A stretch of DNA of 64,000 nucleotides from Cerasicoccus arenae (GTDB taxonomy: Bacteria > Verrucomicrobiota > Verrucomicrobiia > Opitutales > Cerasicoccaceae), in contig NZ_BMXG01000004.1 in assembly GCF_014651635.1 (NCBI RefSeq), positions 62,001 through 126,000 on the forward strand. The letters are read 5' to 3'. Under the pieces are notes generated by a model. It saw nothing but the letters and a program-made list of their open reading frames with translations, ran no database searches and was not told the origin of the DNA. The position numbers and the translations under genes are program-made. Below, piece by piece: positions 1-64,000 of the stretch. Numbering within the stretch: position 1 is the first letter of the stretch; every line of letters starts with the position of its first letter.

Positions 1-618
1 CGTGAGCGCTGTGAAAGTGAATGGATTGGGCTTAAAATGCATTGTCAACAATTGGATTTAGATAGCGAGCTGGAGCTTCATTTGGGCGCACAGGCTTATG
101 TTGGTTTGGCACCAGTGGAGGGGGGGAGGGTGAACGTCTGCGGGCTCTTTCGCCAACGCCCCGTCGCCGCCACGAGCCGCGTGGACCGCTTGCCCGCCTA
201 TCTTGATGCCTGTGGGCTGGGGACATTGGCCGTGCGCGTCCGCGGAGGGCAGCCTGACTCAGTGAGCGCAGTGGGCGTGACGGCTTTATCCTATGAGCCA
301 AGCCAGCCTGATGGCTGTGTTCGCTTGGGCGATCAATCTGGGCTAATCGCACCTTTTACGGGTAATGGCATGGCGCAGGCGCTCGAAGGTGCAGCGCTGG
401 CTTTGGAGCCGCTGACCCGCTTTGCTGAAGGGCAGGGAGGGTGGCAACAGACGGCGGCGGAGATTAATGAACGTCTCCAGAAATCATTCAGGCACCGTCG
501 GGCGATTGCGCGTTGGCTGCATCCGTGGCTGCTCAGTCCGCCGAAACAAAATCTGCTTGCGGTGCTTGCCCGAGCGCGACTCCTGCCCTTTGATGTCCTC
601 TTTCGCCTGACGCATTGA
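1..618 (+). CDS. FAD-dependent oxidoreductase, C-terminal part (5' truncated by window edge)
   Basis: The reading frame is open from base 1, so the start lies outside the window. The visible C-terminal part contains YVGLAPVEGGRVNVCGLF and the flavoprotein motif GDQSGLIAPFTGNGMAQALE, typical of geranylgeranyl-reductase/halogenase-like FAD monooxygenases, in which GD binds FAD. The N-terminal dinucleotide fold is not visible. The stop overlaps the next start by one base (TGATG), so it is probably translationally coupled to the type III polyketide synthase. Inference: it oxidises or reduces the polyketide product. The substrate cannot be read from the sequence. A 7-G tract lies at 120-126. Confidence 0.8.
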   Translation, partial: RERCESEWIGLKMHCQQLDLDSELELHLGAQAYVGLAPVEGGRVNVCGLFRQRPVAATSRVDRLPAYLDACGLGTLAVRVRGGQPDSVSAVGVTALSYEPSQPDGCVRLGDQSGLIAPFTGNGMAQALEGAALALEPLTRFAEGQGGWQQTAAEINERLQKSFRHRRAIARWLHPWLLSPPKQNLLAVLARARLLPFDVLFRLTH

Positions 619-1652
619 TGTATCTTCATTCCCTCGCCAATCGAGTTCCTCCGCAGTCCTACACTCAGTCGGATTGCTGGGAAATGGTCCAACGCACGTC
701 TATTCTTGGCCAATTGGAGCCTCGCTATGCATACTTGCTGGAGCGCCTATTGAAGAAGCCCAACGGCATTGCCAAGCGCCATTTTGCGGCGGAGGATGTC
801 GAGCAGCTCTTCACTCGTAGCCCCGAGCAATTGAATCATGAATTCCAGCGTGCCGCGCCCAAGCTGGCTGGTGAGGCTTTGAGTGATGCGTTGGAACGAG
901 GAGGTTTGCGTGCACTAGACCTGGATGCATTGGTCATTTGCACCTGTACTGGCTACCTTTGCCCAGGGGTGAGCAGTTACGTGGCGGAGGATCTGGGCCT
1001 GCGGTCAGACTGTTTTCTTCAAGACTTGGTCGGGCTAGGCTGTGGCGCGGCAGTTCCTTCTTTGCGGAATGCTGCGGGCCTGATTGCGGCTAATCCATCG
1101 GCGAAGGTAGGTGTGATCGCGGTGGAAATCTGCTCGGCAGCTTTTTATACGGATAATGATGCCGGTGTGCTGGTTTCCCTATGTTTGTTTGCCGACGGTG
1201 CCAGCGCCAGTATTTGGTCGGGTGAGCCACCCAAGGGGGGGGGGTGGGGAGTAAGTGAATTCGCCACTGTGCACCAGCCTGAGAACCGTGAATTATTGCG
1301 TTTTGTAAATCATAATGGTTTCTTACGCAACAAGTTACATATTAGCGTGCCGACCCGTGCAGGAGAGGCCGTGCACTCGCTCTACGATCAACGAACTTCG
1401 AGAGGCGAGGTGATTGCTCATGCGGGCGGGCGGGACGTGATTGAGGCCTTGCGCGGTACACTGCCCGGTCAGAAACTGGTGGAAAGTGAAGTGGTTTTGC
1501 GCGAATATGGCAATATGAGTAGCCCTTCGGTGATGTTTGCGCTCGAAGAGCGGCTGAAGCAGTCGTCGAATAAGGCTGATTTATGGTTGACTAGCTTTGG
1601 CGCTGGTTTTGCGGCACACTCATGTGCGTTGGGTTGGTCGGAAGGGACTTAA
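618..1652 (+). CDS. Type III polyketide synthase (chalcone/stilbene synthase family)
   Basis: About 344 aa, a normal length for a bacterial type III PKS. It condenses an acyl-CoA starter with malonyl-CoA units in the cytoplasm. Numbering from a TTG one codon upstream, the catalytic triad is visible: Cys143 in GLGCGAA, His269 in VIAHAGG and Asn300 in YGNMSS, plus the C-terminal SFGAGF loop. I chose ATG 618 because it gives a TGATG overlap with the upstream FAD oxidoreductase; TTG 615 is the alternative. The starter and product (alkylpyrone, resorcinol or other) cannot be inferred. A run of ten G at 1235-1244 encodes Gly-Gly-Gly in a surface-type loop; a one-base slip would truncate the enzyme before His and Asn. 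Confidence 0.9.
   Translation: MYLHSLANRVPPQSYTQSDCWEMVQRTSILGQLEPRYAYLLERLLKKPNGIAKRHFAAEDVEQLFTRSPEQLNHEFQRAAPKLAGEALSDALERGGLRALDLDALVICTCTGYLCPGVSSYVAEDLGLRSDCFLQDLVGLGCGAAVPSLRNAAGLIAANPSAKVGVIAVEICSAAFYTDNDAGVLVSLCLFADGASASIWSGEPPKGGGWGVSEFATVHQPENRELLRFVNHNGFLRNKLHISVPTRAGEAVHSLYDQRTSRGEVIAHAGGRDVIEALRGTLPGQKLVESEVVLREYGNMSSPSVMFALEERLKQSSNKADLWLTSFGAGFAAHSCALGWSEGT
1235..1244 (+). repeat. G10 homopolymer tract inside the type III PKS gene
   Basis: Ten consecutive G encode part of PKGGGWG, in frame as given. Any length change not divisible by three would frameshift the gene about 60% of the way through. Confidence 0.95.
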
Positions 1653-1664
1653 GCCCTCTTTTTT
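1643..1664 (+). terminator. Probable intrinsic terminator after the PKS gene
   Basis: An AGGG...CCCT stem around the TAA stop codon (loop near TTAA, one bulged A) is followed by CTTTTTT. The stem is short, so efficiency is uncertain, but it sits at the end of the two-gene unit. Confidence 0.45.
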
Positions 1665-1760
1665 GATGGGGTATTTGTGCTATCTATGTGTTTCCTGATC
1701 TTGACAATAGGTGGGGTGTCTTTTTAGTATTTCATTGAAGGTATTAACCTATTTGTTCTC

Positions 1761-2693
1761 ATGCCCACTGAGATTCTTCAGCCATCCAATGATCCTCGTC
1801 CGCTAGCAATCGCTAAACTAATGCTGGCTGTGGCGTGGGTGGAGGGAAAACTAAACCATGACGATGTGCTCAAGATTCAGCGCTATCTGGACAGCACAAT
1901 TGAGATGAATGATGAGGATATACACTCATTTAATCTCTATCATGAATATGCCGTTGAGCCCATGGAGCGTCGCCGCTTGGCGCGGCGTTTTGCGCAGCGT
2001 TTCACTTCAGTTGCGGATCGCAGGGAAATCACGGATCAATTGGAGAGCCTGCTACCGGCCAACAAACAGAATTTGAATAAAACGATCGCCATTCAGGAGA
2101 TCAAGGAGGCATTGGTCGAGGACCAGATCAACTTTATCAAGAAGGTTAAGCATAAGCTGACGCGGACGCCTTTTCCCGCGAGAATCAGCGATTTTGGGCG
2201 TGAAGCCTACTTAAAGGAATACAAGGCCAACCCGATGCTATTTCGGCTGAAAGTGCGCTTTGGTAGCAGTTATACTGAGTTGGGGGTATCCTCTCAGAGT
2301 GCGGAAAAGCTTTGTTTGGAGATGTCGTTGATCGGCCTAGTCGTTTATGCCGATCAAATTCTTCTGCCTGAGGAACTGGACCTCTGCTGGAAATACTTGT
2401 CCGATACTTGGAAACTGAAGGAGAAGCACGTCGAGATGTTTGTCACGATGGCCCTGTGTCGGGAAACGAGCGAAAAGCAGATCCCGGCGTTTTGTCGCCG
2501 CTACACCGAGCTGTCCAATTTTGATGAGCGTCAGAGAGTTTATCTAATGCTGGGTGAGATTGCCCGGGCTGATCACGTGGTGACGTATGGCGAACAGCAT
2601 ATTTTAGAAGAAATCGCCAAGGGCTTGGATATCGCCCCAAGCGTGCGCCGTTCCGTCATGGATTCAGTCGAACATGAATCAGTGGTCAATTGA
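1761..2693 (+). CDS. TerB-like (tellurite-resistance/DjlA-N type) helical protein, two domains
   Basis: A 310 aa, all-helical, soluble protein. Residues about 14-100 contain AIAKLMLAVAWVEGKL followed by acidic and arginine-rich helices; a second similar helical block starts near residue 180 (LCLEMSLIGLVVYADQILLPEE). This is the TerB/DjlA-N pattern, a small metal- or membrane-associated helical fold of unknown biochemical role. It resembles the 132 aa protein at 54215-54613 (LSLAVAKVLIAAAWVDGVV) and more distantly the protein at 11354-12235, so three relatives occur in the window. It has no signal peptide and is flanked by the PKS terminator and convergent accD. Function is not known. Confidence 0.65.
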   Translation: MPTEILQPSNDPRPLAIAKLMLAVAWVEGKLNHDDVLKIQRYLDSTIEMNDEDIHSFNLYHEYAVEPMERRRLARRFAQRFTSVADRREITDQLESLLPANKQNLNKTIAIQEIKEALVEDQINFIKKVKHKLTRTPFPARISDFGREAYLKEYKANPMLFRLKVRFGSSYTELGVSSQSAEKLCLEMSLIGLVVYADQILLPEELDLCWKYLSDTWKLKEKHVEMFVTMALCRETSEKQIPAFCRRYTELSNFDERQRVYLMLGEIARADHVVTYGEQHILEEIAKGLDIAPSVRRSVMDSVEHESVVN

Positions 2694-2753
2694 TTCAGAA
2701 ATCCATCTCGCCTGCTCGACCTGACTTTTTCGCCGGCCTCTAAGCCAGAATGT

Positions 2754-3602
2754 TTAGGATTTTGAGCGCATAAAGGCCTTCAGCAGGGTGGCTAGCCGAG
2801 CCTTCATTTCCAAGCGAGGCACAATTTGGTCAATTAAGCCGCGTTTGAGGAGGAATTCCGAGGTCTGGAAACCAGCGGGCAGGTCCTGCTGAGTTGTTTC
2901 CTTGATCACACGTGGGCCAGCAAAACCAATAAGCGCCTTGGGCTCGGCGATGATGACGTCTCCCAGTGAGGCAAAGCTCGCCATGACACCTGCCATGGTG
3001 GGATTGGTGAGCACCGAGATGTAGGGCAGGCCTGCGGCACTGTGGCGCGCTAATGCCGCGCTGGTCTTGGCCATTTGCATGAGGCTGAGAATGCCCTCTT
3101 GCATGCGGGCACCGCCAGAGGCGCAAACGACGATTACGGGCATATTGCTCGCCGTGGCGCGTTCGATGGCGCGCGTGATTTTTTCACCTACGACAGAGCC
3201 CATGCTGCCACCGTTGAACGAAAAATCCATGACTGCGAGCGAGACTGGCATGCCATCGAGCGTGCCAACACCGCTGACGAGAGCGTCATTCTCTCCGGTC
3301 TTTTGCTGGGCGGCTTCAATGCGGGCATGGTAGGGTTTATTATCCACGAATTCCAGCGGATCGACGCTACTCAGAGATTCGTCATGCTCCTCGAAGGAGC
3401 CGTCATCCAGAAGCAGCTCCATGCGTCGTCGAGCTTTGAGCTGAAAGTGGTAACCGCTTTTGGGTACCACCATCCAGTTTTCCTCCAATTCTTTATTGTA
3501 GACGATTTCCGAGCTTTCTGGGCACTTGGTCCAGAGTCCGGCTGGGATATCCTTCTTCTTTACACGAACGGTGGAATACTGTGGTCTGCGAAAAATTGCC
3601 AT
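2754..3602 (-). CDS. accD: Acetyl-CoA carboxylase carboxyltransferase subunit beta, zinc ribbon degenerate
   Basis: 282 aa, normal length. With AccA it transfers the carboxyl group from biotin to acetyl-CoA, giving malonyl-CoA for fatty acids. The crotonase-type core is well preserved: [20 protein letters not shown], then [15 protein letters not shown] and [11 protein letters not shown]. The N-terminal zinc ribbon is not: the usual CPxC and VCPxC pairs read CPES and VVPKS, leaving only Cys27 of four cysteines. The usual TTGGV turn reads TMAGV. I checked these codons on the nucleotide sequence. It lies about 60 nt downstream of comF on the same strand. AccD zinc ribbons are known to support activity in E. 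coli, so this version must fold without zinc or use another stabilisation. Confidence 0.95.
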
Positions 3603-3662
3603 GTTGAGTCAGGTTCTTGAAAATAGATAAGCGGGAATTCTATGCAGTTAAATTGGGTTTCG

Positions 3663-4403
3663 TCAACCATGCCCTAAGGTGGCGACATCGATCTGTTTTG
3701 CCCCGGCGCGGCAGAGTTCCTGAGCCGCAGAATTGAGGGTCGAGCCGGTGGTGAACACGTCGTCGACCAGGATGTAACGGGCGGTGGGGTCGATTTTTGT
3801 CTTGGGATCTAGGGCGAAGGCGGCACGCATGTTTGCTTGGCGTTGTGCCCGGTCCAGCCGCGTTTGAGTCTCGGTGTGTTTTACACGGCGGAGTGCAGGG
3901 GCCAAGGCGCAGCCACTTGCTTCAGCCATCTGACGGGCAATGAGCAGGCTTTGGTTGTAGCCGCGTTCGCGCTCGCGAAGCGAATGCAGGGGGATTGGCA
4001 CGAGGATTCCGTTCGCGAGAAAATTTAGATAGTTTGGCCGTTTGCGAATCAGTGAGAGAATGTCGGGCAGCAAATGCCTGCCTTTGCGGTATTTTAGCTC
4101 GTGGATTAACTCGCGGCCAGTCTCCCGCAGAAGAAAAAGCGAGCGCCCACGATCAAAGCTGGGGTTGAGTTCTCGGCAGTGGGGGCAGTCGCGCAGGGCG
4201 ATCAATTCTCCGAAGAATGGCGCACCGCAGGTGGCACAATGCGGGTCATCGATGAAATAAATACGATCAATGGCCTTGCGGGAGAGGAAACGACAGGGCG
4301 ATTCCTTCTCCACCGGCTCGTTCGTTATCAGACATTCGCGCGGGTAAATGAGGTCGAGCAAATTCTGGCTCCATGCATGTAACTGCCGGGAAAATGTTGC
4401 CAT
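3663..4403 (-). CDS. comF: ComF family phosphoribosyltransferase-like protein
   Basis: 246 aa. Carries the PRPP-binding signature ILVDDVFTTGSTL near residues 213-225 and the ComF core motif ERGYNQSLLIARQM. ComF/GntX proteins are cytoplasmic and in some bacteria aid DNA uptake or plasmid maintenance; here the role is unproven. Family members usually have two N-terminal zinc knuckles. The second is intact (CATC and CPHC), whereas the first appears degraded (CLIT and CRFL). It starts two bases after the stop of the upstream secreted-protein gene and is followed by accD, so the three are probably cotranscribed. Confidence 0.88.
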   Translation of the reverse strand: MATFSRQLHAWSQNLLDLIYPRECLITNEPVEKESPCRFLSRKAIDRIYFIDDPHCATCGAPFFGELIALRDCPHCRELNPSFDRGRSLFLLRETGRELIHELKYRKGRHLLPDILSLIRKRPNYLNFLANGILVPIPLHSLRERERGYNQSLLIARQMAEASGCALAPALRRVKHTETQTRLDRAQRQANMRAAFALDPKTKIDPTARYILVDDVFTTGSTLNSAAQELCRAGAKQIDVATLGHG

Positions 4404-4405
4404 AG

Positions 4406-6007
4406 CTACTCAAAATCAATTTTGCGGTAGCCCTCATTGGTGGGCGTAATGACGTATTTCACCGCTGTGGGCTTGTCTGAGCTGAACCAGCCAGTTTCGA
4501 TCTGCTTGCCCTTAGCATTGAAGGACGCGGTGTCGCCATTGTCAAACTGCCGAACCCAGCCGCTGATTTTGTCATCGTCGTAAGAATAGATATCAGACCA
4601 CGGCTTATCGAAAAGGAGTACGACATCGGCCGAAACACCCACTTTTTTGGCACTCAGGTAGGTTACTTTTTCCAGGTGGCCGTCGTCATCGTATTCGCGC
4701 TTCTCGTTGGGTGGATACCAGATGGAAATAAATGCGGGTGCCGAATAGTAGACACCATTGTCCACGAAAACGCCGATGTCCACCCGATGGCTGCGAAGTT
4801 GTGGATCACCGTGAGACAAGGTCTCGGGCTGATAGTCCACTGTGATCTCGGCCTCATTGCCAGCTCCGTTGAGTAGGTGGATGTTGATCTTGGATTCATC
4901 GCCGCGGAGTACCTTCCAGTGGTAGTTCAGGGGGAGGTGACGCACGTCGAAGCTGTCCGCCGCCGAGACACGGAATGTCCGTGAGTGGGATAGGTTCCGA
5001 GCAACGCGGCCAATGGCGCAGGGCGTTTCCATCAGGATTTCTCCAACATCGGAGTCAAAATAATCGACGCCGCTAACGGCCTGGGTCTCTTGTGTCATAC
5101 GGATGAGCGCGAGAGGGGGAAGGTGGTCGGGCTTCATGGCGTGGGCCATTTCGGCCATGGCGTCTGGTCGTAGTTTGGTGGCGTCGAAGACTGTGGGATG
5201 TGCTTTGCCAGTCAGATAGTTGTCTGCATTGCCAATACCATCATTGGACCAGCGCATGATCATTTGCACGGTGGGTGCCAGCAGCCCGTGTTGATGCAAT
5301 AACTCTTTAACACTAGGTTGAAAGCTAGCCAATGTTTGGGCGGTAGCTTCCATGAAAGGAATATCCGAGCCAGATGAACCTTGAGAAATGATCAGATAGG
5401 GCGTGTTGACTGCAAATAAATCGCCGTTGCGCTTATCGTGGTCTGCGTGTTCGGGGTAGAAGCATATATTGGCGATGCGATACATGCTGTAGAGTTCTGG
5501 AGAGAGCTCAGGATTGTGCATGATCAGGCGCGCCATACTCCGGGCGAAGGGCTTCCCCAGCATAGCCAGCGAGGCGTTGACCAGCGTGGGGCGTTCGTTG
5601 ACAATTTTGATTTTTACGCCAAAATCGGCTCCAAGCTTTTTTAGTTCCTCGCCGTAGACCAATTGAGCAAATTGTCCAAACTTTTTGAGATTCAACCTGG
5701 AGTGTCCTCCATCGCGGTTTTCATATAAATCACCGACATTACCCGCCGCTGTCCCTTCATCAAACCAAGTTTGGATTTTCTTGCTGAGCGGATCATCTGC
5801 CTTGCTTACTGGGGCGTTGCGCAGGCCTGCGTAGTCGACATCGGGACGAAAGAGGAGGAACTCACCACGATTGGGGAAATTGGCTTGGGTTATCCGGCTG
5901 CCCTCAATGGTAATTGTCCGCCCGGCAGGCGTCAGCAAGGTTTGCGCTTGGAGTGTCCAAGCGGTTATTACGAAGAATATGGCGCAGCCTATGCCAGCAA
6001 GTTTCAT
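4406..6007 (-). CDS. Secreted protein of unknown function
   Basis: About 533 aa from the chosen ATG, which gives a clean signal peptide (MKLAGIGCAIFFVITAWTLQ, cleavage expected near AQT). The frame is open upstream to a GTG at 6107-6109, which would add 34 residues and overlap truA by 41 nt; I prefer the shorter form. I do not recognise the family. The mature part is rich in Asp, Asn and aromatic residues and ends in a region of repeated turn-strand units (DDDGHLEKVTYL, YSYDDDKISGW), suggestive of beta structure. It lies between truA and comF on the same strand. Probably periplasmic or outer-envelope. Confidence 0.7.
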   Translation of the reverse strand: MKLAGIGCAIFFVITAWTLQAQTLLTPAGRTITIEGSRITQANFPNRGEFLLFRPDVDYAGLRNAPVSKADDPLSKKIQTWFDEGTAAGNVGDLYENRDGGHSRLNLKKFGQFAQLVYGEELKKLGADFGVKIKIVNERPTLVNASLAMLGKPFARSMARLIMHNPELSPELYSMYRIANICFYPEHADHDKRNGDLFAVNTPYLIISQGSSGSDIPFMEATAQTLASFQPSVKELLHQHGLLAPTVQMIMRWSNDGIGNADNYLTGKAHPTVFDATKLRPDAMAEMAHAMKPDHLPPLALIRMTQETQAVSGVDYFDSDVGEILMETPCAIGRVARNLSHSRTFRVSAADSFDVRHLPLNYHWKVLRGDESKINIHLLNGAGNEAEITVDYQPETLSHGDPQLRSHRVDIGVFVDNGVYYSAPAFISIWYPPNEKREYDDDGHLEKVTYLSAKKVGVSADVVLLFDKPWSDIYSYDDDKISGWVRQFDNGDTASFNAKGKQIETGWFSSDKPTAVKYVITPTNEGYRKIDFE

Positions 6008-6068
6008 TAACAGTCTTGCTGGAAAATAGCGATGGGCGAGGAGGGCGGTCAAGGCCGCATCGACACGA

Positions 6069-6833
6069 TCACTCGTTGTTTGGGTTTGCGTGGTCTCCGT
6101 AATAAACACGCTCCAGCCACAAGCCCTTAGCGGGCGCGGTCGCCACGTGATTCGTGCGTTGGCGCAAAATCAGGATTTCGTGAACCTGCTCAGGGGTCAG
6201 CTTGCCCAAACCGACCTCCACAAGGACACCTGCGAGGCTGCGGACCATCTTATAAAGGTAGCCGCTAGCTTCGGTCACGAGGGTTAAATTGGCCCCCCGG
6301 CGTCGCACTTCGAGCATGCGCATGTCCTTGATTGGGTTGTCCTCGGAGCCGTCGGCCCGGTTGGCACTAAAAGCGGAGAAATCGTGTTCGCCAATGAGAT
6401 GTGCGGCGGCTTCGTTCATGGCGAATTGATCTAATTGGCGGCGGCCTAGTTCCCAGCAATAACGGGCGTCCCAGGGCCGTGCCCAGCCCTCGAAAAAACG
6501 GTAGGAATAGCGTTTGCCGGTGGCTGAAAAACGGGCGTGAAAATCGTCTGTCTCCAGCGCTACGTGGTAGACTTGAATGCCCGCCGGTAAGCCCGCACGG
6601 AACGCCCGCAGCAGCTTTTCTTCGCCGTGTGGCCAACCGGATTCAAAGTGGAAGATTTGAGCCTTGGCGTGGACGCCAGCATCGGTGCGACCACTGCCAT
6701 GGATGCGCGTCGGCTGCTCTAGAATCACGCCGAGGCGCGCTTCAATGAAGTCCTGTACCGTGTTACCGTTAGGCTGACTCTGCCAACCACTCAGCCCTGT
6801 GCCATCGTAGGCGCATGTGCATTTCCAGATCAT
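6069..6833 (-). CDS. truA: tRNA pseudouridine(38-40) synthase
   Basis: 254 aa, typical length. Converts uridines 38-40 of the tRNA anticodon arm to pseudouridine. The catalytic aspartate is Asp51 in GSGRTDAGVHA, and the N-terminal DGTGLSGWQSQPNGNTVQ motif is standard. It lies 20 nt downstream of the PBP2 gene on the same strand. Nothing unusual was seen. Confidence 0.95.
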   Translation of the reverse strand: MIWKCTCAYDGTGLSGWQSQPNGNTVQDFIEARLGVILEQPTRIHGSGRTDAGVHAKAQIFHFESGWPHGEEKLLRAFRAGLPAGIQVYHVALETDDFHARFSATGKRYSYRFFEGWARPWDARYCWELGRRQLDQFAMNEAAAHLIGEHDFSAFSANRADGSEDNPIKDMRMLEVRRRGANLTLVTEASGYLYKMVRSLAGVLVEVGLGKLTPEQVHEILILRQRTNHVATAPAKGLWLERVYYGDHANPNNE

Positions 6834-6853
6834 GGATGTCAGCTCGGACCCGC

Positions 6854-8782
6854 TTAGGGGGTAATGGCTAATAGCTCATCTGCGGCGCGTTCGCGGAAAT
6901 ATTCTTTAAATACTTCACGGGCAACAGGGGCCGCGGTGGCACCACCGGCGTAGTGGTCGCCTGGCTTCAGGCCCTCGACGATGACCACGACTGCGATCTG
7001 TGGATCATCCACAGGGGCAAAGCCCAGAAACCAAGCCAGTGTTAATTTTTTACCCGGAATTTTCACCTGCGCGGTGCCGGTTTTGCCTGCAATGCGGACG
7101 CCGTCAATCATGGCGTAGCGCCCCGTGCCCTTGAGGCCGACGACGCGCTCCATACCCTCGAGAATGGCGTTATATTGATCATCTGTTAGGCCAATCGGTT
7201 CGCCGCCGTGATCGATGACTTCATCGTTTTTACGCTTGAGAATGGTGACGTCGGTGCGGGTTTCCCGGCGGGCGAGCGAGGCTGCGAAGGCCGCCATGCC
7301 GAGAGGGGTCACGAGCAGGTCGCCTTGGCCGATGGAGACGTTGGCGGTGTCACCACCGCGCCAGCCAAAGCCGCGCACGCGCCGACTCCATTCCTTGTCA
7401 GGGATCGACATACGCGTTTCTTCAAAAGGGATTTCGATTCCGGCTGGTTTATCAAGGCCAAATCGACGGGCCTCGGCGGAGATATTATCAATGCCAGTGC
7501 GGATGCCCATGTCGTAGAAGTATACGTTGGAGCTCTTCTCGATGGCTTTGCGCAAGTCAGTACTGTAATACGGGCCACCGGAGTGTTCGGGAAACAGACG
7601 ATCGCCAACCGGAAAATACGCGCCGCCAGCAACTTTCTCATCGGGATCAATGATGCCTGCGCGCATGCCAGCAATGGCGGTCACGAGCTTGAACGTCGAG
7701 CCCGGCGGATAGAGGCCGCGTGTGGCGCGGCTGAGCCAAGCTCCTTTTTCATTGATCTCGTCTGCCGTTTCTTGGGAGAGGCGAGGGCTGAAGTCATTGA
7801 GGTCGTAGGATGGGCTGCTGGCCAGCACGAGCACCTCGCCAGTATCGACTTTGATTGCAACCACAGCACCCGTGCGATTGCCCAATGCGCGTTCGGCGGC
7901 GAGTTGTAAGTCAATATCGAGGCTGGTCTGAATGCTGTCGCCCTGTCGCGCGTTGATCTGGGCAATGGGCTCGCCAAATTGATATTGAAATTTGTCCACG
8001 ATATACACCTCTCCACCACTTTGACCTTGGAGTATATTGTTGAATTCTTTCTCCAGTCCGTTGATGCCGACTTCGCCTTTGTAGCTGTAGGTGCGAAGAT
8101 TGTCGCCAGGGAGGTCGGGGGGGGGGACCTGCCAACTGCCGCGCACGTAACCCAGAGCATGGGCGGCGGCAGCACCATTGGGGTAATCCCGGGCGGTGTC
8201 GGTGTAGATGTCGATCTTGGAACCCAGTGGCAATTGCTCGATGAGGCGTGCGTAGCCCTCTGGGGGCACATCGCTAACGAGTTCAAACGGCATGAGTGAG
8301 CGTTCGTTAAAATGTCGGAGTATGTTTCGTTCGCTGAGCTGGTGGTTTGCACCGAGGATTCGGTTAACTTCGTCCAGGTAGCGTTGGAGCACGTTAAAGC
8401 GGGCCTGTGAACGAATTTCAACCCATTGGAAGGTGAACTTCTCCGTCGATCCGGTCGCTCTATGCGCATCTTCCAGCTCACGCTTGATGCGGATGTATTC
8501 CTTTGTAAATTCTTCCTTCAGTTCTTCTAGGTAAACGACGGCAGAGAAGCGCGGGCGATTGCCGACGAGGAGCTTGCCCGAGTAATCATAGATATTGCCG
8601 CGAGGACCCGGCTGGATAATGCGGCGCTGGCTTTGACGTTCTTCGCGTTGGCGGTACTCTTTGTGCATGAAGAGCTGACGCCAAGCTAAGCCTAGCATCA
8701 GTACGCCAAACAACAGCCCGAAAACGACGTAAAATACGCCCATGCGGGGGTTGCCATGTCGGTAATGATGAACGACTTTCAC
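6854..8782 (-). CDS. mrdA: Penicillin-binding protein 2 (peptidoglycan DD-transpeptidase)
   Basis: 642 aa, as expected for PBP2 of the elongasome. One N-terminal membrane segment (about residues 15-33), a pedestal domain, then the transpeptidase with all three active-site motifs: Ser362-x-x-Lys365 in PPGSTFK, S417-S-N419 and K567-T-G. Cross-links peptidoglycan in the periplasm during side-wall growth. The start is a GTG; an ATG 13 codons later is possible. mreC, mreD and rodA, often neighbours of mrdA, are not here. A ten-base C tract (coding strand) at 8117-8126 encodes Pro-Pro-Pro near residues 220-222. Confidence 0.95.
   Translation of the reverse strand: MKVVHHYRHGNPRMGVFYVVFGLLFGVLMLGLAWRQLFMHKEYRQREERQSQRRIIQPGPRGNIYDYSGKLLVGNRPRFSAVVYLEELKEEFTKEYIRIKRELEDAHRATGSTEKFTFQWVEIRSQARFNVLQRYLDEVNRILGANHQLSERNILRHFNERSLMPFELVSDVPPEGYARLIEQLPLGSKIDIYTDTARDYPNGAAAAHALGYVRGSWQVPPPDLPGDNLRTYSYKGEVGINGLEKEFNNILQGQSGGEVYIVDKFQYQFGEPIAQINARQGDSIQTSLDIDLQLAAERALGNRTGAVVAIKVDTGEVLVLASSPSYDLNDFSPRLSQETADEINEKGAWLSRATRGLYPPGSTFKLVTAIAGMRAGIIDPDEKVAGGAYFPVGDRLFPEHSGGPYYSTDLRKAIEKSSNVYFYDMGIRTGIDNISAEARRFGLDKPAGIEIPFEETRMSIPDKEWSRRVRGFGWRGGDTANVSIGQGDLLVTPLGMAAFAASLARRETRTDVTILKRKNDEVIDHGGEPIGLTDDQYNAILEGMERVVGLKGTGRYAMIDGVRIAGKTGTAQVKIPGKKLTLAWFLGFAPVDDPQIAVVVIVEGLKPGDHYAGGATAAPVAREVFKEYFRERAADELLAITP
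8117..8126 (-). repeat. C10 (coding strand) tract inside mrdA
   Basis: Ten G on the plus strand encode WQVPPPDLP in PBP2, in frame. It lies upstream of the transpeptidase motifs, so slippage would abolish activity. Confidence 0.95.
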
Positions 8783-8956
8783 TTTTAAAACACGACCTTA
8801 GCCGAAGTTACACCCTTCGACAACATCAAGCCGCCGCATGTTCAACTTTTTCCCCAGCGTTTCCGCTGGACCGAGAGTTTTCGTATTGCTCCAATTAGTC
8901 GTCTAGCGGGAATTCATTGGGAAGTTACGGATGTAATAAGCAGGATGAACGTGTGG

Positions 8957-9826
8957 TCATTCGCCTTTTGGTTGTTCCTTATAGGCAACGTGGACCATTT
9001 TGCCTAGAACACGGGTTACCTTTTGGTTGTAAGCACGACCTTCAGCGAGTCCTTCAAGGGCATTGATCGATGAATCCAGCACAAATTCTATGGTGCCATG
9101 GTCCGTATGGACGCCAGCCAATCCGTTTTGAATCAATGTGGCCTTGGCGCTCTGAAGTTTTTCCGCCACGCCAAGAACGAGGATCGGATTGTCCTGCACG
9201 TAGGCGAGTGTGTCGTGAAAGGTATCGCGGCTACTACCAAAGTATTCCAGCACGCGCTTAGCGGTGGTCTTTGAGTAATAGCGCCAGTTGTAGTTACTGT
9301 AATAATAGCTATAGTAAACGCTGGAAACTTGCATGCCGTTACTCGTACGAACCACCATGCCGCCAAACAAATCGTTGATCATCTGATGGTATTTTGCCTT
9401 TTCACGGATGTAGTCATCATAGTCCCAACGGCTTCGATGATTGTTGATCCAGTGATCGTAGGAACTTGGCACAGGTACATGAAACTCGGTCTCCAAATCC
9501 TTGCGTAGGCTGGCGATCGTTTCGTCATATGTTTGGTAATTTTCGTAGATGCCGAGTTTGAGGATAACTTCTTTTTGGCCTAGACTGCTCTGGGTATAGG
9601 CTCGGTAGATGTCGGGCTGGCTTGTCTTGAGGTCGTCCAGATCAATTTTTTCCCAAGCCACTAGCATGGGTGTGCTGTCGGAGGTGACCTTAACCGTCAA
9701 ACCAGCTTCGCTGGCTTTGAGTATGCCCGCGAAATCCACTGATCGCCCATTGGCACCCTTGATCTCAACTGCGGAAACATTGAGCATAGCAAATAGTGCC
9801 GAAATGATATAAATTGCGAGCTTCAT
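8957..9826 (-). CDS. Secreted protein of unknown function with SHD1-like N-terminus
   Basis: 289 aa with a signal peptide (MKLAIYIISALFAMLNVSAVE). The following stretch VEIKGANGRSVDFAG...LVAWEKIDLDDL resembles the SHD1-type beta module found in many secreted verrucomicrobial and planctomycetal proteins, ending in the usual 'W/P-x-x-L/I-x-x-D' strand. The rest contains a Tyr-rich stretch (VYYSYYYSNYNWRYYS). No enzymatic motif is recognised. It is divergent from rhaA with about 275 nt between them. Confidence 0.65.
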   Translation of the reverse strand: MKLAIYIISALFAMLNVSAVEIKGANGRSVDFAGILKASEAGLTVKVTSDSTPMLVAWEKIDLDDLKTSQPDIYRAYTQSSLGQKEVILKLGIYENYQTYDETIASLRKDLETEFHVPVPSSYDHWINNHRSRWDYDDYIREKAKYHQMINDLFGGMVVRTSNGMQVSSVYYSYYYSNYNWRYYSKTTAKRVLEYFGSSRDTFHDTLAYVQDNPILVLGVAEKLQSAKATLIQNGLAGVHTDHGTIEFVLDSSINALEGLAEGRAYNQKVTRVLGKMVHVAYKEQPKGE

Positions 9827-9955
9827 TATAATGAAAATTATGACGTTTGAGTTAACTGTCCAGTTTCGTTTCAGAATTTTCGCTATCTAGTAGCCAGTCG
9901 AAAACAGCTGATTCATATTCCATTTTACAAAGAGAAATCAGTGCAGTCTCAAAGA

Positions 9956-10071
9956 GGGCAAAACTTGCGACTTGGGAGTTATTGAAAGAAAATGATCGTT
10001 TTGTGGAGTATTGCTTGCAGAACGGATGCTGTTTATACATAAATTCATTTCAAGCGTGCAAGTTTTTGCCC
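9956..10071. promoter_or_regulatory. Paired palindromes in an inverted arrangement upstream of rhaA
   Basis: GGGCAAAACTTGC (9956-9968) and GCAAGTTTTTGCCC (10058-10071) are inverted copies differing by one inserted base. Each core is itself a small palindrome, GCAA-N3/4-TTGC. Centres are about 102 bp apart, close to ten helical turns, and the second ends 30 nt before the rhaA ATG. This looks like a two-operator arrangement for a repressor, possibly rhamnose-responsive; a long RNA hairpin is the alternative. Confidence 0.45.
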
Positions 10072-10101
10072 GCTATTTATCAATCCATCAAATCCCCCGG
10101 T

Positions 10102-11343
10102 ATGTTTGAACAAGTTAAGGAGACTTACGCTGAGCTTGGCGTTGATGTAGAAAAAGCACTCGAAGTCATGGCTTCGACTCCTATATCGCTGCATTGTTGG
10201 CAGGGGGACGACGTTGGGGGGTTCGAAGGTAGCGGTGGAGAGTTGGGAAGTGGCTTGGCCGTGACGGGCAATTATCTCGGTAAGGCGCGGACGATCAGTG
10301 AATTACAGAAAGATCTGGAGCAGGTGCTCTCACTCCTGCCTGGTACGCACCGGCTCAATCTCCACGCGATCTATGGTGATTTCGGTGGTCAGAAGGTCGA
10401 TCGCGACGAAATCGAGGTAAAGCACTTCCAAGGCTGGATCGATTGGTGCAAGGCTCAGGGGATCGGTATGGACTTTAATCCATCCTGTTTCTCCCACGAG
10501 AAAGCGGCTGACGGCCTTACTCTCAGCTCAGCGGATGAGGGCATTCGTGAATTCTGGATTAAGCATTGCCAAGCGAGTCGTAAGATTGCCGCCGCCATAG
10601 GTGAGCAGCTAGGCAGCGCGTGCGTTACCAATGTCTGGGTTCCTGACGGCATGAAGGACCTGCCAGCTGATCGCTTGGGCTTCCGTCAGCGTCTGGCGGC
10701 AAGCTTAGACACCGTTTTTGGAGAAAAACTTAACCCTGCGCATAACATTGACGCCGTGGAGTGTAAGCTGTTTGGCATTGGCTCAGAAAGCTTTGTGGTT
10801 GGCTCGCACGAGTTTTACATGGGTTATGCGATGAAGAATCAGACTGCGCTTTGCCTCGACGCTGGGCACTTTCACCCGACTGAAGGCATTGCAGACAAGA
10901 TTTCATCCGTGCTCATGTATGTACCCGAACTGCTGTTGCACGTCTCTCGTGGAGTGCGTTGGGACAGCGATCACGTGGTGCTCTTTGATGATCAAACGCA
11001 GGCCATCATGCAGGAGTTGGTTCGCTGTGACGCCTTGTCGCGGACACACATTGGCTTAGACTTTTTCGACGCTTCCATTAACCGCATTGCTGCTTGGGTT
11101 ATCGGCACACGCGCTGCGCAAAAATCATTACTTTTAGCATTACTGGAGCCCCGCGAAAAGCTGCGTGCTGCCGAGCAGGCCGGGGATTTTACCTCGCGTC
11201 TTATGCTACAGGAAGTGAACAAAGCTTTGCCTTGGAGCGTTGTCTGGAATGAATTCTGTAATCGCAACAATACGCCGACTGACTGGCAGGCACTTTCTGT
11301 GATTAAGGAATACGAGCTCGCGGAGCTGTCAGTGCGCTGCTAA
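10102..11343 (+). CDS. rhaA: L-rhamnose isomerase
   Basis: 413 aa from the chosen ATG, close to the E. coli enzyme. Interconverts L-rhamnose and L-rhamnulose, the first step of rhamnose catabolism, with a Mn-dependent xylose-isomerase-like barrel. Family motifs visible: [49 protein letters not shown], and DAGHFHPTE with metal ligands. The frame is open upstream to 9982, but the ATG at 10102 matches the family start. rhaB/rhaD are not in the window. It is followed 10 nt later by a TerB-like gene. Likely regulated through the palindromes upstream. Confidence 0.95.
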
Positions 11344-11353
11344 GGTTTTGTCT

Positions 11354-12235
11354 ATGATCACTAAGGTGGAAGCAATTGATTGGTCAGGCCTTGGAGATGA
11401 TCGCGCTCTCCGATTGCGGCTAATTTGTTTCTATCTTTGCCTCAGTTGGGAACTCTACCTCGATAGTGCTGAAGTGAAAGATCGGGTCGAGGGGTTACTG
11501 GCTCATGCCGAGCTGACTGCCTATCAACGATGGGTTGTTGAGCTTTTTCAGGAGGAGCGTACGAGTCTCGAAGATGGCCGCTCTGCCTTTGCTCAACTCA
11601 AGGCTATTGTGCGTCGATATCGAAATGGAAAACGCGTGCGCGAGTTGTTGCTTTCGCTGCTTCCTGCGAACAAGCGTGCGGCTGCAGAACGCCATCCGCT
11701 GATGGGTGATTTTATTGGGCATCGTTCGGGTCCCACGCATTTGTTTTCAACTCGTCGCGCCCGTATCAGCAGTCGGCAGGAGTCCGGAGATAAATTGCCC
11801 ACCTCCGAGCGTGAAGCTGTTTTTGATGATTTTTTGACGCGTCCTGGTTTCTTGGAGTCCTTTGAGTTATACTGGCGGAAGTCGCCCAAGAATCGAGACA
11901 ACAAACGTACGCGCGTGCTTGTGTTGGCGGCGGCGATCGTGGCGATGATTAGTCCCCTAAAGATTGAGGAAGAAACTGAGCGAGAGATGAAGCTCTTGCA
12001 GAGAAGCTGTCATTTTTCAGTAGAGAGTTGTGAGGCCGTTATGCGCATTTGCCGTCGTTTGATGCCCGAGCAACTAAGTCCAGGCTGGGTTGCGCAAAGT
12101 TTCATTGCCGACGCCACCGATGGGGATCGTGCCAACTTCGCCGAGATGATTGAAGATACGCTAAAGAGCAAATCGCTACCCACGAGCTATCGCAATACTG
12201 CTGAGCGTTTGCTCGATGAATTCAAGCTTACGTAG
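11354..12235 (+). CDS. Helical protein with TerB-like segments
   Basis: 293 aa from ATG 11354; a TTG two codons upstream is possible. Soluble, helix-rich and acidic/basic throughout. The block RVLVLAAAIVAMISPLKIEEETEREM resembles the TerB first helix pair, and LLLSLLPANKRAAAERHPL resembles LESLLPANKQNLNKT in the protein at 1761-2693, so I take it as a divergent paralogue. It lies 10 nt after rhaA and is convergent with the oxidoreductase, so it may be carried on the rhaA transcript. Biochemical function is not known. Confidence 0.6.
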   Translation: MITKVEAIDWSGLGDDRALRLRLICFYLCLSWELYLDSAEVKDRVEGLLAHAELTAYQRWVVELFQEERTSLEDGRSAFAQLKAIVRRYRNGKRVRELLLSLLPANKRAAAERHPLMGDFIGHRSGPTHLFSTRRARISSRQESGDKLPTSEREAVFDDFLTRPGFLESFELYWRKSPKNRDNKRTRVLVLAAAIVAMISPLKIEEETEREMKLLQRSCHFSVESCEAVMRICRRLMPEQLSPGWVAQSFIADATDGDRANFAEMIEDTLKSKSLPTSYRNTAERLLDEFKLT

Positions 12236-12244
12236 GATTCGCAG

Positions 12245-15181
12245 TTACTTTAAGGCAGCGTGCAGAATTTCCGCTGGATGGAGCGCTGTGCGTTGGACGC
12301 CGTCATGAATTTGGTGACGGCAAGAGGTGCCCGCTGCCGCGATGAGGTCATTTTCTGATGCTGCGCGAACCGCTGGAAACAGGGCAAGCTCGCCGATCTG
12401 CATCGACACTTTGTAGTGCTCGTGTTCGTAGCCAAAGGAGCCTGCCATGCCACAACAGCCGCTGGGGATCAGTACTACGCTGTAATTTGTTGGCAAGCAT
12501 AGGGTGGATAGAGACGGCTTAAGGCCCACCAGTGCCTTCTGGAAACAGTGCCCATGCAGACGCACGGTGCGTTCCTCGTCGGTGAATTTTTCAGTATTAA
12601 TACGCCCTTCATCATGTTCGAGGGTGATGAATTCCTCGAAGGTCCAGCAATGCTTTGCCGTTTTCTTGGCGTGCATCTTGAGCTCGCCACGGGCTAAGTC
12701 GATTGCTTCGTCACGCATGGTCAAGATCGCCGATGGCTCAATGCCGACCATGGGCTTTGCCTTGGTCACTTTGCCATACAACGTTTCTGTATTTGCATTG
12801 ATGATGTGCTGGGCTTCGCGGACGAAGCCCTTGGAGAGCCAAGTCCGTCCGCTTTCTTCAATTGGTGCCAAGTCGACCTGATAGCCGAGTTGCTCCAGTA
12901 ACTCGACCGTCTTGATGCCGACCGAGACATCGCCGTAATTTGTGAATTCGTCGTTGAAGAGCCAGACCTCGCCGAGCTTACCAGCGTTGGGGTGTGGTGT
13001 ATGCTTTTTAAACCAAGTCTTGAGCGTTTGCTTGGGGAGCAGCGGTATTGTGCGGTCTGGGTGGAAGCCCACAAGGAAGTTGATCGACTGGCGGATCGTG
13101 TTGTTGCCAAAAAGAAAATTCCATGCCCACGGCGCAAGGCGCGCAAACTTTTGGCTGGAAACGTATTTTGCGATCATTTTAGCCCGTCGGGGCGCACCAT
13201 GAATGTCATAGTAATGCTGCATGAATTCGGCCTTGAGCTTGGCCATATCCACGTTGGATGGGCATTCGGACTTACAGCCCTTGCACGAAAGGCACAGGTC
13301 GAGCACTTCCTTGGCGTCCCTGTTGCCAAAGGCTTCACGGGCGTTTTGCGGCCCTTCGGTAATTGTTTGGCGGAGAATGTTCGCGCGGGCGCGGGTGGTG
13401 TCTTTTTCGTTCTTCGTCGCCATATAGCTGGGGCACATGACGCCGCCCGCCTGTTGGCCTTTACGGCAATCTCCCGATCCGTTACACTGCTCGGCAGCAT
13501 GGAGAAAGCCTTCGGTGTCAGAGAAATCGAAGATAGTTTCGTACTCGGGGTAGGGCTTATCCGGGCCATAGCGCAGTTGTGAATCCATCGGTGGCGAGTC
13601 GATGATTTTTCCTGGGTTAAAAAGGTTGTTCGGATCGAAGGCTTGCTTGATCTGCCGCATCAGCGAGTAGCATTCCTCGCCAACCATCAACGGGATGAAT
13701 TCACCGCGCAGTCGACCGTCACCGTGCTCACCGCTAAGCGAGCCCTGATATTTGCGGACGAGAGCGGCAATGTCCTCCGCAACTGAGCGAAATTTCTTTA
13801 GCCCGTCCGGTGTTTTCAGATTAAACATCGGGCGCGTGTGTAATTCGCCAGAGCCGGCGTGCGCGTAATAAACGCAATCGATGCCGTGCTTGTTTCGCAT
13901 GAGCTCATCGAACTCGCCAATGTAAGCTGGCAAGTCGGCAACATCGACGGCGGTGTCTTCGACTACTTCGCGGGGCTTTTCATCGCCGGGAATGTTGCTC
14001 ATCAACCCTTGGCCCGCTCGGCGAAGCTCCCAAACTTTGCCTTGATCGGTTCCTCGCAGAATCGGAAAGGCGTAGCCCAGTTTGGTAAGCTTGAGGTTGC
14101 TGATGAGCTGTTCGAGCACTTGGTTGACTTCCGCTTCAGTCTCACGGCGGATATCAATGACGAGGATTGCGCCAGGGTCGCCCTCGACGAAGAATCGATT
14201 TTGCAACTGCTCGCGGTTACGCTTGGTGGCCTCGAGAATGTTGCGATCAATGAGCTCCACGGCAGCGGGATTATCGGCCAGTGCAAGGCTGACTGCGTGC
14301 AGGGACTCCAACACGGATTCGAAGTGTGCGCAGAGCAGGGCGCTATGGGGGGGGGGGAGGGGATTGCAATCCAGCTCAAACTCGACGCCGAGAAATAACG
14401 TTCCCTCGGAACCGGCGATCAGGCGGCAGAGGTTGAAGGGCTTGTCGGAAGTCTGGTCGAAGACTTGTGCGTCCATCAGTATATCCAACGCATAACCCGT
14501 GTTACGGCGAGGGATACTGGCCTTTGGGAAACGCTCAGTAATGGTCTTCCGGTTGATCTCATTGCCGAGCAGGTCGCGGCAAGTTTGGTAGATGTTAGCC
14601 TCTAACGTGTTGCCGGAGCATTTATCCAAAAATTCATCTGCAGTCAGTGCTTTAAAAACAACCTGACTGCCATCACTGAGAAAACCTCGACAGGAGACGA
14701 GATGCTCGCGGGTGCTGCCATAGACTACCGAATTTGAGCCACAGGAGTTGTTGCCAACCATGCCGCCGATCATTGCACGGTTGGCGGTGGACGTTTCCGG
14801 GCCAAAGAGCATCTTGTGCTCACTTAGAGCCTGATTCAGCTCGTTGCGGACGACGCCTGGTTGCACATACACGCGCCGAGTGTCGGGCTCTATTTTGAGA
14901 ATTGAATGCATCCGGCTCAAATCGACGACCAGTCCACTGCCAACGACTTGCCCAGCGAGTGAGGTACCTGCAGTTCGGGGGATGAGCGAGAGGCCATTCT
15001 CATGGGCAAAACGAATCAGTGCGGGGATGTCGTTTTCGGCTTCGGGAAATGCGACCGCGGCGGGCATTTCCTGATATTCGGAGGCGTCGGTTGAGTAGAG
15101 GCGGCGCATCAACTCACCCGTGTGAATTTCACCTTTTAAGTGGTTGGCCAGATCCGAGTAATTGATCGTAGAGGTGATCAT
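12245..15181 (-). CDS. FAD-linked oxidase / Fe-S oxidoreductase fusion (YdiJ/D-lactate dehydrogenase type)
   Basis: 978 aa. An N-terminal FAD-binding PCMH-type domain (PRTAGTSLAGQVVGSGLVVD near residue 60; GGMVGNNSCGSNSVVYG), a FAD-oxidase C-terminal domain, then ferredoxin-like cysteines (CNGSGDCRKGQQAGGVMCPS; CLSCKGCKSECPS) and a CCG domain (GHCFQKAL; SGCCGMAGSFGYE). This GlcD-plus-GlcF fusion oxidises a D-2-hydroxyacid such as D-lactate or D-2-hydroxyglutarate and passes electrons to the membrane pool; the exact substrate cannot be told. Rhamnose breakdown yields lactaldehyde and lactate, which fits its position beside rhaA. An 11-base C tract encodes PLPPPH near residue 280. Confidence 0.9.
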   Translation of the reverse strand: MITSTINYSDLANHLKGEIHTGELMRRLYSTDASEYQEMPAAVAFPEAENDIPALIRFAHENGLSLIPRTAGTSLAGQVVGSGLVVDLSRMHSILKIEPDTRRVYVQPGVVRNELNQALSEHKMLFGPETSTANRAMIGGMVGNNSCGSNSVVYGSTREHLVSCRGFLSDGSQVVFKALTADEFLDKCSGNTLEANIYQTCRDLLGNEINRKTITERFPKASIPRRNTGYALDILMDAQVFDQTSDKPFNLCRLIAGSEGTLFLGVEFELDCNPLPPPHSALLCAHFESVLESLHAVSLALADNPAAVELIDRNILEATKRNREQLQNRFFVEGDPGAILVIDIRRETEAEVNQVLEQLISNLKLTKLGYAFPILRGTDQGKVWELRRAGQGLMSNIPGDEKPREVVEDTAVDVADLPAYIGEFDELMRNKHGIDCVYYAHAGSGELHTRPMFNLKTPDGLKKFRSVAEDIAALVRKYQGSLSGEHGDGRLRGEFIPLMVGEECYSLMRQIKQAFDPNNLFNPGKIIDSPPMDSQLRYGPDKPYPEYETIFDFSDTEGFLHAAEQCNGSGDCRKGQQAGGVMCPSYMATKNEKDTTRARANILRQTITEGPQNAREAFGNRDAKEVLDLCLSCKGCKSECPSNVDMAKLKAEFMQHYYDIHGAPRRAKMIAKYVSSQKFARLAPWAWNFLFGNNTIRQSINFLVGFHPDRTIPLLPKQTLKTWFKKHTPHPNAGKLGEVWLFNDEFTNYGDVSVGIKTVELLEQLGYQVDLAPIEESGRTWLSKGFVREAQHIINANTETLYGKVTKAKPMVGIEPSAILTMRDEAIDLARGELKMHAKKTAKHCWTFEEFITLEHDEGRINTEKFTDEERTVRLHGHCFQKALVGLKPSLSTLCLPTNYSVVLIPSGCCGMAGSFGYEHEHYKVSMQIGELALFPAVRAASENDLIAAAGTSCRHQIHDGVQRTALHPAEILHAALK
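14347..14357 (-). repeat. C11 (coding strand) tract inside the FAD/Fe-S oxidoreductase gene
   Basis: Eleven G on the plus strand encode NPLPPPHS, in frame. It lies between the FAD-binding and FAD-oxidase C-terminal domains. Confidence 0.95.
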
Positions 15182-15321
15182 GTTCTAGACATTAAGGAGG
15201 TTCTATTACTCGGGGGCAAGATGATGTATGTGGATTATTTCGCAGGCACCAGAATGAGCCGAATTGCTGTTCATGTTTTTTATGAATTGAGTGATTTATT
15301 TTTCAACTCGGGTGCCTCATT

Positions 15322-16029
15322 ATGGGCTTTGCTATGGCATCCATTTACGAAGATCTACTTGGGCAATGTATCTACGAAAACCCCTTGGCGAGCGCTAGCG
15401 ACTTAGCAGGCTTCCAAGCTGAAGGCGACGCTGGCTTCAGCTTTCCGCTCGGACGCTTGCGGTTGGAGGGCACACGCGATCCGGGAGAAGGACAGGCGGC
15501 AAATTTGGTTGTCTGGTGCCCAGAGGAGTTCCCAGACCATATCCACATCAGTTGGGACTATCGAGCGATTCAGGATCCTGGGCTGAGCATCCTGTTTTTC
15601 GCCGCGAAAGGTGCGAATGGTGAAGATGTGCTGGATCCCGCGCTATCACCACGTAACGGGCCATATGATCAATATCACTCGGGCGATATCAATGCATTGC
15701 ACGTCAGCTACTTCCGCCGTAAACACCCCATCGAACGAGCTTTTAACGTTTGTAATCTGCGCAAGAGCCATGGCTTTCATCTGGTAGCTCAAGGTGCTGA
15801 CCCAATCCCCGGTGTGCCCAATATGAAGGCCTCGTATCGCATTTGGTTGATCAAATCCGGCCCTCACGTTCGTTTTGGCATCGATGGTCTGGAGTGCTTT
15901 CAATGGACGGACACTGGCGCTTTGGGACCAGTGCTCACTGGCGGTAAAATTGGTTTCCGGCAAATGACACCCTTGATCGCCGAGTATTCACAATTGAAGG
16001 TACATCAGCTCAAGCAGCCTCTAGGATGA
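15322..16029 (+). CDS. DUF1961 family protein (YesU-like)
   Basis: 235 aa, or 231 aa from the second ATG (15334). It closely follows the pattern of Bacillus subtilis YesU: WCPEEFPDHIHISWDY, SILFFAAKGANGEDVLDP, YHSGDINALHVSYFRRKHP, CNLRKSHGFHLVAQGADP and GKIGFRQM. YesU has a concanavalin-like beta-sandwich and belongs to the rhamnogalacturonan utilisation region of B. subtilis. Its activity is not established. Being close to rhaA supports a role in use of a rhamnose-containing polysaccharide. No signal peptide, so cytoplasmic. Divergent from the oxidoreductase gene. Confidence 0.88.
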   Translation: MGFAMASIYEDLLGQCIYENPLASASDLAGFQAEGDAGFSFPLGRLRLEGTRDPGEGQAANLVVWCPEEFPDHIHISWDYRAIQDPGLSILFFAAKGANGEDVLDPALSPRNGPYDQYHSGDINALHVSYFRRKHPIERAFNVCNLRKSHGFHLVAQGADPIPGVPNMKASYRIWLIKSGPHVRFGIDGLECFQWTDTGALGPVLTGGKIGFRQMTPLIAEYSQLKVHQLKQPLG

Positions 16030-16036
16030 CGGAATC

Positions 16037-16115
16037 TTGGCCGTTCGCCTAGTGAGGGGGGGGCTAAGCAACAAATTAGTTGTGGCAGGGGTTCTGTCTT
16101 GAACTAGGCGGCCAA
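16037..16115 (+). other. Long interrupted inverted repeat ahead of the biotin operon
   Basis: TTGGCC-GTTC-GCCTAGT (16037-16053) can pair with ACTAGGC-GGCCAA (16103-16115), 13 bp with a 4-nt bulge. The enclosed 49 nt hold a G8 tract (16056-16063) and a small CAAC-AAATTA-GTTG hairpin. No T-run follows, so it is not a classical terminator. It sits between the DUF1961 stop and the candidate BirA box. Confidence 0.5.
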
Positions 16116-16120
16116 AATCA

Positions 16121-16168
16121 ATGTTAATACTGTGTTCGATTTTGCTTAACAAAAGAAAAACTTATAGT
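16121..16168 (+). promoter_or_regulatory. Candidate BirA operator and promoter of the biotin operon
   Basis: ATGTTAATAC (16121-16130) and GCTTAACAA (16144-16152) form an inverted repeat, TGTTAA-N18-TTAACA, matching the layout of known BirA boxes (TTGTWAAC-N14/16-GTTWACAA). A TATAGT -10-like hexamer follows at 16163-16168, so a bound repressor would cover the -35 region. The bioA ATG is 17 nt further on. Biotin repression of the operon by BirA is inferred from position and symmetry. Confidence 0.55.
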
Positions 16169-16185
16169 AAGATTGTTCGGTATAA

Positions 16186-17553
16186 ATGAAAGTTAACATC
16201 GATCCAGCGCCGGAAAATCGTGTTGATGCCCCTCTTGGGGCGGAGGTGGATGCGCTGGATTTACGCCGTACTTGGCATCCGTTTACGCAGATGCGGGAAT
16301 ATGCATCGTTGCCCCGAGTTCAGATTGAGAGTGGGCAGGGGTGTTGGCTGACTGACGTTAACGGAAAACGATATCTCGACGCCAATGCATCAATCTGGAC
16401 CAACGTCCACGGGCACCAGGACCCTGACCTCAATACTGCCATTATTGACCAACTGGGTCGAGTCGCGCACTCGACTTACCTTGGTCTCGGGCATGAGCCA
16501 GGAGCTCGATTGGCGGACAAGCTTTGCTCACTCACTGGCTTGGATCGCGTTTTTTATTCTGATAACGGCTCCAATGCGGTCGAAATCGCGCTGAAGCTTT
16601 CGTTTCAGTATTTCCAGCTCATTGGGCAACCCAAGCGCCGCCGCGTAATTGCGTTCTCCAACGCCTACCATGGTGATACCTTTGGGACGATGTCACTGGG
16701 CGATTGTGGAGCGTTTCATGCCCGATTTGATGCATGGAAATTTTCGGTCGAGCGTATTTCAGCGCCAGTGTGTGATGAATTTGGCGGCGAAGTTATTTCC
16801 AGTTCGATGGTTGAGTCTTTCGCGGCGCTAGACGCTGTATTGGACTCTTTGGGAGATGAGGTCGCTGCGATAATTCTCGAGCCTTGGGTGCAAGGTGCGG
16901 GTGGCATGCTACTACAGCCTCGCGGCTACTTACGTGAAGTCCAAGCACGTTGCCGAAAGCATAGCGTACACCTGATCCTTGACGAGGTCTTCGTTGGTTT
17001 TGGACGTTGCGGGCCACTGCTCGTGGGTAGCGAGGAAGGCGTCACTCCAGATTTTTATTGCTTGGCCAAGGGCCTGACTGCGGGCTATTTGCCACTCGCC
17101 GCCACGGTAACGAGTGAAGCAATTTACGCAGCCTTCCTTGGCGAGTTCGGCGAATTTAAGGCGTTTTTCCATGGCCACACATTTACGGGTAATCCGCTGG
17201 GCTGTGTCGTCGCGCTGAAAAGCATTGAAAAACTAGAGGTCTTGATTGCAACGGGCCAGTTGGCGTCGACGATCACGGCATTCGACACATTTTACCGTGA
17301 GCTGCGGACGGAGCTGCCGGAAACTTTCAAGCTGCGTCAACGTGGTCTAGCCAGCGCGTTGGATCTGCCAGCAGGTGATGCCAATCAGCGCCGCGGCATG
17401 CACTTCTGCATTGCCCTACGAGAAAACGGCGTGCTTCTACGCGCACTTGGCGATAGCTTGTTGATTGTACCGCCATTGGTTATCTCATCCGATGAAATTA
17501 GCTTTTTGAAATCTGCGCTTCTCGAAACTCTGCGAAGCAACGCTTATCTATAA
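16186..17553 (+). CDS. bioA: Adenosylmethionine-8-amino-7-oxononanoate aminotransferase
   Basis: 455 aa. Transfers the amino group of S-adenosylmethionine to 8-amino-7-oxononanoate, giving 7,8-diaminopelargonate, the third step of the biotin ring pathway. PLP class-III aminotransferase motifs: WHPFTQM near residue 30, FSNAYHGDTFGTMS, the PLP aspartate Asp266 in LILDEVFVGFGR and the Schiff-base Lys295 in YCLAKGLTAGYLP. First gene of a six-gene operon; bioB follows after 49 nt. Confidence 0.95.
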   Translation: MKVNIDPAPENRVDAPLGAEVDALDLRRTWHPFTQMREYASLPRVQIESGQGCWLTDVNGKRYLDANASIWTNVHGHQDPDLNTAIIDQLGRVAHSTYLGLGHEPGARLADKLCSLTGLDRVFYSDNGSNAVEIALKLSFQYFQLIGQPKRRRVIAFSNAYHGDTFGTMSLGDCGAFHARFDAWKFSVERISAPVCDEFGGEVISSSMVESFAALDAVLDSLGDEVAAIILEPWVQGAGGMLLQPRGYLREVQARCRKHSVHLILDEVFVGFGRCGPLLVGSEEGVTPDFYCLAKGLTAGYLPLAATVTSEAIYAAFLGEFGEFKAFFHGHTFTGNPLGCVVALKSIEKLEVLIATGQLASTITAFDTFYRELRTELPETFKLRQRGLASALDLPAGDANQRRGMHFCIALRENGVLLRALGDSLLIVPPLVISSDEISFLKSALLETLRSNAYL

Positions 17554-17602
17554 TAGTCTTCACTGAAATCCACGACCTTGAAAATTTAACCCCCAGCACA
17601 CC

Positions 17603-18688
17603 ATGACACTCGACGAAATACGCAACATCTACAACTTGCCATTAACGACTCTGATCTTCCGCGCTCAGCAGGTTCATCAGAAATACCAAGATCCGGCAGG
17701 GGTGCAGCTTTGCACGCTTAAGTCGATCAAGACTGGTCGTTGCCCGGAGGACTGTGCCTATTGTCCACAATCCGCCCACAATAAGACCTTTGTAGAGCCA
17801 GAAACGTTGATGGATACGCCGACGATTTTGCAAGATGCTCATGCTGCCAAGGCAGGTGGGGCATCACGTTTTTGCATGGGTGCGGCATGGCGTCGTATCT
17901 ACAACAATACTCAGTTCGATAATATTATCGAAACGGTGAGCGGGGTGAAAGAACTTGGCTTGGAAGTCTGCTGCACGTTGGGCATGCTCGATTCCGACCA
18001 AGCCAAGCGCCTCAAAGAAGCAGGCTGCGATGTATATAACCACAATCTCGATACCTCGCGTGAGTATTACTCGAAGATCATTACCACACGCAGCTATGAC
18101 GATCGTCTGGAAACATTGGCCAATGTGCGTAAGGCTGGAATGGAAGTTTGCAGCGGCGGTATTCTCGGTATGGGCGAATCCATCGACGATCGCTTGCTAA
18201 TGTTAAAAGAGCTGGCAGATATGGATCCCCAGCCTGACTCGGTGCCGATCAATGCGCTGGTCGCGGTTGCTGGCACACCGTTAGAAGGTCAAAAATTTGT
18301 CGATAGCTTTGAGTTTGTGAGAACGATTGCTACGGCGCGTATCATTATGCCTAAAGCGATGGTGCGGTTGTCCGCAGGCCGTACGGAAATGAGCGATGAG
18401 CTACAGTCACTGTGTTACTTAGCTGGCGCGAATAGTATTTTCTTGGGCGATAAACTGCTTACGACAGCGAATCCAAATGCATCCGATGACCACCGCTTGC
18501 TCGATAGGCTGGGGTTGCATCCGCTGTCCCCAGATGATGCGCGTGCTATCCATGCCGCTGCGGATGCTGAAGACCCGTTTGAAGATCACCTTCCTGAAGG
18601 CGCTGGTTATTGGGCGCACGCTTGCGGTGGCGATTGTGATCATGATCATGACCACAGCCACGCAGAGGCAGAAGTGACAAAAGCTTAG
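17603..18688 (+). CDS. bioB: Biotin synthase with His/Asp-rich tail
   Basis: 361 aa. Radical SAM enzyme that inserts sulfur into dethiobiotin. The [4Fe-4S] cysteines are Cys47, Cys51 and Cys54 in GRCPEDCAYCPQS; other family motifs include ASRFCMGAAWR, YNHNLDTS, CSGGILGMGE and RLSAGRTEM. The last 20 or so residues are unusual: CGGDCDHDHDHSHAEAE, a Cys/His/Asp-rich stretch that could bind a metal ion. Such tails are not part of the catalytic domain. bioD starts 6 nt after the stop. Confidence 0.96.
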   Translation: MTLDEIRNIYNLPLTTLIFRAQQVHQKYQDPAGVQLCTLKSIKTGRCPEDCAYCPQSAHNKTFVEPETLMDTPTILQDAHAAKAGGASRFCMGAAWRRIYNNTQFDNIIETVSGVKELGLEVCCTLGMLDSDQAKRLKEAGCDVYNHNLDTSREYYSKIITTRSYDDRLETLANVRKAGMEVCSGGILGMGESIDDRLLMLKELADMDPQPDSVPINALVAVAGTPLEGQKFVDSFEFVRTIATARIIMPKAMVRLSAGRTEMSDELQSLCYLAGANSIFLGDKLLTTANPNASDDHRLLDRLGLHPLSPDDARAIHAAADAEDPFEDHLPEGAGYWAHACGGDCDHDHDHSHAEAEVTKA

Positions 18689-18694
18689 CGGCTA

Positions 18695-19366
18695 ATGCCA
18701 ACGGTCTTCATTACGGCAAACGATACCGGTGTCGGCAAGACGTGGGTCACGACAAGCGTGGCCAGAATACTCGTGCGGCAAGGTGCCACGGTGCAAGTGG
18801 TTAAGCCCGTGGAGACCGGGGTGGCTTCAGGCGAATTCGGCGACGCGGAATTGGTCGGTGCAGCGTTGCAAGAGAGAGTTGCTTTGCAAGGCAAAGTGAC
18901 TGTGCATACCCTCCACCGATATGCCTTGCCGATGGCCCCAGTGGAGTCCGCCTTGCGTGAAGGTGCCACGCTGGATTTTGACGAATTGGTTAGCGAGTTA
19001 CAGGCATTGCCCAACTGCGATTGGCGAATTATCGAAGGTGCTGGAGGCTTAGCTGTGCCATTGAGTACAGGGGAGACTCCGCGCGATTGGGCTGATTTCG
19101 CTCAAGCTATTGATGCGGATTTTGTCGCGTTAGTGATTGAAGATCGGCTTGGTGCAATCAATCAGGCACGTCTCTTGGCGCATTATGCCAAGGCCAAGTC
19201 ACTGAATGCTGGTTGGTGGTTGAATCAACCACAGCCGAATGTGCCCGCTGCTGTGCGTGAGGTAAATGAATCAGCCTTGGCTGACTTGAATTTCCCCTTA
19301 TGGGCTGCTCAAGATTATTGTGCGGAACTACCCCGTCGATTGGAGGCACCATGGTTGATGTCATGA
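18695..19366 (+). CDS. bioD: Dethiobiotin synthetase
   Basis: 223 aa, normal length. ATP-dependent closure of the ureido ring of 7,8-diaminopelargonate. The P-loop is TANDTGVGKTWVTT at residues 7-20; VKPVETGV supplies the substrate lysine, and IIEGAGGLAVPLS is the second nucleotide/substrate motif. Its 3' end overlaps the start of bioF, consistent with translational coupling. Confidence 0.95.
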   Translation: MPTVFITANDTGVGKTWVTTSVARILVRQGATVQVVKPVETGVASGEFGDAELVGAALQERVALQGKVTVHTLHRYALPMAPVESALREGATLDFDELVSELQALPNCDWRIIEGAGGLAVPLSTGETPRDWADFAQAIDADFVALVIEDRLGAINQARLLAHYAKAKSLNAGWWLNQPQPNVPAAVREVNESALADLNFPLWAAQDYCAELPRRLEAPWLMS

Positions 19367-20493
19367 GCAGTTTTTGGGGGCGTATCGAAGATGCGATTAA
19401 CGAGCGCGATGCGAGCAGCTTGCGACGTAAACTGACGCCACGTTTGGCCGAGAGCGTGTCGATTGATTTATCCAATAATGATTACCTGCGACTGTCGCGA
19501 CATCCAGAAGTGATCGCAGCAGGTCAAGAGGCACTTGCGCTCTGGGGCGGATCGTCTTCGGCGTCTCCATTGGTCTCCGGCTACACCGCGGCCCATGCGG
19601 CGCTGGAGGAGCAGTTGGCGCACTGGGCAGGATTTAGTTATGGACTGGTTTGGAACGCTGGTTATTCAGCAAATCAAGCGGTGCTTGGTCGTTTGCCCAA
19701 ACGCGGAGATCTGGTGTTGGCGGACCGCTTGATTCACCAAAGTATGATCGATGGGATTCTGCGTTCGGGGGTGCGTTTGCAGCGATATCGTCATCTCGAC
19801 ATAGAGCACTTGGAGCATTTGCTCGCCGGTGAGCGTGATGCGGACTGTAATGTGTTTGTGGTGACTGAATCCGTCTTCTCGGTTGATGGGGACTATCCAG
19901 ATTTGAAGGCGATTGCGGCATTGAAGGATCGGTATGATTTTATCTGGATTTTGGACGAGGCGCACGCCATCGGTTGGTATGGTGAGCAAGGCAGCGGTTT
20001 GGCGGAAGCCATGCAGGTAGCGCCTCAAGTTGACATTATGGTGGGGACGCTCGGCAAGGGGTTGGGGTCGATGGGTGCCTTTACTTTGTTTCATCAAGCC
20101 TCATTGCGAGATTATCTTATTAATTTTTCTGGAGAGTTTATCTATTCAACTTACCTGGCACCGGTATGCGCTGTTGCTGCGAGTAAGGCAGTGGAACTGA
20201 CGACACTGATGAGCAGTCAGCGTGCTTATTGGCAGGCACGGTCGAGGAATTTTCGTCGACAAATTTCAGGGGCACCAACTGGAGATTCCCCCATTGTTCC
20301 GATTTTGATTGGTGACGCCGCCCGCACTCTCAGCATTGCTCAGTTGTTAAGCGAATACGGATTTTTGGTTGGTGCAATCCGTCCGCCTACAGTTCCCACC
20401 AGCAGTAGCCGATTACGTATTTCACTGAATATTGAAATTAGCGAAGCCGACGAAGGTCGCTTAGTTTCCTTATTAAAGGAGGCTTTGGTATGA
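19351..20493 (+). CDS. bioF: 8-amino-7-oxononanoate synthase
   Basis: About 380 aa. PLP enzyme that condenses pimeloyl-ACP (or -CoA) with L-alanine. Motifs: SNNDYLRLSRHPEV, LWGGSSSASPLVSGYT, VTESVFSVDGDYPDL, LDEAHAIGWYG and the PLP Lys236 in VGTLGKGLGS. ATG 19351 is chosen because GGAGG lies four bases upstream; ATG 19363, which forms an ATGA overlap with the bioD stop, is the alternative. The stop overlaps the next gene by 4 nt. Confidence 0.94.
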   Translation: MVDVMSSFWGRIEDAINERDASSLRRKLTPRLAESVSIDLSNNDYLRLSRHPEVIAAGQEALALWGGSSSASPLVSGYTAAHAALEEQLAHWAGFSYGLVWNAGYSANQAVLGRLPKRGDLVLADRLIHQSMIDGILRSGVRLQRYRHLDIEHLEHLLAGERDADCNVFVVTESVFSVDGDYPDLKAIAALKDRYDFIWILDEAHAIGWYGEQGSGLAEAMQVAPQVDIMVGTLGKGLGSMGAFTLFHQASLRDYLINFSGEFIYSTYLAPVCAVAASKAVELTTLMSSQRAYWQARSRNFRRQISGAPTGDSPIVPILIGDAARTLSIAQLLSEYGFLVGAIRPPTVPTSSSRLRISLNIEISEADEGRLVSLLKEALV

Positions 20494-21089
20494 GTCTCTG
20501 TCTCTGGATTGGTGGCTGGGGTTTGTCGCCCGAGCAACAGCAGCAGACGCTTTCTAATAATTGGCCGAGTGTAACGCACAAGGTATTTTATCCGGGTGAG
20601 CTCTGTATTACAAAGTTTGTTGAATGTTGCGACCAAGCTGACTCTCTCGGCGGATATTCGCTTGGAGCATTTTTATTGTTACGGAATTATGCAAAACTCC
20701 CGACCAAACCGATGACGCTGTTGGCCCCCATTTTGGATTTTAAAGCAGAGGCGTTGCTTGGCGGGCGGGTAAGAGGTGCGCGCTTGGCGATTTTGCTGCG
20801 TTGGTTGCGCCGTGATCCTGTGGCTGCGCTAAACGATTTTTATCAGCAGGGGGGAATTCAATGTAGCGTCGAACAGCCGCCCTATTCGATCGAGGATTTG
20901 ATCTGGGGGATCGAGCAGCTCCAAGGCTCAAGCGTTGATTACTGGCGATGGGAGAATGTTCGTGGTTGCATTGGCGAAGCCGATGCACTGTTGAATGGTG
21001 CCTTCATGCAACAAGTCTGGCCTGAGTTAACAATTCTTCCGGATGCTGGCCATGATTTGACTGAATTAATTAAGGAGACGGCGGCATGA
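20490..21089 (+). CDS. Putative pimeloyl-ACP methyl ester esterase (BioH-like, short)
   Basis: 199 aa alpha/beta-hydrolase, shorter than E. coli BioH (256 aa). The first strand reads LWIGGWGLSPEQ, like the WGLN motif of BioH. A nucleophile elbow GGYSLG places Ser57; Asp165 in GEADALL and His188 in DAGHDL can complete the triad. The cap region between strands is reduced. It overlaps bioF and bioC by 4 nt each, and bioC needs a partner esterase to release pimeloyl-ACP, so context strongly suggests this role. It is not obviously BioG, BioJ, BioK or BioV and may be another non-orthologous form. Confidence 0.72.
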   Translation: MSLCLWIGGWGLSPEQQQQTLSNNWPSVTHKVFYPGELCITKFVECCDQADSLGGYSLGAFLLLRNYAKLPTKPMTLLAPILDFKAEALLGGRVRGARLAILLRWLRRDPVAALNDFYQQGGIQCSVEQPPYSIEDLIWGIEQLQGSSVDYWRWENVRGCIGEADALLNGAFMQQVWPELTILPDAGHDLTELIKETAA

Positions 21090-21811
21090 TGCGATTTGAC
21101 GAATGCGCACACCGTTATGCCGAGCATGCGATGGTGCAAAGACAGATGGCGGACTGGCTGGCCGAGTGGCTGGATCCCGCGATTTGTGCGAACGGAAACG
21201 CGGTAGAGTTTGGCGCTGGCGAAGGAATGTTTACCCGTCGAGCGTTGCCTTGTTTTTCCCATCTACGTGCTGTCGATATGGCACCAAGAATGGTGGAGCT
21301 TGGTCGCGAGCATGTGCCACAAGCAACGTGGATGCAAGGGGATGCGTGGAATGGAACGGGGCTGGATTCATCCGTGAGTATGGTTCTCTCGTCAAGCCTG
21401 ATGCAGTGGAACCCTGATCCGGTCAATGTGCTTCGCTTATGGCATGATCAGTTGCCCAAAGGTGCGCGCATGTTGCATGGAATTTACGTGGACCCGACGC
21501 TTCCTGAACTGCGAAATTTGCAGGGCGATGGTTCGATGCCGCTTACTTGGTTGACTCCAAATCAATGGACGGCGGCCTTTAAGGATGCCGGATGGACTCT
21601 TGAGCGATTTGAGTCGGAGACACGCTGCATTATTTATCCCAGTGCTTTGGGTCTATTGCGAAGTCTGCATGGCGTAGGTGCGGTCAGTCGTGATGCGATG
21701 AGTGGCGTAAATTTACGCAAATTGATTCGTGAGTATGATCGTTTACATGCAGTTGAGTCTGGTGGCGTTTACGCAAACTGGACCTTCTGTCGTATACAAG
21801 CGATGGCCTGA
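21086..21811 (+). CDS. bioC: Malonyl-ACP O-methyltransferase
   Basis: 241 aa class I SAM methyltransferase. Methylates malonyl-ACP to disguise it for two rounds of fatty acid elongation, starting pimelate synthesis. Opens with FDECAHRYAEHAMVQRQMA, the typical BioC N-terminus (F-x-x-x-A-x-x-Y); SAM motif VEFGAGEGMFTRR, then VSMVLSSSLMQWNPDP. ATG at 21086 overlaps the upstream stop (ATGATGA). Last gene of the biotin operon, convergent with the phosphatase gene. Confidence 0.88.
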   Translation: MMRFDECAHRYAEHAMVQRQMADWLAEWLDPAICANGNAVEFGAGEGMFTRRALPCFSHLRAVDMAPRMVELGREHVPQATWMQGDAWNGTGLDSSVSMVLSSSLMQWNPDPVNVLRLWHDQLPKGARMLHGIYVDPTLPELRNLQGDGSMPLTWLTPNQWTAAFKDAGWTLERFESETRCIIYPSALGLLRSLHGVGAVSRDAMSGVNLRKLIREYDRLHAVESGGVYANWTFCRIQAMA

Positions 21812-21838
21812 GTTCGATGCCGTAATCAGTTTATCTGA

Positions 21839-22309
21839 TCAGGCATTGGGCTGCAGGTTTTTTAACAAGCCAGCACAACCGTCTTCGACAATATCCATAA
21901 CATGATCAAATCCATGTCTGCCGCCGTAGTAGGGGTCGGGCACTTCGGTGAGGTTATGATTGGTACAGAAGTTTGCGAAAAGTTGAATTTTTTCCAGTTG
22001 CTGATCGTTGGTAGCGAGGAGTCTGGCGTCCGCTAAGTTTGCTCGGTCCATGGCCAAAACCAGGTCGAATTCCTTCAAGTCGCGCGACGTGAGAGGGCGC
22101 GAATGACCGATGACAGGGATATCTCGTTGGCGCATTGCAGCTTGCATTCGGTGATCTGGCGGTGAGCCTTCATTATAGCCAATGGTGCCTGCTGAATCAA
22201 TATGAAATGCCTCACTCAATCCCGCTTCATCAACGAGGAATTGAAAGACACAATGAGCCGCTGGTGAACGGCAGATATTGCCCATGCACAGAAAGAGTAT
22301 GCTTTTCAT
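21839..22309 (-). CDS. Low molecular weight protein-tyrosine phosphatase
   Basis: 156 aa, normal length. The P-loop CMGNICRS begins at Cys8 and includes Arg14; the general acid Asp125 lies in VPDPYYGG, and SRPLTSRDLKEFDLVLAMD is typical. Cytoplasmic dephosphorylation of phosphotyrosine or phosphoarginine; the partner kinase is not in the window. It is about 50 nt downstream of the GH106-like gene on the same strand. Confidence 0.93.
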   Translation of the reverse strand: MKSILFLCMGNICRSPAAHCVFQFLVDEAGLSEAFHIDSAGTIGYNEGSPPDHRMQAAMRQRDIPVIGHSRPLTSRDLKEFDLVLAMDRANLADARLLATNDQQLEKIQLFANFCTNHNLTEVPDPYYGGRHGFDHVMDIVEDGCAGLLKNLQPNA

Positions 22310-22358
22310 TTTTTAAAGCTAGCGAGGTACTGGGCATCGGCAAGGAAATCGCGCCCGC

Positions 22359-25300
22359 TTAAGCGTTAGCCTTTGCTGATTCAGTCGCTAGACGCTCAAG
22401 CATGGGTGCGCGAGTTAAACCTGCGGGGTAGAGTTGCCACACATCGTTGCGTCCTTCGTTTTCCAAGCGCCAACCGGGCGGTCCCCACCAACTCCATTCG
22501 GGGCGATTGTTGTGCACAGTGCCGAAAGTATTAGCACGGTTACCGTAGCAACGAATGCGCAGATGGTGTTTGCCGACGGCGAGTTTGCCTAGCTCGGCGC
22601 GATAAGGCGCGTATGCGATCGGTCCGCAATCAGCATCATTACACCAAACGCGTAGCAACGAACCACCGAAGTTCGGGCAACGAAGTGAATAGAGGTCAGG
22701 CGAATCAATCTGGATCACGCATTCATAGTCGAGGTTTCCGCCGTAAAAAGGTAATCCTTGGGTGACAACATTGCCCCAGTATATGGGCAGTGTAGAAGTT
22801 AGACGAGCATGTGCGCCGCGTATTGAAACGTGGAAGTCGCCGAGTAGGTAACACCATTCCAGGTGGCGGTTGACGGCGTCCAACTCGAGTGAAATTTCCA
22901 ATTTATGTTCGCCGGCCGTGAGCGTGGGTAGAAGCATTGTGGGAAGATCACGGTCGACCCACCACCCCGAAGCCAGAGCGGTGAGAGGCCTGTCATCAAG
23001 CGTGATCGTCGCTTCGTTCAGGCGCTCGCACATCAATTGAACGCCAGCAAAATCCGCATCGCAAATTATGGTGAAGCGGCAATCAATCCGATGTTTCGGG
23101 CCAGCGTCCTTGACCGAGTATGGCTGAGCCCAGTCCGGCCAGTTAAAGCGTTTCGAAAGCTCGAGTTGTGTCATCATGCTATCTTGAGCGGCGTGCCAAG
23201 ACTCATCTGCCATTCGCCATTCTGGGCGATCAAGCAAGAGCACATTTGGTTCATTGCGGGTGACGCTTATCGGCTCGGCACAATCACCCAGCACACTCCA
23301 TTTAATAGAAAGCAGATCACATTGGCCAGCGCCAGGAATTAGTCGTAACAAGCGATGGCTCTGAGGATGGCATTCCCATGGGATCACCGTCCAGTCGTAA
23401 TCTTGATGGTAGGCGCAGGGAGATTCGCCACCAGTCTCGGTATCTAGCTCAAGGACTTGCCATTGACCGCGTACTCTAATTGACGAAGTATGATTGAAAG
23501 TGTCCCAAGGTCGGGACTCAAGGTCGCGTCTGATTCTGTTACTGCAGAATAAAATACGCTCTTCTCCGGTCTGCCGAAGTTGGTGGTTTATAGTAGTTAT
23601 TGGATATCCGCTGGCATTGGTTATAGAGATTTCTCGCCAAGATTCGAGGGATTCGCACAGCGCCATAGAGTTAAAACTGATTTGCTTTGCATCACAAAGT
23701 AATTGCTTAGGTTCGTGACTCTGTTCGCCATCAAAGCATGCGGGAAACGTGCCCATGATAACGACTGTTCCGCCACGTTTGAGGAAGTCTTTCAGGCTTT
23801 TCAGCGTGCTACGTCGAATGGTAGTCATGCTGGGTAGAACAATGACTTCATAGGCCATTTGGCCGACTTTCAAAACAGGTTTTTCGGTTTGATTCTCTTG
23901 TTGGGGAAGTAGGGATTCAGCAATGAAATCGAAATCGAATGCTCCTTCGAGGAGCCAATCTACGGTTTGCTTAAAATCTTGCTCAATTTGCTCGGAAGTG
24001 GGTCCATCAAGACTATTAACACCACGGTGCAACCAAATACTTTCGACGGGATGGACTACACCGATTCGGACGATCGGGCGGCCTGTGGTGAGCGCTGCAC
24101 CAACACGGGCAAAATGATCTTCGACTACAGAGTACTCACGATACCATGGCGACTGTGGGCCAATTGCGGCTGGAAAGTCACGTTTGCTTTGGCCTTCCAT
24201 GCTAAGCCATGCTAGGTGATGGACACGCAGGGTAATGCCAAGTGCGGCCTGCCAGTCACCCTGTAGCTTGTGGCCGGAGAAAGGGAAGTCCCAGTTGGTT
24301 ACGCCATAGAGTTCACTCAACACGTCATCACGGCCATCTTGTCGGGCGACGCTTACTGCTTGTTTTACAGTGGCAGGCAGATAGTCGTCGGAGAGTAGGT
24401 CGACGCCGGGAATTTGAAAGCCACGATATTGACGCATGCACTCGCCAACGCTGGCAACCTGACTGGTTAAAGAGTCTTCATTGAGCATGTGGCCAGTTAG
24501 CGCGATGCCATGTTGTCCACACCAGCCGCCAATGCGGTCACCGAATGCACGAGCAAATCGTTCGCTAAGGTGGTCCCAATATCGCCAGCGCCAAGGGCTT
24601 GGCCCACTGGGCGTTGGCCAGACAATGTAAGGTAGTATGTCGAGTAGCTCAGTGCTATAGGCTTCATGGAAGGAGTCACGCAGGTCACCTGTCCAAGCGA
24701 AAGTTGTTCTGCCACCAAAGGGCTGGGCCAGAGTTGCGTTGGGCCCGAAGTTTGGTTCATCAGAGAAAATTGCGGGGATGTCCGCTGGGAATTCGCCCCC
24801 GAAATGTTGGCGGTAGACCTCATGAGTACTGGCGATAAAGGCATCAATCGCTGCAGTACTTAACGTATCCACGTATGCCGCGCCATTGTAGCGATCATTG
24901 TTTTCTGCAATGACGTGTGTTAGAAACCAGCATTCTTCGTCTCCATCATCGTAGGGGATGCGTTGACTGTCGAGTATTCTGCCTTTTGCATCCAACTTGA
25001 CGCGATAGGCGCACAAGGGCTGGCGATATTCTGATATAAGTTCGGGTGGTTGACCCTTATGCAGGTCGACCCAGTTACGACGATGCGTGAGCTCGGTGGT
25101 GACGGCACCACCAGCAAAACCAGACGGCCAAGTGTCTTCGTCGTAGAGGTAGCTTAACATGCCTTTGCTCGCGCCATAGTCGCGGGCGGCGGAAATCGCA
25201 GCCATGAATTCTTCTCCTAGGTAATCATTTTGCAGACCAGCGCGGACATGGAGGTGGTAGCCACCAATGCCCATTTCAGCAAAGGCGTCGATCTGTTCGC

Positions 25301-25400
25301 GCAGACGATCGTGGTCGGTCAGGTCATGGTTGAGTGACCAAAAAGGCGCCCCTCGTAATTTGGCGGGCGGAGTGCGGAAACGTTCGAGATCAAAGGTCAT
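22359..25400 (-). CDS. GH106-like glycoside hydrolase (putative alpha-L-rhamnosidase)
   Basis: 1013 aa. The N-terminal TIM-barrel region has the pattern of this group: RGAPFWSLNHDLT, MGIGGYHLHVRAGLQNDYLGEE and LYDEDTWPSGFAGG; the C-terminal half looks like beta-sandwich and carbohydrate-binding domains (LDDRPLTAL, WGPPGWRLE). ATG 25400 is chosen for the family-like start MTFDLERFRTPP and an AGGA element about ten bases upstream. No signal peptide, so it probably acts on imported oligosaccharides. The GH106-like call and the rhamnosidase activity are inferences; related uncharacterised glycosidases share these motifs. Confidence 0.7.
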   Translation of the reverse strand: MTFDLERFRTPPAKLRGAPFWSLNHDLTDHDRLREQIDAFAEMGIGGYHLHVRAGLQNDYLGEEFMAAISAARDYGASKGMLSYLYDEDTWPSGFAGGAVTTELTHRRNWVDLHKGQPPELISEYRQPLCAYRVKLDAKGRILDSQRIPYDDGDEECWFLTHVIAENNDRYNGAAYVDTLSTAAIDAFIASTHEVYRQHFGGEFPADIPAIFSDEPNFGPNATLAQPFGGRTTFAWTGDLRDSFHEAYSTELLDILPYIVWPTPSGPSPWRWRYWDHLSERFARAFGDRIGGWCGQHGIALTGHMLNEDSLTSQVASVGECMRQYRGFQIPGVDLLSDDYLPATVKQAVSVARQDGRDDVLSELYGVTNWDFPFSGHKLQGDWQAALGITLRVHHLAWLSMEGQSKRDFPAAIGPQSPWYREYSVVEDHFARVGAALTTGRPIVRIGVVHPVESIWLHRGVNSLDGPTSEQIEQDFKQTVDWLLEGAFDFDFIAESLLPQQENQTEKPVLKVGQMAYEVIVLPSMTTIRRSTLKSLKDFLKRGGTVVIMGTFPACFDGEQSHEPKQLLCDAKQISFNSMALCESLESWREISITNASGYPITTINHQLRQTGEERILFCSNRIRRDLESRPWDTFNHTSSIRVRGQWQVLELDTETGGESPCAYHQDYDWTVIPWECHPQSHRLLRLIPGAGQCDLLSIKWSVLGDCAEPISVTRNEPNVLLLDRPEWRMADESWHAAQDSMMTQLELSKRFNWPDWAQPYSVKDAGPKHRIDCRFTIICDADFAGVQLMCERLNEATITLDDRPLTALASGWWVDRDLPTMLLPTLTAGEHKLEISLELDAVNRHLEWCYLLGDFHVSIRGAHARLTSTLPIYWGNVVTQGLPFYGGNLDYECVIQIDSPDLYSLRCPNFGGSLLRVWCNDADCGPIAYAPYRAELGKLAVGKHHLRIRCYGNRANTFGTVHNNRPEWSWWGPPGWRLENEGRNDVWQLYPAGLTRAPMLERLATESAKANA

Positions 25401-25479
25401 GGCTGGGGTTCCTAACGTTTGGTTATCGTGGGATACCAGACTGATTGTATTTAGTGAAGCAAGCCCAGAGCATGCGAAT

Positions 25480-26313
25480 TCAACTTGAAACCAACACTGG
25501 CATTTTACGCCAACCATTTAGTGGAATGGCTTCTGGACGAGTCGTCTCGGGGATACCGAGTGCGGCTAATTCCTTGAGCCACGGGCGCAACTCAGAGGCG
25601 CGCTGATGTTTGTTAACAAGGCTGCCGATTTGTTTACGACGTTGGGTGAAAATTGCACGGATCGTCTCTCGTTGTGCTGTGTTAAAATGGAAGGCGTCGG
25701 GTAAGCGCTCCAGATGAAGTAACGTGGAATCGACGTCTGGCGTTGGGTAGAAGCATTGTCGGGCGACACGGTGACCAGGGCGACGCTGATAGGAGGCCTC
25801 AATGAAAACTGAAATCGCGCCGTAGTTCTTGTGGCCGGGCGTAGCGGTAAAGCGGTCAGCGGCCTCTTTTTGGAGCATCAAAACGAGGCGGTCGGGAAGG
25901 GGGCCTGCGAGGATTTTTTCCATCCACGGTGTTGAGATCGCGTAGGGTAAATTGGCGATAATCTTGTAATTATTTTGCAATGCGAACCCAGCGCGGGGGT
26001 GATCAATCGCGTCACCATGAATTAGGTGAAATTTATCCGGCCATTCTGGTGCGAGTGTGTTGGCGAGATTGTCGTGAAGGCGCGGATCGAACTCTATCGC
26101 CCAAACCTGTGCGCCAGCCTCAAGGAGAGCGGAGGATAGTGTGCCGAGGCCAGGTCCAATTTCTACGACACAGTCATCGGGTTGTAAATAGGCAAGTTCC
26201 AGCGACTTCCGGACGATATTGCCGTCTATCAGGAAGTTCTGGCCGAGTCGTTTGTTAGGTCGATGGCCGAGCCGCTCAAGCAGTGCGCGGGTGTCGCTGG
26301 GAGACAATGGCAT
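25480..26313 (-). CDS. rsmA: 16S rRNA (adenine1518/1519-N6,N6)-dimethyltransferase
   Basis: 277 aa. KsgA-type methyltransferase that dimethylates two adenines in the 3' loop of 16S rRNA. Motifs: NKRLGQNFLID, VEIGPGLGTLSSALLEAG (SAM), HGDAID, and NLPYAISTPW (catalytic NLPY). The frame is open to 26421, but ATG 26313 (MPLSPSDTRALLERLGHRP) fits the family start. It lies between the radical SAM and GH106-like genes on one strand. Confidence 0.95.
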   Translation of the reverse strand: MPLSPSDTRALLERLGHRPNKRLGQNFLIDGNIVRKSLELAYLQPDDCVVEIGPGLGTLSSALLEAGAQVWAIEFDPRLHDNLANTLAPEWPDKFHLIHGDAIDHPRAGFALQNNYKIIANLPYAISTPWMEKILAGPLPDRLVLMLQKEAADRFTATPGHKNYGAISVFIEASYQRRPGHRVARQCFYPTPDVDSTLLHLERLPDAFHFNTAQRETIRAIFTQRRKQIGSLVNKHQRASELRPWLKELAALGIPETTRPEAIPLNGWRKMPVLVSS

Positions 26314-26378
26314 GTCGGCATTCAGCGTAACACCCTCGCTGCTTGCGAGCAAATTTAGTCGACCACATAGGATCTTCG

Positions 26379-28154
26379 CTATGCGTGCGCAGCAATACAG
26401 GCTGGCTCGGCATATTCGCAAAGCGGGATGCTGGGGGTGTCCATACGGTATTCGTTACGCTCATAGAAGGTGGGTGGTTCGTAGGTCCACCCAGTGGCCA
26501 GGCGCTTGGCTTCGTCACGAATCTTCTTGCCCACGATAGGGCTGGCCAGCGCGGCAAGACGTGAGCGCCAACCGAAGCATTTATGGATGTCGCGTAGAAT
26601 GGCACGCAGCTTTTGCTGGATTTCTGGTTGTTGGCGGAAGTGCTTTATTGCCGCACGGATGACGGGTGGCATGGTTGTGGCCAGATTACTACCGTCTTGC
26701 CGAAAACGTTGGGCGATGCGTGTGTCAGGGTGATGCCCGTAGCGCTTCCAGCCTGCCAGCGTGGTGCGGGCAATGCGGATAATGCTCGGGCCATTACGCT
26801 CGTATTCTCGGTTGAAAGCGCGAAGAAGCCAGTCGCCCTCCGTGCCGGCAGGGATATTTGCATGGTTATAATTAAAGGTCAGTTGGCCATGGATGTCGGC
26901 TGGGTCTATCTCATTTTCGTCCTTCATGACGCCCTTGTCGGTCAATTCACGGTGTAACGCTGTCCCTGGAATGGGCGTATAGAGCATGAATTGGTGAAAA
27001 TCCGTATCGTGCTTGGCCGCGTGCTCAATCGCATCGGGCAGGTTTTTCGGGGAATGATTTTCCAGTCCGATGATAGTCGAACCGAGGACGCGGATGCCGT
27101 GGGATTGCAACTCGCGAACAAGCTCGAAGGTATCGATGCCGGACAATTTTTTGTATTGGCTGTCCTTGCCCTCAATTCCCATCCAGACCCAGCTGATACC
27201 TAGGCGGACAAGCTGTTCGATGGAGTAGCTGCGTAGAATGTTTGCTGATGCGAAAACGTAGAGAGACCATGCCTTGCCGTGCGCCTCGATCAACTCTAGC
27301 AGGCGTAGGGCGCGTTTACGGTGAAAGAGGAAGTTCTCATCCATCACAAAGAAGCTGTTCACTTGCAGACGTTGCTCTAGCTGCTCCATGATGCGAAATA
27401 GTTCATCGCCATCTTGATAGAAGTTAATGAACCGCCCCTTGCCACCAAACATAGCGGATGTGGAACAGAAATTGCAGCCAATCGGGCAACCGACGGAGGG
27501 AATCAGAGTCGCGGCGGTATCTCCTGGCTTAGGTTTGAGCGTGAATCCTGCGGACCGGGCACCTAAGCCGGATAGCACTGCGGGGTGATTGAGCGGGCGA
27601 CCGACATCCTCCCCGAGATATTGGCGAAACCAGCGTACGCCGTCACCACGGACGACATGGTCTGCCTCAACGCGTTCGATGAGATCAGGAATATTCGCAA
27701 TGTGTCCGCCGATGATAATTCTCGCCTGTGGCTGATGCTCACGAATCAAGGCGCACATGTGCTTAACCTTCAGAATATTCGGTGTGATCGCCGTAATGCC
27801 GATAACGTCGTATTCGTGGTCTTTAAGCTCTTGGATAAAGCGTTCACGGACAGGGAAATCCAAGACGGTGCACGGTGCCAAGATATTAGCCTGGATCATC
27901 ATAATGCCCCAACTACGATGAAACATCCGCAGTGAAAATGGACCCTGCGTACGCGTTACTTGATTATGGTAAAGCTCCATTGGGTTGAGCTTGCGGCTGC
28001 CATATTCGTCATCTTGAGCATAAGGGCCAAAGACGCTGGTCAACAAAATGCGCGTGTGCGATCCCCGAGGGTGACGAGGGTGCAGGGGGGGGGGGGCAAT
28101 GGATTGTGGTGAAAGTGTTGAACTAGTTTGCATGTGTTGAGAGTGGACACGCAT
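26379..28154 (-). CDS. B12-binding domain radical SAM protein
   Basis: 591 aa from ATG 28154 (ATG 28133 and an upstream GTG at 28226 are alternatives). An N-terminal cobalamin-binding-like fold (DVIGITAITPNILKVKHM...IIIGGHIANIPDLI) precedes a radical SAM domain with VGCPIGCNFCSTS for the [4Fe-4S] cluster and a C-terminal tail rich in Arg. Members of this BchE/methylase-like class carry out methylations or ring chemistry; the substrate is not known. The conserved domain begins about 20 residues after a 12-base C tract at 28085-28096 that encodes APPPLH, so every plausible start lies upstream of the tract. Confidence 0.85.
   Translation of the reverse strand: MRVHSQHMQTSSTLSPQSIAPPPLHPRHPRGSHTRILLTSVFGPYAQDDEYGSRKLNPMELYHNQVTRTQGPFSLRMFHRSWGIMMIQANILAPCTVLDFPVRERFIQELKDHEYDVIGITAITPNILKVKHMCALIREHQPQARIIIGGHIANIPDLIERVEADHVVRGDGVRWFRQYLGEDVGRPLNHPAVLSGLGARSAGFTLKPKPGDTAATLIPSVGCPIGCNFCSTSAMFGGKGRFINFYQDGDELFRIMEQLEQRLQVNSFFVMDENFLFHRKRALRLLELIEAHGKAWSLYVFASANILRSYSIEQLVRLGISWVWMGIEGKDSQYKKLSGIDTFELVRELQSHGIRVLGSTIIGLENHSPKNLPDAIEHAAKHDTDFHQFMLYTPIPGTALHRELTDKGVMKDENEIDPADIHGQLTFNYNHANIPAGTEGDWLLRAFNREYERNGPSIIRIARTTLAGWKRYGHHPDTRIAQRFRQDGSNLATTMPPVIRAAIKHFRQQPEIQQKLRAILRDIHKCFGWRSRLAALASPIVGKKIRDEAKRLATGWTYEPPTFYERNEYRMDTPSIPLCEYAEPACIAAHA
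28085..28096 (-). repeat. C12 (coding strand) tract at the 5' end of the radical SAM gene
   Basis: Twelve G on the plus strand lie between the start codon and the first conserved motif. A slip of one base would shut off the whole protein, the arrangement seen in phase-variable genes. Confidence 0.95.
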
Positions 28155-28294
28155 TCCAGCGAAAAACCCATGATAAACCGTGAGTATGAGTCTCTTAGAA
28201 GCGTTGCTGGCGATTCGCTCAAGCACCGCAAATAATTAAGCAGCTGCCGCTCTTTTAAGCGTGGCTGATGCTGGCAATTAGACTTCTGCCTTCT

Positions 28295-29086
28295 TTAAGC
28301 CTGATGAAATGCTTTGACGAGGTCCGTTGGGTCTTCCTCACGCATGAGAGCCTCACCGACTAGAATTGCTTGGGCACCGCAAGCATGAGCACGGGCCGCG
28401 TCCTCGGGCGTGAAAATGCCGCTTTCGCTGACCGGAATCACGTCGTCGGGCATCTGTGGGATGATGAGTTCGGAAATTGCCAGATCAGTGACAAAACGGC
28501 TCAAATCACGGTTATTGACTCCGACAATACGTGGGCCAAATTCCAAGGCACGATCGAGCTCTCGCTCAGTGTGGACCTCGAAGAGGGCGTCGAGCCCAGC
28601 AGCTTGGGCGGCATCGTACAGGCGGTCGATTTCGTCGTCTTCGAGTGCTCGGACGATGATTAGGATACAACGTGCACCGGCTTCTGCAGCTTCGACAATC
28701 TGGATTGGGTGGACGAAAAAATCTTTTCGCAGACATGGAATATCGCGGCGGTGGTCGCTGAGGAAATCCGTGACATTCCAGAGGTCGCGCAGGCTGCCGC
28801 CGAAGTATTTTTCGTCCGTGAGTACAGATAGGCAATCGACTTCGGCGTTCTGGTATTTACGGGCTTGCTCGGTGGCGTCGGGGAGCTCGGCAATCTGCCC
28901 AGCAGAGGGCGAACGCCGTTTGATTTCGGCAATCACCGCTAGGCCACGGCGCGCACGTAGTGCTTCAGCAAAACTCTTGCCTGTCTGGTTTTGACTGAGG
29001 CGATTGAGTTCGCTGTCGCGCACCGGTCGGATGCGGTGTTCAATCTCCTCGCGCTTATGCGCCATGATTTCAGCAAGTTTGTCCAT
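28295..29086 (-). CDS. trpC: Indole-3-glycerol phosphate synthase
   Basis: 263 aa. Converts CdRP to indole-3-glycerol phosphate in tryptophan synthesis. Motifs: VIAEIKRRSPSAG (catalytic Lys), DCLSVLTDEKYFGGSLRDL, PCLRKDFFVHPIQI, FEVHTERELDRAL, VGVNNRDLSRF and VSESGI. ATG 29086 (MDKLAEIMAHKREEI) is chosen over the open frame to 29152. The other trp genes are not here. Divergent from the larA-like gene. Confidence 0.95.
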   Translation of the reverse strand: MDKLAEIMAHKREEIEHRIRPVRDSELNRLSQNQTGKSFAEALRARRGLAVIAEIKRRSPSAGQIAELPDATEQARKYQNAEVDCLSVLTDEKYFGGSLRDLWNVTDFLSDHRRDIPCLRKDFFVHPIQIVEAAEAGARCILIIVRALEDDEIDRLYDAAQAAGLDALFEVHTERELDRALEFGPRIVGVNNRDLSRFVTDLAISELIIPQMPDDVIPVSESGIFTPEDAARAHACGAQAILVGEALMREEDPTDLVKAFHQA

Positions 29087-29179
29087 TGTGTAAGGAAGAA
29101 ATGAAATCATATATATTCCCGCTGGCAAGGCGGGAGGCTTGTTCAACTTCATTTTGCTTTAAGGGGCCATATCATCTAT

Positions 29180-30619
29180 ATGCCAATGTCATTGGTTGAG
29201 ATTGACCGGCCCAATTTGCGGTATGAGAATGTTCCTCTCATGAGCACCCTCCAGACAACCCATCTGCCCTTTGGCCCCTCCAATATCGAGCTGACCTTTC
29301 CCAACGAAGTAGACATCCTAACAATGGGGACGCCGGTTGCGTTGGAGAATCCCATACAGTGCGTGCAAGAGGCCCTCAATGACTCGATTGGAAGCCCAGG
29401 CTTAGATGAGATCATAAAACACAAATTATTGCTCAACGCCGATCCATCGGCAGTGATTGTCATCTCTGATAATACCCGTCCAGTGCCCTACACAGGTGAG
29501 TCCGGGATCTTGTGGCCTATTGTGGAGCGTCTGCTTCAGCACAAGGTGCGGGCCGAGGAAATTATCGTGCTAGTGGCGACAGGCATGCACCGCGGGCTAA
29601 CTGATGCCGAGATCACGAATATGATCGACGCTCGCGTGCTTGCAGCTGGCGTGAAGGTGATTAACCACGACTGCCAGGAAGATGAGTGGCTGACCCATTT
29701 GGGGCAGACTGAGCGTGGTAGCGAAATTTATATCAACCAGCGTTATTTGGGCGCGGATATCAAAATCCTGACCGGCCTCGTGGAGAGCCACTTTATGGCG
29801 GGTGCCTCGGGTGGGCGGAAATCGATTTGTCCAGGGTTGATCGGTGAAGCCAGCACATTCGTGTTCCATGGTGCACCGATGATGGCACACCCGAACACGA
29901 CCGACCTACTTCTCGACGGCAATCCTTGCCATGAGGAGTCTTTCGAAGTCGCAAGCAAGGCCGGGGCGGATTACATCGTCAACGTTACACTGGACCATCA
30001 GTTTCGGCTGACGGGCGTTTTTGCTGGGAATCTGAAAGATGCGCACGAGGCAGCAGTCGAGCACTTGAAGACCTACACCGCGGTTGCTTGCGAAGGCGAG
30101 TATGACGTCGTCATGACGCACGCGGGCTTTGTAGGCATCAACCACTATCAGGCCGCAAAATCGGGCACCGTCGCCGCACGCATTGTCAAGCCAGGCGGTC
30201 ACGTGCTCATGGTCGCGGACAATACCGATACGGACCCGGTTGGCAGTCTGGCCTATCGCACGGTGCTGCAAATTCTGACTCTTAGCGGGGCGGAGGCGGT
30301 TGAAAGAATCCTGCTTTCGCCGGACTGGACCTTTATTCCTGAGCAGTGGCAGGTGCAGATGTGGACGCGGCTTTTTAAGAAGATTCCGTTGCATCATTTC
30401 CATTACTACAGCCCGCAGTTTGGCGAGGCGGAATATCGTTTGGCGGCTGGATCACGGCTGACGGCATTGGCGGGCGTGGACGCTGCCAGCGAGCCGGAGT
30501 CGCTTATTCCCGAGCTATTCGCCCGTAGCTTGGAGAAGCTTCAGGCTGAGCACGTCGGCCCCGATCCTTTGCGAGTCGCCTACTTGAAGGACGGCCCGTA
30601 TGGGATACCGCTGCGATAG
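29180..30619 (+). CDS. LarA-family nickel-pincer racemase/epimerase-like protein
   Basis: 479 aa with three possible ATG starts (29180, 29186, 29240). Has SDNTRPVPYT, GMHRGLT with His137, NHDCQEDE, and ESHFMAGASGGRKSICPG, in which His204 and Lys214 keep the ten-residue spacing of the proton-transfer His and the cofactor-bearing Lys of lactate racemase; His230 follows. LarA enzymes racemise or epimerise 2-hydroxyacids with a nickel-pincer nucleotide. No larB, larC or larE genes are nearby, so the cofactor would be made elsewhere. The substrate could be lactate or a sugar acid. Confidence 0.85.
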   Translation: MPMSLVEIDRPNLRYENVPLMSTLQTTHLPFGPSNIELTFPNEVDILTMGTPVALENPIQCVQEALNDSIGSPGLDEIIKHKLLLNADPSAVIVISDNTRPVPYTGESGILWPIVERLLQHKVRAEEIIVLVATGMHRGLTDAEITNMIDARVLAAGVKVINHDCQEDEWLTHLGQTERGSEIYINQRYLGADIKILTGLVESHFMAGASGGRKSICPGLIGEASTFVFHGAPMMAHPNTTDLLLDGNPCHEESFEVASKAGADYIVNVTLDHQFRLTGVFAGNLKDAHEAAVEHLKTYTAVACEGEYDVVMTHAGFVGINHYQAAKSGTVAARIVKPGGHVLMVADNTDTDPVGSLAYRTVLQILTLSGAEAVERILLSPDWTFIPEQWQVQMWTRLFKKIPLHHFHYYSPQFGEAEYRLAAGSRLTALAGVDAASEPESLIPELFARSLEKLQAEHVGPDPLRVAYLKDGPYGIPLR

Positions 30620-30753
30620 AGTATCGTTGTTGGGGGAAATTTCCCCTGCGCTTTTATAGGCTGAAGGGTTGGATTTGTTGTTATTGAACGGTTTCCAGTC
30701 TAAAAAACGTGTTGTGAGCGAGGCATGGATTCTATATCTCTTTGGTCATACTT

Positions 30754-31440
30754 ATGGCTTCGATTAATGATTTACGGGAAACAGTTGCGCGCTTACGCGG
30801 GCCGGGAGGATGTCCATGGGACATTGAGCAGAACCATCGTTCGCTATGCGACTGTCTGGTTGAAGAATGCGCCGAGCTGCTGGACACCATTGATCGGCTT
30901 GATTTCGAGCACATGCAGGAAGAATTGGGTGACGTGCTTCTCCAGGTGATCATGCACACGCAGATGGCCGAGGAGGAAGGTCGGTTCTCATTTGATGAGG
31001 TTGCCCGCGACATTAACGAAAAACTGGTGCGCCGCCATCCGCATGTTTTTGGTGATCTTGATTTAAAGGATTCCGACGCTGTGCTCAAGAAATGGGAGGA
31101 AATCAAAGAAGAGGAAAAAAAGAACGGCTTACGCCCCTTGGAAGATGGCCCCTTTAAGCACCTACCGCCGCAGTTGCCTGCGCTGCGTTACGCACTGAAT
31201 ATTTACAAGCAAATCGCCAAGAAAGAACTGCCCGTGGAAGGTGAGTTCTCGCTGCCTGTTGTGGCTGAATTGGCAGACGGCTTGACCGAAGAAAAGGCAG
31301 GACGCGCTCTTTTCGAGCTGGCTGCCGCCTGCCGTGAGGCAGGTATTGATCCAGAATCCGCATTGCGTCGCCATGCCAGCGCAGCGCAACGCTCCATCGC
31401 CGAACGTGTCTCAGAAACAGAACAATCTCCGGCTCGTTGA
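30754..31440 (+). CDS. mazG: Nucleoside triphosphate pyrophosphohydrolase
   Basis: 228 aa from ATG 30754. Hydrolyses (d)NTPs to monophosphates, housecleaning abnormal nucleotides. The N-terminal MazG domain has GGCPWDIEQNHRSL and the metal-binding EECAELLDTI...EELGDVLLQV acidic helices; a second, diverged MazG domain follows near residue 145. The stop lies inside the next open frame, indicating overlap with the ygjP-like gene. There is no MazEF toxin pair. Confidence 0.93.
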   Translation: MASINDLRETVARLRGPGGCPWDIEQNHRSLCDCLVEECAELLDTIDRLDFEHMQEELGDVLLQVIMHTQMAEEEGRFSFDEVARDINEKLVRRHPHVFGDLDLKDSDAVLKKWEEIKEEEKKNGLRPLEDGPFKHLPPQLPALRYALNIYKQIAKKELPVEGEFSLPVVAELADGLTEEKAGRALFELAAACREAGIDPESALRRHASAAQRSIAERVSETEQSPAR

Positions 31441-32152
31441 AGTCCCCACCAGCGAAGGTGCGCTTCTGGTCCCTTACGAGATCCGTCGGTCGCGCCGGGC
31501 GCGTCATATTCGTTTAAGCGTGGGGCTGCATAATCATGCGCTTTTATCTGTGCCGTGGCGCTGTGCATTTGTTGAAGCGGTAGAATTTCTGCGTAGCCAG
31601 GGCGACTGGCTTTCGCGGAACTTGAGTGAGCATCCCACGCGCACATCGTTGCGCGAATATTTGGAACGCCATCCTCGTCTGTATGGTCTGGGTCGTGCAT
31701 TTCGTCTCACGCAAGGCTTCACGCGCTCCAAGCCATTTTATGTCTATTCCACCGAAACCGACGAGGTTGAACTGCGCATTTCAGCCGAGGGGGACCAAGA
31801 GCCAAACCTTGTTCGTTTGGTGCGTGAATTTGCGCAAGAAATCATCGACCTGCGAACGCGGGAATTGGCGAAGATCGCCGACGTGTCGATCAAGCGCGTG
31901 AGCGTGCGTGATCAGGCGACGCGTTGGGGGTCGTGCTCGAGCACTGGCACGATATCGCTGAATTGGCGGTTGGTGCTACTGCGACCCAATTTGCAAGATC
32001 ACGTGATTTACCACGAACTGGCCCACGTGCAGGAGATGAATCACTCCGCTTCGTTTTGGAGCCTGCTCCGCGAATACGATGCCAATACGGATGCGCACAA
32101 CGAGCAGTTAAACTCAGCTGGTGCTCGGTTGATGCCATTGGGACGGAGCTAA
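31373..32152 (+). CDS. YgjP-like M48-type metal-dependent hydrolase (DUF45)
   Basis: 259 aa from ATG 31373; GTG 31406 would give 248 aa. Motifs are SRRARHIRLSV near the N-terminus, QATRWGSCSSTGTISLNWRL, and the zinc site YHELAHVQEMNHSASFW (HExxH plus downstream His). DUF45/YgjP proteins look like SprT-type metalloproteases, though some are reported to act on nucleotides. The start overlaps mazG, suggesting coexpression of two possible housecleaning enzymes. The zinc ligands are intact here. Confidence 0.85.
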   Translation: MPAQRNAPSPNVSQKQNNLRLVEVPTSEGALLVPYEIRRSRRARHIRLSVGLHNHALLSVPWRCAFVEAVEFLRSQGDWLSRNLSEHPTRTSLREYLERHPRLYGLGRAFRLTQGFTRSKPFYVYSTETDEVELRISAEGDQEPNLVRLVREFAQEIIDLRTRELAKIADVSIKRVSVRDQATRWGSCSSTGTISLNWRLVLLRPNLQDHVIYHELAHVQEMNHSASFWSLLREYDANTDAHNEQLNSAGARLMPLGRS

Positions 32153-32256
32153 TATTGTGGGCTTCCCTAACAGGGAGGAGACTCAAATAGGGGGGGGCAT
32201 ATAAGTTATCTCCTTGGCTTGACCCCAGCGCGATTGTCAGGCCTTGTCGGCTGCAC

Positions 32257-33138
32257 ATGAATTTAGCGAAAATCATTACCCACGGTGGCGGAGCGCATCG
32301 CGACGACTTTCTCGCGTGTTGCCTGTTATTAAGTGAATGTCCAGCACCAATCGAGCGGCGTGACCCAACGGAAGACGAACTGGCTGACGCTAGCATTGCG
32401 GTGGTGGACATTGGTCATCGGCATGAGCCAAAGAACTCAAATTTCGATCATCATCAGTTCCCGCGCGACGCCGTGCCGACCTGTGCGTTATCGCTGGTGT
32501 TGCAGCAATTGGAGCTCTACGAGCACGCTCGTCAGTTTTGTGACTGGCTGGAAGCAACTGAGCATTTTGACTGTTGCGGCCCAAAGGAAACTGGCGAGTG
32601 GATTGGTGTGACGCCGGAGCAAATGCGCCGGCTTGATTCACCGATCGATCCGACGATTTTGCGTCTCTTTTCTCGTCAATCGGCCCATTTGCCCGGTGAT
32701 CCGCTCTGGGAAATCATGCGTGCGCTTGGAACCGAGTGGGCGGGCTACGTCCGCGGCATGGCTGGGCAGATCAAATTCTTGGCTGAGCACGGTGAATTCT
32801 GGGAAATCGAACAGGATGGTGCTACGTTTGAGGTCTTCGCGATTCTGGATCGTAATTCCCCGTTGGGCGATGCGGGGGCTGGGGTAGGTTTCCATCTGAA
32901 GGCGTTACAGAAAGACCAGTCGGTCGTCGCGCTGGCGTGTCCAGACAATCGTGGTGAAGGCTTTGGTTTGCGTAAATTCAATGACAGCCCGGTGATGGAA
33001 TTTACACGTCTCGAAGGAGAATCAGACGTTCATTTTGCACACAAGCGCGGTTTTATCGCGAAAACTTCAGCGCAATCAACGGAGCGTTTAAAAGAGCTGT
33101 TGCGGATGGCCTACTTGGGGGCGGGCGAGCGAACTTAG
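32257..33138 (+). CDS. MYG1/GAMM1 family (DHH-like) protein
   Basis: 293 aa. Opens with IITHGGGAHRDDFLACCLLL, continues with AVVDIGHRHEPKNSNFDHHQF, matching the MYG1 pattern (THxGxxHxDDxLA...FDHHQ) with metal-binding Asp and His residues. Eukaryotic MYG1 is a 3'-5' RNA exonuclease; the bacterial role is not established. Cytoplasmic. Convergent and directly adjacent to the Hpt gene. Confidence 0.85.
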   Translation: MNLAKIITHGGGAHRDDFLACCLLLSECPAPIERRDPTEDELADASIAVVDIGHRHEPKNSNFDHHQFPRDAVPTCALSLVLQQLELYEHARQFCDWLEATEHFDCCGPKETGEWIGVTPEQMRRLDSPIDPTILRLFSRQSAHLPGDPLWEIMRALGTEWAGYVRGMAGQIKFLAEHGEFWEIEQDGATFEVFAILDRNSPLGDAGAGVGFHLKALQKDQSVVALACPDNRGEGFGLRKFNDSPVMEFTRLEGESDVHFAHKRGFIAKTSAQSTERLKELLRMAYLGAGERT

Positions 33139-33525
33139 TTAGTCGTAGCGGGCCTTGAGGGCTTTCAGTCCCTGGGTTTTGTGGTAATCCAATTTGGCAG
33201 AAAAAACGGAAAAACGTTGGAATTTACCAATTCGCAACTCAGTTTCGGCCTGCCTTGCATAGGCTGCGGCACGTGCCAAGCCCAAGTTGCCCAAACTACC
33301 TTTGACATAGTGCACGAGCGAAATGAGAACCTCGGTATTTTCTTGCTGGCAGGCGAGGTCGATTTTGACGACTTGCTCGGCATAGCTATGTTCAAAGGTG
33401 TTCATGAGCTCATCTATGAAGTGGGGCATCATGGCTGATCCCACGGATGCTTCCCAGTGCTGTAGATAGTTTTCGTCCAATATTTGAACACATCTCGGTG
33501 AAGCGAATTCGTCGGAGTCAGGCAT
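33139..33525 (-). CDS. Histidine phosphotransfer (Hpt) domain protein
   Basis: 128 aa, one Hpt helical bundle. The phosphoacceptor motif HYVKGSLGNLG places His72 and Lys75. Relays phosphate between a hybrid kinase and a receiver. It overlaps the receiver gene by 8 nt and is the last gene of the SpoIIE-fusion operon. No histidine kinase is encoded in this operon, so the phosphate source must be elsewhere. Confidence 0.88.
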   Translation of the reverse strand: MPDSDEFASPRCVQILDENYLQHWEASVGSAMMPHFIDELMNTFEHSYAEQVVKIDLACQQENTEVLISLVHYVKGSLGNLGLARAAAYARQAETELRIGKFQRFSVFSAKLDYHKTQGLKALKARYD

Positions 33526-33889
33526 GCCGTTTCAGAAGTTCATTAACAGCCGATTGCAGGAGACTGGGTGCAAATGGCTTGGTAAATACGCGGTCGGCAC
33601 CCGCGTCGAGCAGTCGCTGGTGCACCTGATGCTCGCCATGTCCAGTAACGACGATTAGCGGCATATTGGCTAGGTCTGGATCTGCACGGATACTTTCAAT
33701 TAGGTCAAACCCTGACTTTCCAGGTAGCATGACATCGATGATGGCGAGGTCTGGGCGTTCTACTTTTACGAGGTGCTCGGCACCAAGACCTTCACGGCAA
33801 ATAATGAGCCTACAGTCAAATCGTTTGAGGTTGAACTCAAGCAGCCGAATCATCAGCGGATCATCGTCAGCAATTAATATCGTGCTCAT
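33518..33889 (-). CDS. Single-domain response regulator (CheY-like)
   Basis: 123 aa receiver only. Acidic pocket IADDDP, phosphoacceptor Asp52 in LAIIDVMLPGKSGFD, Thr in VVTGHG and Lys in FTKPFAP. It has no output domain. The start overlaps the phosphatase-fusion stop by 4 nt (ATGA), and the end overlaps the Hpt gene, so the three are translationally coupled. It probably links a phosphorelay to the partner-switching protein. Confidence 0.92.
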   Translation of the reverse strand: MSTILIADDDPLMIRLLEFNLKRFDCRLIICREGLGAEHLVKVERPDLAIIDVMLPGKSGFDLIESIRADPDLANMPLIVVTGHGEHQVHQRLLDAGADRVFTKPFAPSLLQSAVNELLKRHA

Positions 33890-35565
33890 AATTTTTGCCA
33901 GTAGAGAAAGGTTTGATCGTCATTGGCGGGAACATGGGCACCGTCGATTTCTTTTCTCAATAGCTTCCAAATCGTTTCAGGAGATTCTTTTTGGAGTGGC
34001 ATTAGAAATTCAGTGAAATTCTTCCACCCCCATATCTCGCCATCGCGCGCCCATTCAAATAGGCCATCAGTGACCATTAATACACGTGCTGGACCGCTGA
34101 GAGAAAAACGTTCGGCGGAGTATTCTGAATCTTTAAAGAGCCCGAGCGGCGGGCCCGAAGGTTCGACGCTGAAATGCTCGCCTTCGCCTATGCAACCTAG
34201 CACTGGGCAGTGGCCAGCATTGACTATTTCGATTTTTCGAAGGTTTTTGGGAACGCGTGCAATGGCACATGTAGCAAACATGGTCATGTCTTCGAGTTCT
34301 CGGCAAAGCGTGCGGTTGAGCGCCATCATGAGACCGACAAGCGAATACTGGAAGGTCACGCTAATGTGTAGCGCGGTACGAAACATTGCGGCCAGAAACG
34401 CGGCGGGGACGCCTTTACCCATGACGTCGATCATGCAAAAGATAATGTCGCCTCCTCGTGTTTCGCAGATTTCAACATGGTCGCCAGAAACTTCCTGAGC
34501 AGAACGCCGTCGGACAAACGCGCTCCAACCTTCTCCAGAGGTGAAACTGGGCAGGGGGAGGAGCTTATCCTGCATTTCGGAGGCAATCTCGAGCTCACGG
34601 AGAGCTTTGTTTTCGCGATCACGGATTTGGGCGTTGCTGGCGTTCATTACAGCGATGCCAATCAAATCCGCGAAGGTGCGCACCGTGTGGCGAACTGCGG
34701 CATTCAATTCCATTTTGGCGTTGTGATTCGCTAGCATTAGTGCGCCACAGACTCGGCCTGCGGCGATCACTGGGCAGATAATGCCGCTGCGGAAATTGTC
34801 CAGATTCGGATCATCGGCTCGTCCTGTTTCTGTCCAGCTGTATTCTTCCTCTTGTTCCATGACGAACTGTATTCGGAGCGAATCAGCAGGAACAGCAAAG
34901 GCGACATGAGACAGGGCAAGCTCAGCGAGTAAGGCTGATTGAATGACTTCGCCAAGGTAGATGCGGCAGAAGTTATGCGGGGCTACGCCTTGAATATCCG
35001 CCACGGCCTGCTTGAGGAAGTCTACCACTGTCTCGCTTTCTACGAGTGCCTCGCCGAGTCGATAGAACGCCGCGAGGCTCTCGTAGCAGGTGGACAGTTC
35101 TGTCATCGCTTTATCCATGAGGGCCTCGGATGAGTGGGCCTCGTTCATGTCGTCATGGCGACGTGTGATCTTACAGCAGTAGCCTGTGCTGGACTGCCAG
35201 TGTTCAAAGCGGTCGACTAACTTATGTACAATGTAGAGGCCGCGGCCATGTGTGGCAGTCTCGGAAGGCAGTCTGGGTTCTCGAATAACTTCTTTGGGCG
35301 GGCCATTGCCAGGATCGATCACACTCAGGCTGATTTCCCGTTCAAATGATTCCCACGAGACTGAGATCAGCGTTTTGGCGTTTTCTTGGCAGCCATGGGT
35401 GACTGCATTGGCGAAGATCTCGGTGAGGGCGAGTTGCCAATCATTGATTTCCATGGGGGGGAGGCCCATATCCGCCAGAAATAGGCTGAAGTGTTCGCGC
35501 AGCGCATTGACTTCCCCCAATCGAGCGGGCACTAAATACCGTTGTCCGGACAATGCGCCAATCAT
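33886..35565 (-). CDS. Fusion of anti-sigma-type kinase, GAF domain and SpoIIE/RsbU phosphatase
   Basis: 559 aa. Residues about 15-130 are a GHKL/RsbW-like ATPase: ALTEIFANAVTHGC (N box), DPGNGPP (G1) and THGRGLYIVHKL (G2). A GAF-like sensor spans about 150-320, a short coiled coil (NKALRELEIASEMQDKLLP) follows, and the rest is a PP2C/SpoIIE phosphatase with VSGDHVEI, DVMGKGVPAAF, MFATCAIARV, NAGHCPVLG, VTDGLFE and NDDQTF metal-binding aspartates. One chain thus holds both the kinase and the phosphatase of a partner switch. The likely target is the divergent STAS protein at 35653. Confidence 0.9.
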   Translation of the reverse strand: MIGALSGQRYLVPARLGEVNALREHFSLFLADMGLPPMEINDWQLALTEIFANAVTHGCQENAKTLISVSWESFEREISLSVIDPGNGPPKEVIREPRLPSETATHGRGLYIVHKLVDRFEHWQSSTGYCCKITRRHDDMNEAHSSEALMDKAMTELSTCYESLAAFYRLGEALVESETVVDFLKQAVADIQGVAPHNFCRIYLGEVIQSALLAELALSHVAFAVPADSLRIQFVMEQEEEYSWTETGRADDPNLDNFRSGIICPVIAAGRVCGALMLANHNAKMELNAAVRHTVRTFADLIGIAVMNASNAQIRDRENKALRELEIASEMQDKLLPLPSFTSGEGWSAFVRRRSAQEVSGDHVEICETRGGDIIFCMIDVMGKGVPAAFLAAMFRTALHISVTFQYSLVGLMMALNRTLCRELEDMTMFATCAIARVPKNLRKIEIVNAGHCPVLGCIGEGEHFSVEPSGPPLGLFKDSEYSAERFSLSGPARVLMVTDGLFEWARDGEIWGWKNFTEFLMPLQKESPETIWKLLRKEIDGAHVPANDDQTFLYWQKL

Positions 35566-35652
35566 TACATCAGGATAAAGGAAGCTACCGCGTTGTCGAA
35601 AGCGAATTTTGCTTTTCGTTACGTCAGTTGCCGCTAAGGTGTTATTCAGCCC

Positions 35653-35964
35653 ATGAAGCTATTTGACCACTTGATTCAAGAAAAGGCCCAGCTCGAGGTG
35701 AAAGTGCTGGTCAGTCGCCTTGATGCGAGCGTATGCGAAGAATTTAAGCGCTACATTGATTCTTTGTGGGCAGAGAATTTGCAACAAATCACGTTGGATA
35801 TGTCTTCTGTGCACTTCATTGACAGTAGCGGCGTTGGCGCATTGATTGGTATTCAGAAGCGCTGGGGCCGTGGCACAATCATGCTACGCGGAGTGACTAG
35901 CCATGTCCGTAGTGTAATCGAGCTACTGCGGTTACAGCGTGAATTTACGCTGCTTGACGAGTAA
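35653..35964 (+). CDS. STAS-domain anti-sigma factor antagonist
   Basis: 103 aa, one STAS domain. The phosphorylation loop HFIDSSGVGALIG carries Ser58 and Ser59. Such proteins bind an anti-sigma factor when unphosphorylated. It is transcribed away from the kinase-phosphatase fusion, with 87 nt between the start codons, so both can share a regulatory region. Convergent with the glutaredoxin-like gene. Confidence 0.92.
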   Translation: MKLFDHLIQEKAQLEVKVLVSRLDASVCEEFKRYIDSLWAENLQQITLDMSSVHFIDSSGVGALIGIQKRWGRGTIMLRGVTSHVRSVIELLRLQREFTLLDE

Positions 35965-35972
35965 ATTTCTGC

Positions 35973-36308
35973 TTAAAAGAACCGCATCGTCTTGGATGCC
36001 ATGCGCTCATGCTCTTCATCTGTGCAAGGAGCATTGGTGGGAACGTCCGCTTCGGCATTACTTGCCTCTACGATCTGGTTGCTAAGCATGTAGTTTTCTA
36101 CTTCCTCACCGCTTACGTCTGCGAGCATGACGCCATTAATCTCCACGCAAGGAGAGAGGCTTTGGCCCGATTTTTCCACCATTTCTGCGTAGATGTCCGG
36201 ATTGTTAATGATATCCCGGTCGTCGAATTCGATGTTATATTTTTTGAAGATGGCGCGAACACCATTGCTCCATCCACAATATGGCTTTAACCAAGCAATT
36301 ACTTTCAT
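35973..36308 (-). CDS. Glutaredoxin-like protein, CGWS type
   Basis: 111 aa from ATG 36308 (frame open to 36359). Thioredoxin fold with WLKPYCGWSNGVRAIF at the active site; the second cysteine is Ser, so it is a monothiol form. SLSPCVEINGVMLADVSGEEVENYM matches the cis-Pro and GSH-binding part, with S-P in place of the usual T-V-P. A C-terminal tail of about 25 residues (NAPCTDEEHERMASKTMRFF) is extra. May act in redox or Fe-S handling. Confidence 0.82.
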   Translation of the reverse strand: MKVIAWLKPYCGWSNGVRAIFKKYNIEFDDRDIINNPDIYAEMVEKSGQSLSPCVEINGVMLADVSGEEVENYMLSNQIVEASNAEADVPTNAPCTDEEHERMASKTMRFF

Positions 36309-36493
36309 AAGTCTGTGTGTGTATTTTGGAAGTGAGTTCCGTTTTAAGCGGGAATACACCCCAATCTACGCTGTTGATCCTAGAAAATCAAGAACGCGCA
36401 TCAGTTATTTATGACATTCATTTTACGAGAAGTGCCTGACTCAAATAAAAGTTCTAGATTAAGCGTTACTAATCTTAATCGCAGCTTCACTCG

Positions 36494-37342
36494 ATGAGCA
36501 TTAGCGTTCAGACCAATTTTCGTTTCTGGCGTATTTTTAATGATTGGGCGTTGGACGCTGCAGGCGTGGCGGTTGCTTGGCGACTGGCCTTTGCCAGTGC
36601 CTTGGGAGTCACGGTATCGCCAGCGTCCCTATTGGTACTAGGGCTTTCGGTTTGGTTGGTCTATCTGGGTGATCGCTGGCTTGATGTGCGGGGGAGAAAT
36701 TCAGATGTACTGCCTACACAGCGACACGGTTTTGTAGCCCGGCATGCGAAGCTAGTGTTTGCTGCTTGGGGGGGGGGGCTGCTATTAGATGTTTTTGTGG
36801 CGTTTTATGGGCTGAATGCCCCGCAGATTCAGGCGGGGTTGGTCTTATTGGGCATTTGCATTGTCTATACGATTGGTGTTCAGCACAAAGCGCGTGTTCG
36901 GTGGACCAAGGAGTTGCAGGTTGCGTTGATCTTTGCTGCTGGCATCGGCATATTTTTCTTCGGCGAATCGCTGAGCCTATCCGCGACAAAGGGCCTCCTT
37001 GTGACACTGGCGATTTTCGGTCTAGTCTGCTTCGTCAATTGCGCCCTGATTGCCCGCTGGGAAATTCCCGCTGATGTTCGGTTGGGTAGGCAGTCCTTGG
37101 CTCGAGCAATGGGGGAGGGGGTCTTTTGGATGCGTGGATGGCCGGCGTTGATCGGAGTTGCTAGCATCACGATTCGCGGATTGCTTTCACCGGCTATGGG
37201 GCACGTTGCGATGGCGCTGGCACTCTACGCGTTCTCTCTCCAGTTGATCGATGGCTTTGAATGGCCTCGAAATCCCGAGGATCGCCGATGTCTAGCCGAT
37301 GGCCTTTTGTTCGCTGTGGGGTTGTGGGCCTGGTTGGGCTAA
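36494..37342 (+). CDS. Polytopic membrane protein, UbiA-like features
   Basis: 282 aa with about seven or eight hydrophobic segments. The stretch LVYLGDRWLDVRGRN after the second segment resembles the Asp-rich motif (NDxxD-type) of UbiA prenyltransferases, but the second Asp motif is not obvious. I cannot name a substrate. An 11-G tract at 36768-36778 encodes WGGGLLL at the start of a membrane segment. Convergent with lspA, sharing 4 nt at the stops. Confidence 0.6.
   Translation: MSISVQTNFRFWRIFNDWALDAAGVAVAWRLAFASALGVTVSPASLLVLGLSVWLVYLGDRWLDVRGRNSDVLPTQRHGFVARHAKLVFAAWGGGLLLDVFVAFYGLNAPQIQAGLVLLGICIVYTIGVQHKARVRWTKELQVALIFAAGIGIFFFGESLSLSATKGLLVTLAIFGLVCFVNCALIARWEIPADVRLGRQSLARAMGEGVFWMRGWPALIGVASITIRGLLSPAMGHVAMALALYAFSLQLIDGFEWPRNPEDRRCLADGLLFAVGLWAWLG
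36768..36778 (+). repeat. G11 tract in the UbiA-like membrane protein gene
   Basis: Eleven G encode Trp-Gly-Gly-Gly, in frame, about one third into the gene. Confidence 0.95.
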
Positions 37343-37899
37343 CTTTTCTTCGCCCGATAATCACGGAAGCTTTCGATGACTGAGGCGATGACGTAAAGGG
37401 CGACACCGACTGTGATGCCACTATCGGCGATGTTAAATGCAGGATAGCGGTAGCTGCCAAAATGGAAGTCGAGAAAATCTACAACGTGCCCGTAAGCAAA
37501 GCGATCAATCATATTGCCTACGATCCCTCCTATTAATAGTCCGAAGATAACTTGGACGAAGGGGCGGTAGAGCTCAAGTTGCTGGCGAAAGTAAAAAATC
37601 GCACCCAAGGCGATAGCGCCGAGGAAACCTAGAATATAGGAATAGCCGCTAAACATGCCCCAAGCCGCCCCATCATTATAGACGTGAATGATGTAGAAAA
37701 AACCAGGGATGACGGCGATTAGGCCACCATCGTAGGGACTTGCTCCGGGGGGAACGGTATTGACGATCCACAGCTTGCTCACCTGATCGAGGATGAGCAC
37801 TACTGCGGCGATTATCCAGAGTCGTGCATAGTTGACGCGGGCGGGAGCGGCGACGTCCTGTTTGGTTGCGTCACTCACGACCTGGCCAGTGTTGTCCAT
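37339..37899 (-). CDS. lspA: Lipoprotein signal peptidase (signal peptidase II)
   Basis: 186 aa with four membrane segments. Cleaves signal peptides of prolipoproteins in the inner membrane. Catalytic aspartates lie in GNMIDRFAYGHVVDFLDFH and YPAFNIADSGI; LDQVSKLWI and VYNDGAAWGMF are further family motifs. The soluble N-terminus of about 25 residues is longer than usual. Three bases separate it from the DksA-like gene. Confidence 0.95.
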   Translation of the reverse strand: MDNTGQVVSDATKQDVAAPARVNYARLWIIAAVVLILDQVSKLWIVNTVPPGASPYDGGLIAVIPGFFYIIHVYNDGAAWGMFSGYSYILGFLGAIALGAIFYFRQQLELYRPFVQVIFGLLIGGIVGNMIDRFAYGHVVDFLDFHFGSYRYPAFNIADSGITVGVALYVIASVIESFRDYRAKKS

Positions 37900-37902
37900 G
37901 GA

Positions 37903-38811
37903 TTAATTATCGTCGTCGTCTCCACCGAGCGACATATCATCGTCGTTGTCGGCAAAGACGCCACCACGTTGAGTCCGGGTCTTGCGCTGACGTTCCATTT
38001 GGCGCTGACCTTCAAGGGAGTAGCGAGTGAAAGGAACTGCGAGCAGGCGCTCTTTGCTGATCGGCTCGCCTGTGTGTTCACACATGCCGTAGGAGTCATC
38101 AAAAATACGCTGGATGGCTTCTTCGATCTCGTAGAGGGCTTCTTGCTCGTTGGAAACAAGACTGAGGGCGAAATCGCGATCAAAGGTGTCAGTACCGGCG
38201 TCAGCCATGTGTTGGCCATAACCGGAAAGATCACCAGAGTCTTCGCGGGAAGAGCGCTTGAGGGTGTCGGCGGTGTGGATTTCTAGTTCGTCAGTCACGT
38301 GATCGCGCAGTTCCAATAGCAATTTGTAATGTCTCTGCCAGCGTTTGGGTACTTGGCGACCGGGGGGCACATTGCTGTCGCTGCGGCGCTCTGTCGGATT
38401 GAACCCAAGGATGTCTGCCAGTGAGGCGGCGGTGTGGGCACGGTTCTGAACGGGTTCGTCAGCTTCAATTTCCGCTACTTTAACCGTCTTTTTTGCAATA
38501 ACCGTAGGTTTGACCTCGGGCTCAGGCTTCTTGGTTTCGAGCATTTGGGCAACATCTTCCATGGTGAAGACGACTGGCGTTTTGCCTTTCTTCACTTTGA
38601 ACATGGAGGGAGTATTGCTCCTGCGACGTGCGTTTAGCACTAGCGCCTTGGTCTTTTCGTCCGGAACATTTTGGGGTGCGGCAGGCTTCTCAGCCTTGCC
38701 GTTGGTCTTGCTCGTGGTATCTGCCTTAGCAGACTTCACGGCCTTTTTATCGCCTGGTTTGGCGGATTTGCTGGTGGTGGCCTTTTTTGCGGTTTTCTTT
38801 TTCGCGGGCAT
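37903..38811 (-). CDS. TraR/DksA-family protein with Lys/Ala-rich N-terminus and degenerate zinc finger
   Basis: 302 aa. The first 60 residues are Lys/Ala/Ser-rich (histone-H1-like), a linker follows, and residues about 160-290 form a DksA-like coiled coil and globular domain: YEIEEAIQRIFDDSYGMCEHTGEPI...VPFTRYSLEGQ. In canonical DksA this segment has four zinc cysteines; here only one remains (CEHT, and RYSLEG without cysteine). Single-Cys DksA proteins are known in alphaproteobacteria and work without zinc. It may bind the RNA polymerase secondary channel; the basic tail suggests extra nucleic acid contact. Forms a probable unit ileS-this-lspA. Confidence 0.85.
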   Translation of the reverse strand: MPAKKKTAKKATTSKSAKPGDKKAVKSAKADTTSKTNGKAEKPAAPQNVPDEKTKALVLNARRRSNTPSMFKVKKGKTPVVFTMEDVAQMLETKKPEPEVKPTVIAKKTVKVAEIEADEPVQNRAHTAASLADILGFNPTERRSDSNVPPGRQVPKRWQRHYKLLLELRDHVTDELEIHTADTLKRSSREDSGDLSGYGQHMADAGTDTFDRDFALSLVSNEQEALYEIEEAIQRIFDDSYGMCEHTGEPISKERLLAVPFTRYSLEGQRQMERQRKTRTQRGGVFADNDDDMSLGGDDDDN

Positions 38812-38832
38812 GATGTTTTTCTTTTTAAAAAG

Positions 38833-41625
38833 TTAGATTAGATTGAGGGCCTTCAGGGCATCGTGGTCACGGGGCGAAACCTCGCCGAAATCACCAGCTG
38901 ACACGAGCTTGGGCACCCAGCGCCAGGAACGTGGGCAGCGTTCGCCATCAGCGTGAGCGGCAGATACTTCCACTTCGCCTTCTGCTTTTGCGTCCACAGT
39001 GACTTGTGAGACGATAAATAGTTCCGGTAAATCGTTCGCATACTTCTTAAGAAGTTTAAACAGCGGCTCTTCTTCCTTCGCCATAATGAGAACTTTGGCT
39101 TCCAGATTTGCTCCAATTATCTTTTCTTCGCGCAGCTTTTCGAGGGGCAGGTTTACCCGTTCCTCACGGAAATTGATCAGTGCATCAATATCGGCGGCGA
39201 TTTGCGGATCATAAGTAAAATCGCTCGTCTTGGGCCAAGGTTGCAGGTGGATGCTATCGTCGGCCAATTCGCCGCCACCAGTGTGGAAGCTCCATGCTTC
39301 GTCTGCCGTAAATGTGAGCACGGGCGCGATGATGCGCACAAGGGCGCGAAAAATCGTGTAAATCGCTGTCTGTGAGGACGTGCGTTCCTTCCAACTTGGC
39401 GCGTAGGTGTAGAGTCGGTCCTTGAGGATGGCGTGATAAATGCGCGACAGTGTGACGCCGACGAAACGGTCAATCTCTTGGTACGCACGGTGGAATTCGT
39501 AGGCCTCCATGGCGGTGGTGACACGTCCCGCGAAGGCTGCGGTTTGCATCAGTGCCCATTGGTCAATGGGGGTCAGGTCGGCAGGGTTGACGGCGTTTTT
39601 TTCTGGATCGAAGCCAGCCAGATTGCCGAGCTGATACATCAGCGTGTTGCGAACCCCGCGATAGACATTGGATATGAGCTTAAAGTGGTTTTCCGACAGG
39701 CGGATGTCACCACGGTAATCTTGGGAGGCTACCCACAGTCGCATGATGTCGGCACCGTATTTCTTGACCCATCCATCGGAGCTCATTGCGCCCTTGGATT
39801 TGGAGATTTTCTCACCCTTCTCATCAACGATGAAGCCGTGAGTGACGACATTTTTGTAGGGGGCGGAGCCGTCAGCAATGACCGCTGTCCAGATCGAGCT
39901 TTGAAACCATCCCCGATGCTGATCACTACCTTCTAGATACAGGTCAGCTGGCCAGGATAGTTTTTCGTTTTGTTGGAGCACGGCACGATGAGAGCAACCG
40001 GAGTCGATCCACACATCAAGCGTGTCCCCGCCCTTAGTCAGTTTTTTACCATCGAATTCGGCGGGCAAATTGACGTCCTGAAGCAGGTCCTTGGCAGACT
40101 GTTCAAACCAGATATTTGTGCCGGATTGGGCGACCTTGTCGGCGAGGCTCCGGATAACATCGGCGTCAAGAAGCGGGTTCTTATCCTCGTCGTAGAAAAC
40201 GGGGATCGGCACTCCCCAAGAGCGTTGGCGGCTGATGCACCAGTCTGGGCGGGTTTCCACAGCGCTGCGAATGCGCTTGATGCCAGCATCAGGGGTCCAT
40301 TTGACCTGATCGATTTGCTTGAGCACCTTCTCACGCATGTGATGGGCATCTAGCGACACAAACCACTGGTCCATCGCACGGAAGACGACCGGCGTCTTGG
40401 AGCGCCAGCAATGTGGGTAGGAATGCTCATATTTTTTAACGGCAAGCAGTGCGCCCTTTTCCTTGAGAATGCTGAGCACGGCGCTGTTGGCGGGACATTT
40501 GCCCTTGGTTTCAAGGACACTGACTCCAATCAGCTCGGCTGGCACTTGACCGTCATCAACATAGCAGCCTTGGTCGTCGAGTGGGCAGTAAATATCGAGG
40601 TTGTATTTCAGGCCTGTATGGTAGTCATCGAGACCATGGCCGGGGGCAATGTGGACGCAGCCCGTGCCAGACTCGGTGGTCACGTAATCTGCCAGCACGA
40701 CAGAGCTCTTGCGGTCGATAAACGGGTGATTTGCTTGGAGGCTTTCCAACTCACGACCCGCATGTGTTTTACCAAGGGTCGCGCCTTCGAGCGAGCAACT
40801 CTGGATAAAGCTTTCGGCTAATTGTTGGACGACGAGATAAGTCGCGCCGTTGTGCTGGACTTCGACATACTCCAAGTCTGGGTGCACTGCCACCGCGAGA
40901 TTCGCGGGCAAGGTCCACGGGGTGGTTGTCCAGATGACAATGTAAAGGGGGTCCTCAATATGCAGGAATTGATGGCCAGAGATTTCGAAACGAACCCAGA
41001 TTGATGGGCTGACGTGGTCTTGATACTCAACTTCGGCTTCGGCGAGAGCGGTTTCACAGGGGATCGACCAGTAAACGGGCTTCTTGCTGCGGTAAACCAG
41101 CCCTTGCTCCACAAATGAGGCAAAGGTGCGTAGGATAGTCGCCTCGTATTCGGGCTTCATCGTCTTGTATTCCTCGGCCCAGTCAGCAAGGACGCCGAGG
41201 CGTTGGAACTGGCTGCGTTGGGTCTCGATGTACGAAGCGGAAAAATCGGCGCAAGCTTCGCGGAGCTGGTGGGGGGGGAGGTCCTTGCCTTTTTCGCGGA
41301 GATCCTTGGTGACCTTGAACTCGATCGGTAGGCCATGGCAGTCCCAGCCGGGCACATAGGGTGCACGGAATCCCTGCATGGACTTGTAGCGTAAGATGCT
41401 GTCCTTGAGGATCTTATTCAGAGCGGTGCCAATATGCACATCGCCATTGGTGAAGGGGGGGCCATCGTGCAGAATAAAAGCCGGGCCATTCGCGTTTTTG
41501 GCCTGAATTTTTTCATAGAGGCCCATATTCCGCCAGTGTTCCAGACGGGAGGGTTCGCGTTTGACCAGATTTCCCCGCATGGGAAAATCTGTATCGGGGA
41601 GATTTAACGTGTCTTTTAATTCCAT
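38833..41625 (-). CDS. ileS: Isoleucyl-tRNA synthetase, C-terminal zinc site degenerate
   Basis: 930 aa from ATG 41625 (MELKDTLNLPDTDFPMRG); the frame is open to 41784. Class I synthetase with HIGT at residues 64-67 (usual HIGH), KISKS for KMSKS, an editing domain and a C-terminal tRNA-binding region. The C-terminal zinc module that normally reads KCxRCW...CxRC here reads ERCPRSWRW...VSPRDHDAL, keeping one of four cysteines (codons checked). In E. coli this site is needed for activity, so the domain must be stabilised otherwise. Eight-base and seven-base G tracts fall at 41271-41278 and 41455-41461. Confidence 0.95.
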   Translation of the reverse strand: MELKDTLNLPDTDFPMRGNLVKREPSRLEHWRNMGLYEKIQAKNANGPAFILHDGPPFTNGDVHIGTALNKILKDSILRYKSMQGFRAPYVPGWDCHGLPIEFKVTKDLREKGKDLPPHQLREACADFSASYIETQRSQFQRLGVLADWAEEYKTMKPEYEATILRTFASFVEQGLVYRSKKPVYWSIPCETALAEAEVEYQDHVSPSIWVRFEISGHQFLHIEDPLYIVIWTTTPWTLPANLAVAVHPDLEYVEVQHNGATYLVVQQLAESFIQSCSLEGATLGKTHAGRELESLQANHPFIDRKSSVVLADYVTTESGTGCVHIAPGHGLDDYHTGLKYNLDIYCPLDDQGCYVDDGQVPAELIGVSVLETKGKCPANSAVLSILKEKGALLAVKKYEHSYPHCWRSKTPVVFRAMDQWFVSLDAHHMREKVLKQIDQVKWTPDAGIKRIRSAVETRPDWCISRQRSWGVPIPVFYDEDKNPLLDADVIRSLADKVAQSGTNIWFEQSAKDLLQDVNLPAEFDGKKLTKGGDTLDVWIDSGCSHRAVLQQNEKLSWPADLYLEGSDQHRGWFQSSIWTAVIADGSAPYKNVVTHGFIVDEKGEKISKSKGAMSSDGWVKKYGADIMRLWVASQDYRGDIRLSENHFKLISNVYRGVRNTLMYQLGNLAGFDPEKNAVNPADLTPIDQWALMQTAAFAGRVTTAMEAYEFHRAYQEIDRFVGVTLSRIYHAILKDRLYTYAPSWKERTSSQTAIYTIFRALVRIIAPVLTFTADEAWSFHTGGGELADDSIHLQPWPKTSDFTYDPQIAADIDALINFREERVNLPLEKLREEKIIGANLEAKVLIMAKEEEPLFKLLKKYANDLPELFIVSQVTVDAKAEGEVEVSAAHADGERCPRSWRWVPKLVSAGDFGEVSPRDHDALKALNLI

Positions 41626-41671
41626 TGCCGGTCGGCATTGTCGCCGGTTGGCGCACTCCAATTCAAAAGGC

Positions 41672-41787
41672 GGGGAGTCTGCCGCTTTCCCCACCCAAGT
41701 CAAGGGCGGTTTTGCCCTTTTGTAACACTGAGTTTGGCTCAGTTGAACGGGCGCATCTTTACCCCCATGACAAACACCTGACAAACA
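41672..41787 (-). promoter_or_regulatory. Structured 5' leader and direct repeats upstream of ileS
   Basis: Reading the minus strand toward ileS: two direct copies of TGTTTGTCA spaced 11 bp (41768-41776 and 41779-41787), then three hairpins: ACTGAG/CTCAGT (41727-41743), AAGGGC/GCCCTT (41702-41719) and GGGGA/TCCCC (41672-41692). None ends in a T-run in this direction. The repeats sit on one helix face, like an operator; the hairpins suggest a leader RNA. Confidence 0.35.
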
Positions 41788-41852
41788 TTTTAATACGTCC
41801 TGACGACTTTGTTTAACCGACCTGCTACACTCGGGACGAACTTCAACATCTA

Positions 41853-42059
41853 ATGATCATAAAAACATCTGTATTGGCCCTGCTGTTACTCTCGCAAGTA
41901 ATTATATCCAAAGGGTTTATGGTTGGACGGGCGAGGTTTTACGCCCACGAGCTGAGGCAGCGCTTAAGTCCATGGCCAAAGGCGTTCCTGAGCAGATATT
42001 GGCAAACACATCGCTATGGCCTTGCATTTGCAGACTGGTTAAACGGGCCTAGACGGTAA
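41853..42059 (+). CDS. Small hypothetical protein, possible membrane peptide
   Basis: 68 aa. An N-terminal hydrophobic stretch (MIIKTSVLALLLLSQVII) could be a signal anchor, followed by a basic, aromatic-rich tail (FYAHELRQRLSPWPKAFLSRYW). No family recognised. Divergent from ileS and upstream of the tandem paralogues. Composition suits a small membrane-anchored protein, but there is no independent support for translation. Confidence 0.35.
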   Translation: MIIKTSVLALLLLSQVIISKGFMVGRARFYAHELRQRLSPWPKAFLSRYWQTHRYGLAFADWLNGPRR

Positions 42060-42241
42060 ACTGAGAAGAGCCTTTGCTGCAAATAAGTAATAATTATGCA
42101 TTCATTATTTGTTCCGGCGATCAGTAATTAGTCGATTGATTTCAGATTTAGACTAAAATTTGACGCATATTTTATATTTTATTCATAAATAATCTTGATG
42201 ATGTAATATCAAGCGGGTTTAATTGGGTAGTTTTACCTACT

Positions 42242-42550
42242 ATGCCCTTGGATAATCGTTCAATTGGAGAGTGCGGCCTCGCAGAATTCAAAAATCGAAT
42301 TGATTTTTTGCGAACGAGGTTAATTGAGGTCTACGAGCGCACTGGACACCGCGTTCATGATGAGATCCTTAGCTTCAGCTTTAAATTGGACACCAAATAT
42401 ACGGATACCAAGGGGTGTATGCTCTATCTTTTGATCATTGGGGGAACCTTACCAGAGTTTACTCAGCGTTTTGATTTCCCGGGTGATGATTCAATCGAGC
42501 AGTTCATTCTTGAATTATATTCACAGCTAAATTCACGTGGTGTAGCTTAG
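42242..42550 (+). CDS. Small protein of unknown family, copy 1 of a tandem pair
   Basis: 102 aa, soluble, helix-rich. Its C-terminal half, MLYLLIIGGTLPEFTQRFDF followed by PGDDSIEQFILELY, aligns without gaps to MVYNLIVTGVLPDEYLHFDF followed by PGEHSLAKYIERRY in the protein at 42699-43022, so the two are paralogues. Shared features: a hydrophobic helix, G-x-LP, the FDFPG turn, and an amphipathic helix ending in Tyr. I recognise no domain. The surrounding DNA is AT-rich compared with the rest of the window, and a TTGACG element lies at 42160-42165. Confidence 0.65.
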   Translation: MPLDNRSIGECGLAEFKNRIDFLRTRLIEVYERTGHRVHDEILSFSFKLDTKYTDTKGCMLYLLIIGGTLPEFTQRFDFPGDDSIEQFILELYSQLNSRGVA

Positions 42551-42698
42551 GCGGTTGTCCCCAAGGTCCATTCGCTAGCGCCTTTGAGTATCTTTTGTGA
42601 CGCTCTTTAAGGTATTATCTATTACCCAAAATATATTGGTGGATTTATTTCATCATTAATTGGCTTTGGTGTTTGCAATAGTGGTCGATTAAAGGGGG

Positions 42699-43022
42699 AT
42701 GGTAGAAATACATTCTCATCCTCGCACATTTGAAGCCTTTGAGCGCCTATATCAAATACGGGTCAAAATACGGCATCTCTTCAGCTGTGATCCAAGCTTC
42801 AAGCGAGGTATTGAGCGTTACTGCCGGGAGTTACCCATTCAAAAGTACCCTCTGAATGCGTATATGGTCTATAACTTGATCGTTACTGGCGTGCTACCGG
42901 ACGAATATTTGCATTTCGACTTCCCAGGTGAACATTCTCTGGCCAAGTATATTGAGCGTCGCTACGAGAAGTGCCACGTTAAGCATAGCGACGGATTCAG
43001 TACAACGCTTGAGGGGTGTTAA
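42699..43022 (+). CDS. Small protein of unknown family, copy 2 of a tandem pair
   Basis: 107 aa. Paralogue of 42242-42550 over its last 60 or so residues (L-P-x-x-x-x-x-FDFPG-x-x-S). The N-terminal half is more basic (IRVKIRHLFSCDPSFKRGIERYC). The ATG follows AAAGGGGG directly, which is too close for a normal ribosome binding site, so the start may be different. Convergent with the DUF1854 gene. Function unknown. Confidence 0.6.
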   Translation: MVEIHSHPRTFEAFERLYQIRVKIRHLFSCDPSFKRGIERYCRELPIQKYPLNAYMVYNLIVTGVLPDEYLHFDFPGEHSLAKYIERRYEKCHVKHSDGFSTTLEGC

Positions 43023-43033
43023 TCGAGACGTTA

Positions 43034-43519
43034 TCAGCCGACCATTGACCACATGCGCTTCGCGCTTTCACGATCGAGTTGGTCGACGGGGGGGAATCGG
43101 TAAAGGTCGCCAAAGACGTCTTCCATTAAAAATCCGCCGTCGTCCATCGAACGGGGCCAAGCGTCGAGTGCGGTTTGAAATTGGCGTGGGCCAGCGGCGG
43201 TCTGGACCTTCCACACGCGCAATTCAAAGTCGGTGTCGATCTTGTCGATGCCGGTCACTGCAAAGGTGAAGCTACTTGCGATGATGGCCTCCTGTAGTGC
43301 ACGAGCCGAAGATTCGTCCAGATCGTCACTGCTAGCGATAAAGCCAACCTCCTCGTTCTTATCATTGCGTAGCGAGAGGTAGCGCCCGGGCTCGCTGAGA
43401 GGAAAACACTTAACTGGGCGGACAATGACGGCGTCCGCGCCTTCGCGCCAGATGGTTAGGCGACCGGCCCCGCAAGAAGCGAGCTGTAGGGGGGGGGGGG
43501 ATTCTTGTGATGCTTCCAT
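43034..43519 (-). CDS. DUF1854 family protein, partner of the upstream ABC exporter
   Basis: 161 aa from ATG 43519. Matches the DUF1854 pattern: VRPVKCFPLSEPGRYLSLRNDKNEEVGFIASSDDLD near the middle and DVFGDLYRFPPVDQLDRESAKRMW at the end. DUF1854 proteins are encoded next to ABC exporters, sometimes with cyanophycin genes; none are seen here. It is 28 nt downstream of the ABC gene. Just after the start, codons 6-10 (ESPPPL) are encoded by a C12 tract (43489-43500). Its biochemical role is not known. Confidence 0.8.
   Translation of the reverse strand: MEASQESPPPLQLASCGAGRLTIWREGADAVIVRPVKCFPLSEPGRYLSLRNDKNEEVGFIASSDDLDESSARALQEAIIASSFTFAVTGIDKIDTDFELRVWKVQTAAGPRQFQTALDAWPRSMDDGGFLMEDVFGDLYRFPPVDQLDRESAKRMWSMVG
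43489..43500 (-). repeat. C12 (coding strand) tract at codons 6-10 of the DUF1854 gene
   Basis: Twelve G on the plus strand. Position immediately after the start codon is the classic location for an on/off slippage tract. Confidence 0.95.
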
Positions 43520-43547
43520 AGTGAATTGAGGCGAAGTATTTTTAAGA

Positions 43548-45836
43548 TCAGATGGCGAACTGCTCATGCAGCTCGGTTTGCATGTTGTGGAGTTTGCGAT
43601 AAACGCCATCGGGGAGTTCGAGCAAATCCTGATGGGAGCCTTGCTCGACGAGTTGGCCATCTTTCATGACAAGGAGTCGGTCAGCTTGCTTGAGAGTGGA
43701 TAGGCGGTGCGCGATTGCAATCACCGTGCGGCCCTGGACGAGCTTGTTTAGCGCTTCTTGAATTTTCCGCTCGGTCTCGGTGTCGACGTTACTGGTGGCC
43801 TCGTCGAGGATGAGGATCTTCGGGTTGTGCAGGATCGCACGGGCGATGGAAATACGTTGGCGTTCGCCGCCGGAGAGCGTATGCCCGCGCTCACCGACTA
43901 CGGTGTCGTAGCCTAGGGGGAGCTTGCAGATGAAGTCATGGGCGTTGGCTGCGCGTGCGGCTTCGATAACGTCTTCGTAGCCTGCATCACGTTGGCCATA
44001 GCGAATATTTTCCAACAATGAGCCGTGGAACAAGAATGGCTCCTGCAAAACCATGCCTAGGTGTTGGCGATAGCTGGAGACGTCAACTTCAGCCAAGTCT
44101 CTTCCATCGATTAGCACCTTGCCACCAGTCGCTTGGTAAAAGCCCGCAATGAGGTTGGTGATCGTGCTCTTACCAGCGCCCGATGGGCCGACTAGGCCGA
44201 TCATTTCACCAGGCTTGATGGTAAAGCTGATGTTCCGCAGTGTTTCGTGTACGCCGTCGTAGGAGAAATTTACGTTCTCCAGAACAATTTTACCGGACAC
44301 TTCGGTTACTTGGCATCGTTCATTGGAGAGGGTTGGGTCGGGCTCGGTGTCCATTATTTCGAATACGCGGTGCGCCGAGCTAACGGCCCGGTTGAGCATA
44401 CGTGTGATTTGACCAATGACCTCCAATGGGTGGAAGAACATCCCCATGTACATCAAGAACGCGACGAACGTGCCCACGGATAATGGCTTGCCCCAGTCTC
44501 CGAAGACACGAGGTAGCGCAAACGCCCATACGATCAGCGTAACGAAATGAACCGTGCCCATCAGCATGGGCCAAAACTTTGTCCACACGCCATGCACTTC
44601 GCGAAAGCTTTCCAGAGCCTTGTCATTGCGCTTGCCGAAGCGATTGACCTCACGGCTTTCCTGACTGAAGGCCTTGACGACGCGCATACCGGGGATGGTG
44701 TCCGAGAGCACAGCGGTTACGTCTGACCACTTGCGCCAAGCCTTCATGAAGTATTTGTTGATGTGCTTGCCGTGCAGGTAATAGGCGTAGAGGTAGGCGG
44801 GCACTGGGATGACCAGAATTAGCCCAAGCTGCCAGTCCATACTGATTAGCACGGTGCCCAGACCGATAAGCATGACGATGGCCAGAGTTGCCTCAACGAC
44901 GCCAAAGGCGATGAAGTCCCAGAGTCGGTCCGTGTCCGAGCTCACGCGGCTGATGATACTGCCCGTCTGCTTCTTGGAGAAAAACGTTAGGCTCAGCTTT
45001 TGTAGGTGGCTGTAAAGATCGCGCCGGAGATCGTGCGCGACGTTTTCACCAAGATAAGCCAGGCGCTTGAGACGAACCCATACGCATAGCTCACGTGTCA
45101 GATAAAGAAGTGCCAGTCCTCCAACGATGGACAGCGTTATCTCGGTGGTGGCAGTGCTCGACAGTTCGCCCAGCTCCAATGGCTTAAGGATTTTATCGAT
45201 CACGTAGCCTGTAATGAAAGGCGGGATCAGGTTGAGCATCGTTACAACCAGTGCACAGGCGAAGCCGACGGTGACGTCTTTACGATAAGGCCGGAAGTAG
45301 CCGATTAGCCGCATTATAATCTGAAACTGACTCGACATCACCGATGACTGCGCGTCTTTGATTTTCGCACTGACCGATTCAGCATAGGCACGGTCGGCGT
45401 TTTCGGGTGACACAGCATGCCCCTTTACCTGTTGGTCGAGCACGAAGCGGATGTTTTCCATCGCCTGCTTTTGCCGTCGCGAGTAGTTGACCTGCATCAG
45501 CGGCAACCGTGAATTATGGCGCAGCATCAGCAATGCGCTGGAGCTGAGGCCGGGTAATTCCATGACCTGTTGAATCTCGCTGCGGTCCAGTCGGTCGGGG
45601 TTGTTGTCGTCCGCAGTGGCGAAGAAAAACACCTCGTCGTGCCCGAGGACGAGCCAGCCTTGGGTCAGCTTGCCAACTGTATCCAAGTCCGCCATGGCGT
45701 ACAGCAGCGGCCCGCGACCGTTGTTGAGCGCTTTCACGCGGTCGATTAGTGCAGGCGGAATCTGCGCCGGTTGTCCGGCGTAGCGTTCAATGATGATACG
45801 GTCTTTGTGAAGGCGGTCGTGGGTATCCGTGGACAT
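43548..45836 (-). CDS. ABC exporter, fused membrane and ATPase domains
   Basis: 762 aa. An N-terminal extension of about 160 residues (GRGPLLYAMADLDTVGKL...WLVLGHDEVFFF) is typical of exporters paired with DUF1854 proteins; then six membrane segments (about 180-480) and an ATPase with Walker A GPSGAGKST, signature LSGGERQRISIARA and Walker B ILILDEATS. A half-transporter that would work as a homodimer in the inner membrane. Substrate unknown. It is preceded by a small ORF and an intrinsic terminator, suggesting attenuation control. Confidence 0.92.
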   Translation of the reverse strand: MSTDTHDRLHKDRIIIERYAGQPAQIPPALIDRVKALNNGRGPLLYAMADLDTVGKLTQGWLVLGHDEVFFFATADDNNPDRLDRSEIQQVMELPGLSSSALLMLRHNSRLPLMQVNYSRRQKQAMENIRFVLDQQVKGHAVSPENADRAYAESVSAKIKDAQSSVMSSQFQIIMRLIGYFRPYRKDVTVGFACALVVTMLNLIPPFITGYVIDKILKPLELGELSSTATTEITLSIVGGLALLYLTRELCVWVRLKRLAYLGENVAHDLRRDLYSHLQKLSLTFFSKKQTGSIISRVSSDTDRLWDFIAFGVVEATLAIVMLIGLGTVLISMDWQLGLILVIPVPAYLYAYYLHGKHINKYFMKAWRKWSDVTAVLSDTIPGMRVVKAFSQESREVNRFGKRNDKALESFREVHGVWTKFWPMLMGTVHFVTLIVWAFALPRVFGDWGKPLSVGTFVAFLMYMGMFFHPLEVIGQITRMLNRAVSSAHRVFEIMDTEPDPTLSNERCQVTEVSGKIVLENVNFSYDGVHETLRNISFTIKPGEMIGLVGPSGAGKSTITNLIAGFYQATGGKVLIDGRDLAEVDVSSYRQHLGMVLQEPFLFHGSLLENIRYGQRDAGYEDVIEAARAANAHDFICKLPLGYDTVVGERGHTLSGGERQRISIARAILHNPKILILDEATSNVDTETERKIQEALNKLVQGRTVIAIAHRLSTLKQADRLLVMKDGQLVEQGSHQDLLELPDGVYRKLHNMQTELHEQFAI

Positions 45837-45886
45837 GGCGTACAGTCAGTTAAAAATCAGTGGGTCAATTCGGCAAATCAGAAGAC

Positions 45887-45917
45887 AAAAAAACCCGGGA
45901 GCTTTGCGGTCCCGGGG
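45887..45917 (-). terminator. Strong intrinsic terminator between a small ORF and the ABC exporter gene
   Basis: Minus-strand CCCGGGA-N9-TCCCGGG followed by seven T. Perfect 7-bp GC-rich stem. It ends 50 nt before the ABC start codon and 24 nt after the stop of the small ORF, so it can act as an attenuator. Confidence 0.8.
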
Positions 45918-45941
45918 CGAGCGTGGTGGCGAAAAAATCGC

Positions 45942-46061
45942 TCAGCAAACGTTGGCGGCGGGAACCTTGGGAAAAATGCGACCCTTGATCGCGGCAAACT
46001 TCATGCAACCGCGCAGGGAAGGAGACTCAATGTCTTTCATATGATGCGGTGTGTTTTTCAT
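45942..46061 (-). CDS. Small ORF of 39 codons, possible leader peptide
   Basis: ATG to TGA, 39 aa, ending KGRIFPKVPAANVC; a second in-frame ATG is at codon 8. Basic, with two cysteines and no membrane segment. No clear Shine-Dalgarno. Its stop lies 24 nt before a strong terminator and about 105 nt before the ABC exporter. That arrangement resembles leader-peptide attenuation of drug-induced ABC exporters such as bmrB-bmrCD, but it could also be an independent small protein or sRNA. Confidence 0.45.
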   Translation of the reverse strand: MKNTPHHMKDIESPSLRGCMKFAAIKGRIFPKVPAANVC

Positions 46062-46189
46062 GAAGTGAAGGGATTGTTTCGGTGGGCGAAGTTGTTAAAA
46101 AAAAGGATAATACTTGTTACGTCAACCCTGAGTTTTGCCACGAACCTATGGCAGATATGTTTTAATCGAAAATAGGAATTCGCTAGGGG

Positions 46190-46939
46190 TTAACCCTCTT
46201 TTTCATTTAGAAGGCGGTCGAGTTCGTTCAATACACTTGTTGGGCCGACGTATTTACCGCCCACATAGCTGTGTTTGAGGATTTCGCCATTACGGTCCAC
46301 CAGAACCAGGCAAGGGATGCCGCTTGCGCTAAATTGAGTGAGTTGCTTGGCGGAGTCTTTCTTGTCGAAATCCAGTGAAAGCCAAGGCATTTCGTATTCG
46401 GTGATATAGCCTTCCATGGCATCTTCGCTACGGTCACTACTAACGAAAATGATCTCGAAATTACCATGCGTGGCAGAAGCCTTATTGTAGTATTCAATGA
46501 GCTTGGGGGTGAAACCTCGACATGGGGGGCACCAGTGCGCAGAGTAATAGATTCCGTAGTATTCCTTGGGCTCGAGTTTACCTCCGTTGGTTGAAATTAC
46601 GCGGTCACCGTCCCGCTTTACAAGGTCCCGAAAAATTGCTTTTTCAAAGGGAGTCTTTTCCACGGTTCTCTCTGCGGCGGCCAAATTTGGGTCGACGCCG
46701 TCATTCGCTTGTAAATCAGCGATGTATTGTTGGTCTTCAGCACTTAGCCGTTGAAGGGGGACTTGATAGCGCATGCCGTCGCCCTTGGTGAAGACAACAA
46801 ATGTCTCGCCGCCTTTGTCATATGTTTCCACGAAGTCCGCTGTCATCGGCTGCCCGGACTGGTCTTTCCAGACACGAGCGTCTGACACGGTGGCAGTTAT
46901 CAGTAAGAGGGCGAATTGGAAAATGGTGATGTATCGCAT
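46190..46939 (-). CDS. Secreted thioredoxin-like protein with SHD1 domain
   Basis: 249 aa. Signal peptide (MRYITIFQFALLLITATVSDA), then an SHD1-type module RVWKDQSGQPMTADFVETYDKG...VPLQRLSAEDQQYI, then a thioredoxin/nucleoredoxin-like domain with YYSAHWCPPCRGFTPKL and the cis-Pro GIPCLVLVD. Likely a periplasmic disulfide reductase or oxidase. Monocistronic; divergent from the xerD-like gene. Confidence 0.88.
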   Translation of the reverse strand: MRYITIFQFALLLITATVSDARVWKDQSGQPMTADFVETYDKGGETFVVFTKGDGMRYQVPLQRLSAEDQQYIADLQANDGVDPNLAAAERTVEKTPFEKAIFRDLVKRDGDRVISTNGGKLEPKEYYGIYYSAHWCPPCRGFTPKLIEYYNKASATHGNFEIIFVSSDRSEDAMEGYITEYEMPWLSLDFDKKDSAKQLTQFSASGIPCLVLVDRNGEILKHSYVGGKYVGPTSVLNELDRLLNEKEG

Positions 46940-47048
46940 ATTAATTATAAGGACTGGTGAATTGTGCTGTCCCTAGAACTTTGAATCAATCATTAATTAA
47001 GTTACATCTGCCAAGCTGAAGGTGTTTTACTTCTGCCAGTAGACGTTC

Positions 47049-47969
47049 ATGGTTGGAGCTATGTCAACACAGGCCTTTGAAGAGCCACTCCAGAGCTATC
47101 TTGCCATGCTTCAATTAGAGCGCGGGCTGGCAGCTCACACGCTCGAAGGCTACGAGGGCGATTTGCGCCAGTTTATTGCGTTCCTTGCGGCTCGTGGTGT
47201 TGCCGACTGGCTGGCGGTCCAAGGCGATGATCTTGCGGCGTGGATTGGCTCACTCAGTGATGAGGAATATGCGGTCACCAGCTTGGCTCGCAAGCTCACG
47301 GCCGCTCGTGGACTCTCTCAGCATTTGGTGGCCGAGCGTTTGCGAGAAGACGTCTTTTCGGAACTGGTGCGAGGTCCGAGACTGACCCGGAAATTGCCCG
47401 GTGCGCTCTCCCCCGAGGAGGTGGAACGCTTGCTCTTGGCTCCAGTCGAGACAACGCCGCAAGGTTTACGTGACCGCGCCATGCTCGAGTTAATGTATTC
47501 CAGTGGGCTGCGGGTCAGCGAGCTGTGCGCTTTGATGATCCAAGCTGTGGACCTTGAGACTGGTTTGCTGCGGGTGCATGGGAAGGGTTCCAAGGAACGC
47601 GTTGTGCCAATGGGCTCTCACGCGACCGCCGCGCTTCAGCGTTATCTGGATATTGCGCGCCCTAAACTGCTCAAGCCACGCACTGGCAGTGAGTTGTTCC
47701 TCAGCCAATGGGGCAGGGCACTTTCGCGAAAGACTTTTTGGGTGATGATCAAAAAGACGGCGCTTATGGCAGGCATTGATCAGCCAGTAAAACCGCATTT
47801 GCTACGTCATTCGTTTGCCACTCATCTGTTGGAGGGCGGTGCCGATTTACGGGCGATTCAGGAAATGCTGGGTCACTCCGATATTTCCACAACACAGATA
47901 TACACATACGTGCGAGGGCAATCTTTGGCCACAGCACATGACAAGCATCACCCGCGAAATCAGCTTTAG
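47049..47969 (+). CDS. xerD: Tyrosine recombinase XerC/XerD
   Basis: 306 aa. Resolves chromosome dimers at dif with its partner recombinase. N-terminal SAM-like DNA-binding domain, C-terminal catalytic domain with Arg155 (SGLRVSEL), Lys179 (VHGKGSKER), His250 and Arg253 (HLLRHSFATHLLEGG), His276 (LGHSDISTTQIY) and nucleophile Tyr285. It has housekeeping Xer features rather than those of a phage integrase, and there is no nearby attachment site. XerD versus XerC cannot be fixed from one copy. Confidence 0.88.
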   Translation: MVGAMSTQAFEEPLQSYLAMLQLERGLAAHTLEGYEGDLRQFIAFLAARGVADWLAVQGDDLAAWIGSLSDEEYAVTSLARKLTAARGLSQHLVAERLREDVFSELVRGPRLTRKLPGALSPEEVERLLLAPVETTPQGLRDRAMLELMYSSGLRVSELCALMIQAVDLETGLLRVHGKGSKERVVPMGSHATAALQRYLDIARPKLLKPRTGSELFLSQWGRALSRKTFWVMIKKTALMAGIDQPVKPHLLRHSFATHLLEGGADLRAIQEMLGHSDISTTQIYTYVRGQSLATAHDKHHPRNQL

Positions 47970-47972
47970 CAC

Positions 47973-48365
47973 TCAGGATTCCTGCTGTTCGTCTATTTGA
48001 GTGAGGAAGTGATCGATTTTTTGGAATAGACGTTCGAAGTTGATGGGCTTGGTCTCGAACTCGTCGCAGCCAGCTTCTAGGGCACGCTCACGGTCCCCTT
48101 GCATGGCGTGTGCAGTCAGCGCAATGATGGGGATGTGGCGAGTTTGTTCGGATTGACGCAGACGTGTAGCAACCGTCCATCCGTCCATCCCGGGCAAGCT
48201 CATGTCGAGCAGGATTAAGTGGGGCAATTGATCCTTGGCCGCTTGCAGGCCTTTGTTGCCATCGCCGGCGGACGTAGTATGGTAGCCCCGGCGATTTAAC
48301 CGTCGCCGGACCATGTCACAGAGGGTTGGATTATCCTCAATGACCAGAATATGGCATGAGTTCAT
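47973..48365 (-). CDS. Single-domain response regulator
   Basis: 130 aa receiver with phosphoacceptor Asp54 in [12 protein letters not shown], acidic pocket VIEDN, and Lys in FETKPINF. Overlaps the ammonium transporter-kinase gene by 4 nt, so it is the probable phosphate acceptor of that kinase. No DNA-binding domain, so its output is by protein contact or via an Hpt protein. Confidence 0.92.
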
Positions 48366-50524
48366 GTTCGCTGTACTGAGTTAATTTGTAGTTGCTCAGC
48401 AGGAACGGGTTTTTCAGTGGGGCTCAAGTCCCCGGGTAGGGTGATGGTGAATACAGACCCTACGCCGGGTCGTGAGGAAACCGCTACATCGCCACCCATA
48501 AGGTGACAGAAGCTGCGGGTGATCGCAAGGCCGAGACCGGTGCCGCCGTATTTGCGGGTGGTCGAGCTGTCGGCCTGCGTAAAGGCTTCAAAAATGTTTT
48601 TCATTTGTGACTCGGTCATCCCGATGCCGTTATCTGCCACTTCACAAATGAACAAGGGACGGTTATCTTCGGAGAATAGGCGTGAAAGCGTGAGCCGGAT
48701 TTCGCCTTTTTCGGTAAATTTCGTGGCGTTGGAGATCAGGTTGAGCAAGCACTGCTGGAGCTTTATTTCGTCGGTGACAAGGATCTCGATGTCATGCGGA
48801 ACATTGATAACCAGTTCGTTGCTATTCTCGCGCAACAAGGGTTTGACGGTCTGGGCCAGGCGGTGGACGAGGTCGGAGACGTCAATTGGCTCTAAGTGAA
48901 TTTCCAGTCGGCCGGACTCAATCTTTGAAATATCTAGGACACCATTAATCAGATGAAGCAGGTGGTTGCTGGCGTCGGCAATTGTTTGCAGATCCTCTCC
49001 GTAGCCTTGGACGCCATTTTCAACCAGTTCTTCCTGCACTAATTCAGTGTAGCCAGTTATTATACCTAATGGCGTGCGCAGTTCGTGGCTCATGTTGGCC
49101 AGAAACTCATTCTTAACTTTATTGGCGCGTTCAGCGTCTTCACGAGCCGCTTGCGCGGCGGCAATTGCTTCACCGCGGCGTTTGAATTCTTCTTCGACGC
49201 GGGTTATCACACGATTGTACTCTGCCGCAATTTGGCCGACTTCGGTGTGTGGCTCAACGTAGACTTGTTGGTTGAAACTCCCCATTCGCCGTTGTCGGTC
49301 CATTTCGGTTATGAGGTCCACCAACTCGGTGCTGGCACCATGCTCGGAAACATTCAGGCCAGCTTGCTCCTGCTCGGGCGTTACTCGAAGCTTCAGCATG
49401 CCACGAAGAATCAGAAAGAAGACGAGTGACGTGCTGAAGGTCCAAATGAAACAGACCACGATACCAAGAACTTGTACGCCCAATTGCTCCATGCGGCTAA
49501 AGCCTGTGCTCCAAGCAGCCTCTTGACCAAATAGAGCGACGGACAATGTGCCGAAGACTCCGCAAAAGGCGTGTGCAGGCACAGCTCCAACGGCGTCATC
49601 AATCTTCAGCTTTTCAAAGAGTAGCATACCTCCAAAGCAGATTAGCCCGGAGAGAATACCAACGATTGCAGCTCCGCCCAGGCTGACCACGTCACAACAG
49701 GCAGTAATTCCTACGAGGCCGCCAATGATGCCGTTCATAATCGACCAAGTCTTTGGCATGCCGTAGTAGAAATATGCGACAGACATGGCAGCGAGACCGC
49801 CGAAGGAACCCGCGACGATTGTGTTGGCGATGATCAGAGGCACGTGGCTGTTAAGCGCCAAAGTACTGCCTCCGTTGAATCCAATCCAACCAAACCACAG
49901 AATCAGCGTACCTGCGGAGGCCAGCGTGAGATTATGCCCCTGGATCTTGGGCTGCCCTGCCTCAAATTGTCCCAAGCGAGGCCCGATAATCAGAATACCT
50001 GCGAAGGCGACCCAGCCTCCAACTGAATGCACGACGGTAGAGCCGGCAAAGTCTAGGAACCCGCGTTTCGCCAGCCAACCGACGGGACCATCTGCATCAA
50101 CTGCCCATGCCCAGTGCCCGAAAATCGGGTAGATAATTGCAGAGACAAATACCGCGACAGCCAAGTAGGCACTGAAGCGAATTCGCTCAGCCACCGCGCC
50201 GGAAATAATAGTGATTGCTGTGCCGCAGAATACCAACTGGAAGACGAAAAATGCCAGTAATAGTGGCTCGTCACCTGGGTTAAATAGAAAATGCTCCAGC
50301 CCTAAGAAACCAGAAATACTACCGCCTCCGAACATTAACCCGAAACCGATGAGCCAAAAAACCGCTGCGGATACGCAGAAATCCGCCATGTTTTTTATAG
50401 CGACGTTGATGCTGTTCTTGGCTCGGACTAAACCGGACTCAAGTAAACAAAACCCAACCTGCATTGTCATCACCATTGCAGCGGTGACGAGAATCCAAGC
50501 TATATCTAAGCCCTCGGTTTCCAT
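48362..50524 (-). CDS. Ammonium transporter fused to a histidine kinase (Amt-HK sensor)
   Basis: 720 aa from ATG 50524, chosen because a sigma-54 promoter would start transcription between it and the next upstream ATG (50548). Eleven membrane segments of an Amt channel (residues 1-390) keep the twin pore histidines, His166 in [10 protein letters not shown] and His318 in [12 protein letters not shown] short HAMP-like or coiled region leads to a HisKA domain (phosphoacceptor His480 in [11 protein letters not shown]) and a HATPase ([23 protein letters not shown]). Such fusions act as ammonium-sensing kinases in anammox and other bacteria. It overlaps a receiver gene. Confidence 0.93.
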
Positions 50525-50552
50525 GACTATGCCATAGGCAGGTTTCATATCA

Positions 50553-50568
50553 TGCAATTATCGAGCCA
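50553..50568 (-). promoter_or_regulatory. Sigma-54 (-24/-12) promoter of the Amt-HK operon
   Basis: Minus strand reads TGGCTCG-ATAA-TTGCA, one mismatch from TGGCACG-N4-TTGCW, with the GG and GC dinucleotides exactly 12 bp apart. Predicted start near 50542, 18 nt before ATG 50524. RpoN control fits a nitrogen-responsive transporter-sensor. Confidence 0.7.
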
Positions 50569-51008
50569 ACTATCGGTTGAATTAGGTGTAATACTCTAGT
50601 CAACCAGCGAGATTCCCGATTTACAATTTATTTACTGCGATGGAGTTACATCGCTTGCTAATGTTCAAGGAGGTCAGAAGGAGCAACGGTTTTTGAATTT
50701 AGATTGTACCATTCCCATTTACCACCTGCTGCTCACTGGTCACTGATTATTTGTCCCGTGGCGATACGGTGATCACAATCGATTTAGAGATAGGCGTGTT
50801 GCTGATATTGGCCCGCGCGCCAATCGGCACGACTCGGGGTAATATGCAGCGGGCTGATCCCCGTGGGTTTTCATAGGGAATAGCTCGGCCGTGCGTATCT
50901 CACCCTGGAAATGGCTGGTGATGGTTTCCTTTGCCTGAATAACAATGTCGGTGGTCTGACGTATCAATTCTTCGCTGACGCCTGAGTGCTCCGTGGTGTC
51001 CTCCCAAG
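50569..51008. other. Intergenic stretch without a convincing gene
   Basis: About 440 bp between the Amt-HK promoter and the hydrolase stop. It holds a GCGATG/CATCGC hairpin (50638-50655) without a T-run and a weak minus-strand open frame (TTG 50967 to stop near 50773, about 64 codons) that continues upstream in another frame of the hydrolase end and has no ribosome binding site. Probably non-coding or a decayed gene; UAS sites for an NtrC-type activator might lie here but I see none clearly. Confidence 0.5.
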
Positions 51009-51755
51009 TTAATTTTTCGCCAGTTCATTCAGCCAGGCGACGACGGTTTCGGTCACCTGTTTTTTGTGGATGGGATCATTGAAGCTGTGGTCTGCGCCCT
51101 CGATGAAGACGGTCTTTACTGTGCTGCCTTTCAAGCTGGCGATTTGCTCGGTGTCACGAGGGAGGACAACGTCGTCCGCGGTGCCATGGAGGAGGAGCCA
51201 AGGGGCGGTGACTGCTTCAGCTTGTGGGGCGACGCTGACAATGGTTTCGCACAGGTCGTGCATAAAGGCCGAGGAAAGCGGGCAGTTGTCCTCTTCCCAC
51301 ATCAGGCCTTCGTCGGGCGTTTCGGTGCCAAACTCAGTCTGGGCAAAGGCCTTGGTATCGACCATGCCCGCGAGCGAAATAAGCGCCTTGATGCGCGGGT
51401 CTCGTGCTGCCTGAAGCACCCCGACAGCACCGCCCATGCTATGGCCAACGTAGGCAATTTTGTCGTAATTGGTCGAAACGGCGTCCAAGATCGTCCGGAG
51501 GTCACCAACTTCTTTGGAGATCGTTGCCTCGCGGAAATCGCCTGCGGAGTCGCCATTGCCCGCAAAGGAAAAGGCCAGCGTGTTGAAGCCTGCGGCGTTG
51601 AGGGCGGCGGCGGTGCCGGCGATGATGGGGCGGTCTTTGTTGCCGGTTACACCGTGGCCGAGGACGACGATCCAGCCCGACAGTGCGTCATCGGAGCCAC
51701 TGAGGAAGTCATAGTGCAGTGCATCGCCATGTGCGTTTTTAATAATGTCGTCCAT
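51009..51755 (-). CDS. Alpha/beta hydrolase (esterase/dienelactone-hydrolase-like)
   Basis: 248 aa. Nucleophile elbow GHSMGGAVG, acid in HGTADDVVLP and catalytic His in GADHSFNDP, a complete triad; oxyanion region LGHGVTGNKDR. No signal peptide. Follows the 3-hydroxyacid dehydrogenase-like gene after 3 nt, so cotranscribed. Substrate unknown. Confidence 0.88.
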   Translation of the reverse strand: MDDIIKNAHGDALHYDFLSGSDDALSGWIVVLGHGVTGNKDRPIIAGTAAALNAAGFNTLAFSFAGNGDSAGDFREATISKEVGDLRTILDAVSTNYDKIAYVGHSMGGAVGVLQAARDPRIKALISLAGMVDTKAFAQTEFGTETPDEGLMWEEDNCPLSSAFMHDLCETIVSVAPQAEAVTAPWLLLHGTADDVVLPRDTEQIASLKGSTVKTVFIEGADHSFNDPIHKKQVTETVVAWLNELAKN

Positions 51756-51758
51756 AGC

Positions 51759-52646
51759 TTATCCGAGTGCGCGGCCTTTGAAGGTGAGTTCAGCGATGCC
51801 GGACTTGTCAAGTTCGCCGAGGCCCATTTCCGTCATCTTCGTGTATTGCTCGAAGGTGGCTTGAGCGAGCGGAGTTGCGATGCCTTGGCTCTTGGCGAGC
51901 GCAAGCGCGATGCCGGAGTCCTTGGCGGCGTGTTCAGCGGAGAAGTAGCAATCGTGGTCGCGCTGGATCATGTCCGCCGCATCAGTTTCGAGCACGCGTG
52001 AGTTTGCGCCGGTTTGGCTGAAGACCCGGCACAGCATGTCGAGGTCGAGCCCGAGTGCCTGACCGATGCCAAGTCCTTCTGCTAGGGCGGCGGTGTTGAT
52101 GTTCATGACCATGTTGACGAGCGCCTTGACCTCGGAGGCCTTGCCCGATGGGCCGACATAGTGTAGCGCCTTGCTAAGGTCATCGAGTAGCGGCTTGGTT
52201 TCGTTGAAAAGCGGCTCGCTGCCACCAATCATGAGAAAGAGTTCGCCGTTGCGTGCTTGAGGGATACTGGAGGCCATGCAGGCTTCGAGGCATTGTGCGC
52301 CGACCTGCGCCGCCGCGTTGTCCATCTTCTGGTGAACCGCGGGCGTTAGCGTGGCGCAATTGATAAATACGCGGTCTTTGGCACCTTGGAACAGGTTGTT
52401 TTGGCCGAAGAAAATGGCGTCCATCGCCTTGTCGTTGGTGACAACGGTCAGGATGATGTCTGAATCCGCAGTCACGTCTGCTAGCTTGGTTCGGACGTTT
52501 GCGCCGACTTCTTCAGCGAGTTCGCGCGCGACATCTGCATTGATGTCGAAGACTGAGGCGACGTTGTAGCCTTTATCATTGAGACAGCGGGCCATGTTAC
52601 CGCCCATGCGGCCGAGGCCGACGATTCCGATTTTCTTATCTTTCAT
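51759..52646 (-). CDS. Beta-hydroxyacid dehydrogenase (3-hydroxyisobutyrate dehydrogenase family)
   Basis: 295 aa. NAD(P)-binding GIVGLGRMGGNMA at residues 8-20, substrate motif of the family near residue 120 (LEACMASSIPQARNGELFLMIGG) and catalytic Lys in GKASEVKALVNM. Oxidises short 3-hydroxyacids or reduces succinic/glyoxylate semialdehydes. Operon with the hydrolase. Substrate cannot be fixed. Confidence 0.9.
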   Translation of the reverse strand: MKDKKIGIVGLGRMGGNMARCLNDKGYNVASVFDINADVARELAEEVGANVRTKLADVTADSDIILTVVTNDKAMDAIFFGQNNLFQGAKDRVFINCATLTPAVHQKMDNAAAQVGAQCLEACMASSIPQARNGELFLMIGGSEPLFNETKPLLDDLSKALHYVGPSGKASEVKALVNMVMNINTAALAEGLGIGQALGLDLDMLCRVFSQTGANSRVLETDAADMIQRDHDCYFSAEHAAKDSGIALALAKSQGIATPLAQATFEQYTKMTEMGLGELDKSGIAELTFKGRALG

Positions 52647-52747
52647 AATCAGGGAGATGATTGAAGTTTACCAAGTTGCACATACAGGGTCCAGTGATTA
52701 TCAACCTGTAGGGCAAGACTATGGAAGGATAAAGCGGTCTATTGGCT

Positions 52748-53473
52748 TTACGTTTTGTCTTTGGAGTCCTTCTTGGCGTCGGCGTGAATGACCTCCTCCA
52801 TGGTCAATCCTGTCAGCTGTTCAATGCCTTTGAACAATCGCCACATGGCGTAAAAACTGATCGGTAGGGTGCAGATGCTGATGACGATCAAGCCGACCCA
52901 ATGCTGGGTGCCAATCTCGGAGTTGTAAGCCGCCTGATCAACCCGCGGATCGGTCACCACGATCATTTTGGTAATGAAGAAATTCAGGAAGGCGCTGACG
53001 AGAAAGGATAGGGCGATAATCCACGTGCAGAGCTTCATGAGGTCATTGAACGAGGCTTTCTTGGCGGGCGTATCAATGCGGGCGTCGATCTTTTCCGCAT
53101 CGAAGATGTCGGGGTTGTAGAGAAGAGCGTGGATCAGCGGGTTTTTCGTTTTTAGAGACACCACGACAGCAATGCCGATGAGCAGCGGCATGAGGGTTTC
53201 CTTAATCGCAAAATAAATTGGCGGCAGTTTGAATAGCCCAATGCTCCCAGTGAGCAAAACGCCCACGATGCCGAGGATGGAAATAAGATTCCGTTTCTTG
53301 CGCTTCTTTAGGTCGTAGAGGAAATAGCCGACCGGAAACGCCAAAGCAACCAACAGCACGCTTGTGGGGCTAAGGAAGGGCAGCCATTTGGCACCCTTGT
53401 TCAAGATCATAACAGGCAACAACAGATTGAAGCCCAGATTCAAAAAAAGGTTCTCGCGCGGTGGTTGCGACAT
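52748..53473 (-). CDS. VC0807-like membrane protein
   Basis: 241 aa with six hydrophobic segments. Opens with FLNLGFNLLLPVMILNKG and contains FPVGYFLYDLKKRKKRNLISILGIVGVLLTGSIGLF, typical of the VC0807 family; a cytoplasmic loop follows the fourth segment. Function unknown. Divergent from coaB. Confidence 0.75.
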   Translation of the reverse strand: MSQPPRENLFLNLGFNLLLPVMILNKGAKWLPFLSPTSVLLVALAFPVGYFLYDLKKRKKRNLISILGIVGVLLTGSIGLFKLPPIYFAIKETLMPLLIGIAVVVSLKTKNPLIHALLYNPDIFDAEKIDARIDTPAKKASFNDLMKLCTWIIALSFLVSAFLNFFITKMIVVTDPRVDQAAYNSEIGTQHWVGLIVISICTLPISFYAMWRLFKGIEQLTGLTMEEVIHADAKKDSKDKT

Positions 53474-53561
53474 GGGGGAGGGTGATTGGCCCCTCCGGCA
53501 GGCTAGTCAATCCTCAAATAGACGTTGCCTTGCGCCGCCTGACCGCAATCGTAATAAAATC

Positions 53562-54218
53562 ATGAGCAAATTACGGCCTATCCGTTGCCTGATCACTGCC
53601 GGCCCGACTCGGGAATGGCTGGACCCTGTGCGCTTCATTACGAATCCCTCCAGCGGTAAAATGGGCTATGCAATTGCCGAGGCGGCGCGAGACATAGGCT
53701 GGGCAGTGGAGCTGGTTAGCGGGCCGGTGGCCTTGGCCGCACCAGATGGCGTCACGAGGGAAATGGTTGTAACTGGTGAGGATATGTTGTCGGCTGTGCA
53801 GCAGCGTTTCCCTGCGTGCGATGTGCTCATCAAGACTGCGGCGGTGTGCGATATGCGACCTCGACAGCGTGACGATCACAAAGTTAAAAAAAGGGACATG
53901 GCTTGGACGGTTGAGTTCGAGCCGACAGCGGACATTTTAAAGACCGTGGCCGCAAGCAAGCGCGCCGATCAGCTAGTCGTTGGCTTTGCCGCAGAAACGC
54001 AAGATGTGGAAGCCTATGCCCGTAAAAAACTGACCGAAAAGAATTTGGATTTTATTTGTGCAAATTCCGTTGCAGTTGGTGGCGCTTTTGAGTCGGACTG
54101 CAACGAAATCCTGCTCATTGGGGTCAATGGAGAAACCAGCAAACTCGGGCCAGCCAGTAAGATAGAAGTCGCCCGGTTATTGATCAGCCACTTGGCCGAC
54201 TTTTTAGACCTTGTTTAA
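53562..54218 (+). CDS. coaB: Phosphopantothenate-cysteine ligase, stand-alone
   Basis: 218 aa from ATG 53562 (frame open to 53364). Joins phosphopantothenate and cysteine in coenzyme A synthesis. Motifs: [59 protein letters not shown] and DFICANSV. Usually fused to the decarboxylase CoaC as CoaBC; here the CoaC domain is absent and must be encoded elsewhere. Convergent with the TerB-like gene, sharing 4 nt. Confidence 0.9.
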
Positions 54219-54613
54219 GAGGCGAGGCGCTGAATCATCTTCAGCATTTCCTGATAAACCGCATTTTCGTCGCCATTGATAATGGAGACCATCTGGCGGA
54301 CAGCTTCTTCTTCTTCGGGAGCAATTTCGCCGTCGGAAATAAAGAGCTGATTGATTGCCTGAATGGCAAAACGGCGGTCCTTCTGGTCTATTATCAGGTT
54401 GCGCATATCGCGCAGTAGGCGAATGCGCTCGGCCTCGTAAATTGGCTGTTCGAGCATCGGCGAAAGGTCATCCCACGTTTGTTCTTCAATACCCGGCATG
54501 CGAGGAATGAAGTCCGTTAAAAATCGTTCTTCTTCGGGTTGAACCACGCCGTCCACCCAAGCTGCTGCTATTAGAACTTTGGCGACCGCTAACGATAGTT
54601 CTTTATTAATCAT
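54215..54613 (-). CDS. TerB-like single-domain protein
   Basis: 132 aa from ATG 54613. Helical TerB-type domain: LSLAVAKVLIAAAWVDGVVQPEE, a middle acidic segment, then AIQAINQLFISDGEIAPEEEEAV, a two-fold pattern with 'DG' turns. Closely related in sequence to the N-terminal half of the protein at 1761-2693. A C8 tract (coding strand; 54618-54625) lies 4 nt before the start codon, where a Shine-Dalgarno would normally be. Function unknown. Confidence 0.78.
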   Translation of the reverse strand: MINKELSLAVAKVLIAAAWVDGVVQPEEERFLTDFIPRMPGIEEQTWDDLSPMLEQPIYEAERIRLLRDMRNLIIDQKDRRFAIQAINQLFISDGEIAPEEEEAVRQMVSIINGDENAVYQEMLKMIQRLAS

Positions 54614-54695
54614 AAATGGGGGGGGAGACTTTTTTAACGCTACTAGGTTGCGGCTAAACTGCAACTGATAAAACTGATCATAAGATGGACGTGAT

Positions 54696-55019
54696 TTAAT
54701 ACTTGGAGCCAAATGCCTCACGGTATTGGGAGAAATCATCACTGCTTTTTCTAAACGCGGCACCAGGCTGTACGGTGGGAGAAAAGCGGACCTCTTCGCT
54801 GCCCGTTTCAACGAGCTGCTGGCTCTGTACCGTTTTAGCCTTGGGGGCCGTGGACTCATCAACAGTTGGGAGGGTTTCCGTTAGCCACGTGCCAGCAATG
54901 TCGGGGTCTGTGCCGTCCACCATGAGGTACACGTTGTTGTAGAGAGCATGGGATGTGACAGTAGAGATGAGAAGAAGGCCGAAAACTGCGGGTAGGGGGA
55001 AGTATCTCGTGAAAGGCAT
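54696..55019 (-). CDS. Small secreted hypothetical protein
   Basis: 107 aa. Signal peptide (MPFTRYFPLPAVFGLLLISTVTSHA), then VYLMVDGTDPDIAGTWLTETLPT and a Ser/Gln-rich tail. No family recognised. Divergent from yicC and upstream of the TerB-like gene. Confidence 0.6.
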   Translation of the reverse strand: MPFTRYFPLPAVFGLLLISTVTSHALYNNVYLMVDGTDPDIAGTWLTETLPTVDESTAPKAKTVQSQQLVETGSEEVRFSPTVQPGAAFRKSSDDFSQYREAFGSKY

Positions 55020-55107
55020 GATTTAATAAATATCTTATTGTGGTGTACAGGCAATGCAAAATGCGTTCCGCCTTGCGCTACTCAGTGCAGTGCTTATTTT
55101 CCCGCAC

Positions 55108-55968
55108 ATGAACTCGATGACTGGTTATGGCCGCGCTCAAATTGAATGCCTCGGGCGCTTGGTGTCTTTGGAAATTTCTTCCGTCAACCGACGCAATTTG
55201 GAGATGACCTCCTCTCTGCCCCGAGAATGGCAAGGCATGGATCGTGTGATCGGTGAGCAGCTGCGTGCGCGATTCCAGCGAGGCAAATTCCATGTGCAAT
55301 TGCAATTGCGGTCTTTGAGCGGTCCAGAGTCTCAGTGGGACGCCGCTGTCATCCAGCAGCGATTCAAAGAATTGAAGAAAATTGCCGGTCAGGATTTGGT
55401 TGCCGACGCCAGCTTCTGGTTGCGCTTGGCAACACACACTCAGGACACCCAGCAGGATATTGATTGGGAGGATGCTTGGAACGCCATTTCGGGAACTTTA
55501 TCGGAAGCCTTGGACGCCTTGGCCGGTATGCGCGCTACTGAAGGACAGGCCTTGACCGAAGATATTCAGCAGCGTTTGGCTTTACTGGAAGGCTGGCGCA
55601 CAGAGATTTCCGGGCTGGCGCAGCAATCGGTTATTAATTATCGCGAAGCCCTCATGGAACGCTTGAAAAAAGCCAACCTAGAGCTTCATCTTGACGACGA
55701 GCGCGTGCTCAAGGAAATCGCGCTGTTTGCTGATCGTTGCGATGTGGAGGAGGAATTGACCCGTCTGGCCAGCCACCTGATGCAGTTCAATCAAGCCCTG
55801 GAAAGTGATGAATCCGTGGGCCGGAAGCTCGACTTTATGTGCCAGGAAATAAACCGCGAGGTGAACACCATTGGCAGCAAGGCCAATAACCTGGAAATCA
55901 CGCGATTGGTGATCGAATGCAAGAACGAGCTGGAGCGCATCCGCGAGCAGGTCCAAAACATCGAATAA
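55108..55968 (+). CDS. yicC: YicC-family endoribonuclease
   Basis: 286 aa from ATG 55108. Begins MNSMTGYGRAQ and contains EISSVNRRNLEM and the C-terminal block VGRKLDFMCQEINREVNTIGSKANNLEI, both hallmarks of YicC/YloC. YicC is a manganese-dependent RNase that helps degrade small RNAs in E. coli. The carotenoid desaturase follows after 3 nt. The frame is open to 55054. Confidence 0.94.
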   Translation: MNSMTGYGRAQIECLGRLVSLEISSVNRRNLEMTSSLPREWQGMDRVIGEQLRARFQRGKFHVQLQLRSLSGPESQWDAAVIQQRFKELKKIAGQDLVADASFWLRLATHTQDTQQDIDWEDAWNAISGTLSEALDALAGMRATEGQALTEDIQQRLALLEGWRTEISGLAQQSVINYREALMERLKKANLELHLDDERVLKEIALFADRCDVEEELTRLASHLMQFNQALESDESVGRKLDFMCQEINREVNTIGSKANNLEITRLVIECKNELERIREQVQNIE

Positions 55969-55971
55969 GCG

Positions 55972-57447
55972 ATGGCAGACCCCGTCATTGTTCTGGGCGG
56001 TGGGCTGGGCGGCCTGAGCGCCGCGATTCACTTGGCCTGCGCTGGCGAGCGGGTCACACTGCTTGAGCAGAACACGCGTTTTGGCGGCAAGTGCAACCTT
56101 CGTCAATGGGAAGGCTTTCAGTTCGATACCGGCCCTTCGCTGCTGACCATGCCCTTCGTTGTCGATGAGCTGTTCGCCCATGCCGGGCGTCGTCGGGAGG
56201 ACTATTTGGAGTTCACGCGTGTTGCCCCGGCCTGCTGTTATTTTTTCCCTAATGGACGGACCTTCGACGCACCTGGCACACTGGAGGGATTCCGCGAAGC
56301 CGTGGCTCGGGATTTTCCGAAAGACCTAGCTGGTTTTGACCGTTTCATGAAATACTGCCGCAACCTCTGGGAGGTCAGTGGACCGTTGTTTTTGTTTAAT
56401 CGATTGGAGCCCGCCATTGCGCTGAAAATTCGCCCTAAGCACGCCTTGGCTGGCCTTGCAGCCATGCGACCGTGGACGCTGCGTCAGGCGGTGGAACATT
56501 ATTTTAAGGCCCCTGAGCTGCGTCAGTTGTTTTCGCGCTACGCAACCTACAACGGCTCCGATCCCTGGCGCACACCAGCGACGTTTAATGTGATCAGCTA
56601 TGTGGAAATGGCCTTTGGCTCGTGGCACATTCAGGGCGGTGTTTATCAACTGGTTGAGGCGCTGGTTCGCTTGGCGGGCGAGCTTGGCGTGGAGCTTCGA
56701 TCAGAGACCAAGGCGGAAGCGCTGCGTTTTAATACTGACGGGATGGGGGTTGCTGGCGTGGAATTAGCCGATGGGACTTTTCTGCCAGCGAGTCAAGTGG
56801 TGGTCAATGCAGACGGCGTTGCCGCGCTGACGGGGTCGCTGTTTGGTGGGCATCCAAAATCGGCCCAATGGCGTCGTCAATGGGAGGCGCGTGAAGCGTC
56901 CAGCAGTGGGGGCGTTCAGTTACTGGCGATCAAAGGAAATTGCGATGCGCTGGCGTGCCACAATATTTTCTTTAACGCGGATTATCGCCAGGAGTTCACG
57001 GATCTATTTGACCGACCACAGCCGTTGCGTGATCCGACGATTTACTTGTCTGCGCCGTGCAAGATCGATCCAACGCAGGCTCCGGCGGGGCATGAAGCGT
57101 GGTTCCTGCTAGTCAATGCGCCAGACTGTGGTCGATCGCCCGAATGGCCGGAAGATTACGATGCTCGCGTGCGCGAATCCTTGGCAAAGCAATTGCCTTG
57201 GTTTAACGATGATCGCGTGCTCTGGCGGGAAAGCCTGCCGCCCAGCTTTTTGCGTGATGCCTATGGTGCTTGGCGAGGGGCAATTTATGGGCCTGCTTCC
57301 AATGACCGTCGTTCCGCTTTTTTAAGGATTTCTCCGCGAGGGCCTGTTCCGGGAGTGTTCTTTGCGGGCGGGGCAGCACACCCGGGAGGGGGCATTCCGT
57401 TGGTGTTAACAAGTGGGCGTTTGGCAGCCGAGTTAGTAGCGAAGTAG
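55972..57447 (+). CDS. Carotenoid desaturase (CrtI/CrtN family)
   Basis: 491 aa. Dinucleotide motif VIVLGGGLGGLSAAIHLACAGERVTLLEQ at the N-terminus; GGKCNLRQWEGFQFDTGPSLL; C-terminal FAD motif GVFFAGGAAHPGGGIPLVLTSGRLAAE. Desaturates phytoene or a related polyene at the membrane, giving coloured carotenoids. No crtB is in the window. Translationally close to yicC. Phytoene versus diapophytoene specificity cannot be told. Confidence 0.9.
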   Translation: MADPVIVLGGGLGGLSAAIHLACAGERVTLLEQNTRFGGKCNLRQWEGFQFDTGPSLLTMPFVVDELFAHAGRRREDYLEFTRVAPACCYFFPNGRTFDAPGTLEGFREAVARDFPKDLAGFDRFMKYCRNLWEVSGPLFLFNRLEPAIALKIRPKHALAGLAAMRPWTLRQAVEHYFKAPELRQLFSRYATYNGSDPWRTPATFNVISYVEMAFGSWHIQGGVYQLVEALVRLAGELGVELRSETKAEALRFNTDGMGVAGVELADGTFLPASQVVVNADGVAALTGSLFGGHPKSAQWRRQWEAREASSSGGVQLLAIKGNCDALACHNIFFNADYRQEFTDLFDRPQPLRDPTIYLSAPCKIDPTQAPAGHEAWFLLVNAPDCGRSPEWPEDYDARVRESLAKQLPWFNDDRVLWRESLPPSFLRDAYGAWRGAIYGPASNDRRSAFLRISPRGPVPGVFFAGGAAHPGGGIPLVLTSGRLAAELVAK

Positions 57448-57463
57448 GGTAGACCAGTAGTCT

Positions 57464-58084
57464 TTAATCAACAAAATACATGCTGTTGGCAATGCCTTTG
57501 CATTGGGCAAAGAACTGCTTGAATCGGTCTTCGGGTGCCTCAATGCGTAGTAGATAAGTTTCACCCTCCAGCTCTGCCCAGCTGTCTTGCACGATGATGC
57601 GCTTGGGCTCGCCATCAATGATGCGCTTGATGGCGTATTCGACCGTGATCGGCTTAGCTCCCAGGAAACGGATTTTTGTAGGGCCTGCATCGGATTCCGG
57701 CATGGTGATGATCTCGAAGTATTCCTGTTTACGGGCGGCGTCCTCGCTGCGTGTGCGCAAGTATTTGGATACGGTTTGTTGGCTTATGCCGCCCGATATT
57801 GCAGAATTAGGATACACCGACAGCGACATCTTGTTGTCGGGAAGTAGATTTTGCGTGATTAGAAACGATTCCTTATTCGGCTTTGCTAAATCAAAGAAAT
57901 CGATGTAATCCAGCTGGATATTATGCTTACCCTCTAGCCGGATGCGCGGCATTTGCATGGTTTCCAGCAATTCGGTGACGACTTCCGCCTTAAGGGGATA
58001 GGCCGAATTTGGCTGGGTAAAGGCCAATGCAGGCAAGGTGAGGACGGCGCTCAATACGCCCGATAGAATCAGCTGTTTTTTCAT
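57464..58084 (-). CDS. Secreted hypothetical protein at the end of the pilin-like cassette
   Basis: 206 aa. Signal peptide (MKKQLILSGVLSAVLTLPALA), no other recognised motif; contains LSVYPNSAISGGISQQTV and PITVEYAIKRIIDG. Zero-gap with the upstream 744 aa protein gene, so clearly one operon. May serve the surface structure made by the cassette. Confidence 0.7.
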   Translation of the reverse strand: MKKQLILSGVLSAVLTLPALAFTQPNSAYPLKAEVVTELLETMQMPRIRLEGKHNIQLDYIDFFDLAKPNKESFLITQNLLPDNKMSLSVYPNSAISGGISQQTVSKYLRTRSEDAARKQEYFEIITMPESDAGPTKIRFLGAKPITVEYAIKRIIDGEPKRIIVQDSWAELEGETYLLRIEAPEDRFKQFFAQCKGIANSMYFVD

Positions 58085-60319
58085 TTAGGAACTGGTCAAG
58101 TTGGCTTTGATTTCGGCCACTGCGGCCTTGTATTCCTCTTCATTCAGATCGCGATAGTCTCGGCCACGATAGGTGCGAGTGCTGGGCGTTCCGGGGGGGT
58201 AGTAACCTTCGCCAAGCTTTTCGTGGAAACCCCAGTTACGGTTAGGCGCATCGTAAACATCGCCTTTACCCCAGCGCTCTTTGGACACTTCACTTTCAAA
58301 AAGCGCAACGATGGAGCCGCGAATGCGCAGTGTTTTGCCACTCCATTTTTCCAGAAATCGGGGAAAGTTTTCTACGCCGCCACTGTAGGAATTGGAGCCT
58401 GTTTCGCCGGATGGTACGATGCCTGCGAGAATGGCCGCAGAGACTTCTGTGAAGTTGGAGGCGACGCGGTTGCTGTCTTTGCTTTTCGTGCTGTTGGCGT
58501 CGTCCCAGTTCGTGCTGAGGAAGGTGATGGCGTCGGCGACCAGAGCAGAGGGTGCTTCCGCACCAGAGGACGCAAAATTACTAGAGGAATCCGGTTCGGT
58601 TGGAGAACCCGTATTGGGGTCACCATCAGCATTGTAATGACCGTCAATATACATCGCCTGATTGGTGGCGAAACTGGTACCGTAAATGCCGTTACTCTGC
58701 GCAAAGGTTGGGTTCGGGATTTCTTTGGCGTTGGTGATTTTAACTCCCCATCCTTCGATGGCGGGATTCACATTATCTGGGCGATTGGACGTGGCGTTTT
58801 GCTCGGGGAATTCGACGTAGACAACGCCGTTCCACCAATCGCTGGGTGCGCCGCCGGAACTCCAGTCATTAACGTCATTTTTATCCAAAATGGTTTTAAG
58901 AGCACCTACATCGACATTAACCATGTTGAGGTCCGCGCCTTCGCGTTTGTCATGCATGCCGGAGGTCACGGTTTCATTGCTGCCACTTCCGGTGCTGGCG
59001 AAGTTTTCTACCGTGATAAACGACGATTTTGGATGGATGTTGATCTTGTTTGGTTTACCGGTTTCGTCATACTTAATGCTCCCATCGGAATCACGCTCAA
59101 AGTAATGCATGCTTACATTTCCAGCAGAGTTTACGGAGACCGTTAAGCCTGCCTTGTAAGCGAACTTCTGTTTTTCAACTTCGTTGCGATCCACGGCGGC
59201 TTCATAGGCGGCTTGGCTAACGGACGGGTCCGGGATCGTCAGCTCGGTTTTTGTCAGAGTGGGTTGGATGAGTTGATAGGCGTAATTGAGCGACTCCTGC
59301 GCACTGGTGGAATCATCGGTGTCTTCCACGTATTCCATAACGCCCACGGGATTTTGTTGGGAAATGCCGTGTGATTTGTTCAGCAAGTTGCCATCAAAGA
59401 GTTGGCTGGCGATAGATTCCCAGTTGTTGGCCGTGCTTTCGAGCCAGTCACCGCTGTGTAGTTCTCTGGCGTCCTGTTCCCAAGTGTTATCCTCTTTCAT
59501 TGAAATCAAGTCGCCATCACGATTGGTGAATTTGACTGAGCCGTTGCTGGTCGACTGACCGGACTCTGAACGTCGCCCGTGGAAAATGTCGCCGGAGGTC
59601 GTCACTTTTTCATGGAACGTGAGATCGCTACCGGCTTGGATAAACATATCACCGTTGGCGTGGACATTGCCGTAGATGTTCATCGAGGGCCCGGGCGCAA
59701 TCTCCATCGGCAAATTATAAAAGATAGCATGGGCAAAAAGAGGCGCGTCACGCACTTCTAGCAGCTGACGTGTATAGGCGGTGGTGTTCTCGGCCCAGCC
59801 TTTGCGGGTGACGGTCGCCTTGGCCAGAATTTCGATACCACGGACAAAAGTCATGGTGCCAGCAAGCGGGTCGTTCTCATTACCAGGAACGTTCGGATCG
59901 ATGAATCGCCAGTCGCCAGGAGGCACGGGGCCACCAATGATTTCCACGGGCTCACTCTCAAACTGATCCATGCTGGTGTACTTCGTTACGCTTGGGCTGA
60001 CCAAATTGGTGTTGGCTTTAGCGCCGGATCCAATGTAGCGGGTGATAAACTCCGAAGGCACGCCAAGCGGATTTTTATCTGGCGACAATTCATCTTTGGG
60101 AAATGCAACGCTGCTATCGAAACGGTTCTGCAAGTCGGCGAAACTCGCCTGAAGCAAGGTCTCCGACGCCAACCGCGCTTCGTGGTATAGATTCGCTCGC
60201 TTATTGAGCGAGGACTCATGACGCACCAGACGTAAGGCGGCAAAAACGACCGCGCCTAAGGCAGTCGCGATGATCAGCACCAGCATGATGCTGTTGCCGT
60301 GACGATGATGATTTTTCAT
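58085..60319 (-). CDS. Large pilin-like cassette protein (PilX-like)
   Basis: 744 aa. N-terminal HGNSIMLVLIIATALGAVVFAALRLVRHESSLNKRA, a single hydrophobic helix like PilX-type minor pilins, followed by long Ser/Asn/Asp-rich extracellular region with repeated beta-rich stretches. Follows two pseudopilin genes in the same direction. Verrucomicrobia carry four-gene cassettes of such large and small pilin-like proteins (Verru_Chthon cassettes), and I think this is one or a relative. Function unknown; surface-exposed. Confidence 0.7.
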   Translation of the reverse strand: MKNHHRHGNSIMLVLIIATALGAVVFAALRLVRHESSLNKRANLYHEARLASETLLQASFADLQNRFDSSVAFPKDELSPDKNPLGVPSEFITRYIGSGAKANTNLVSPSVTKYTSMDQFESEPVEIIGGPVPPGDWRFIDPNVPGNENDPLAGTMTFVRGIEILAKATVTRKGWAENTTAYTRQLLEVRDAPLFAHAIFYNLPMEIAPGPSMNIYGNVHANGDMFIQAGSDLTFHEKVTTSGDIFHGRRSESGQSTSNGSVKFTNRDGDLISMKEDNTWEQDARELHSGDWLESTANNWESIASQLFDGNLLNKSHGISQQNPVGVMEYVEDTDDSTSAQESLNYAYQLIQPTLTKTELTIPDPSVSQAAYEAAVDRNEVEKQKFAYKAGLTVSVNSAGNVSMHYFERDSDGSIKYDETGKPNKINIHPKSSFITVENFASTGSGSNETVTSGMHDKREGADLNMVNVDVGALKTILDKNDVNDWSSGGAPSDWWNGVVYVEFPEQNATSNRPDNVNPAIEGWGVKITNAKEIPNPTFAQSNGIYGTSFATNQAMYIDGHYNADGDPNTGSPTEPDSSSNFASSGAEAPSALVADAITFLSTNWDDANSTKSKDSNRVASNFTEVSAAILAGIVPSGETGSNSYSGGVENFPRFLEKWSGKTLRIRGSIVALFESEVSKERWGKGDVYDAPNRNWGFHEKLGEGYYPPGTPSTRTYRGRDYRDLNEEEYKAAVAEIKANLTSS

Positions 60320-60322
60320 GGC

Positions 60323-61009
60323 TTATCCTCTTGGTGAAATGGATAAATTGTAGGTGTTGGTCACTTCCTTAACGTTGTTTCCGTGGAGGATTTCTCCGTT
60401 TACAACGGTGACCTTGCCCTGTTTGTAATTGGTGAAGAGGCGACCGTTAGAGACGCCCCTGGAAAGCTCAATGACTACTGGATAATCGCCGCTATCATCG
60501 TCAGCGATTTTAGTTAGCATGTCTTCCAGTGTGTAATTCGCGGTATCTAGAAAATCGCTGGCGCTTGTGGCATTCCACTCGAGGCGGTATACAGGCCCAA
60601 TACCATCGTTATCTTCATTGGCTTTGCGAAAGTAGATGACTGCGCTGGTGTAGTGTTCGCTGTCATCGCTGTTAGGGTAGGGCTCTGTGTTCACGAGCAC
60701 GAGGCAGTCTCCGCTCTGATTATCGTCGCGCCGGTCAGCACCCGCATCGCGGTCATCAGTTGCAAAGCTTTTATAGATAATTGCGGCATTCGATGAGCGT
60801 GCTTCAGCGGCCAGACGCATGGTGAAAGTACGGACGTCTTCTGAGATCTCAGCCTTTTCCGTGCCCCAAAATACGCCACGTGCGACGTCGACCATAAAGG
60901 CCATCATGCCAACGGAAAGCAGTGATACGAGGGTCAGCGCGATCAGCATTTCGGTCAGCGTAAATCCGCTCGCTGATTGCCGTAAACGAGTGTGATGTTG
61001 CAAGTTCAT
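60323..61009 (-). CDS. Type IV pilin-like / pseudopilin (PilW/GspJ-like)
   Basis: 228 aa from ATG 61009. Prepilin signal SASG|FTLTEMLIALTLVSLL with cleavage after Gly and a Glu at mature position 5. The C-terminal domain is hydrophilic (DDRDAGADRRDDNQSG). Seven bases separate it from the upstream pilin gene. Likely a minor pilin processed by PilD, which is not in the window. Confidence 0.83.
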   Translation of the reverse strand: MNLQHHTRLRQSASGFTLTEMLIALTLVSLLSVGMMAFMVDVARGVFWGTEKAEISEDVRTFTMRLAAEARSSNAAIIYKSFATDDRDAGADRRDDNQSGDCLVLVNTEPYPNSDDSEHYTSAVIYFRKANEDNDGIGPVYRLEWNATSASDFLDTANYTLEDMLTKIADDDSGDYPVVIELSRGVSNGRLFTNYKQGKVTVVNGEILHGNNVKEVTNTYNLSISPRG

Positions 61010-61016
61010 ACGCCTT

Positions 61017-61544
61017 TTAGTAAGTTGAAATTTCGCTGCGGAAGCCACGCACCTCACCCGCATAGATGCGGTTGCTCGTGGGGTGTCTCCAAGAATAACC
61101 GACCTCCATCCAGTAGCCTTGCAAATCGGTGGCTTCGGTTACGGTGATGTTGACTGTGACGTCCAGCTCTTTCTTTGATTCGCCTTCGGCGTTTGAGATA
61201 ATCGGCACGTTGATGACCACGTCATCGCCCAGTGGCACGGCCAGTGTCTCCCCAAAGCCGATGATGAACGTGTGATATTCCTTGCCTGTGCCATTAACGG
61301 GCGGCGCTTCGAGCGTCAGGTAGTCGATGCTCTTGGCCTGTTCGAGAAAGCTGATGGCGACGTTGAGGGCAGAGGACTCGTAGAGGTTATTCTCCGCGTC
61401 CGCTCGAACCGTAAATACGCCCGAAATGATGCCACCAGCCAAAATAACAAAAATGGTCATCGCAATCATCACTTCGGTTAGAGTCAATCCTAGTGACTGA
61501 TGTCGCGGAAGCGATTGCGAGGCAGGTTGCAACTTGGTTTTCAT
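61017..61544 (-). CDS. Type IV pilin-like / pseudopilin (PilV/GspI-like)
   Basis: 175 aa from ATG 61544. Prepilin signal QSLG|LTLTEVMIAMTIFVILAG, then a short beta-domain. First gene of the pilin cassette (61544 to 57464). No clear promoter was found, but a C15 tract lies 230 nt upstream. Confidence 0.83.
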   Translation of the reverse strand: MKTKLQPASQSLPRHQSLGLTLTEVMIAMTIFVILAGGIISGVFTVRADAENNLYESSALNVAISFLEQAKSIDYLTLEAPPVNGTGKEYHTFIIGFGETLAVPLGDDVVINVPIISNAEGESKKELDVTVNITVTEATDLQGYWMEVGYSWRHPTSNRIYAGEVRGFRSEISTY

Positions 61545-61776
61545 CGTAAATTGCCAACATAATAGATGTTGACTCGATGTGGTCAATTGACAACTATTCT
61601 AGCGGAGTTGGTTTACTCTTTTTTCTCAGACAATATACGAGAAATTCGTTTTTTCCGGGTTCTTTGCCCCATTGCGAGGTCGATGGTTCCTGAGGTTGAT
61701 CAAGGAACTGCCTTACAGGGACGTGACGATATTGAGAGATTGCTGATTTTTTGCTCAGATCTGTCCGCATTTCCTT

Positions 61777-61791
61777 CCCCCCCCCCCCCCC
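61777..61791 (-). repeat. 15-base homopolymer (C on plus, G on minus) between the MidA-like gene and the pilin cassette
   Basis: Longest homopolymer in the window. On the minus strand it is G15, long enough to fold as an intramolecular quadruplex (four GGG with one-base loops). It lies 21 nt after the MidA-like stop and about 230 nt upstream of the pilin cassette, both on the minus strand. Confidence 0.95.
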
Positions 61792-61812
61792 TTGGCGCGG
61801 AGTGTCGGTCCG

Positions 61813-62796
61813 TTAGCGCGTCGCGCTGAGGACTTGGAATTTGGCTCCGAATCCTCCAGGATGGAGCAGAGATTGCAATTGTTGGCGGTTGGCCTGATCA
61901 GTGTTGACTCGCTCGATTTCCGCCCATGCGCGTTTAACTAAAAACGCCTCCTGCCGTTCGAGCGGTTGCACCTTAAAACCAGCATCGCGTAAAACGCCCT
62001 CCAGCCGATCCCAGCAAACATGAGTCGTCAGGTCCTGCTGACCAGGCCGCGCGAGTAAGTCTGACTCTTGCTGATGCCGATAATACGCCCGGGCAGAGCC
62101 TTGCGGGGTCGCGGTCAGCAATTCAAGCCAAGGCTTACCGTAGTCAATTAGGATGACGCCCCCCCCCCAGTTCCCCGCGCACCAGCTTCGGAGGAGGGAC
62201 TCAGCCTCCAGCGAAATATCGAGCCGATAGCCCTCGGGCATTCTGTGGGGCAATTCTGCGGCCAATTGATTTTGCACCGGCTGGCTCAGCGCGGACAACG
62301 GAACTTCCGTCAGTTCATCGTCCGTAACGAGGACTCCCCATTCGCGCCAGCTCCCCTCGTGAAACTCCAATCGATGAAAAGGCTGGGCGTCGAGGACTTC
62401 GTTTGCCGCAATTACGGTGCAATCGTCCGGGACGAAATCGGACCCGAGCGGAAACGTTTTTACAGTCCCAAAGCCAGTCGCTACGCCATTGAACATACCA
62501 CCTTCGGGCTCAGCACCGATCTCAGTCAACGTATAGTCCGCTGGGTCTGAAGATGTAATTAACTGCCGTGCCGCTTCGCTGATTAGTCGGCCAAAAACAC
62601 TGCCAACTGAGACCGAGGTGTAGAAATCGGTCGCTGTGCCTTTGCCAACACGCGGCCGGCTGCGGCGATAATAGCCCTCGGTCTCGTGATAAAGTGCGAT
62701 GCGAGAGAAATCGGCATAGCTGACGCAGTCTTCTGAATCCGCAGCTGCGCGTAGGGCCATAAAGAGAGGTGAGGGGATTGTTTCACGGGTTGCCAC
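61813..62796 (-). CDS. MidA/NDUFAF7-like SAM-dependent methyltransferase (DUF185)
   Basis: About 327 aa from GTG 62796 (a TTG at 62832 is possible). Family motifs: YHETEGYYRRSRPRVGKGTATDFYTSVSVGSVFGRL, LTEIGAEPEGGMF, ANEVLDAQPFHRLEF and ILIDYGKPWLELL. MidA-type enzymes methylate an Arg of complex I subunits in mitochondria; the bacterial substrate is not established. A G10 tract (coding strand) at 62159-62168 encodes WGGGV. Divergent from tsaD with a short spacer. Confidence 0.85.
   Translation of the reverse strand: MATRETIPSPLFMALRAAADSEDCVSYADFSRIALYHETEGYYRRSRPRVGKGTATDFYTSVSVGSVFGRLISEAARQLITSSDPADYTLTEIGAEPEGGMFNGVATGFGTVKTFPLGSDFVPDDCTVIAANEVLDAQPFHRLEFHEGSWREWGVLVTDDELTEVPLSALSQPVQNQLAAELPHRMPEGYRLDISLEAESLLRSWCAGNWGGGVILIDYGKPWLELLTATPQGSARAYYRHQQESDLLARPGQQDLTTHVCWDRLEGVLRDAGFKVQPLERQEAFLVKRAWAEIERVNTDQANRQQLQSLLHPGGFGAKFQVLSATR
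62159..62168 (-). repeat. G10 (coding strand) tract inside the MidA-like gene
   Basis: Ten C on the plus strand encode GNWGGGVILID, in frame, about two thirds into the gene. Confidence 0.95.
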
Positions 62797-62853
62797 GGCG
62801 GAAAAGATTGTGCCTGATAGCGGTTCGCGCAAGCATCTGCGCGGATAATTTTC

Positions 62854-63885
62854 ATGAGATACATTGCGTTTGAAAGTTCCTGTGACGAGTCAGCGTTGGC
62901 GCTCTTTGACAGCCGAGAGGGCTTGCTGGGCGAGTGGGTACACTCCCAAATTGCGCTCCACGGCGAATACGGGGGGGTTGTGCCCGATTTGGCCAGCCGC
63001 GAGCACGTGTCGAACTTTGGCCCTTTGTTGCAGCGTGCCCGGCAGGAAGTGGCATTGGAGCCCGTGGATCGCATCGCGGTGACGGTTGGCCCCGGATTGG
63101 CGGGCTGTCTAGCGGTCGGTATTGCCGCGGCGAAGTCGCTTGCCCTCGCCCTTGGTGCGCCGTTGATCGGGGTTAACCATCTGCGTGGTCATGCCTTTTC
63201 ACCATTTATCGCTCTGCATGCTGAAGCCCCCGAGGATTTCGAGGCACGCTTCCAGGCGCTGCTGCCTCATGTCGGGCTGCTCGTCTCTGGCGGCAATACC
63301 GTGCTCTTTCTGATCGATCGCGATCGGAGGATTTCCCTGCTTGCTCAGACCGTGGACGACGCTGCTGGTGAGGCAATTGACAAGGGAGCCAAACTGCTGG
63401 GCATGCCTTACCCGGGGGGGGTACAGATTGAAAATGCCGCCGCCAATGGTGAAACAGGTCAGTTTAATTTTCCAACCGGCATCCCGGATCGCAGCGATTT
63501 TCGTTTTAGTTTTTCCGGACTCAAGACCAGTCTGCGCTATCAACTGGAAGCCATGGGCGATGCGGTGCTTGCCGAACAACTCCCGAATATTTGCGCGGAT
63601 TATCAGGCGGCAGTGGTCCGGCAGCTTGTCAATAAGACCCGCCATGTGCTGGAGGGGGGGGGGGCAGCTAGCCTTGGGTTGTCGGGTGGAGTTGCCAACA
63701 ACACCTTACTACGAGAGGAGTTTGCGGCGCTGAGCCGTCGAAAAGGGCTCCCCTTGTTTATGGCAGAACGTCGTCATACGGGGGACAACGCGGCGATGAT
63801 CGCTTTTGCGGCGTGGCTTGATCCCGAAGCGACGGAGCAGTCGTTGGCAACCATGAGCTTTAACCCCGCTGTGACCTTAGCTTAA
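62854..63885 (+). CDS. tsaD: tRNA N6-adenosine threonylcarbamoyltransferase
   Basis: 343 aa, normal length. Transfers threonylcarbamoyl to A37 of ANN-decoding tRNAs, with TsaB/TsaE. Starts MRYIAFESSCDESALALFD; the metal ligands His109 and His113 lie in NHLRGHAFSP; LVSGGNTVLF and GDNAAMIAFAAW close the active site. Two homopolymers interrupt it: G8 at 63414-63421 (PGGVQ) and G11 at 63654-63664, the latter encoding LEGGGAAS just before the conserved LSGGVANN motif. An essential gene with two slippage-prone tracts is notable. Confidence 0.95.
   Translation: MRYIAFESSCDESALALFDSREGLLGEWVHSQIALHGEYGGVVPDLASREHVSNFGPLLQRARQEVALEPVDRIAVTVGPGLAGCLAVGIAAAKSLALALGAPLIGVNHLRGHAFSPFIALHAEAPEDFEARFQALLPHVGLLVSGGNTVLFLIDRDRRISLLAQTVDDAAGEAIDKGAKLLGMPYPGGVQIENAAANGETGQFNFPTGIPDRSDFRFSFSGLKTSLRYQLEAMGDAVLAEQLPNICADYQAAVVRQLVNKTRHVLEGGGAASLGLSGGVANNTLLREEFAALSRRKGLPLFMAERRHTGDNAAMIAFAAWLDPEATEQSLATMSFNPAVTLA
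63654..63664 (+). repeat. G11 tract inside tsaD
   Basis: Eleven G encode EGGGAAS, in frame, shortly before a conserved nucleotide-binding motif of an essential tRNA modification enzyme. Confidence 0.95.
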
Positions 63886-63974
63886 AAGCAGCAAAAGACG
63901 ATCCTTTACTTGACTATTTGACCCAAGATACTTAATTTATTGTCAGAATACAAAAATCAGACCTAATTTACACC

Positions 63975-64000
63975 ATGGCCGAAACCATTGCACCGAAGCT
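63975..64000 (+). CDS. 5' end of a further gene (truncated by the window edge)
   Basis: ATG 63975 opens MAETIAPK and runs off the window. A TTGACT element at 63910-63915 with an AT-rich stretch 17 nt on could be its promoter. Too short to identify. Confidence 0.4.

Follow-up and report, generated by a model that had tools for sequence, protein, structure and literature searches.

Background

The closest described relatives of the locus reported here already join a phosphorelay to a kinase and a phosphatase that share one chain and act on a STAS protein. One is SypE/SypA, which operates with RscS/SypF in the symbiosis polysaccharide locus of Vibrio fischeri. SypE has an N-terminal serine kinase, a receiver in mid-chain and a C-terminal PP2C phosphatase; its substrate is the small STAS protein SypA and its input is a phosphorelay. 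In passages of reports dating from 2015 to 2024, the target of SypA is described as unknown (PMC4517449, PMC8256260, PMC10120452, PMC11112999). The other is HptB-HsbR-HsbA of Pseudomonas aeruginosa, with its counterpart CrsR-CrsA in Shewanella. HptB is a stand-alone Hpt protein fed by unlinked hybrid kinases, a single HsbR chain is described as carrying a receiver, a PP2C domain and a kinase/anti-sigma domain, and the outputs of the system are FlgM/FliA, RpoS and HsbD.

Fusions of PP2C to sensor domains are also found in Rv1364c of Mycobacterium tuberculosis and OsaC of Streptomyces, both tied to sigma control. The order described for Rv1364c is PAS, PP2C, then anti-sigma and STAS (anti-anti-sigma) domains; in OsaC, GAF and PAS precede PP2C. 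OsaC also has a kinase domain. We know of no Hpt/receiver module associated with either protein. In Nostoc, HmpU, HmpV and HmpW are described as separate proteins that form a partner switch in a locus for motility and polysaccharide, where the STAS target is given as unknown. Finally, a one-sentence mention has it that the glycosyltransferase all4160 of Anabaena carries a STAS domain at its N-terminus (PMC8256260).

A compact four-gene module in Cerasicoccus arenae

The DNA analysed here (the window) is a 64,000-nucleotide stretch of the Cerasicoccus arenae genome. The original prediction had described a fused gene linked to receiver and Hpt genes, with a STAS gene divergent from it, and all four open reading frames were recovered in that arrangement (Table 1). 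The fused gene, whose product we call KGP, overlaps the receiver gene by 4 nt, and the receiver gene overlaps the Hpt gene by 8 nt (ORF coordinates); the divergent STAS and KGP start codons lie 87 nt apart. As in HptB-HsbR-HsbA and CrsR-CrsA, STAS, receiver, PP2C, kinase and stand-alone Hpt are all clustered, judging by ORFs and Pfam matches. Inspection of the window ORFs by eye revealed no sigma gene adjoining the module.

Table 1. Features of the C. arenae module, in window coordinates.
Feature	Position	Strand	Basis
Fused serine kinase - GAF-like - SpoIIE/PP2C protein (KGP), 559 aa	33886..35565	-	Pfam, AlphaFold, Foldseek
HATPase_c_2 (RsbW/SpoIIAB-like) kinase domain, KGP residues 12-128	35182..35532	-	Pfam E 2.2e-21
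GAF-like sensor domain, KGP residues ~195-308 (boundaries estimated)	34642..34983	-	Sub-threshold GAF matches, modelled secondary structure
SpoIIE/PP2C serine phosphatase domain, KGP residues 371-554	33904..34455	-	Pfam E 3.2e-34
Single-domain receiver (response regulator), 123 aa, presumed acceptor D52	33518..33889	-	Pfam E 8.7e-24
Stand-alone Hpt phosphotransfer protein, 128 aa, H72	33139..33525	-	Pfam E 1.3e-7
Single-domain STAS protein, 103 aa, motif D57-S58-S59-G	35653..35964	+	Pfam E 2.5e-13
87-bp intergenic region between divergent STAS and KGP genes	35566..35652	.	Presumed promoter region, role inferred

Pfam, AlphaFold and Foldseek place both enzymes on a single chain, which begins with the kinase and ends with PP2C, in agreement with the predicted fusion of RsbW-like kinase, GAF sensor and SpoIIE phosphatase. 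For the window protein itself, the GAF match stays below the threshold (GAF_3, 20.9 bits vs a cut-off of 27). Among 34 KGP family members, PF01590 GAF was matched by 18 at E <= 0.001, and HATPase_c_2 and SpoIIE were both matched by all 34. In the AlphaFold model of KGP (mean pLDDT 86.8, pTM 0.48), the GAF-like region is flanked by long helices at 146-176 and 289-335, and no GAF entry was present among the 50 Foldseek matches listed. The Foldseek matches did include SiaA/RssB-type PP2C domains and SpoIIAB (1l0o/1th8), with TM scores by target of 0.82-0.86, and the PP2C domain of Rv1364c, the protein that was also the best PDB sequence match. Pfam detected no Response_reg domain within KGP; the receiver is a separate protein.

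The key residues are conserved. Kinase residues E49, N53, D84 and G107-R108-G109 and PP2C residues D362, D380, D500, D549 and D550 were invariant in 34/34 aligned KGP rows. The same was true of receiver residues D9, D10, D52, T82 and K104 (14/14 aligned rows) and of Hpt H72 (12/12). Five Hpt matches were found in the genome, and only that of the module lies in a short frame. The STAS protein showed weak matches to the solved structures of TM1442 and SpoIIAA. It carries a DSSG motif, and the original numbering of its two serines, S58 and S59, is correct; they are candidate phosphorylation sites. As in the SypA system, the locus encodes a small STAS protein with a putative phosphorylatable serine.

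The gene set recurs with different neighbours

Conservation of the gene set had been proposed as a check on the original prediction, and the set was found in the genus, the family and beyond, with differing flanking genes. Among 14 close loci from 13 genomes, 13 contain the fused gene together with stand-alone STAS and receiver genes, and 11 of the 14 also have the Hpt gene. KGP matches in three same-genus genomes were 73, 72 and 72% identical; no second fused copy was found in the window's genome. Because the arrangement recurs beside different flanking genes, we regard the four genes as a genuine module. A chance run of ORFs or an artefact is ruled out by this conservation.

Several neighbouring genes were considered as further members and rejected. 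The 457-aa gene beside the C. frondis Hpt gene encodes a radical-SAM/UPF0004 protein and occurs in 5 of the 9 stand-alone loci compared; its two relatives in the window's genome sit on other contigs (C26 and C14), which argues against membership. MYG1-like and glutaredoxin-like genes flank the module in only 2/14 loci, both from the same genus. No effector stood out among the shared neighbours of the nine stand-alone loci, which otherwise comprised the module itself and smaller sets; the two smaller sets scanned were an ABC transporter and a permease.

The KGP group is spread through Verrucomicrobiota. Two PP2C peptide patterns retrieved 202 relatives, and for a wider view we used the best 80 of these (hereafter the named loci, some genomes contributing two), a selection that represents distant relatives and other phyla poorly. 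A stand-alone STAS gene is present in 62/80 of these, and a receiver gene lies within 200 bp in 64/80 (66 with longer ORFs). These counts bear on whether the Hpt and receiver are merely co-located with KGP, which would then be governed by its GAF domain alone. In keeping with that idea, 14/80 named loci lack a receiver within 200 bp, and ten of these belong to a single Opitutaceae/Pelagicoccus branch (L150, one of the ten, and L087 end at a contig edge). Likewise, a short Hpt gene occurs within 3 kb in only 6/80 and is confined, among the sampled relatives, to the window's branch of a quick, midpoint-rooted tree (4/88 sequences of fewer than 500 residues left out; some "solo" labels derive from short contigs). 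However, the gene overlaps in the window, the receiver gene close by in most named loci and the conserved acceptor Asp and His all point to a wired system. So does a second-copy locus in C. frondis: immediately upstream of its fused gene lie genes for a PAS-HisKA-HATPase-receiver hybrid kinase and for a receiver-HisKA-HATPase protein. We therefore consider simple co-location very improbable and favour control of KGP through the relay.

Most sampled relatives lie among polysaccharide genes

A polysaccharide marker (sugar transferase, phosphodiesterase or WecG-STAS) was present in 61/80 named loci, and in 35 of the 44 with at least 20 kb of sequence. Of the 19 named loci without a marker, 9 have at least 20 kb. 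Marker thresholds were set by hand, and the small seed models came from 1-4 sequences. By comparison, no marker was found in 20 loci of ordinary GAF-SpoIIE proteins (stretches of 10-19.5 kb, taken from 20 genomes within the order; the fused gene is not present in every one of these genomes); these controls are not independent, since they look like one orthologous group.

A WecG/TagA glycosyltransferase with C-terminal STAS was encoded in 19/80 named loci, and in six (L112, L118, L121, L128, L148, L149) its gene directly follows the receiver gene. The WecG-STAS proteins scanned have two C-terminal STAS domains, whereas the single sentence on all4160 places its STAS domain at the N-terminus. The WecG alignment used 20 of 23 matches (two short ones and one duplicate were left out), and 2/23 had no STAS match. 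The full-length fused enzyme and WecG-STAS occurred together in 5 of 193 sampled genomes, where 1.4 would be expected (p 0.005, with no correction for kinship), and each time the two genes share a contig, at a distance of 0.8 to 31 kb. These counts used E <= 1e-60, with "full-length" meaning a match that starts no later than model position 14 of 568 and "reaches STAS" one that ends no earlier than 369 of 494, both as read from match ranges. Stop codons interrupt 4/24 WecG-STAS matches (G063, G097, G099, G130), and G097 is among the five genomes with both. Because 19 of the 24 WecG-STAS genomes contain no full-length fused enzyme at the cut-off used, the two are associated rather than obligate partners.

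This neighbourhood bears on the output of the switch. The original prediction had called the output unclear in view of the absence of sigma and anti-sigma genes; none lies beside the module, but their absence may not be a gap. Since polysaccharide genes accompany 61/80 relatives, some beside a STAS-bearing glycosyltransferase, the family is better assumed, by default, to have an output other than a sigma factor. A classical sigma switch of the RsbU/RsbV/RsbW type, here on one chain, would have the KGP kinase domain act as the anti-sigma factor, as CrsR does for RpoS, with unphosphorylated STAS freeing the sigma factor. CrsR and HsbR themselves are reported to interact with RpoS, so a separate anti-sigma gene would be unnecessary. 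Moreover, the window's genome yields 11 PF04542 sigma matches over the cut-off, including proteins of 343 and 262 aa that read as RpoD/RpoS-type and FliA-like, respectively. The lack of an adjoining sigma gene and the polysaccharide setting of most named loci argue against this reading, which we judge unlikely. FlgM was set aside as a STAS target: a search of the draft genome (97.6% complete) gave 0 PF04316 matches at E <= 0.1, which makes an HsbA-FlgM route unlikely. STAS might instead control an enzyme of c-di-GMP metabolism, by analogy with HsbA, which in its phosphorylated form binds the diguanylate cyclase HsbD. The parts list equals that of hsbA/hsbR/hptB and the STAS-cyclase interaction is published, but no GGDEF match was found among 27 neighbouring proteins of relatives scanned with Pfam, and we give this output little credence.

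The window's own copy

The window copy belongs to a stand-alone, Hpt-bearing branch of the KGP family, detached from polysaccharide loci. No polysaccharide genes lie beside it, and the same-genus copies are likewise without a marker. WecG-STAS was not found in the window's genome, in which the nearest WecG match lies ~51 kb from the module, beyond the window. With no WecG-STAS, no second copy and sugar-transferase genes on other contigs than the module, its link to polysaccharide is by kinship only. Two other genomes (G005, G007) similarly have stand-alone KGP copies and no WecG-STAS match. One locus that groups with the window branch in the quick midpoint-rooted tree (L086) has polysaccharide genes and Hpt together.

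A proposed phosphorelay-gated partner switch

Taking these observations together, we think it fairly probable that the module is a phosphorelay-gated partner switch whose effector, across the family, is most likely a component of polysaccharide synthesis. The steps of phosphate transfer, the way in which the switch turns and the identity of the effector are inferred, as follows. Hybrid histidine kinases encoded elsewhere would phosphorylate Hpt at H72, and Hpt would hand the phosphate to D52 of the receiver. The receiver, together with the signal of the GAF-like domain, would set whether KGP acts on STAS as a kinase or through PP2C. The kinase domain would phosphorylate STAS at S59 or S58 and the PP2C domain would remove the phosphate. 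In one of its phosphorylation states STAS would bind an effector. As proposed for SypA, this is family-wide most likely a component of envelope or matrix polysaccharide synthesis and not a sigma factor. The leading candidate in the family would be the WecG/TagA glycosyltransferase carrying STAS domains.

A bolder version is more tentative. In Verrucomicrobiota, a SypE-like switch may control polysaccharide synthesis post-translationally, with STAS-STAS contacts toggling the WecG/TagA glycosyltransferase. KGP would set the phosphorylation of free STAS and possibly of the WecG/TagA STAS domains, and the window module would be a relocated, rewired copy with a dedicated Hpt.

Novelty and implications

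The original prediction had stressed that opposing enzymes on one chain are merged with a two-component relay. That arrangement is present, but its unusualness was overstated: SypE, and HsbR with HptB/HsbA, are already one-chain kinase/phosphatases under a phosphorelay, and Rv1364c is another fusion. The module is therefore not new in kind. SypE resembles KGP in having both enzymes at the same ends of one chain, with a small STAS substrate and phosphorelay input, and it lies in a polysaccharide locus, as do most named loci and unlike the window copy. What is new is a receiver on a separate chain with a GAF-like domain in its place, the spread through Verrucomicrobiota and the polysaccharide context of relatives. 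A further difference from SypE is the stand-alone Hpt. Unlike HsbR, KGP has no receiver of its own, includes a GAF-like domain and begins with the kinase, and no FlgM was found in the genome. KGP also differs from Rv1364c and OsaC in domain order, and the module differs from both in its proposed output. The KGP family resembles the Nostoc switch in its polysaccharide setting, although the Hmp functions are not fused.

Judging by titles and opening abstracts, we found no description of WecG or TagA/CpsF with STAS, or of a STAS glycosyltransferase together with partner switching, and we know of no WecG-STAS in the syp locus. The STAS-bearing WecG/TagA is put forward as a candidate target of SypA-type STAS proteins. 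The surface-sugar gene clusters of most sampled relatives hint at what such switches control, and the STAS-bearing glycosyltransferase beside the switch in some verrucomicrobial loci offers a concrete, testable candidate in cultured strains including Cerasicoccus frondis and Luteolibacter pohnpeiensis. If this proposal is true, a biosynthetic enzyme would itself be the direct object of partner switching, and SypA-type STAS proteins would have a glycosyltransferase as their target.

The module and its domains

All four ORFs of the original prediction were found where it had placed them, and Pfam bears out its claim that kinase, GAF and SpoIIE phosphatase share one chain: an RsbW/SpoIIAB-like HATPase_c_2 domain comes first, a GAF-like region second and a SpoIIE-type PP2C domain last. 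The predicted joining of the receiver and Hpt genes to the fused gene, with a divergent STAS gene, was likewise seen in the window ORF coordinates. The GAF match of the window protein is weak, falling below the Pfam cut-off; PF01590 was matched in 18 of 34 members of the fused-enzyme family. An AlphaFold model built from 34 sequences (mean pLDDT 86.8, pTM 0.48) orders the chain as kinase, helix 146-176, GAF-like domain, helix 289-335 and PP2C; these scores indicate that the predicted domains are good and that their packing is not. Foldseek matched the enzyme to the PP2C domains of SiaA, RssB and Rv1364c, and also to SpoIIAB. The residues on which activity of the module proteins should depend are present and conserved.

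Features of the window module and of related genes
Feature	Location	Strand	Length (aa)	Description
Fused enzyme	window 33886-35565	minus	559	kinase, GAF-like middle, PP2C
Receiver			123	single domain; gene overlaps fused gene by 4 nt
Hpt protein			128	gene overlaps receiver gene by 8 nt
STAS protein			103	gene divergent from fused gene, 87 bp between
Split pair, window genome contig C8	L171:5886-7556		403 and 139	receiver-PP2C protein, then separate HATPase_c_2 kinase
CheA-like protein (936 aa) with overlapping WecG gene, window genome contig C3	L166:6606-10194		936	two Hpt, HATPase, CheW, receiver
X362	L102:6551-7639 and relatives		~360	recurrent in polysaccharide loci
DHH-CBS-DHHA2 protein	L098:13212-14810			in C. 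frondis second-copy polysaccharide locus
Split fused gene, genome G008	L039:7301-9030		205 and 371	kinase and GAF-PP2C parts, 4-nt overlap
Composite glycosyltransferase	L087:3448-6093 (= L036:5770-8415)		881	group-1 glycosyltransferase, WecG domain, two STAS domains

Conservation among close relatives

Among the best 80 of 202 relatives retained from a scan of genome contigs, the closest named relatives of the fused enzyme are those of C. frondis and C. maritimus (73% and 72% identity), and the locus is also present in a third same-genus genome. Of the 14 closer loci (L026-L039, from 13 genomes), 13 combine the fused gene with stand-alone genes for STAS and receiver proteins, and an Hpt gene is present in 11; a 12th Hpt was detected by profile at a distance of 6.5 kb (L084, the same stretch as L033). 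The exception, L036, has its sole STAS match inside a glycosyltransferase ORF, and its fused gene runs to the contig edge. Of the 14 loci, just two, both same-genus, share the window module's flanking genes (IleS, DksA, LspA, glutaredoxin and MYG1), yet the gene set is kept. Lack of such conservation had been named as grounds for rejecting the module, which therefore stands. One of these loci, L039, carries a split fused gene, which could be either a natural fission or a sequence error.

Polysaccharide neighbourhood of the wider family

By title, 79 of the 80 named loci belong to Verrucomicrobiota or one of its subgroups, and the other is an "uncultured bacterium". In 64 of the 80 (66 with longer ORFs counted) the fused gene has a receiver gene no more than 200 bp away, and a stand-alone STAS gene occurs in 62. 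One or more of three markers for polysaccharide synthesis (sugar transferase, phosphodiesterase, and WecG/TagA glycosyltransferase with C-terminal STAS domains, or WecG-STAS) occurred in 61/80, and in 35/44 loci of at least 20 kb, as judged with small models whose seeds came from a few of the loci themselves. Pfam analysis of proteins from L102, L098, L086 and L112 also identified the initiating sugar transferase (PF02397), hexapeptide-repeat protein, WecG, group-1 glycosyltransferases and a polysaccharide-synthesis/MatE-type protein. Markers, STAS and Hpt were absent from 20 control stretches around ordinary GAF-SpoIIE proteins in same-order genomes, which seem to form a single orthologous group rather than independent samples.

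Several other genes were observed in these loci. X362 recurs in 23 of the 80, and the L102 protein matched nothing in Pfam or NCBIfam at E<=0.001. The DHH-CBS-DHHA2 protein is presumably pyrophosphatase-like, from its domain content. Ten of the 71 STAS proteins aligned have N, E, D or H in place of the second acceptor serine (DSNG in four, DSEG in three, DSDG in two, DSHG in one). Nine of these (L112, L113, L115, L120, L121, L128, L129, L132 and L157) are encoded by the second gene of a tandem STAS pair lying upstream of the fused gene, L118 being the exception; in L112, L121 and L128 the protein of the first gene has DSAG. Such a protein is possibly a non-phosphorylatable or phospho-mimic partner.

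A glycosyltransferase with STAS domains

STAS matches were found in 21 of 23 WecG-domain ORFs of the loci, or 20 genes once one counted twice is removed; at the marker thresholds, WecG-STAS occurs in 19 of the 80 loci. The Pfam order is WecG/TagA/CpsF followed by two STAS domains. In the L102 model (mean pLDDT 83.1), one part matches TagA/TarA and the other STAS structures. Counted by eye on the alignment of 20 proteins, S or T occupies the acceptor-serine position of the first STAS domain in 16, and the second domain has DSRA there in eight and is otherwise variable. The WecG-STAS gene comes immediately after the receiver gene in six loci. Among 193 sampled genomes of the phylum, with completeness judged by us from match ranges, 11 have a full-length fused enzyme and 24 a WecG reaching into STAS. 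Both occur in five, against 1.4 expected (p 0.005, uncorrected for kinship), and in all five the two genes share one contig, 0.8 to 31 kb apart. Since 19 genomes with WecG-STAS are without a full-length fused enzyme at the cut-off used, these counts show association but do not show dependence. A composite protein joining a group-1 glycosyltransferase to a WecG domain and two STAS domains was also observed (Table). The review PMC8256260 mentions all4160, a glycosyltransferase whose STAS domain is N-terminal.

Phylogenetic position of the window copy

A quick maximum-likelihood tree of 84 fused enzymes, midpoint-rooted, held 60 copies from polysaccharide loci, 13 from stand-alone loci lacking the markers, 10 stand-alone with Hpt and one polysaccharide with Hpt. 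The window's smallest well-supported set is four rows, all stand-alone with Hpt. The next has 10 rows (eight stand-alone with Hpt, one polysaccharide with Hpt, one stand-alone) and the third has 14 (10 stand-alone with Hpt, two stand-alone, one polysaccharide, one polysaccharide with Hpt). Except for one row, other branches in this half of the tree are from polysaccharide loci. In L086, a STAS gene, sugar transferase, hexapeptide protein, fused gene and receiver are followed 2 kb on by Hpt; in MAG OFTM360, stand-alone and polysaccharide-labelled copies (L085, L087) are sisters. The simplest reading is that the window branch departed from a polysaccharide locus and gained a nearby Hpt; we infer the direction of this move, because the tree is midpoint-rooted.

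C. frondis, C. maritimus and the third same-genus genome have a second fused copy in a polysaccharide locus, with histidine kinases just upstream (Pfam-checked in C. frondis). In the window genome, a 4.13-Mb draft of 63 contigs and 97.6% completeness, a search at E<=1e-10 showed no further fused copy, and neither of the two clear WecG proteins has a STAS domain. A second partner-switch pair, split between two proteins, is encoded on its contig C8, in a layout that mirrors that of the window module. On contig C3, the CheA-like gene and one for a STAS-free WecG glycosyltransferase overlap.

Comparison with known systems and proposed output

SypE has an N-terminal kinase, central receiver and C-terminal phosphatase and acts on SypA Ser56, and the target of SypA is described as unknown (portions of PMC10120452 and PMC4517449; for the target, also of a 2024 review). 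The HptB-HsbR-HsbA system, with outputs FlgM, RpoS and HsbD (excerpts of PMC6482189 and PMC5085249), has the same parts as the window module in a different chain layout. Given these likenesses, the module is not new in kind. Within the literature searched, partly in excerpt, three features look new: the receiver on a chain of its own, the occurrence of this layout across verrucomicrobial polysaccharide loci, and a WecG glycosyltransferase that bears STAS domains.

By analogy with SypE and HsbR, the fused enzyme would stay a kinase while the receiver is unphosphorylated, and receiver phosphorylation would favour the phosphatase, the direction being a guess. Excerpts of PMC12143880 propose coiled-coil linkers between sensor and PP2C as a control route in this phosphatase family. 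The window genome has five Hpt matches, of which only that of the module is in a short frame, the rest lying in frames of 814-970 aa; it is thus well placed to receive phosphate from hybrid kinases encoded elsewhere and pass it on, as HptB does (PMC5085249). The STAS protein would be the output of the switch. The effector of the window copy may be a sigma factor or something else, and sigma-factor genes lie elsewhere in its genome (13 PF04542 matches, 11 over the cut-off). For the fused-enzyme family at large, polysaccharide assembly is the best-supported effector.
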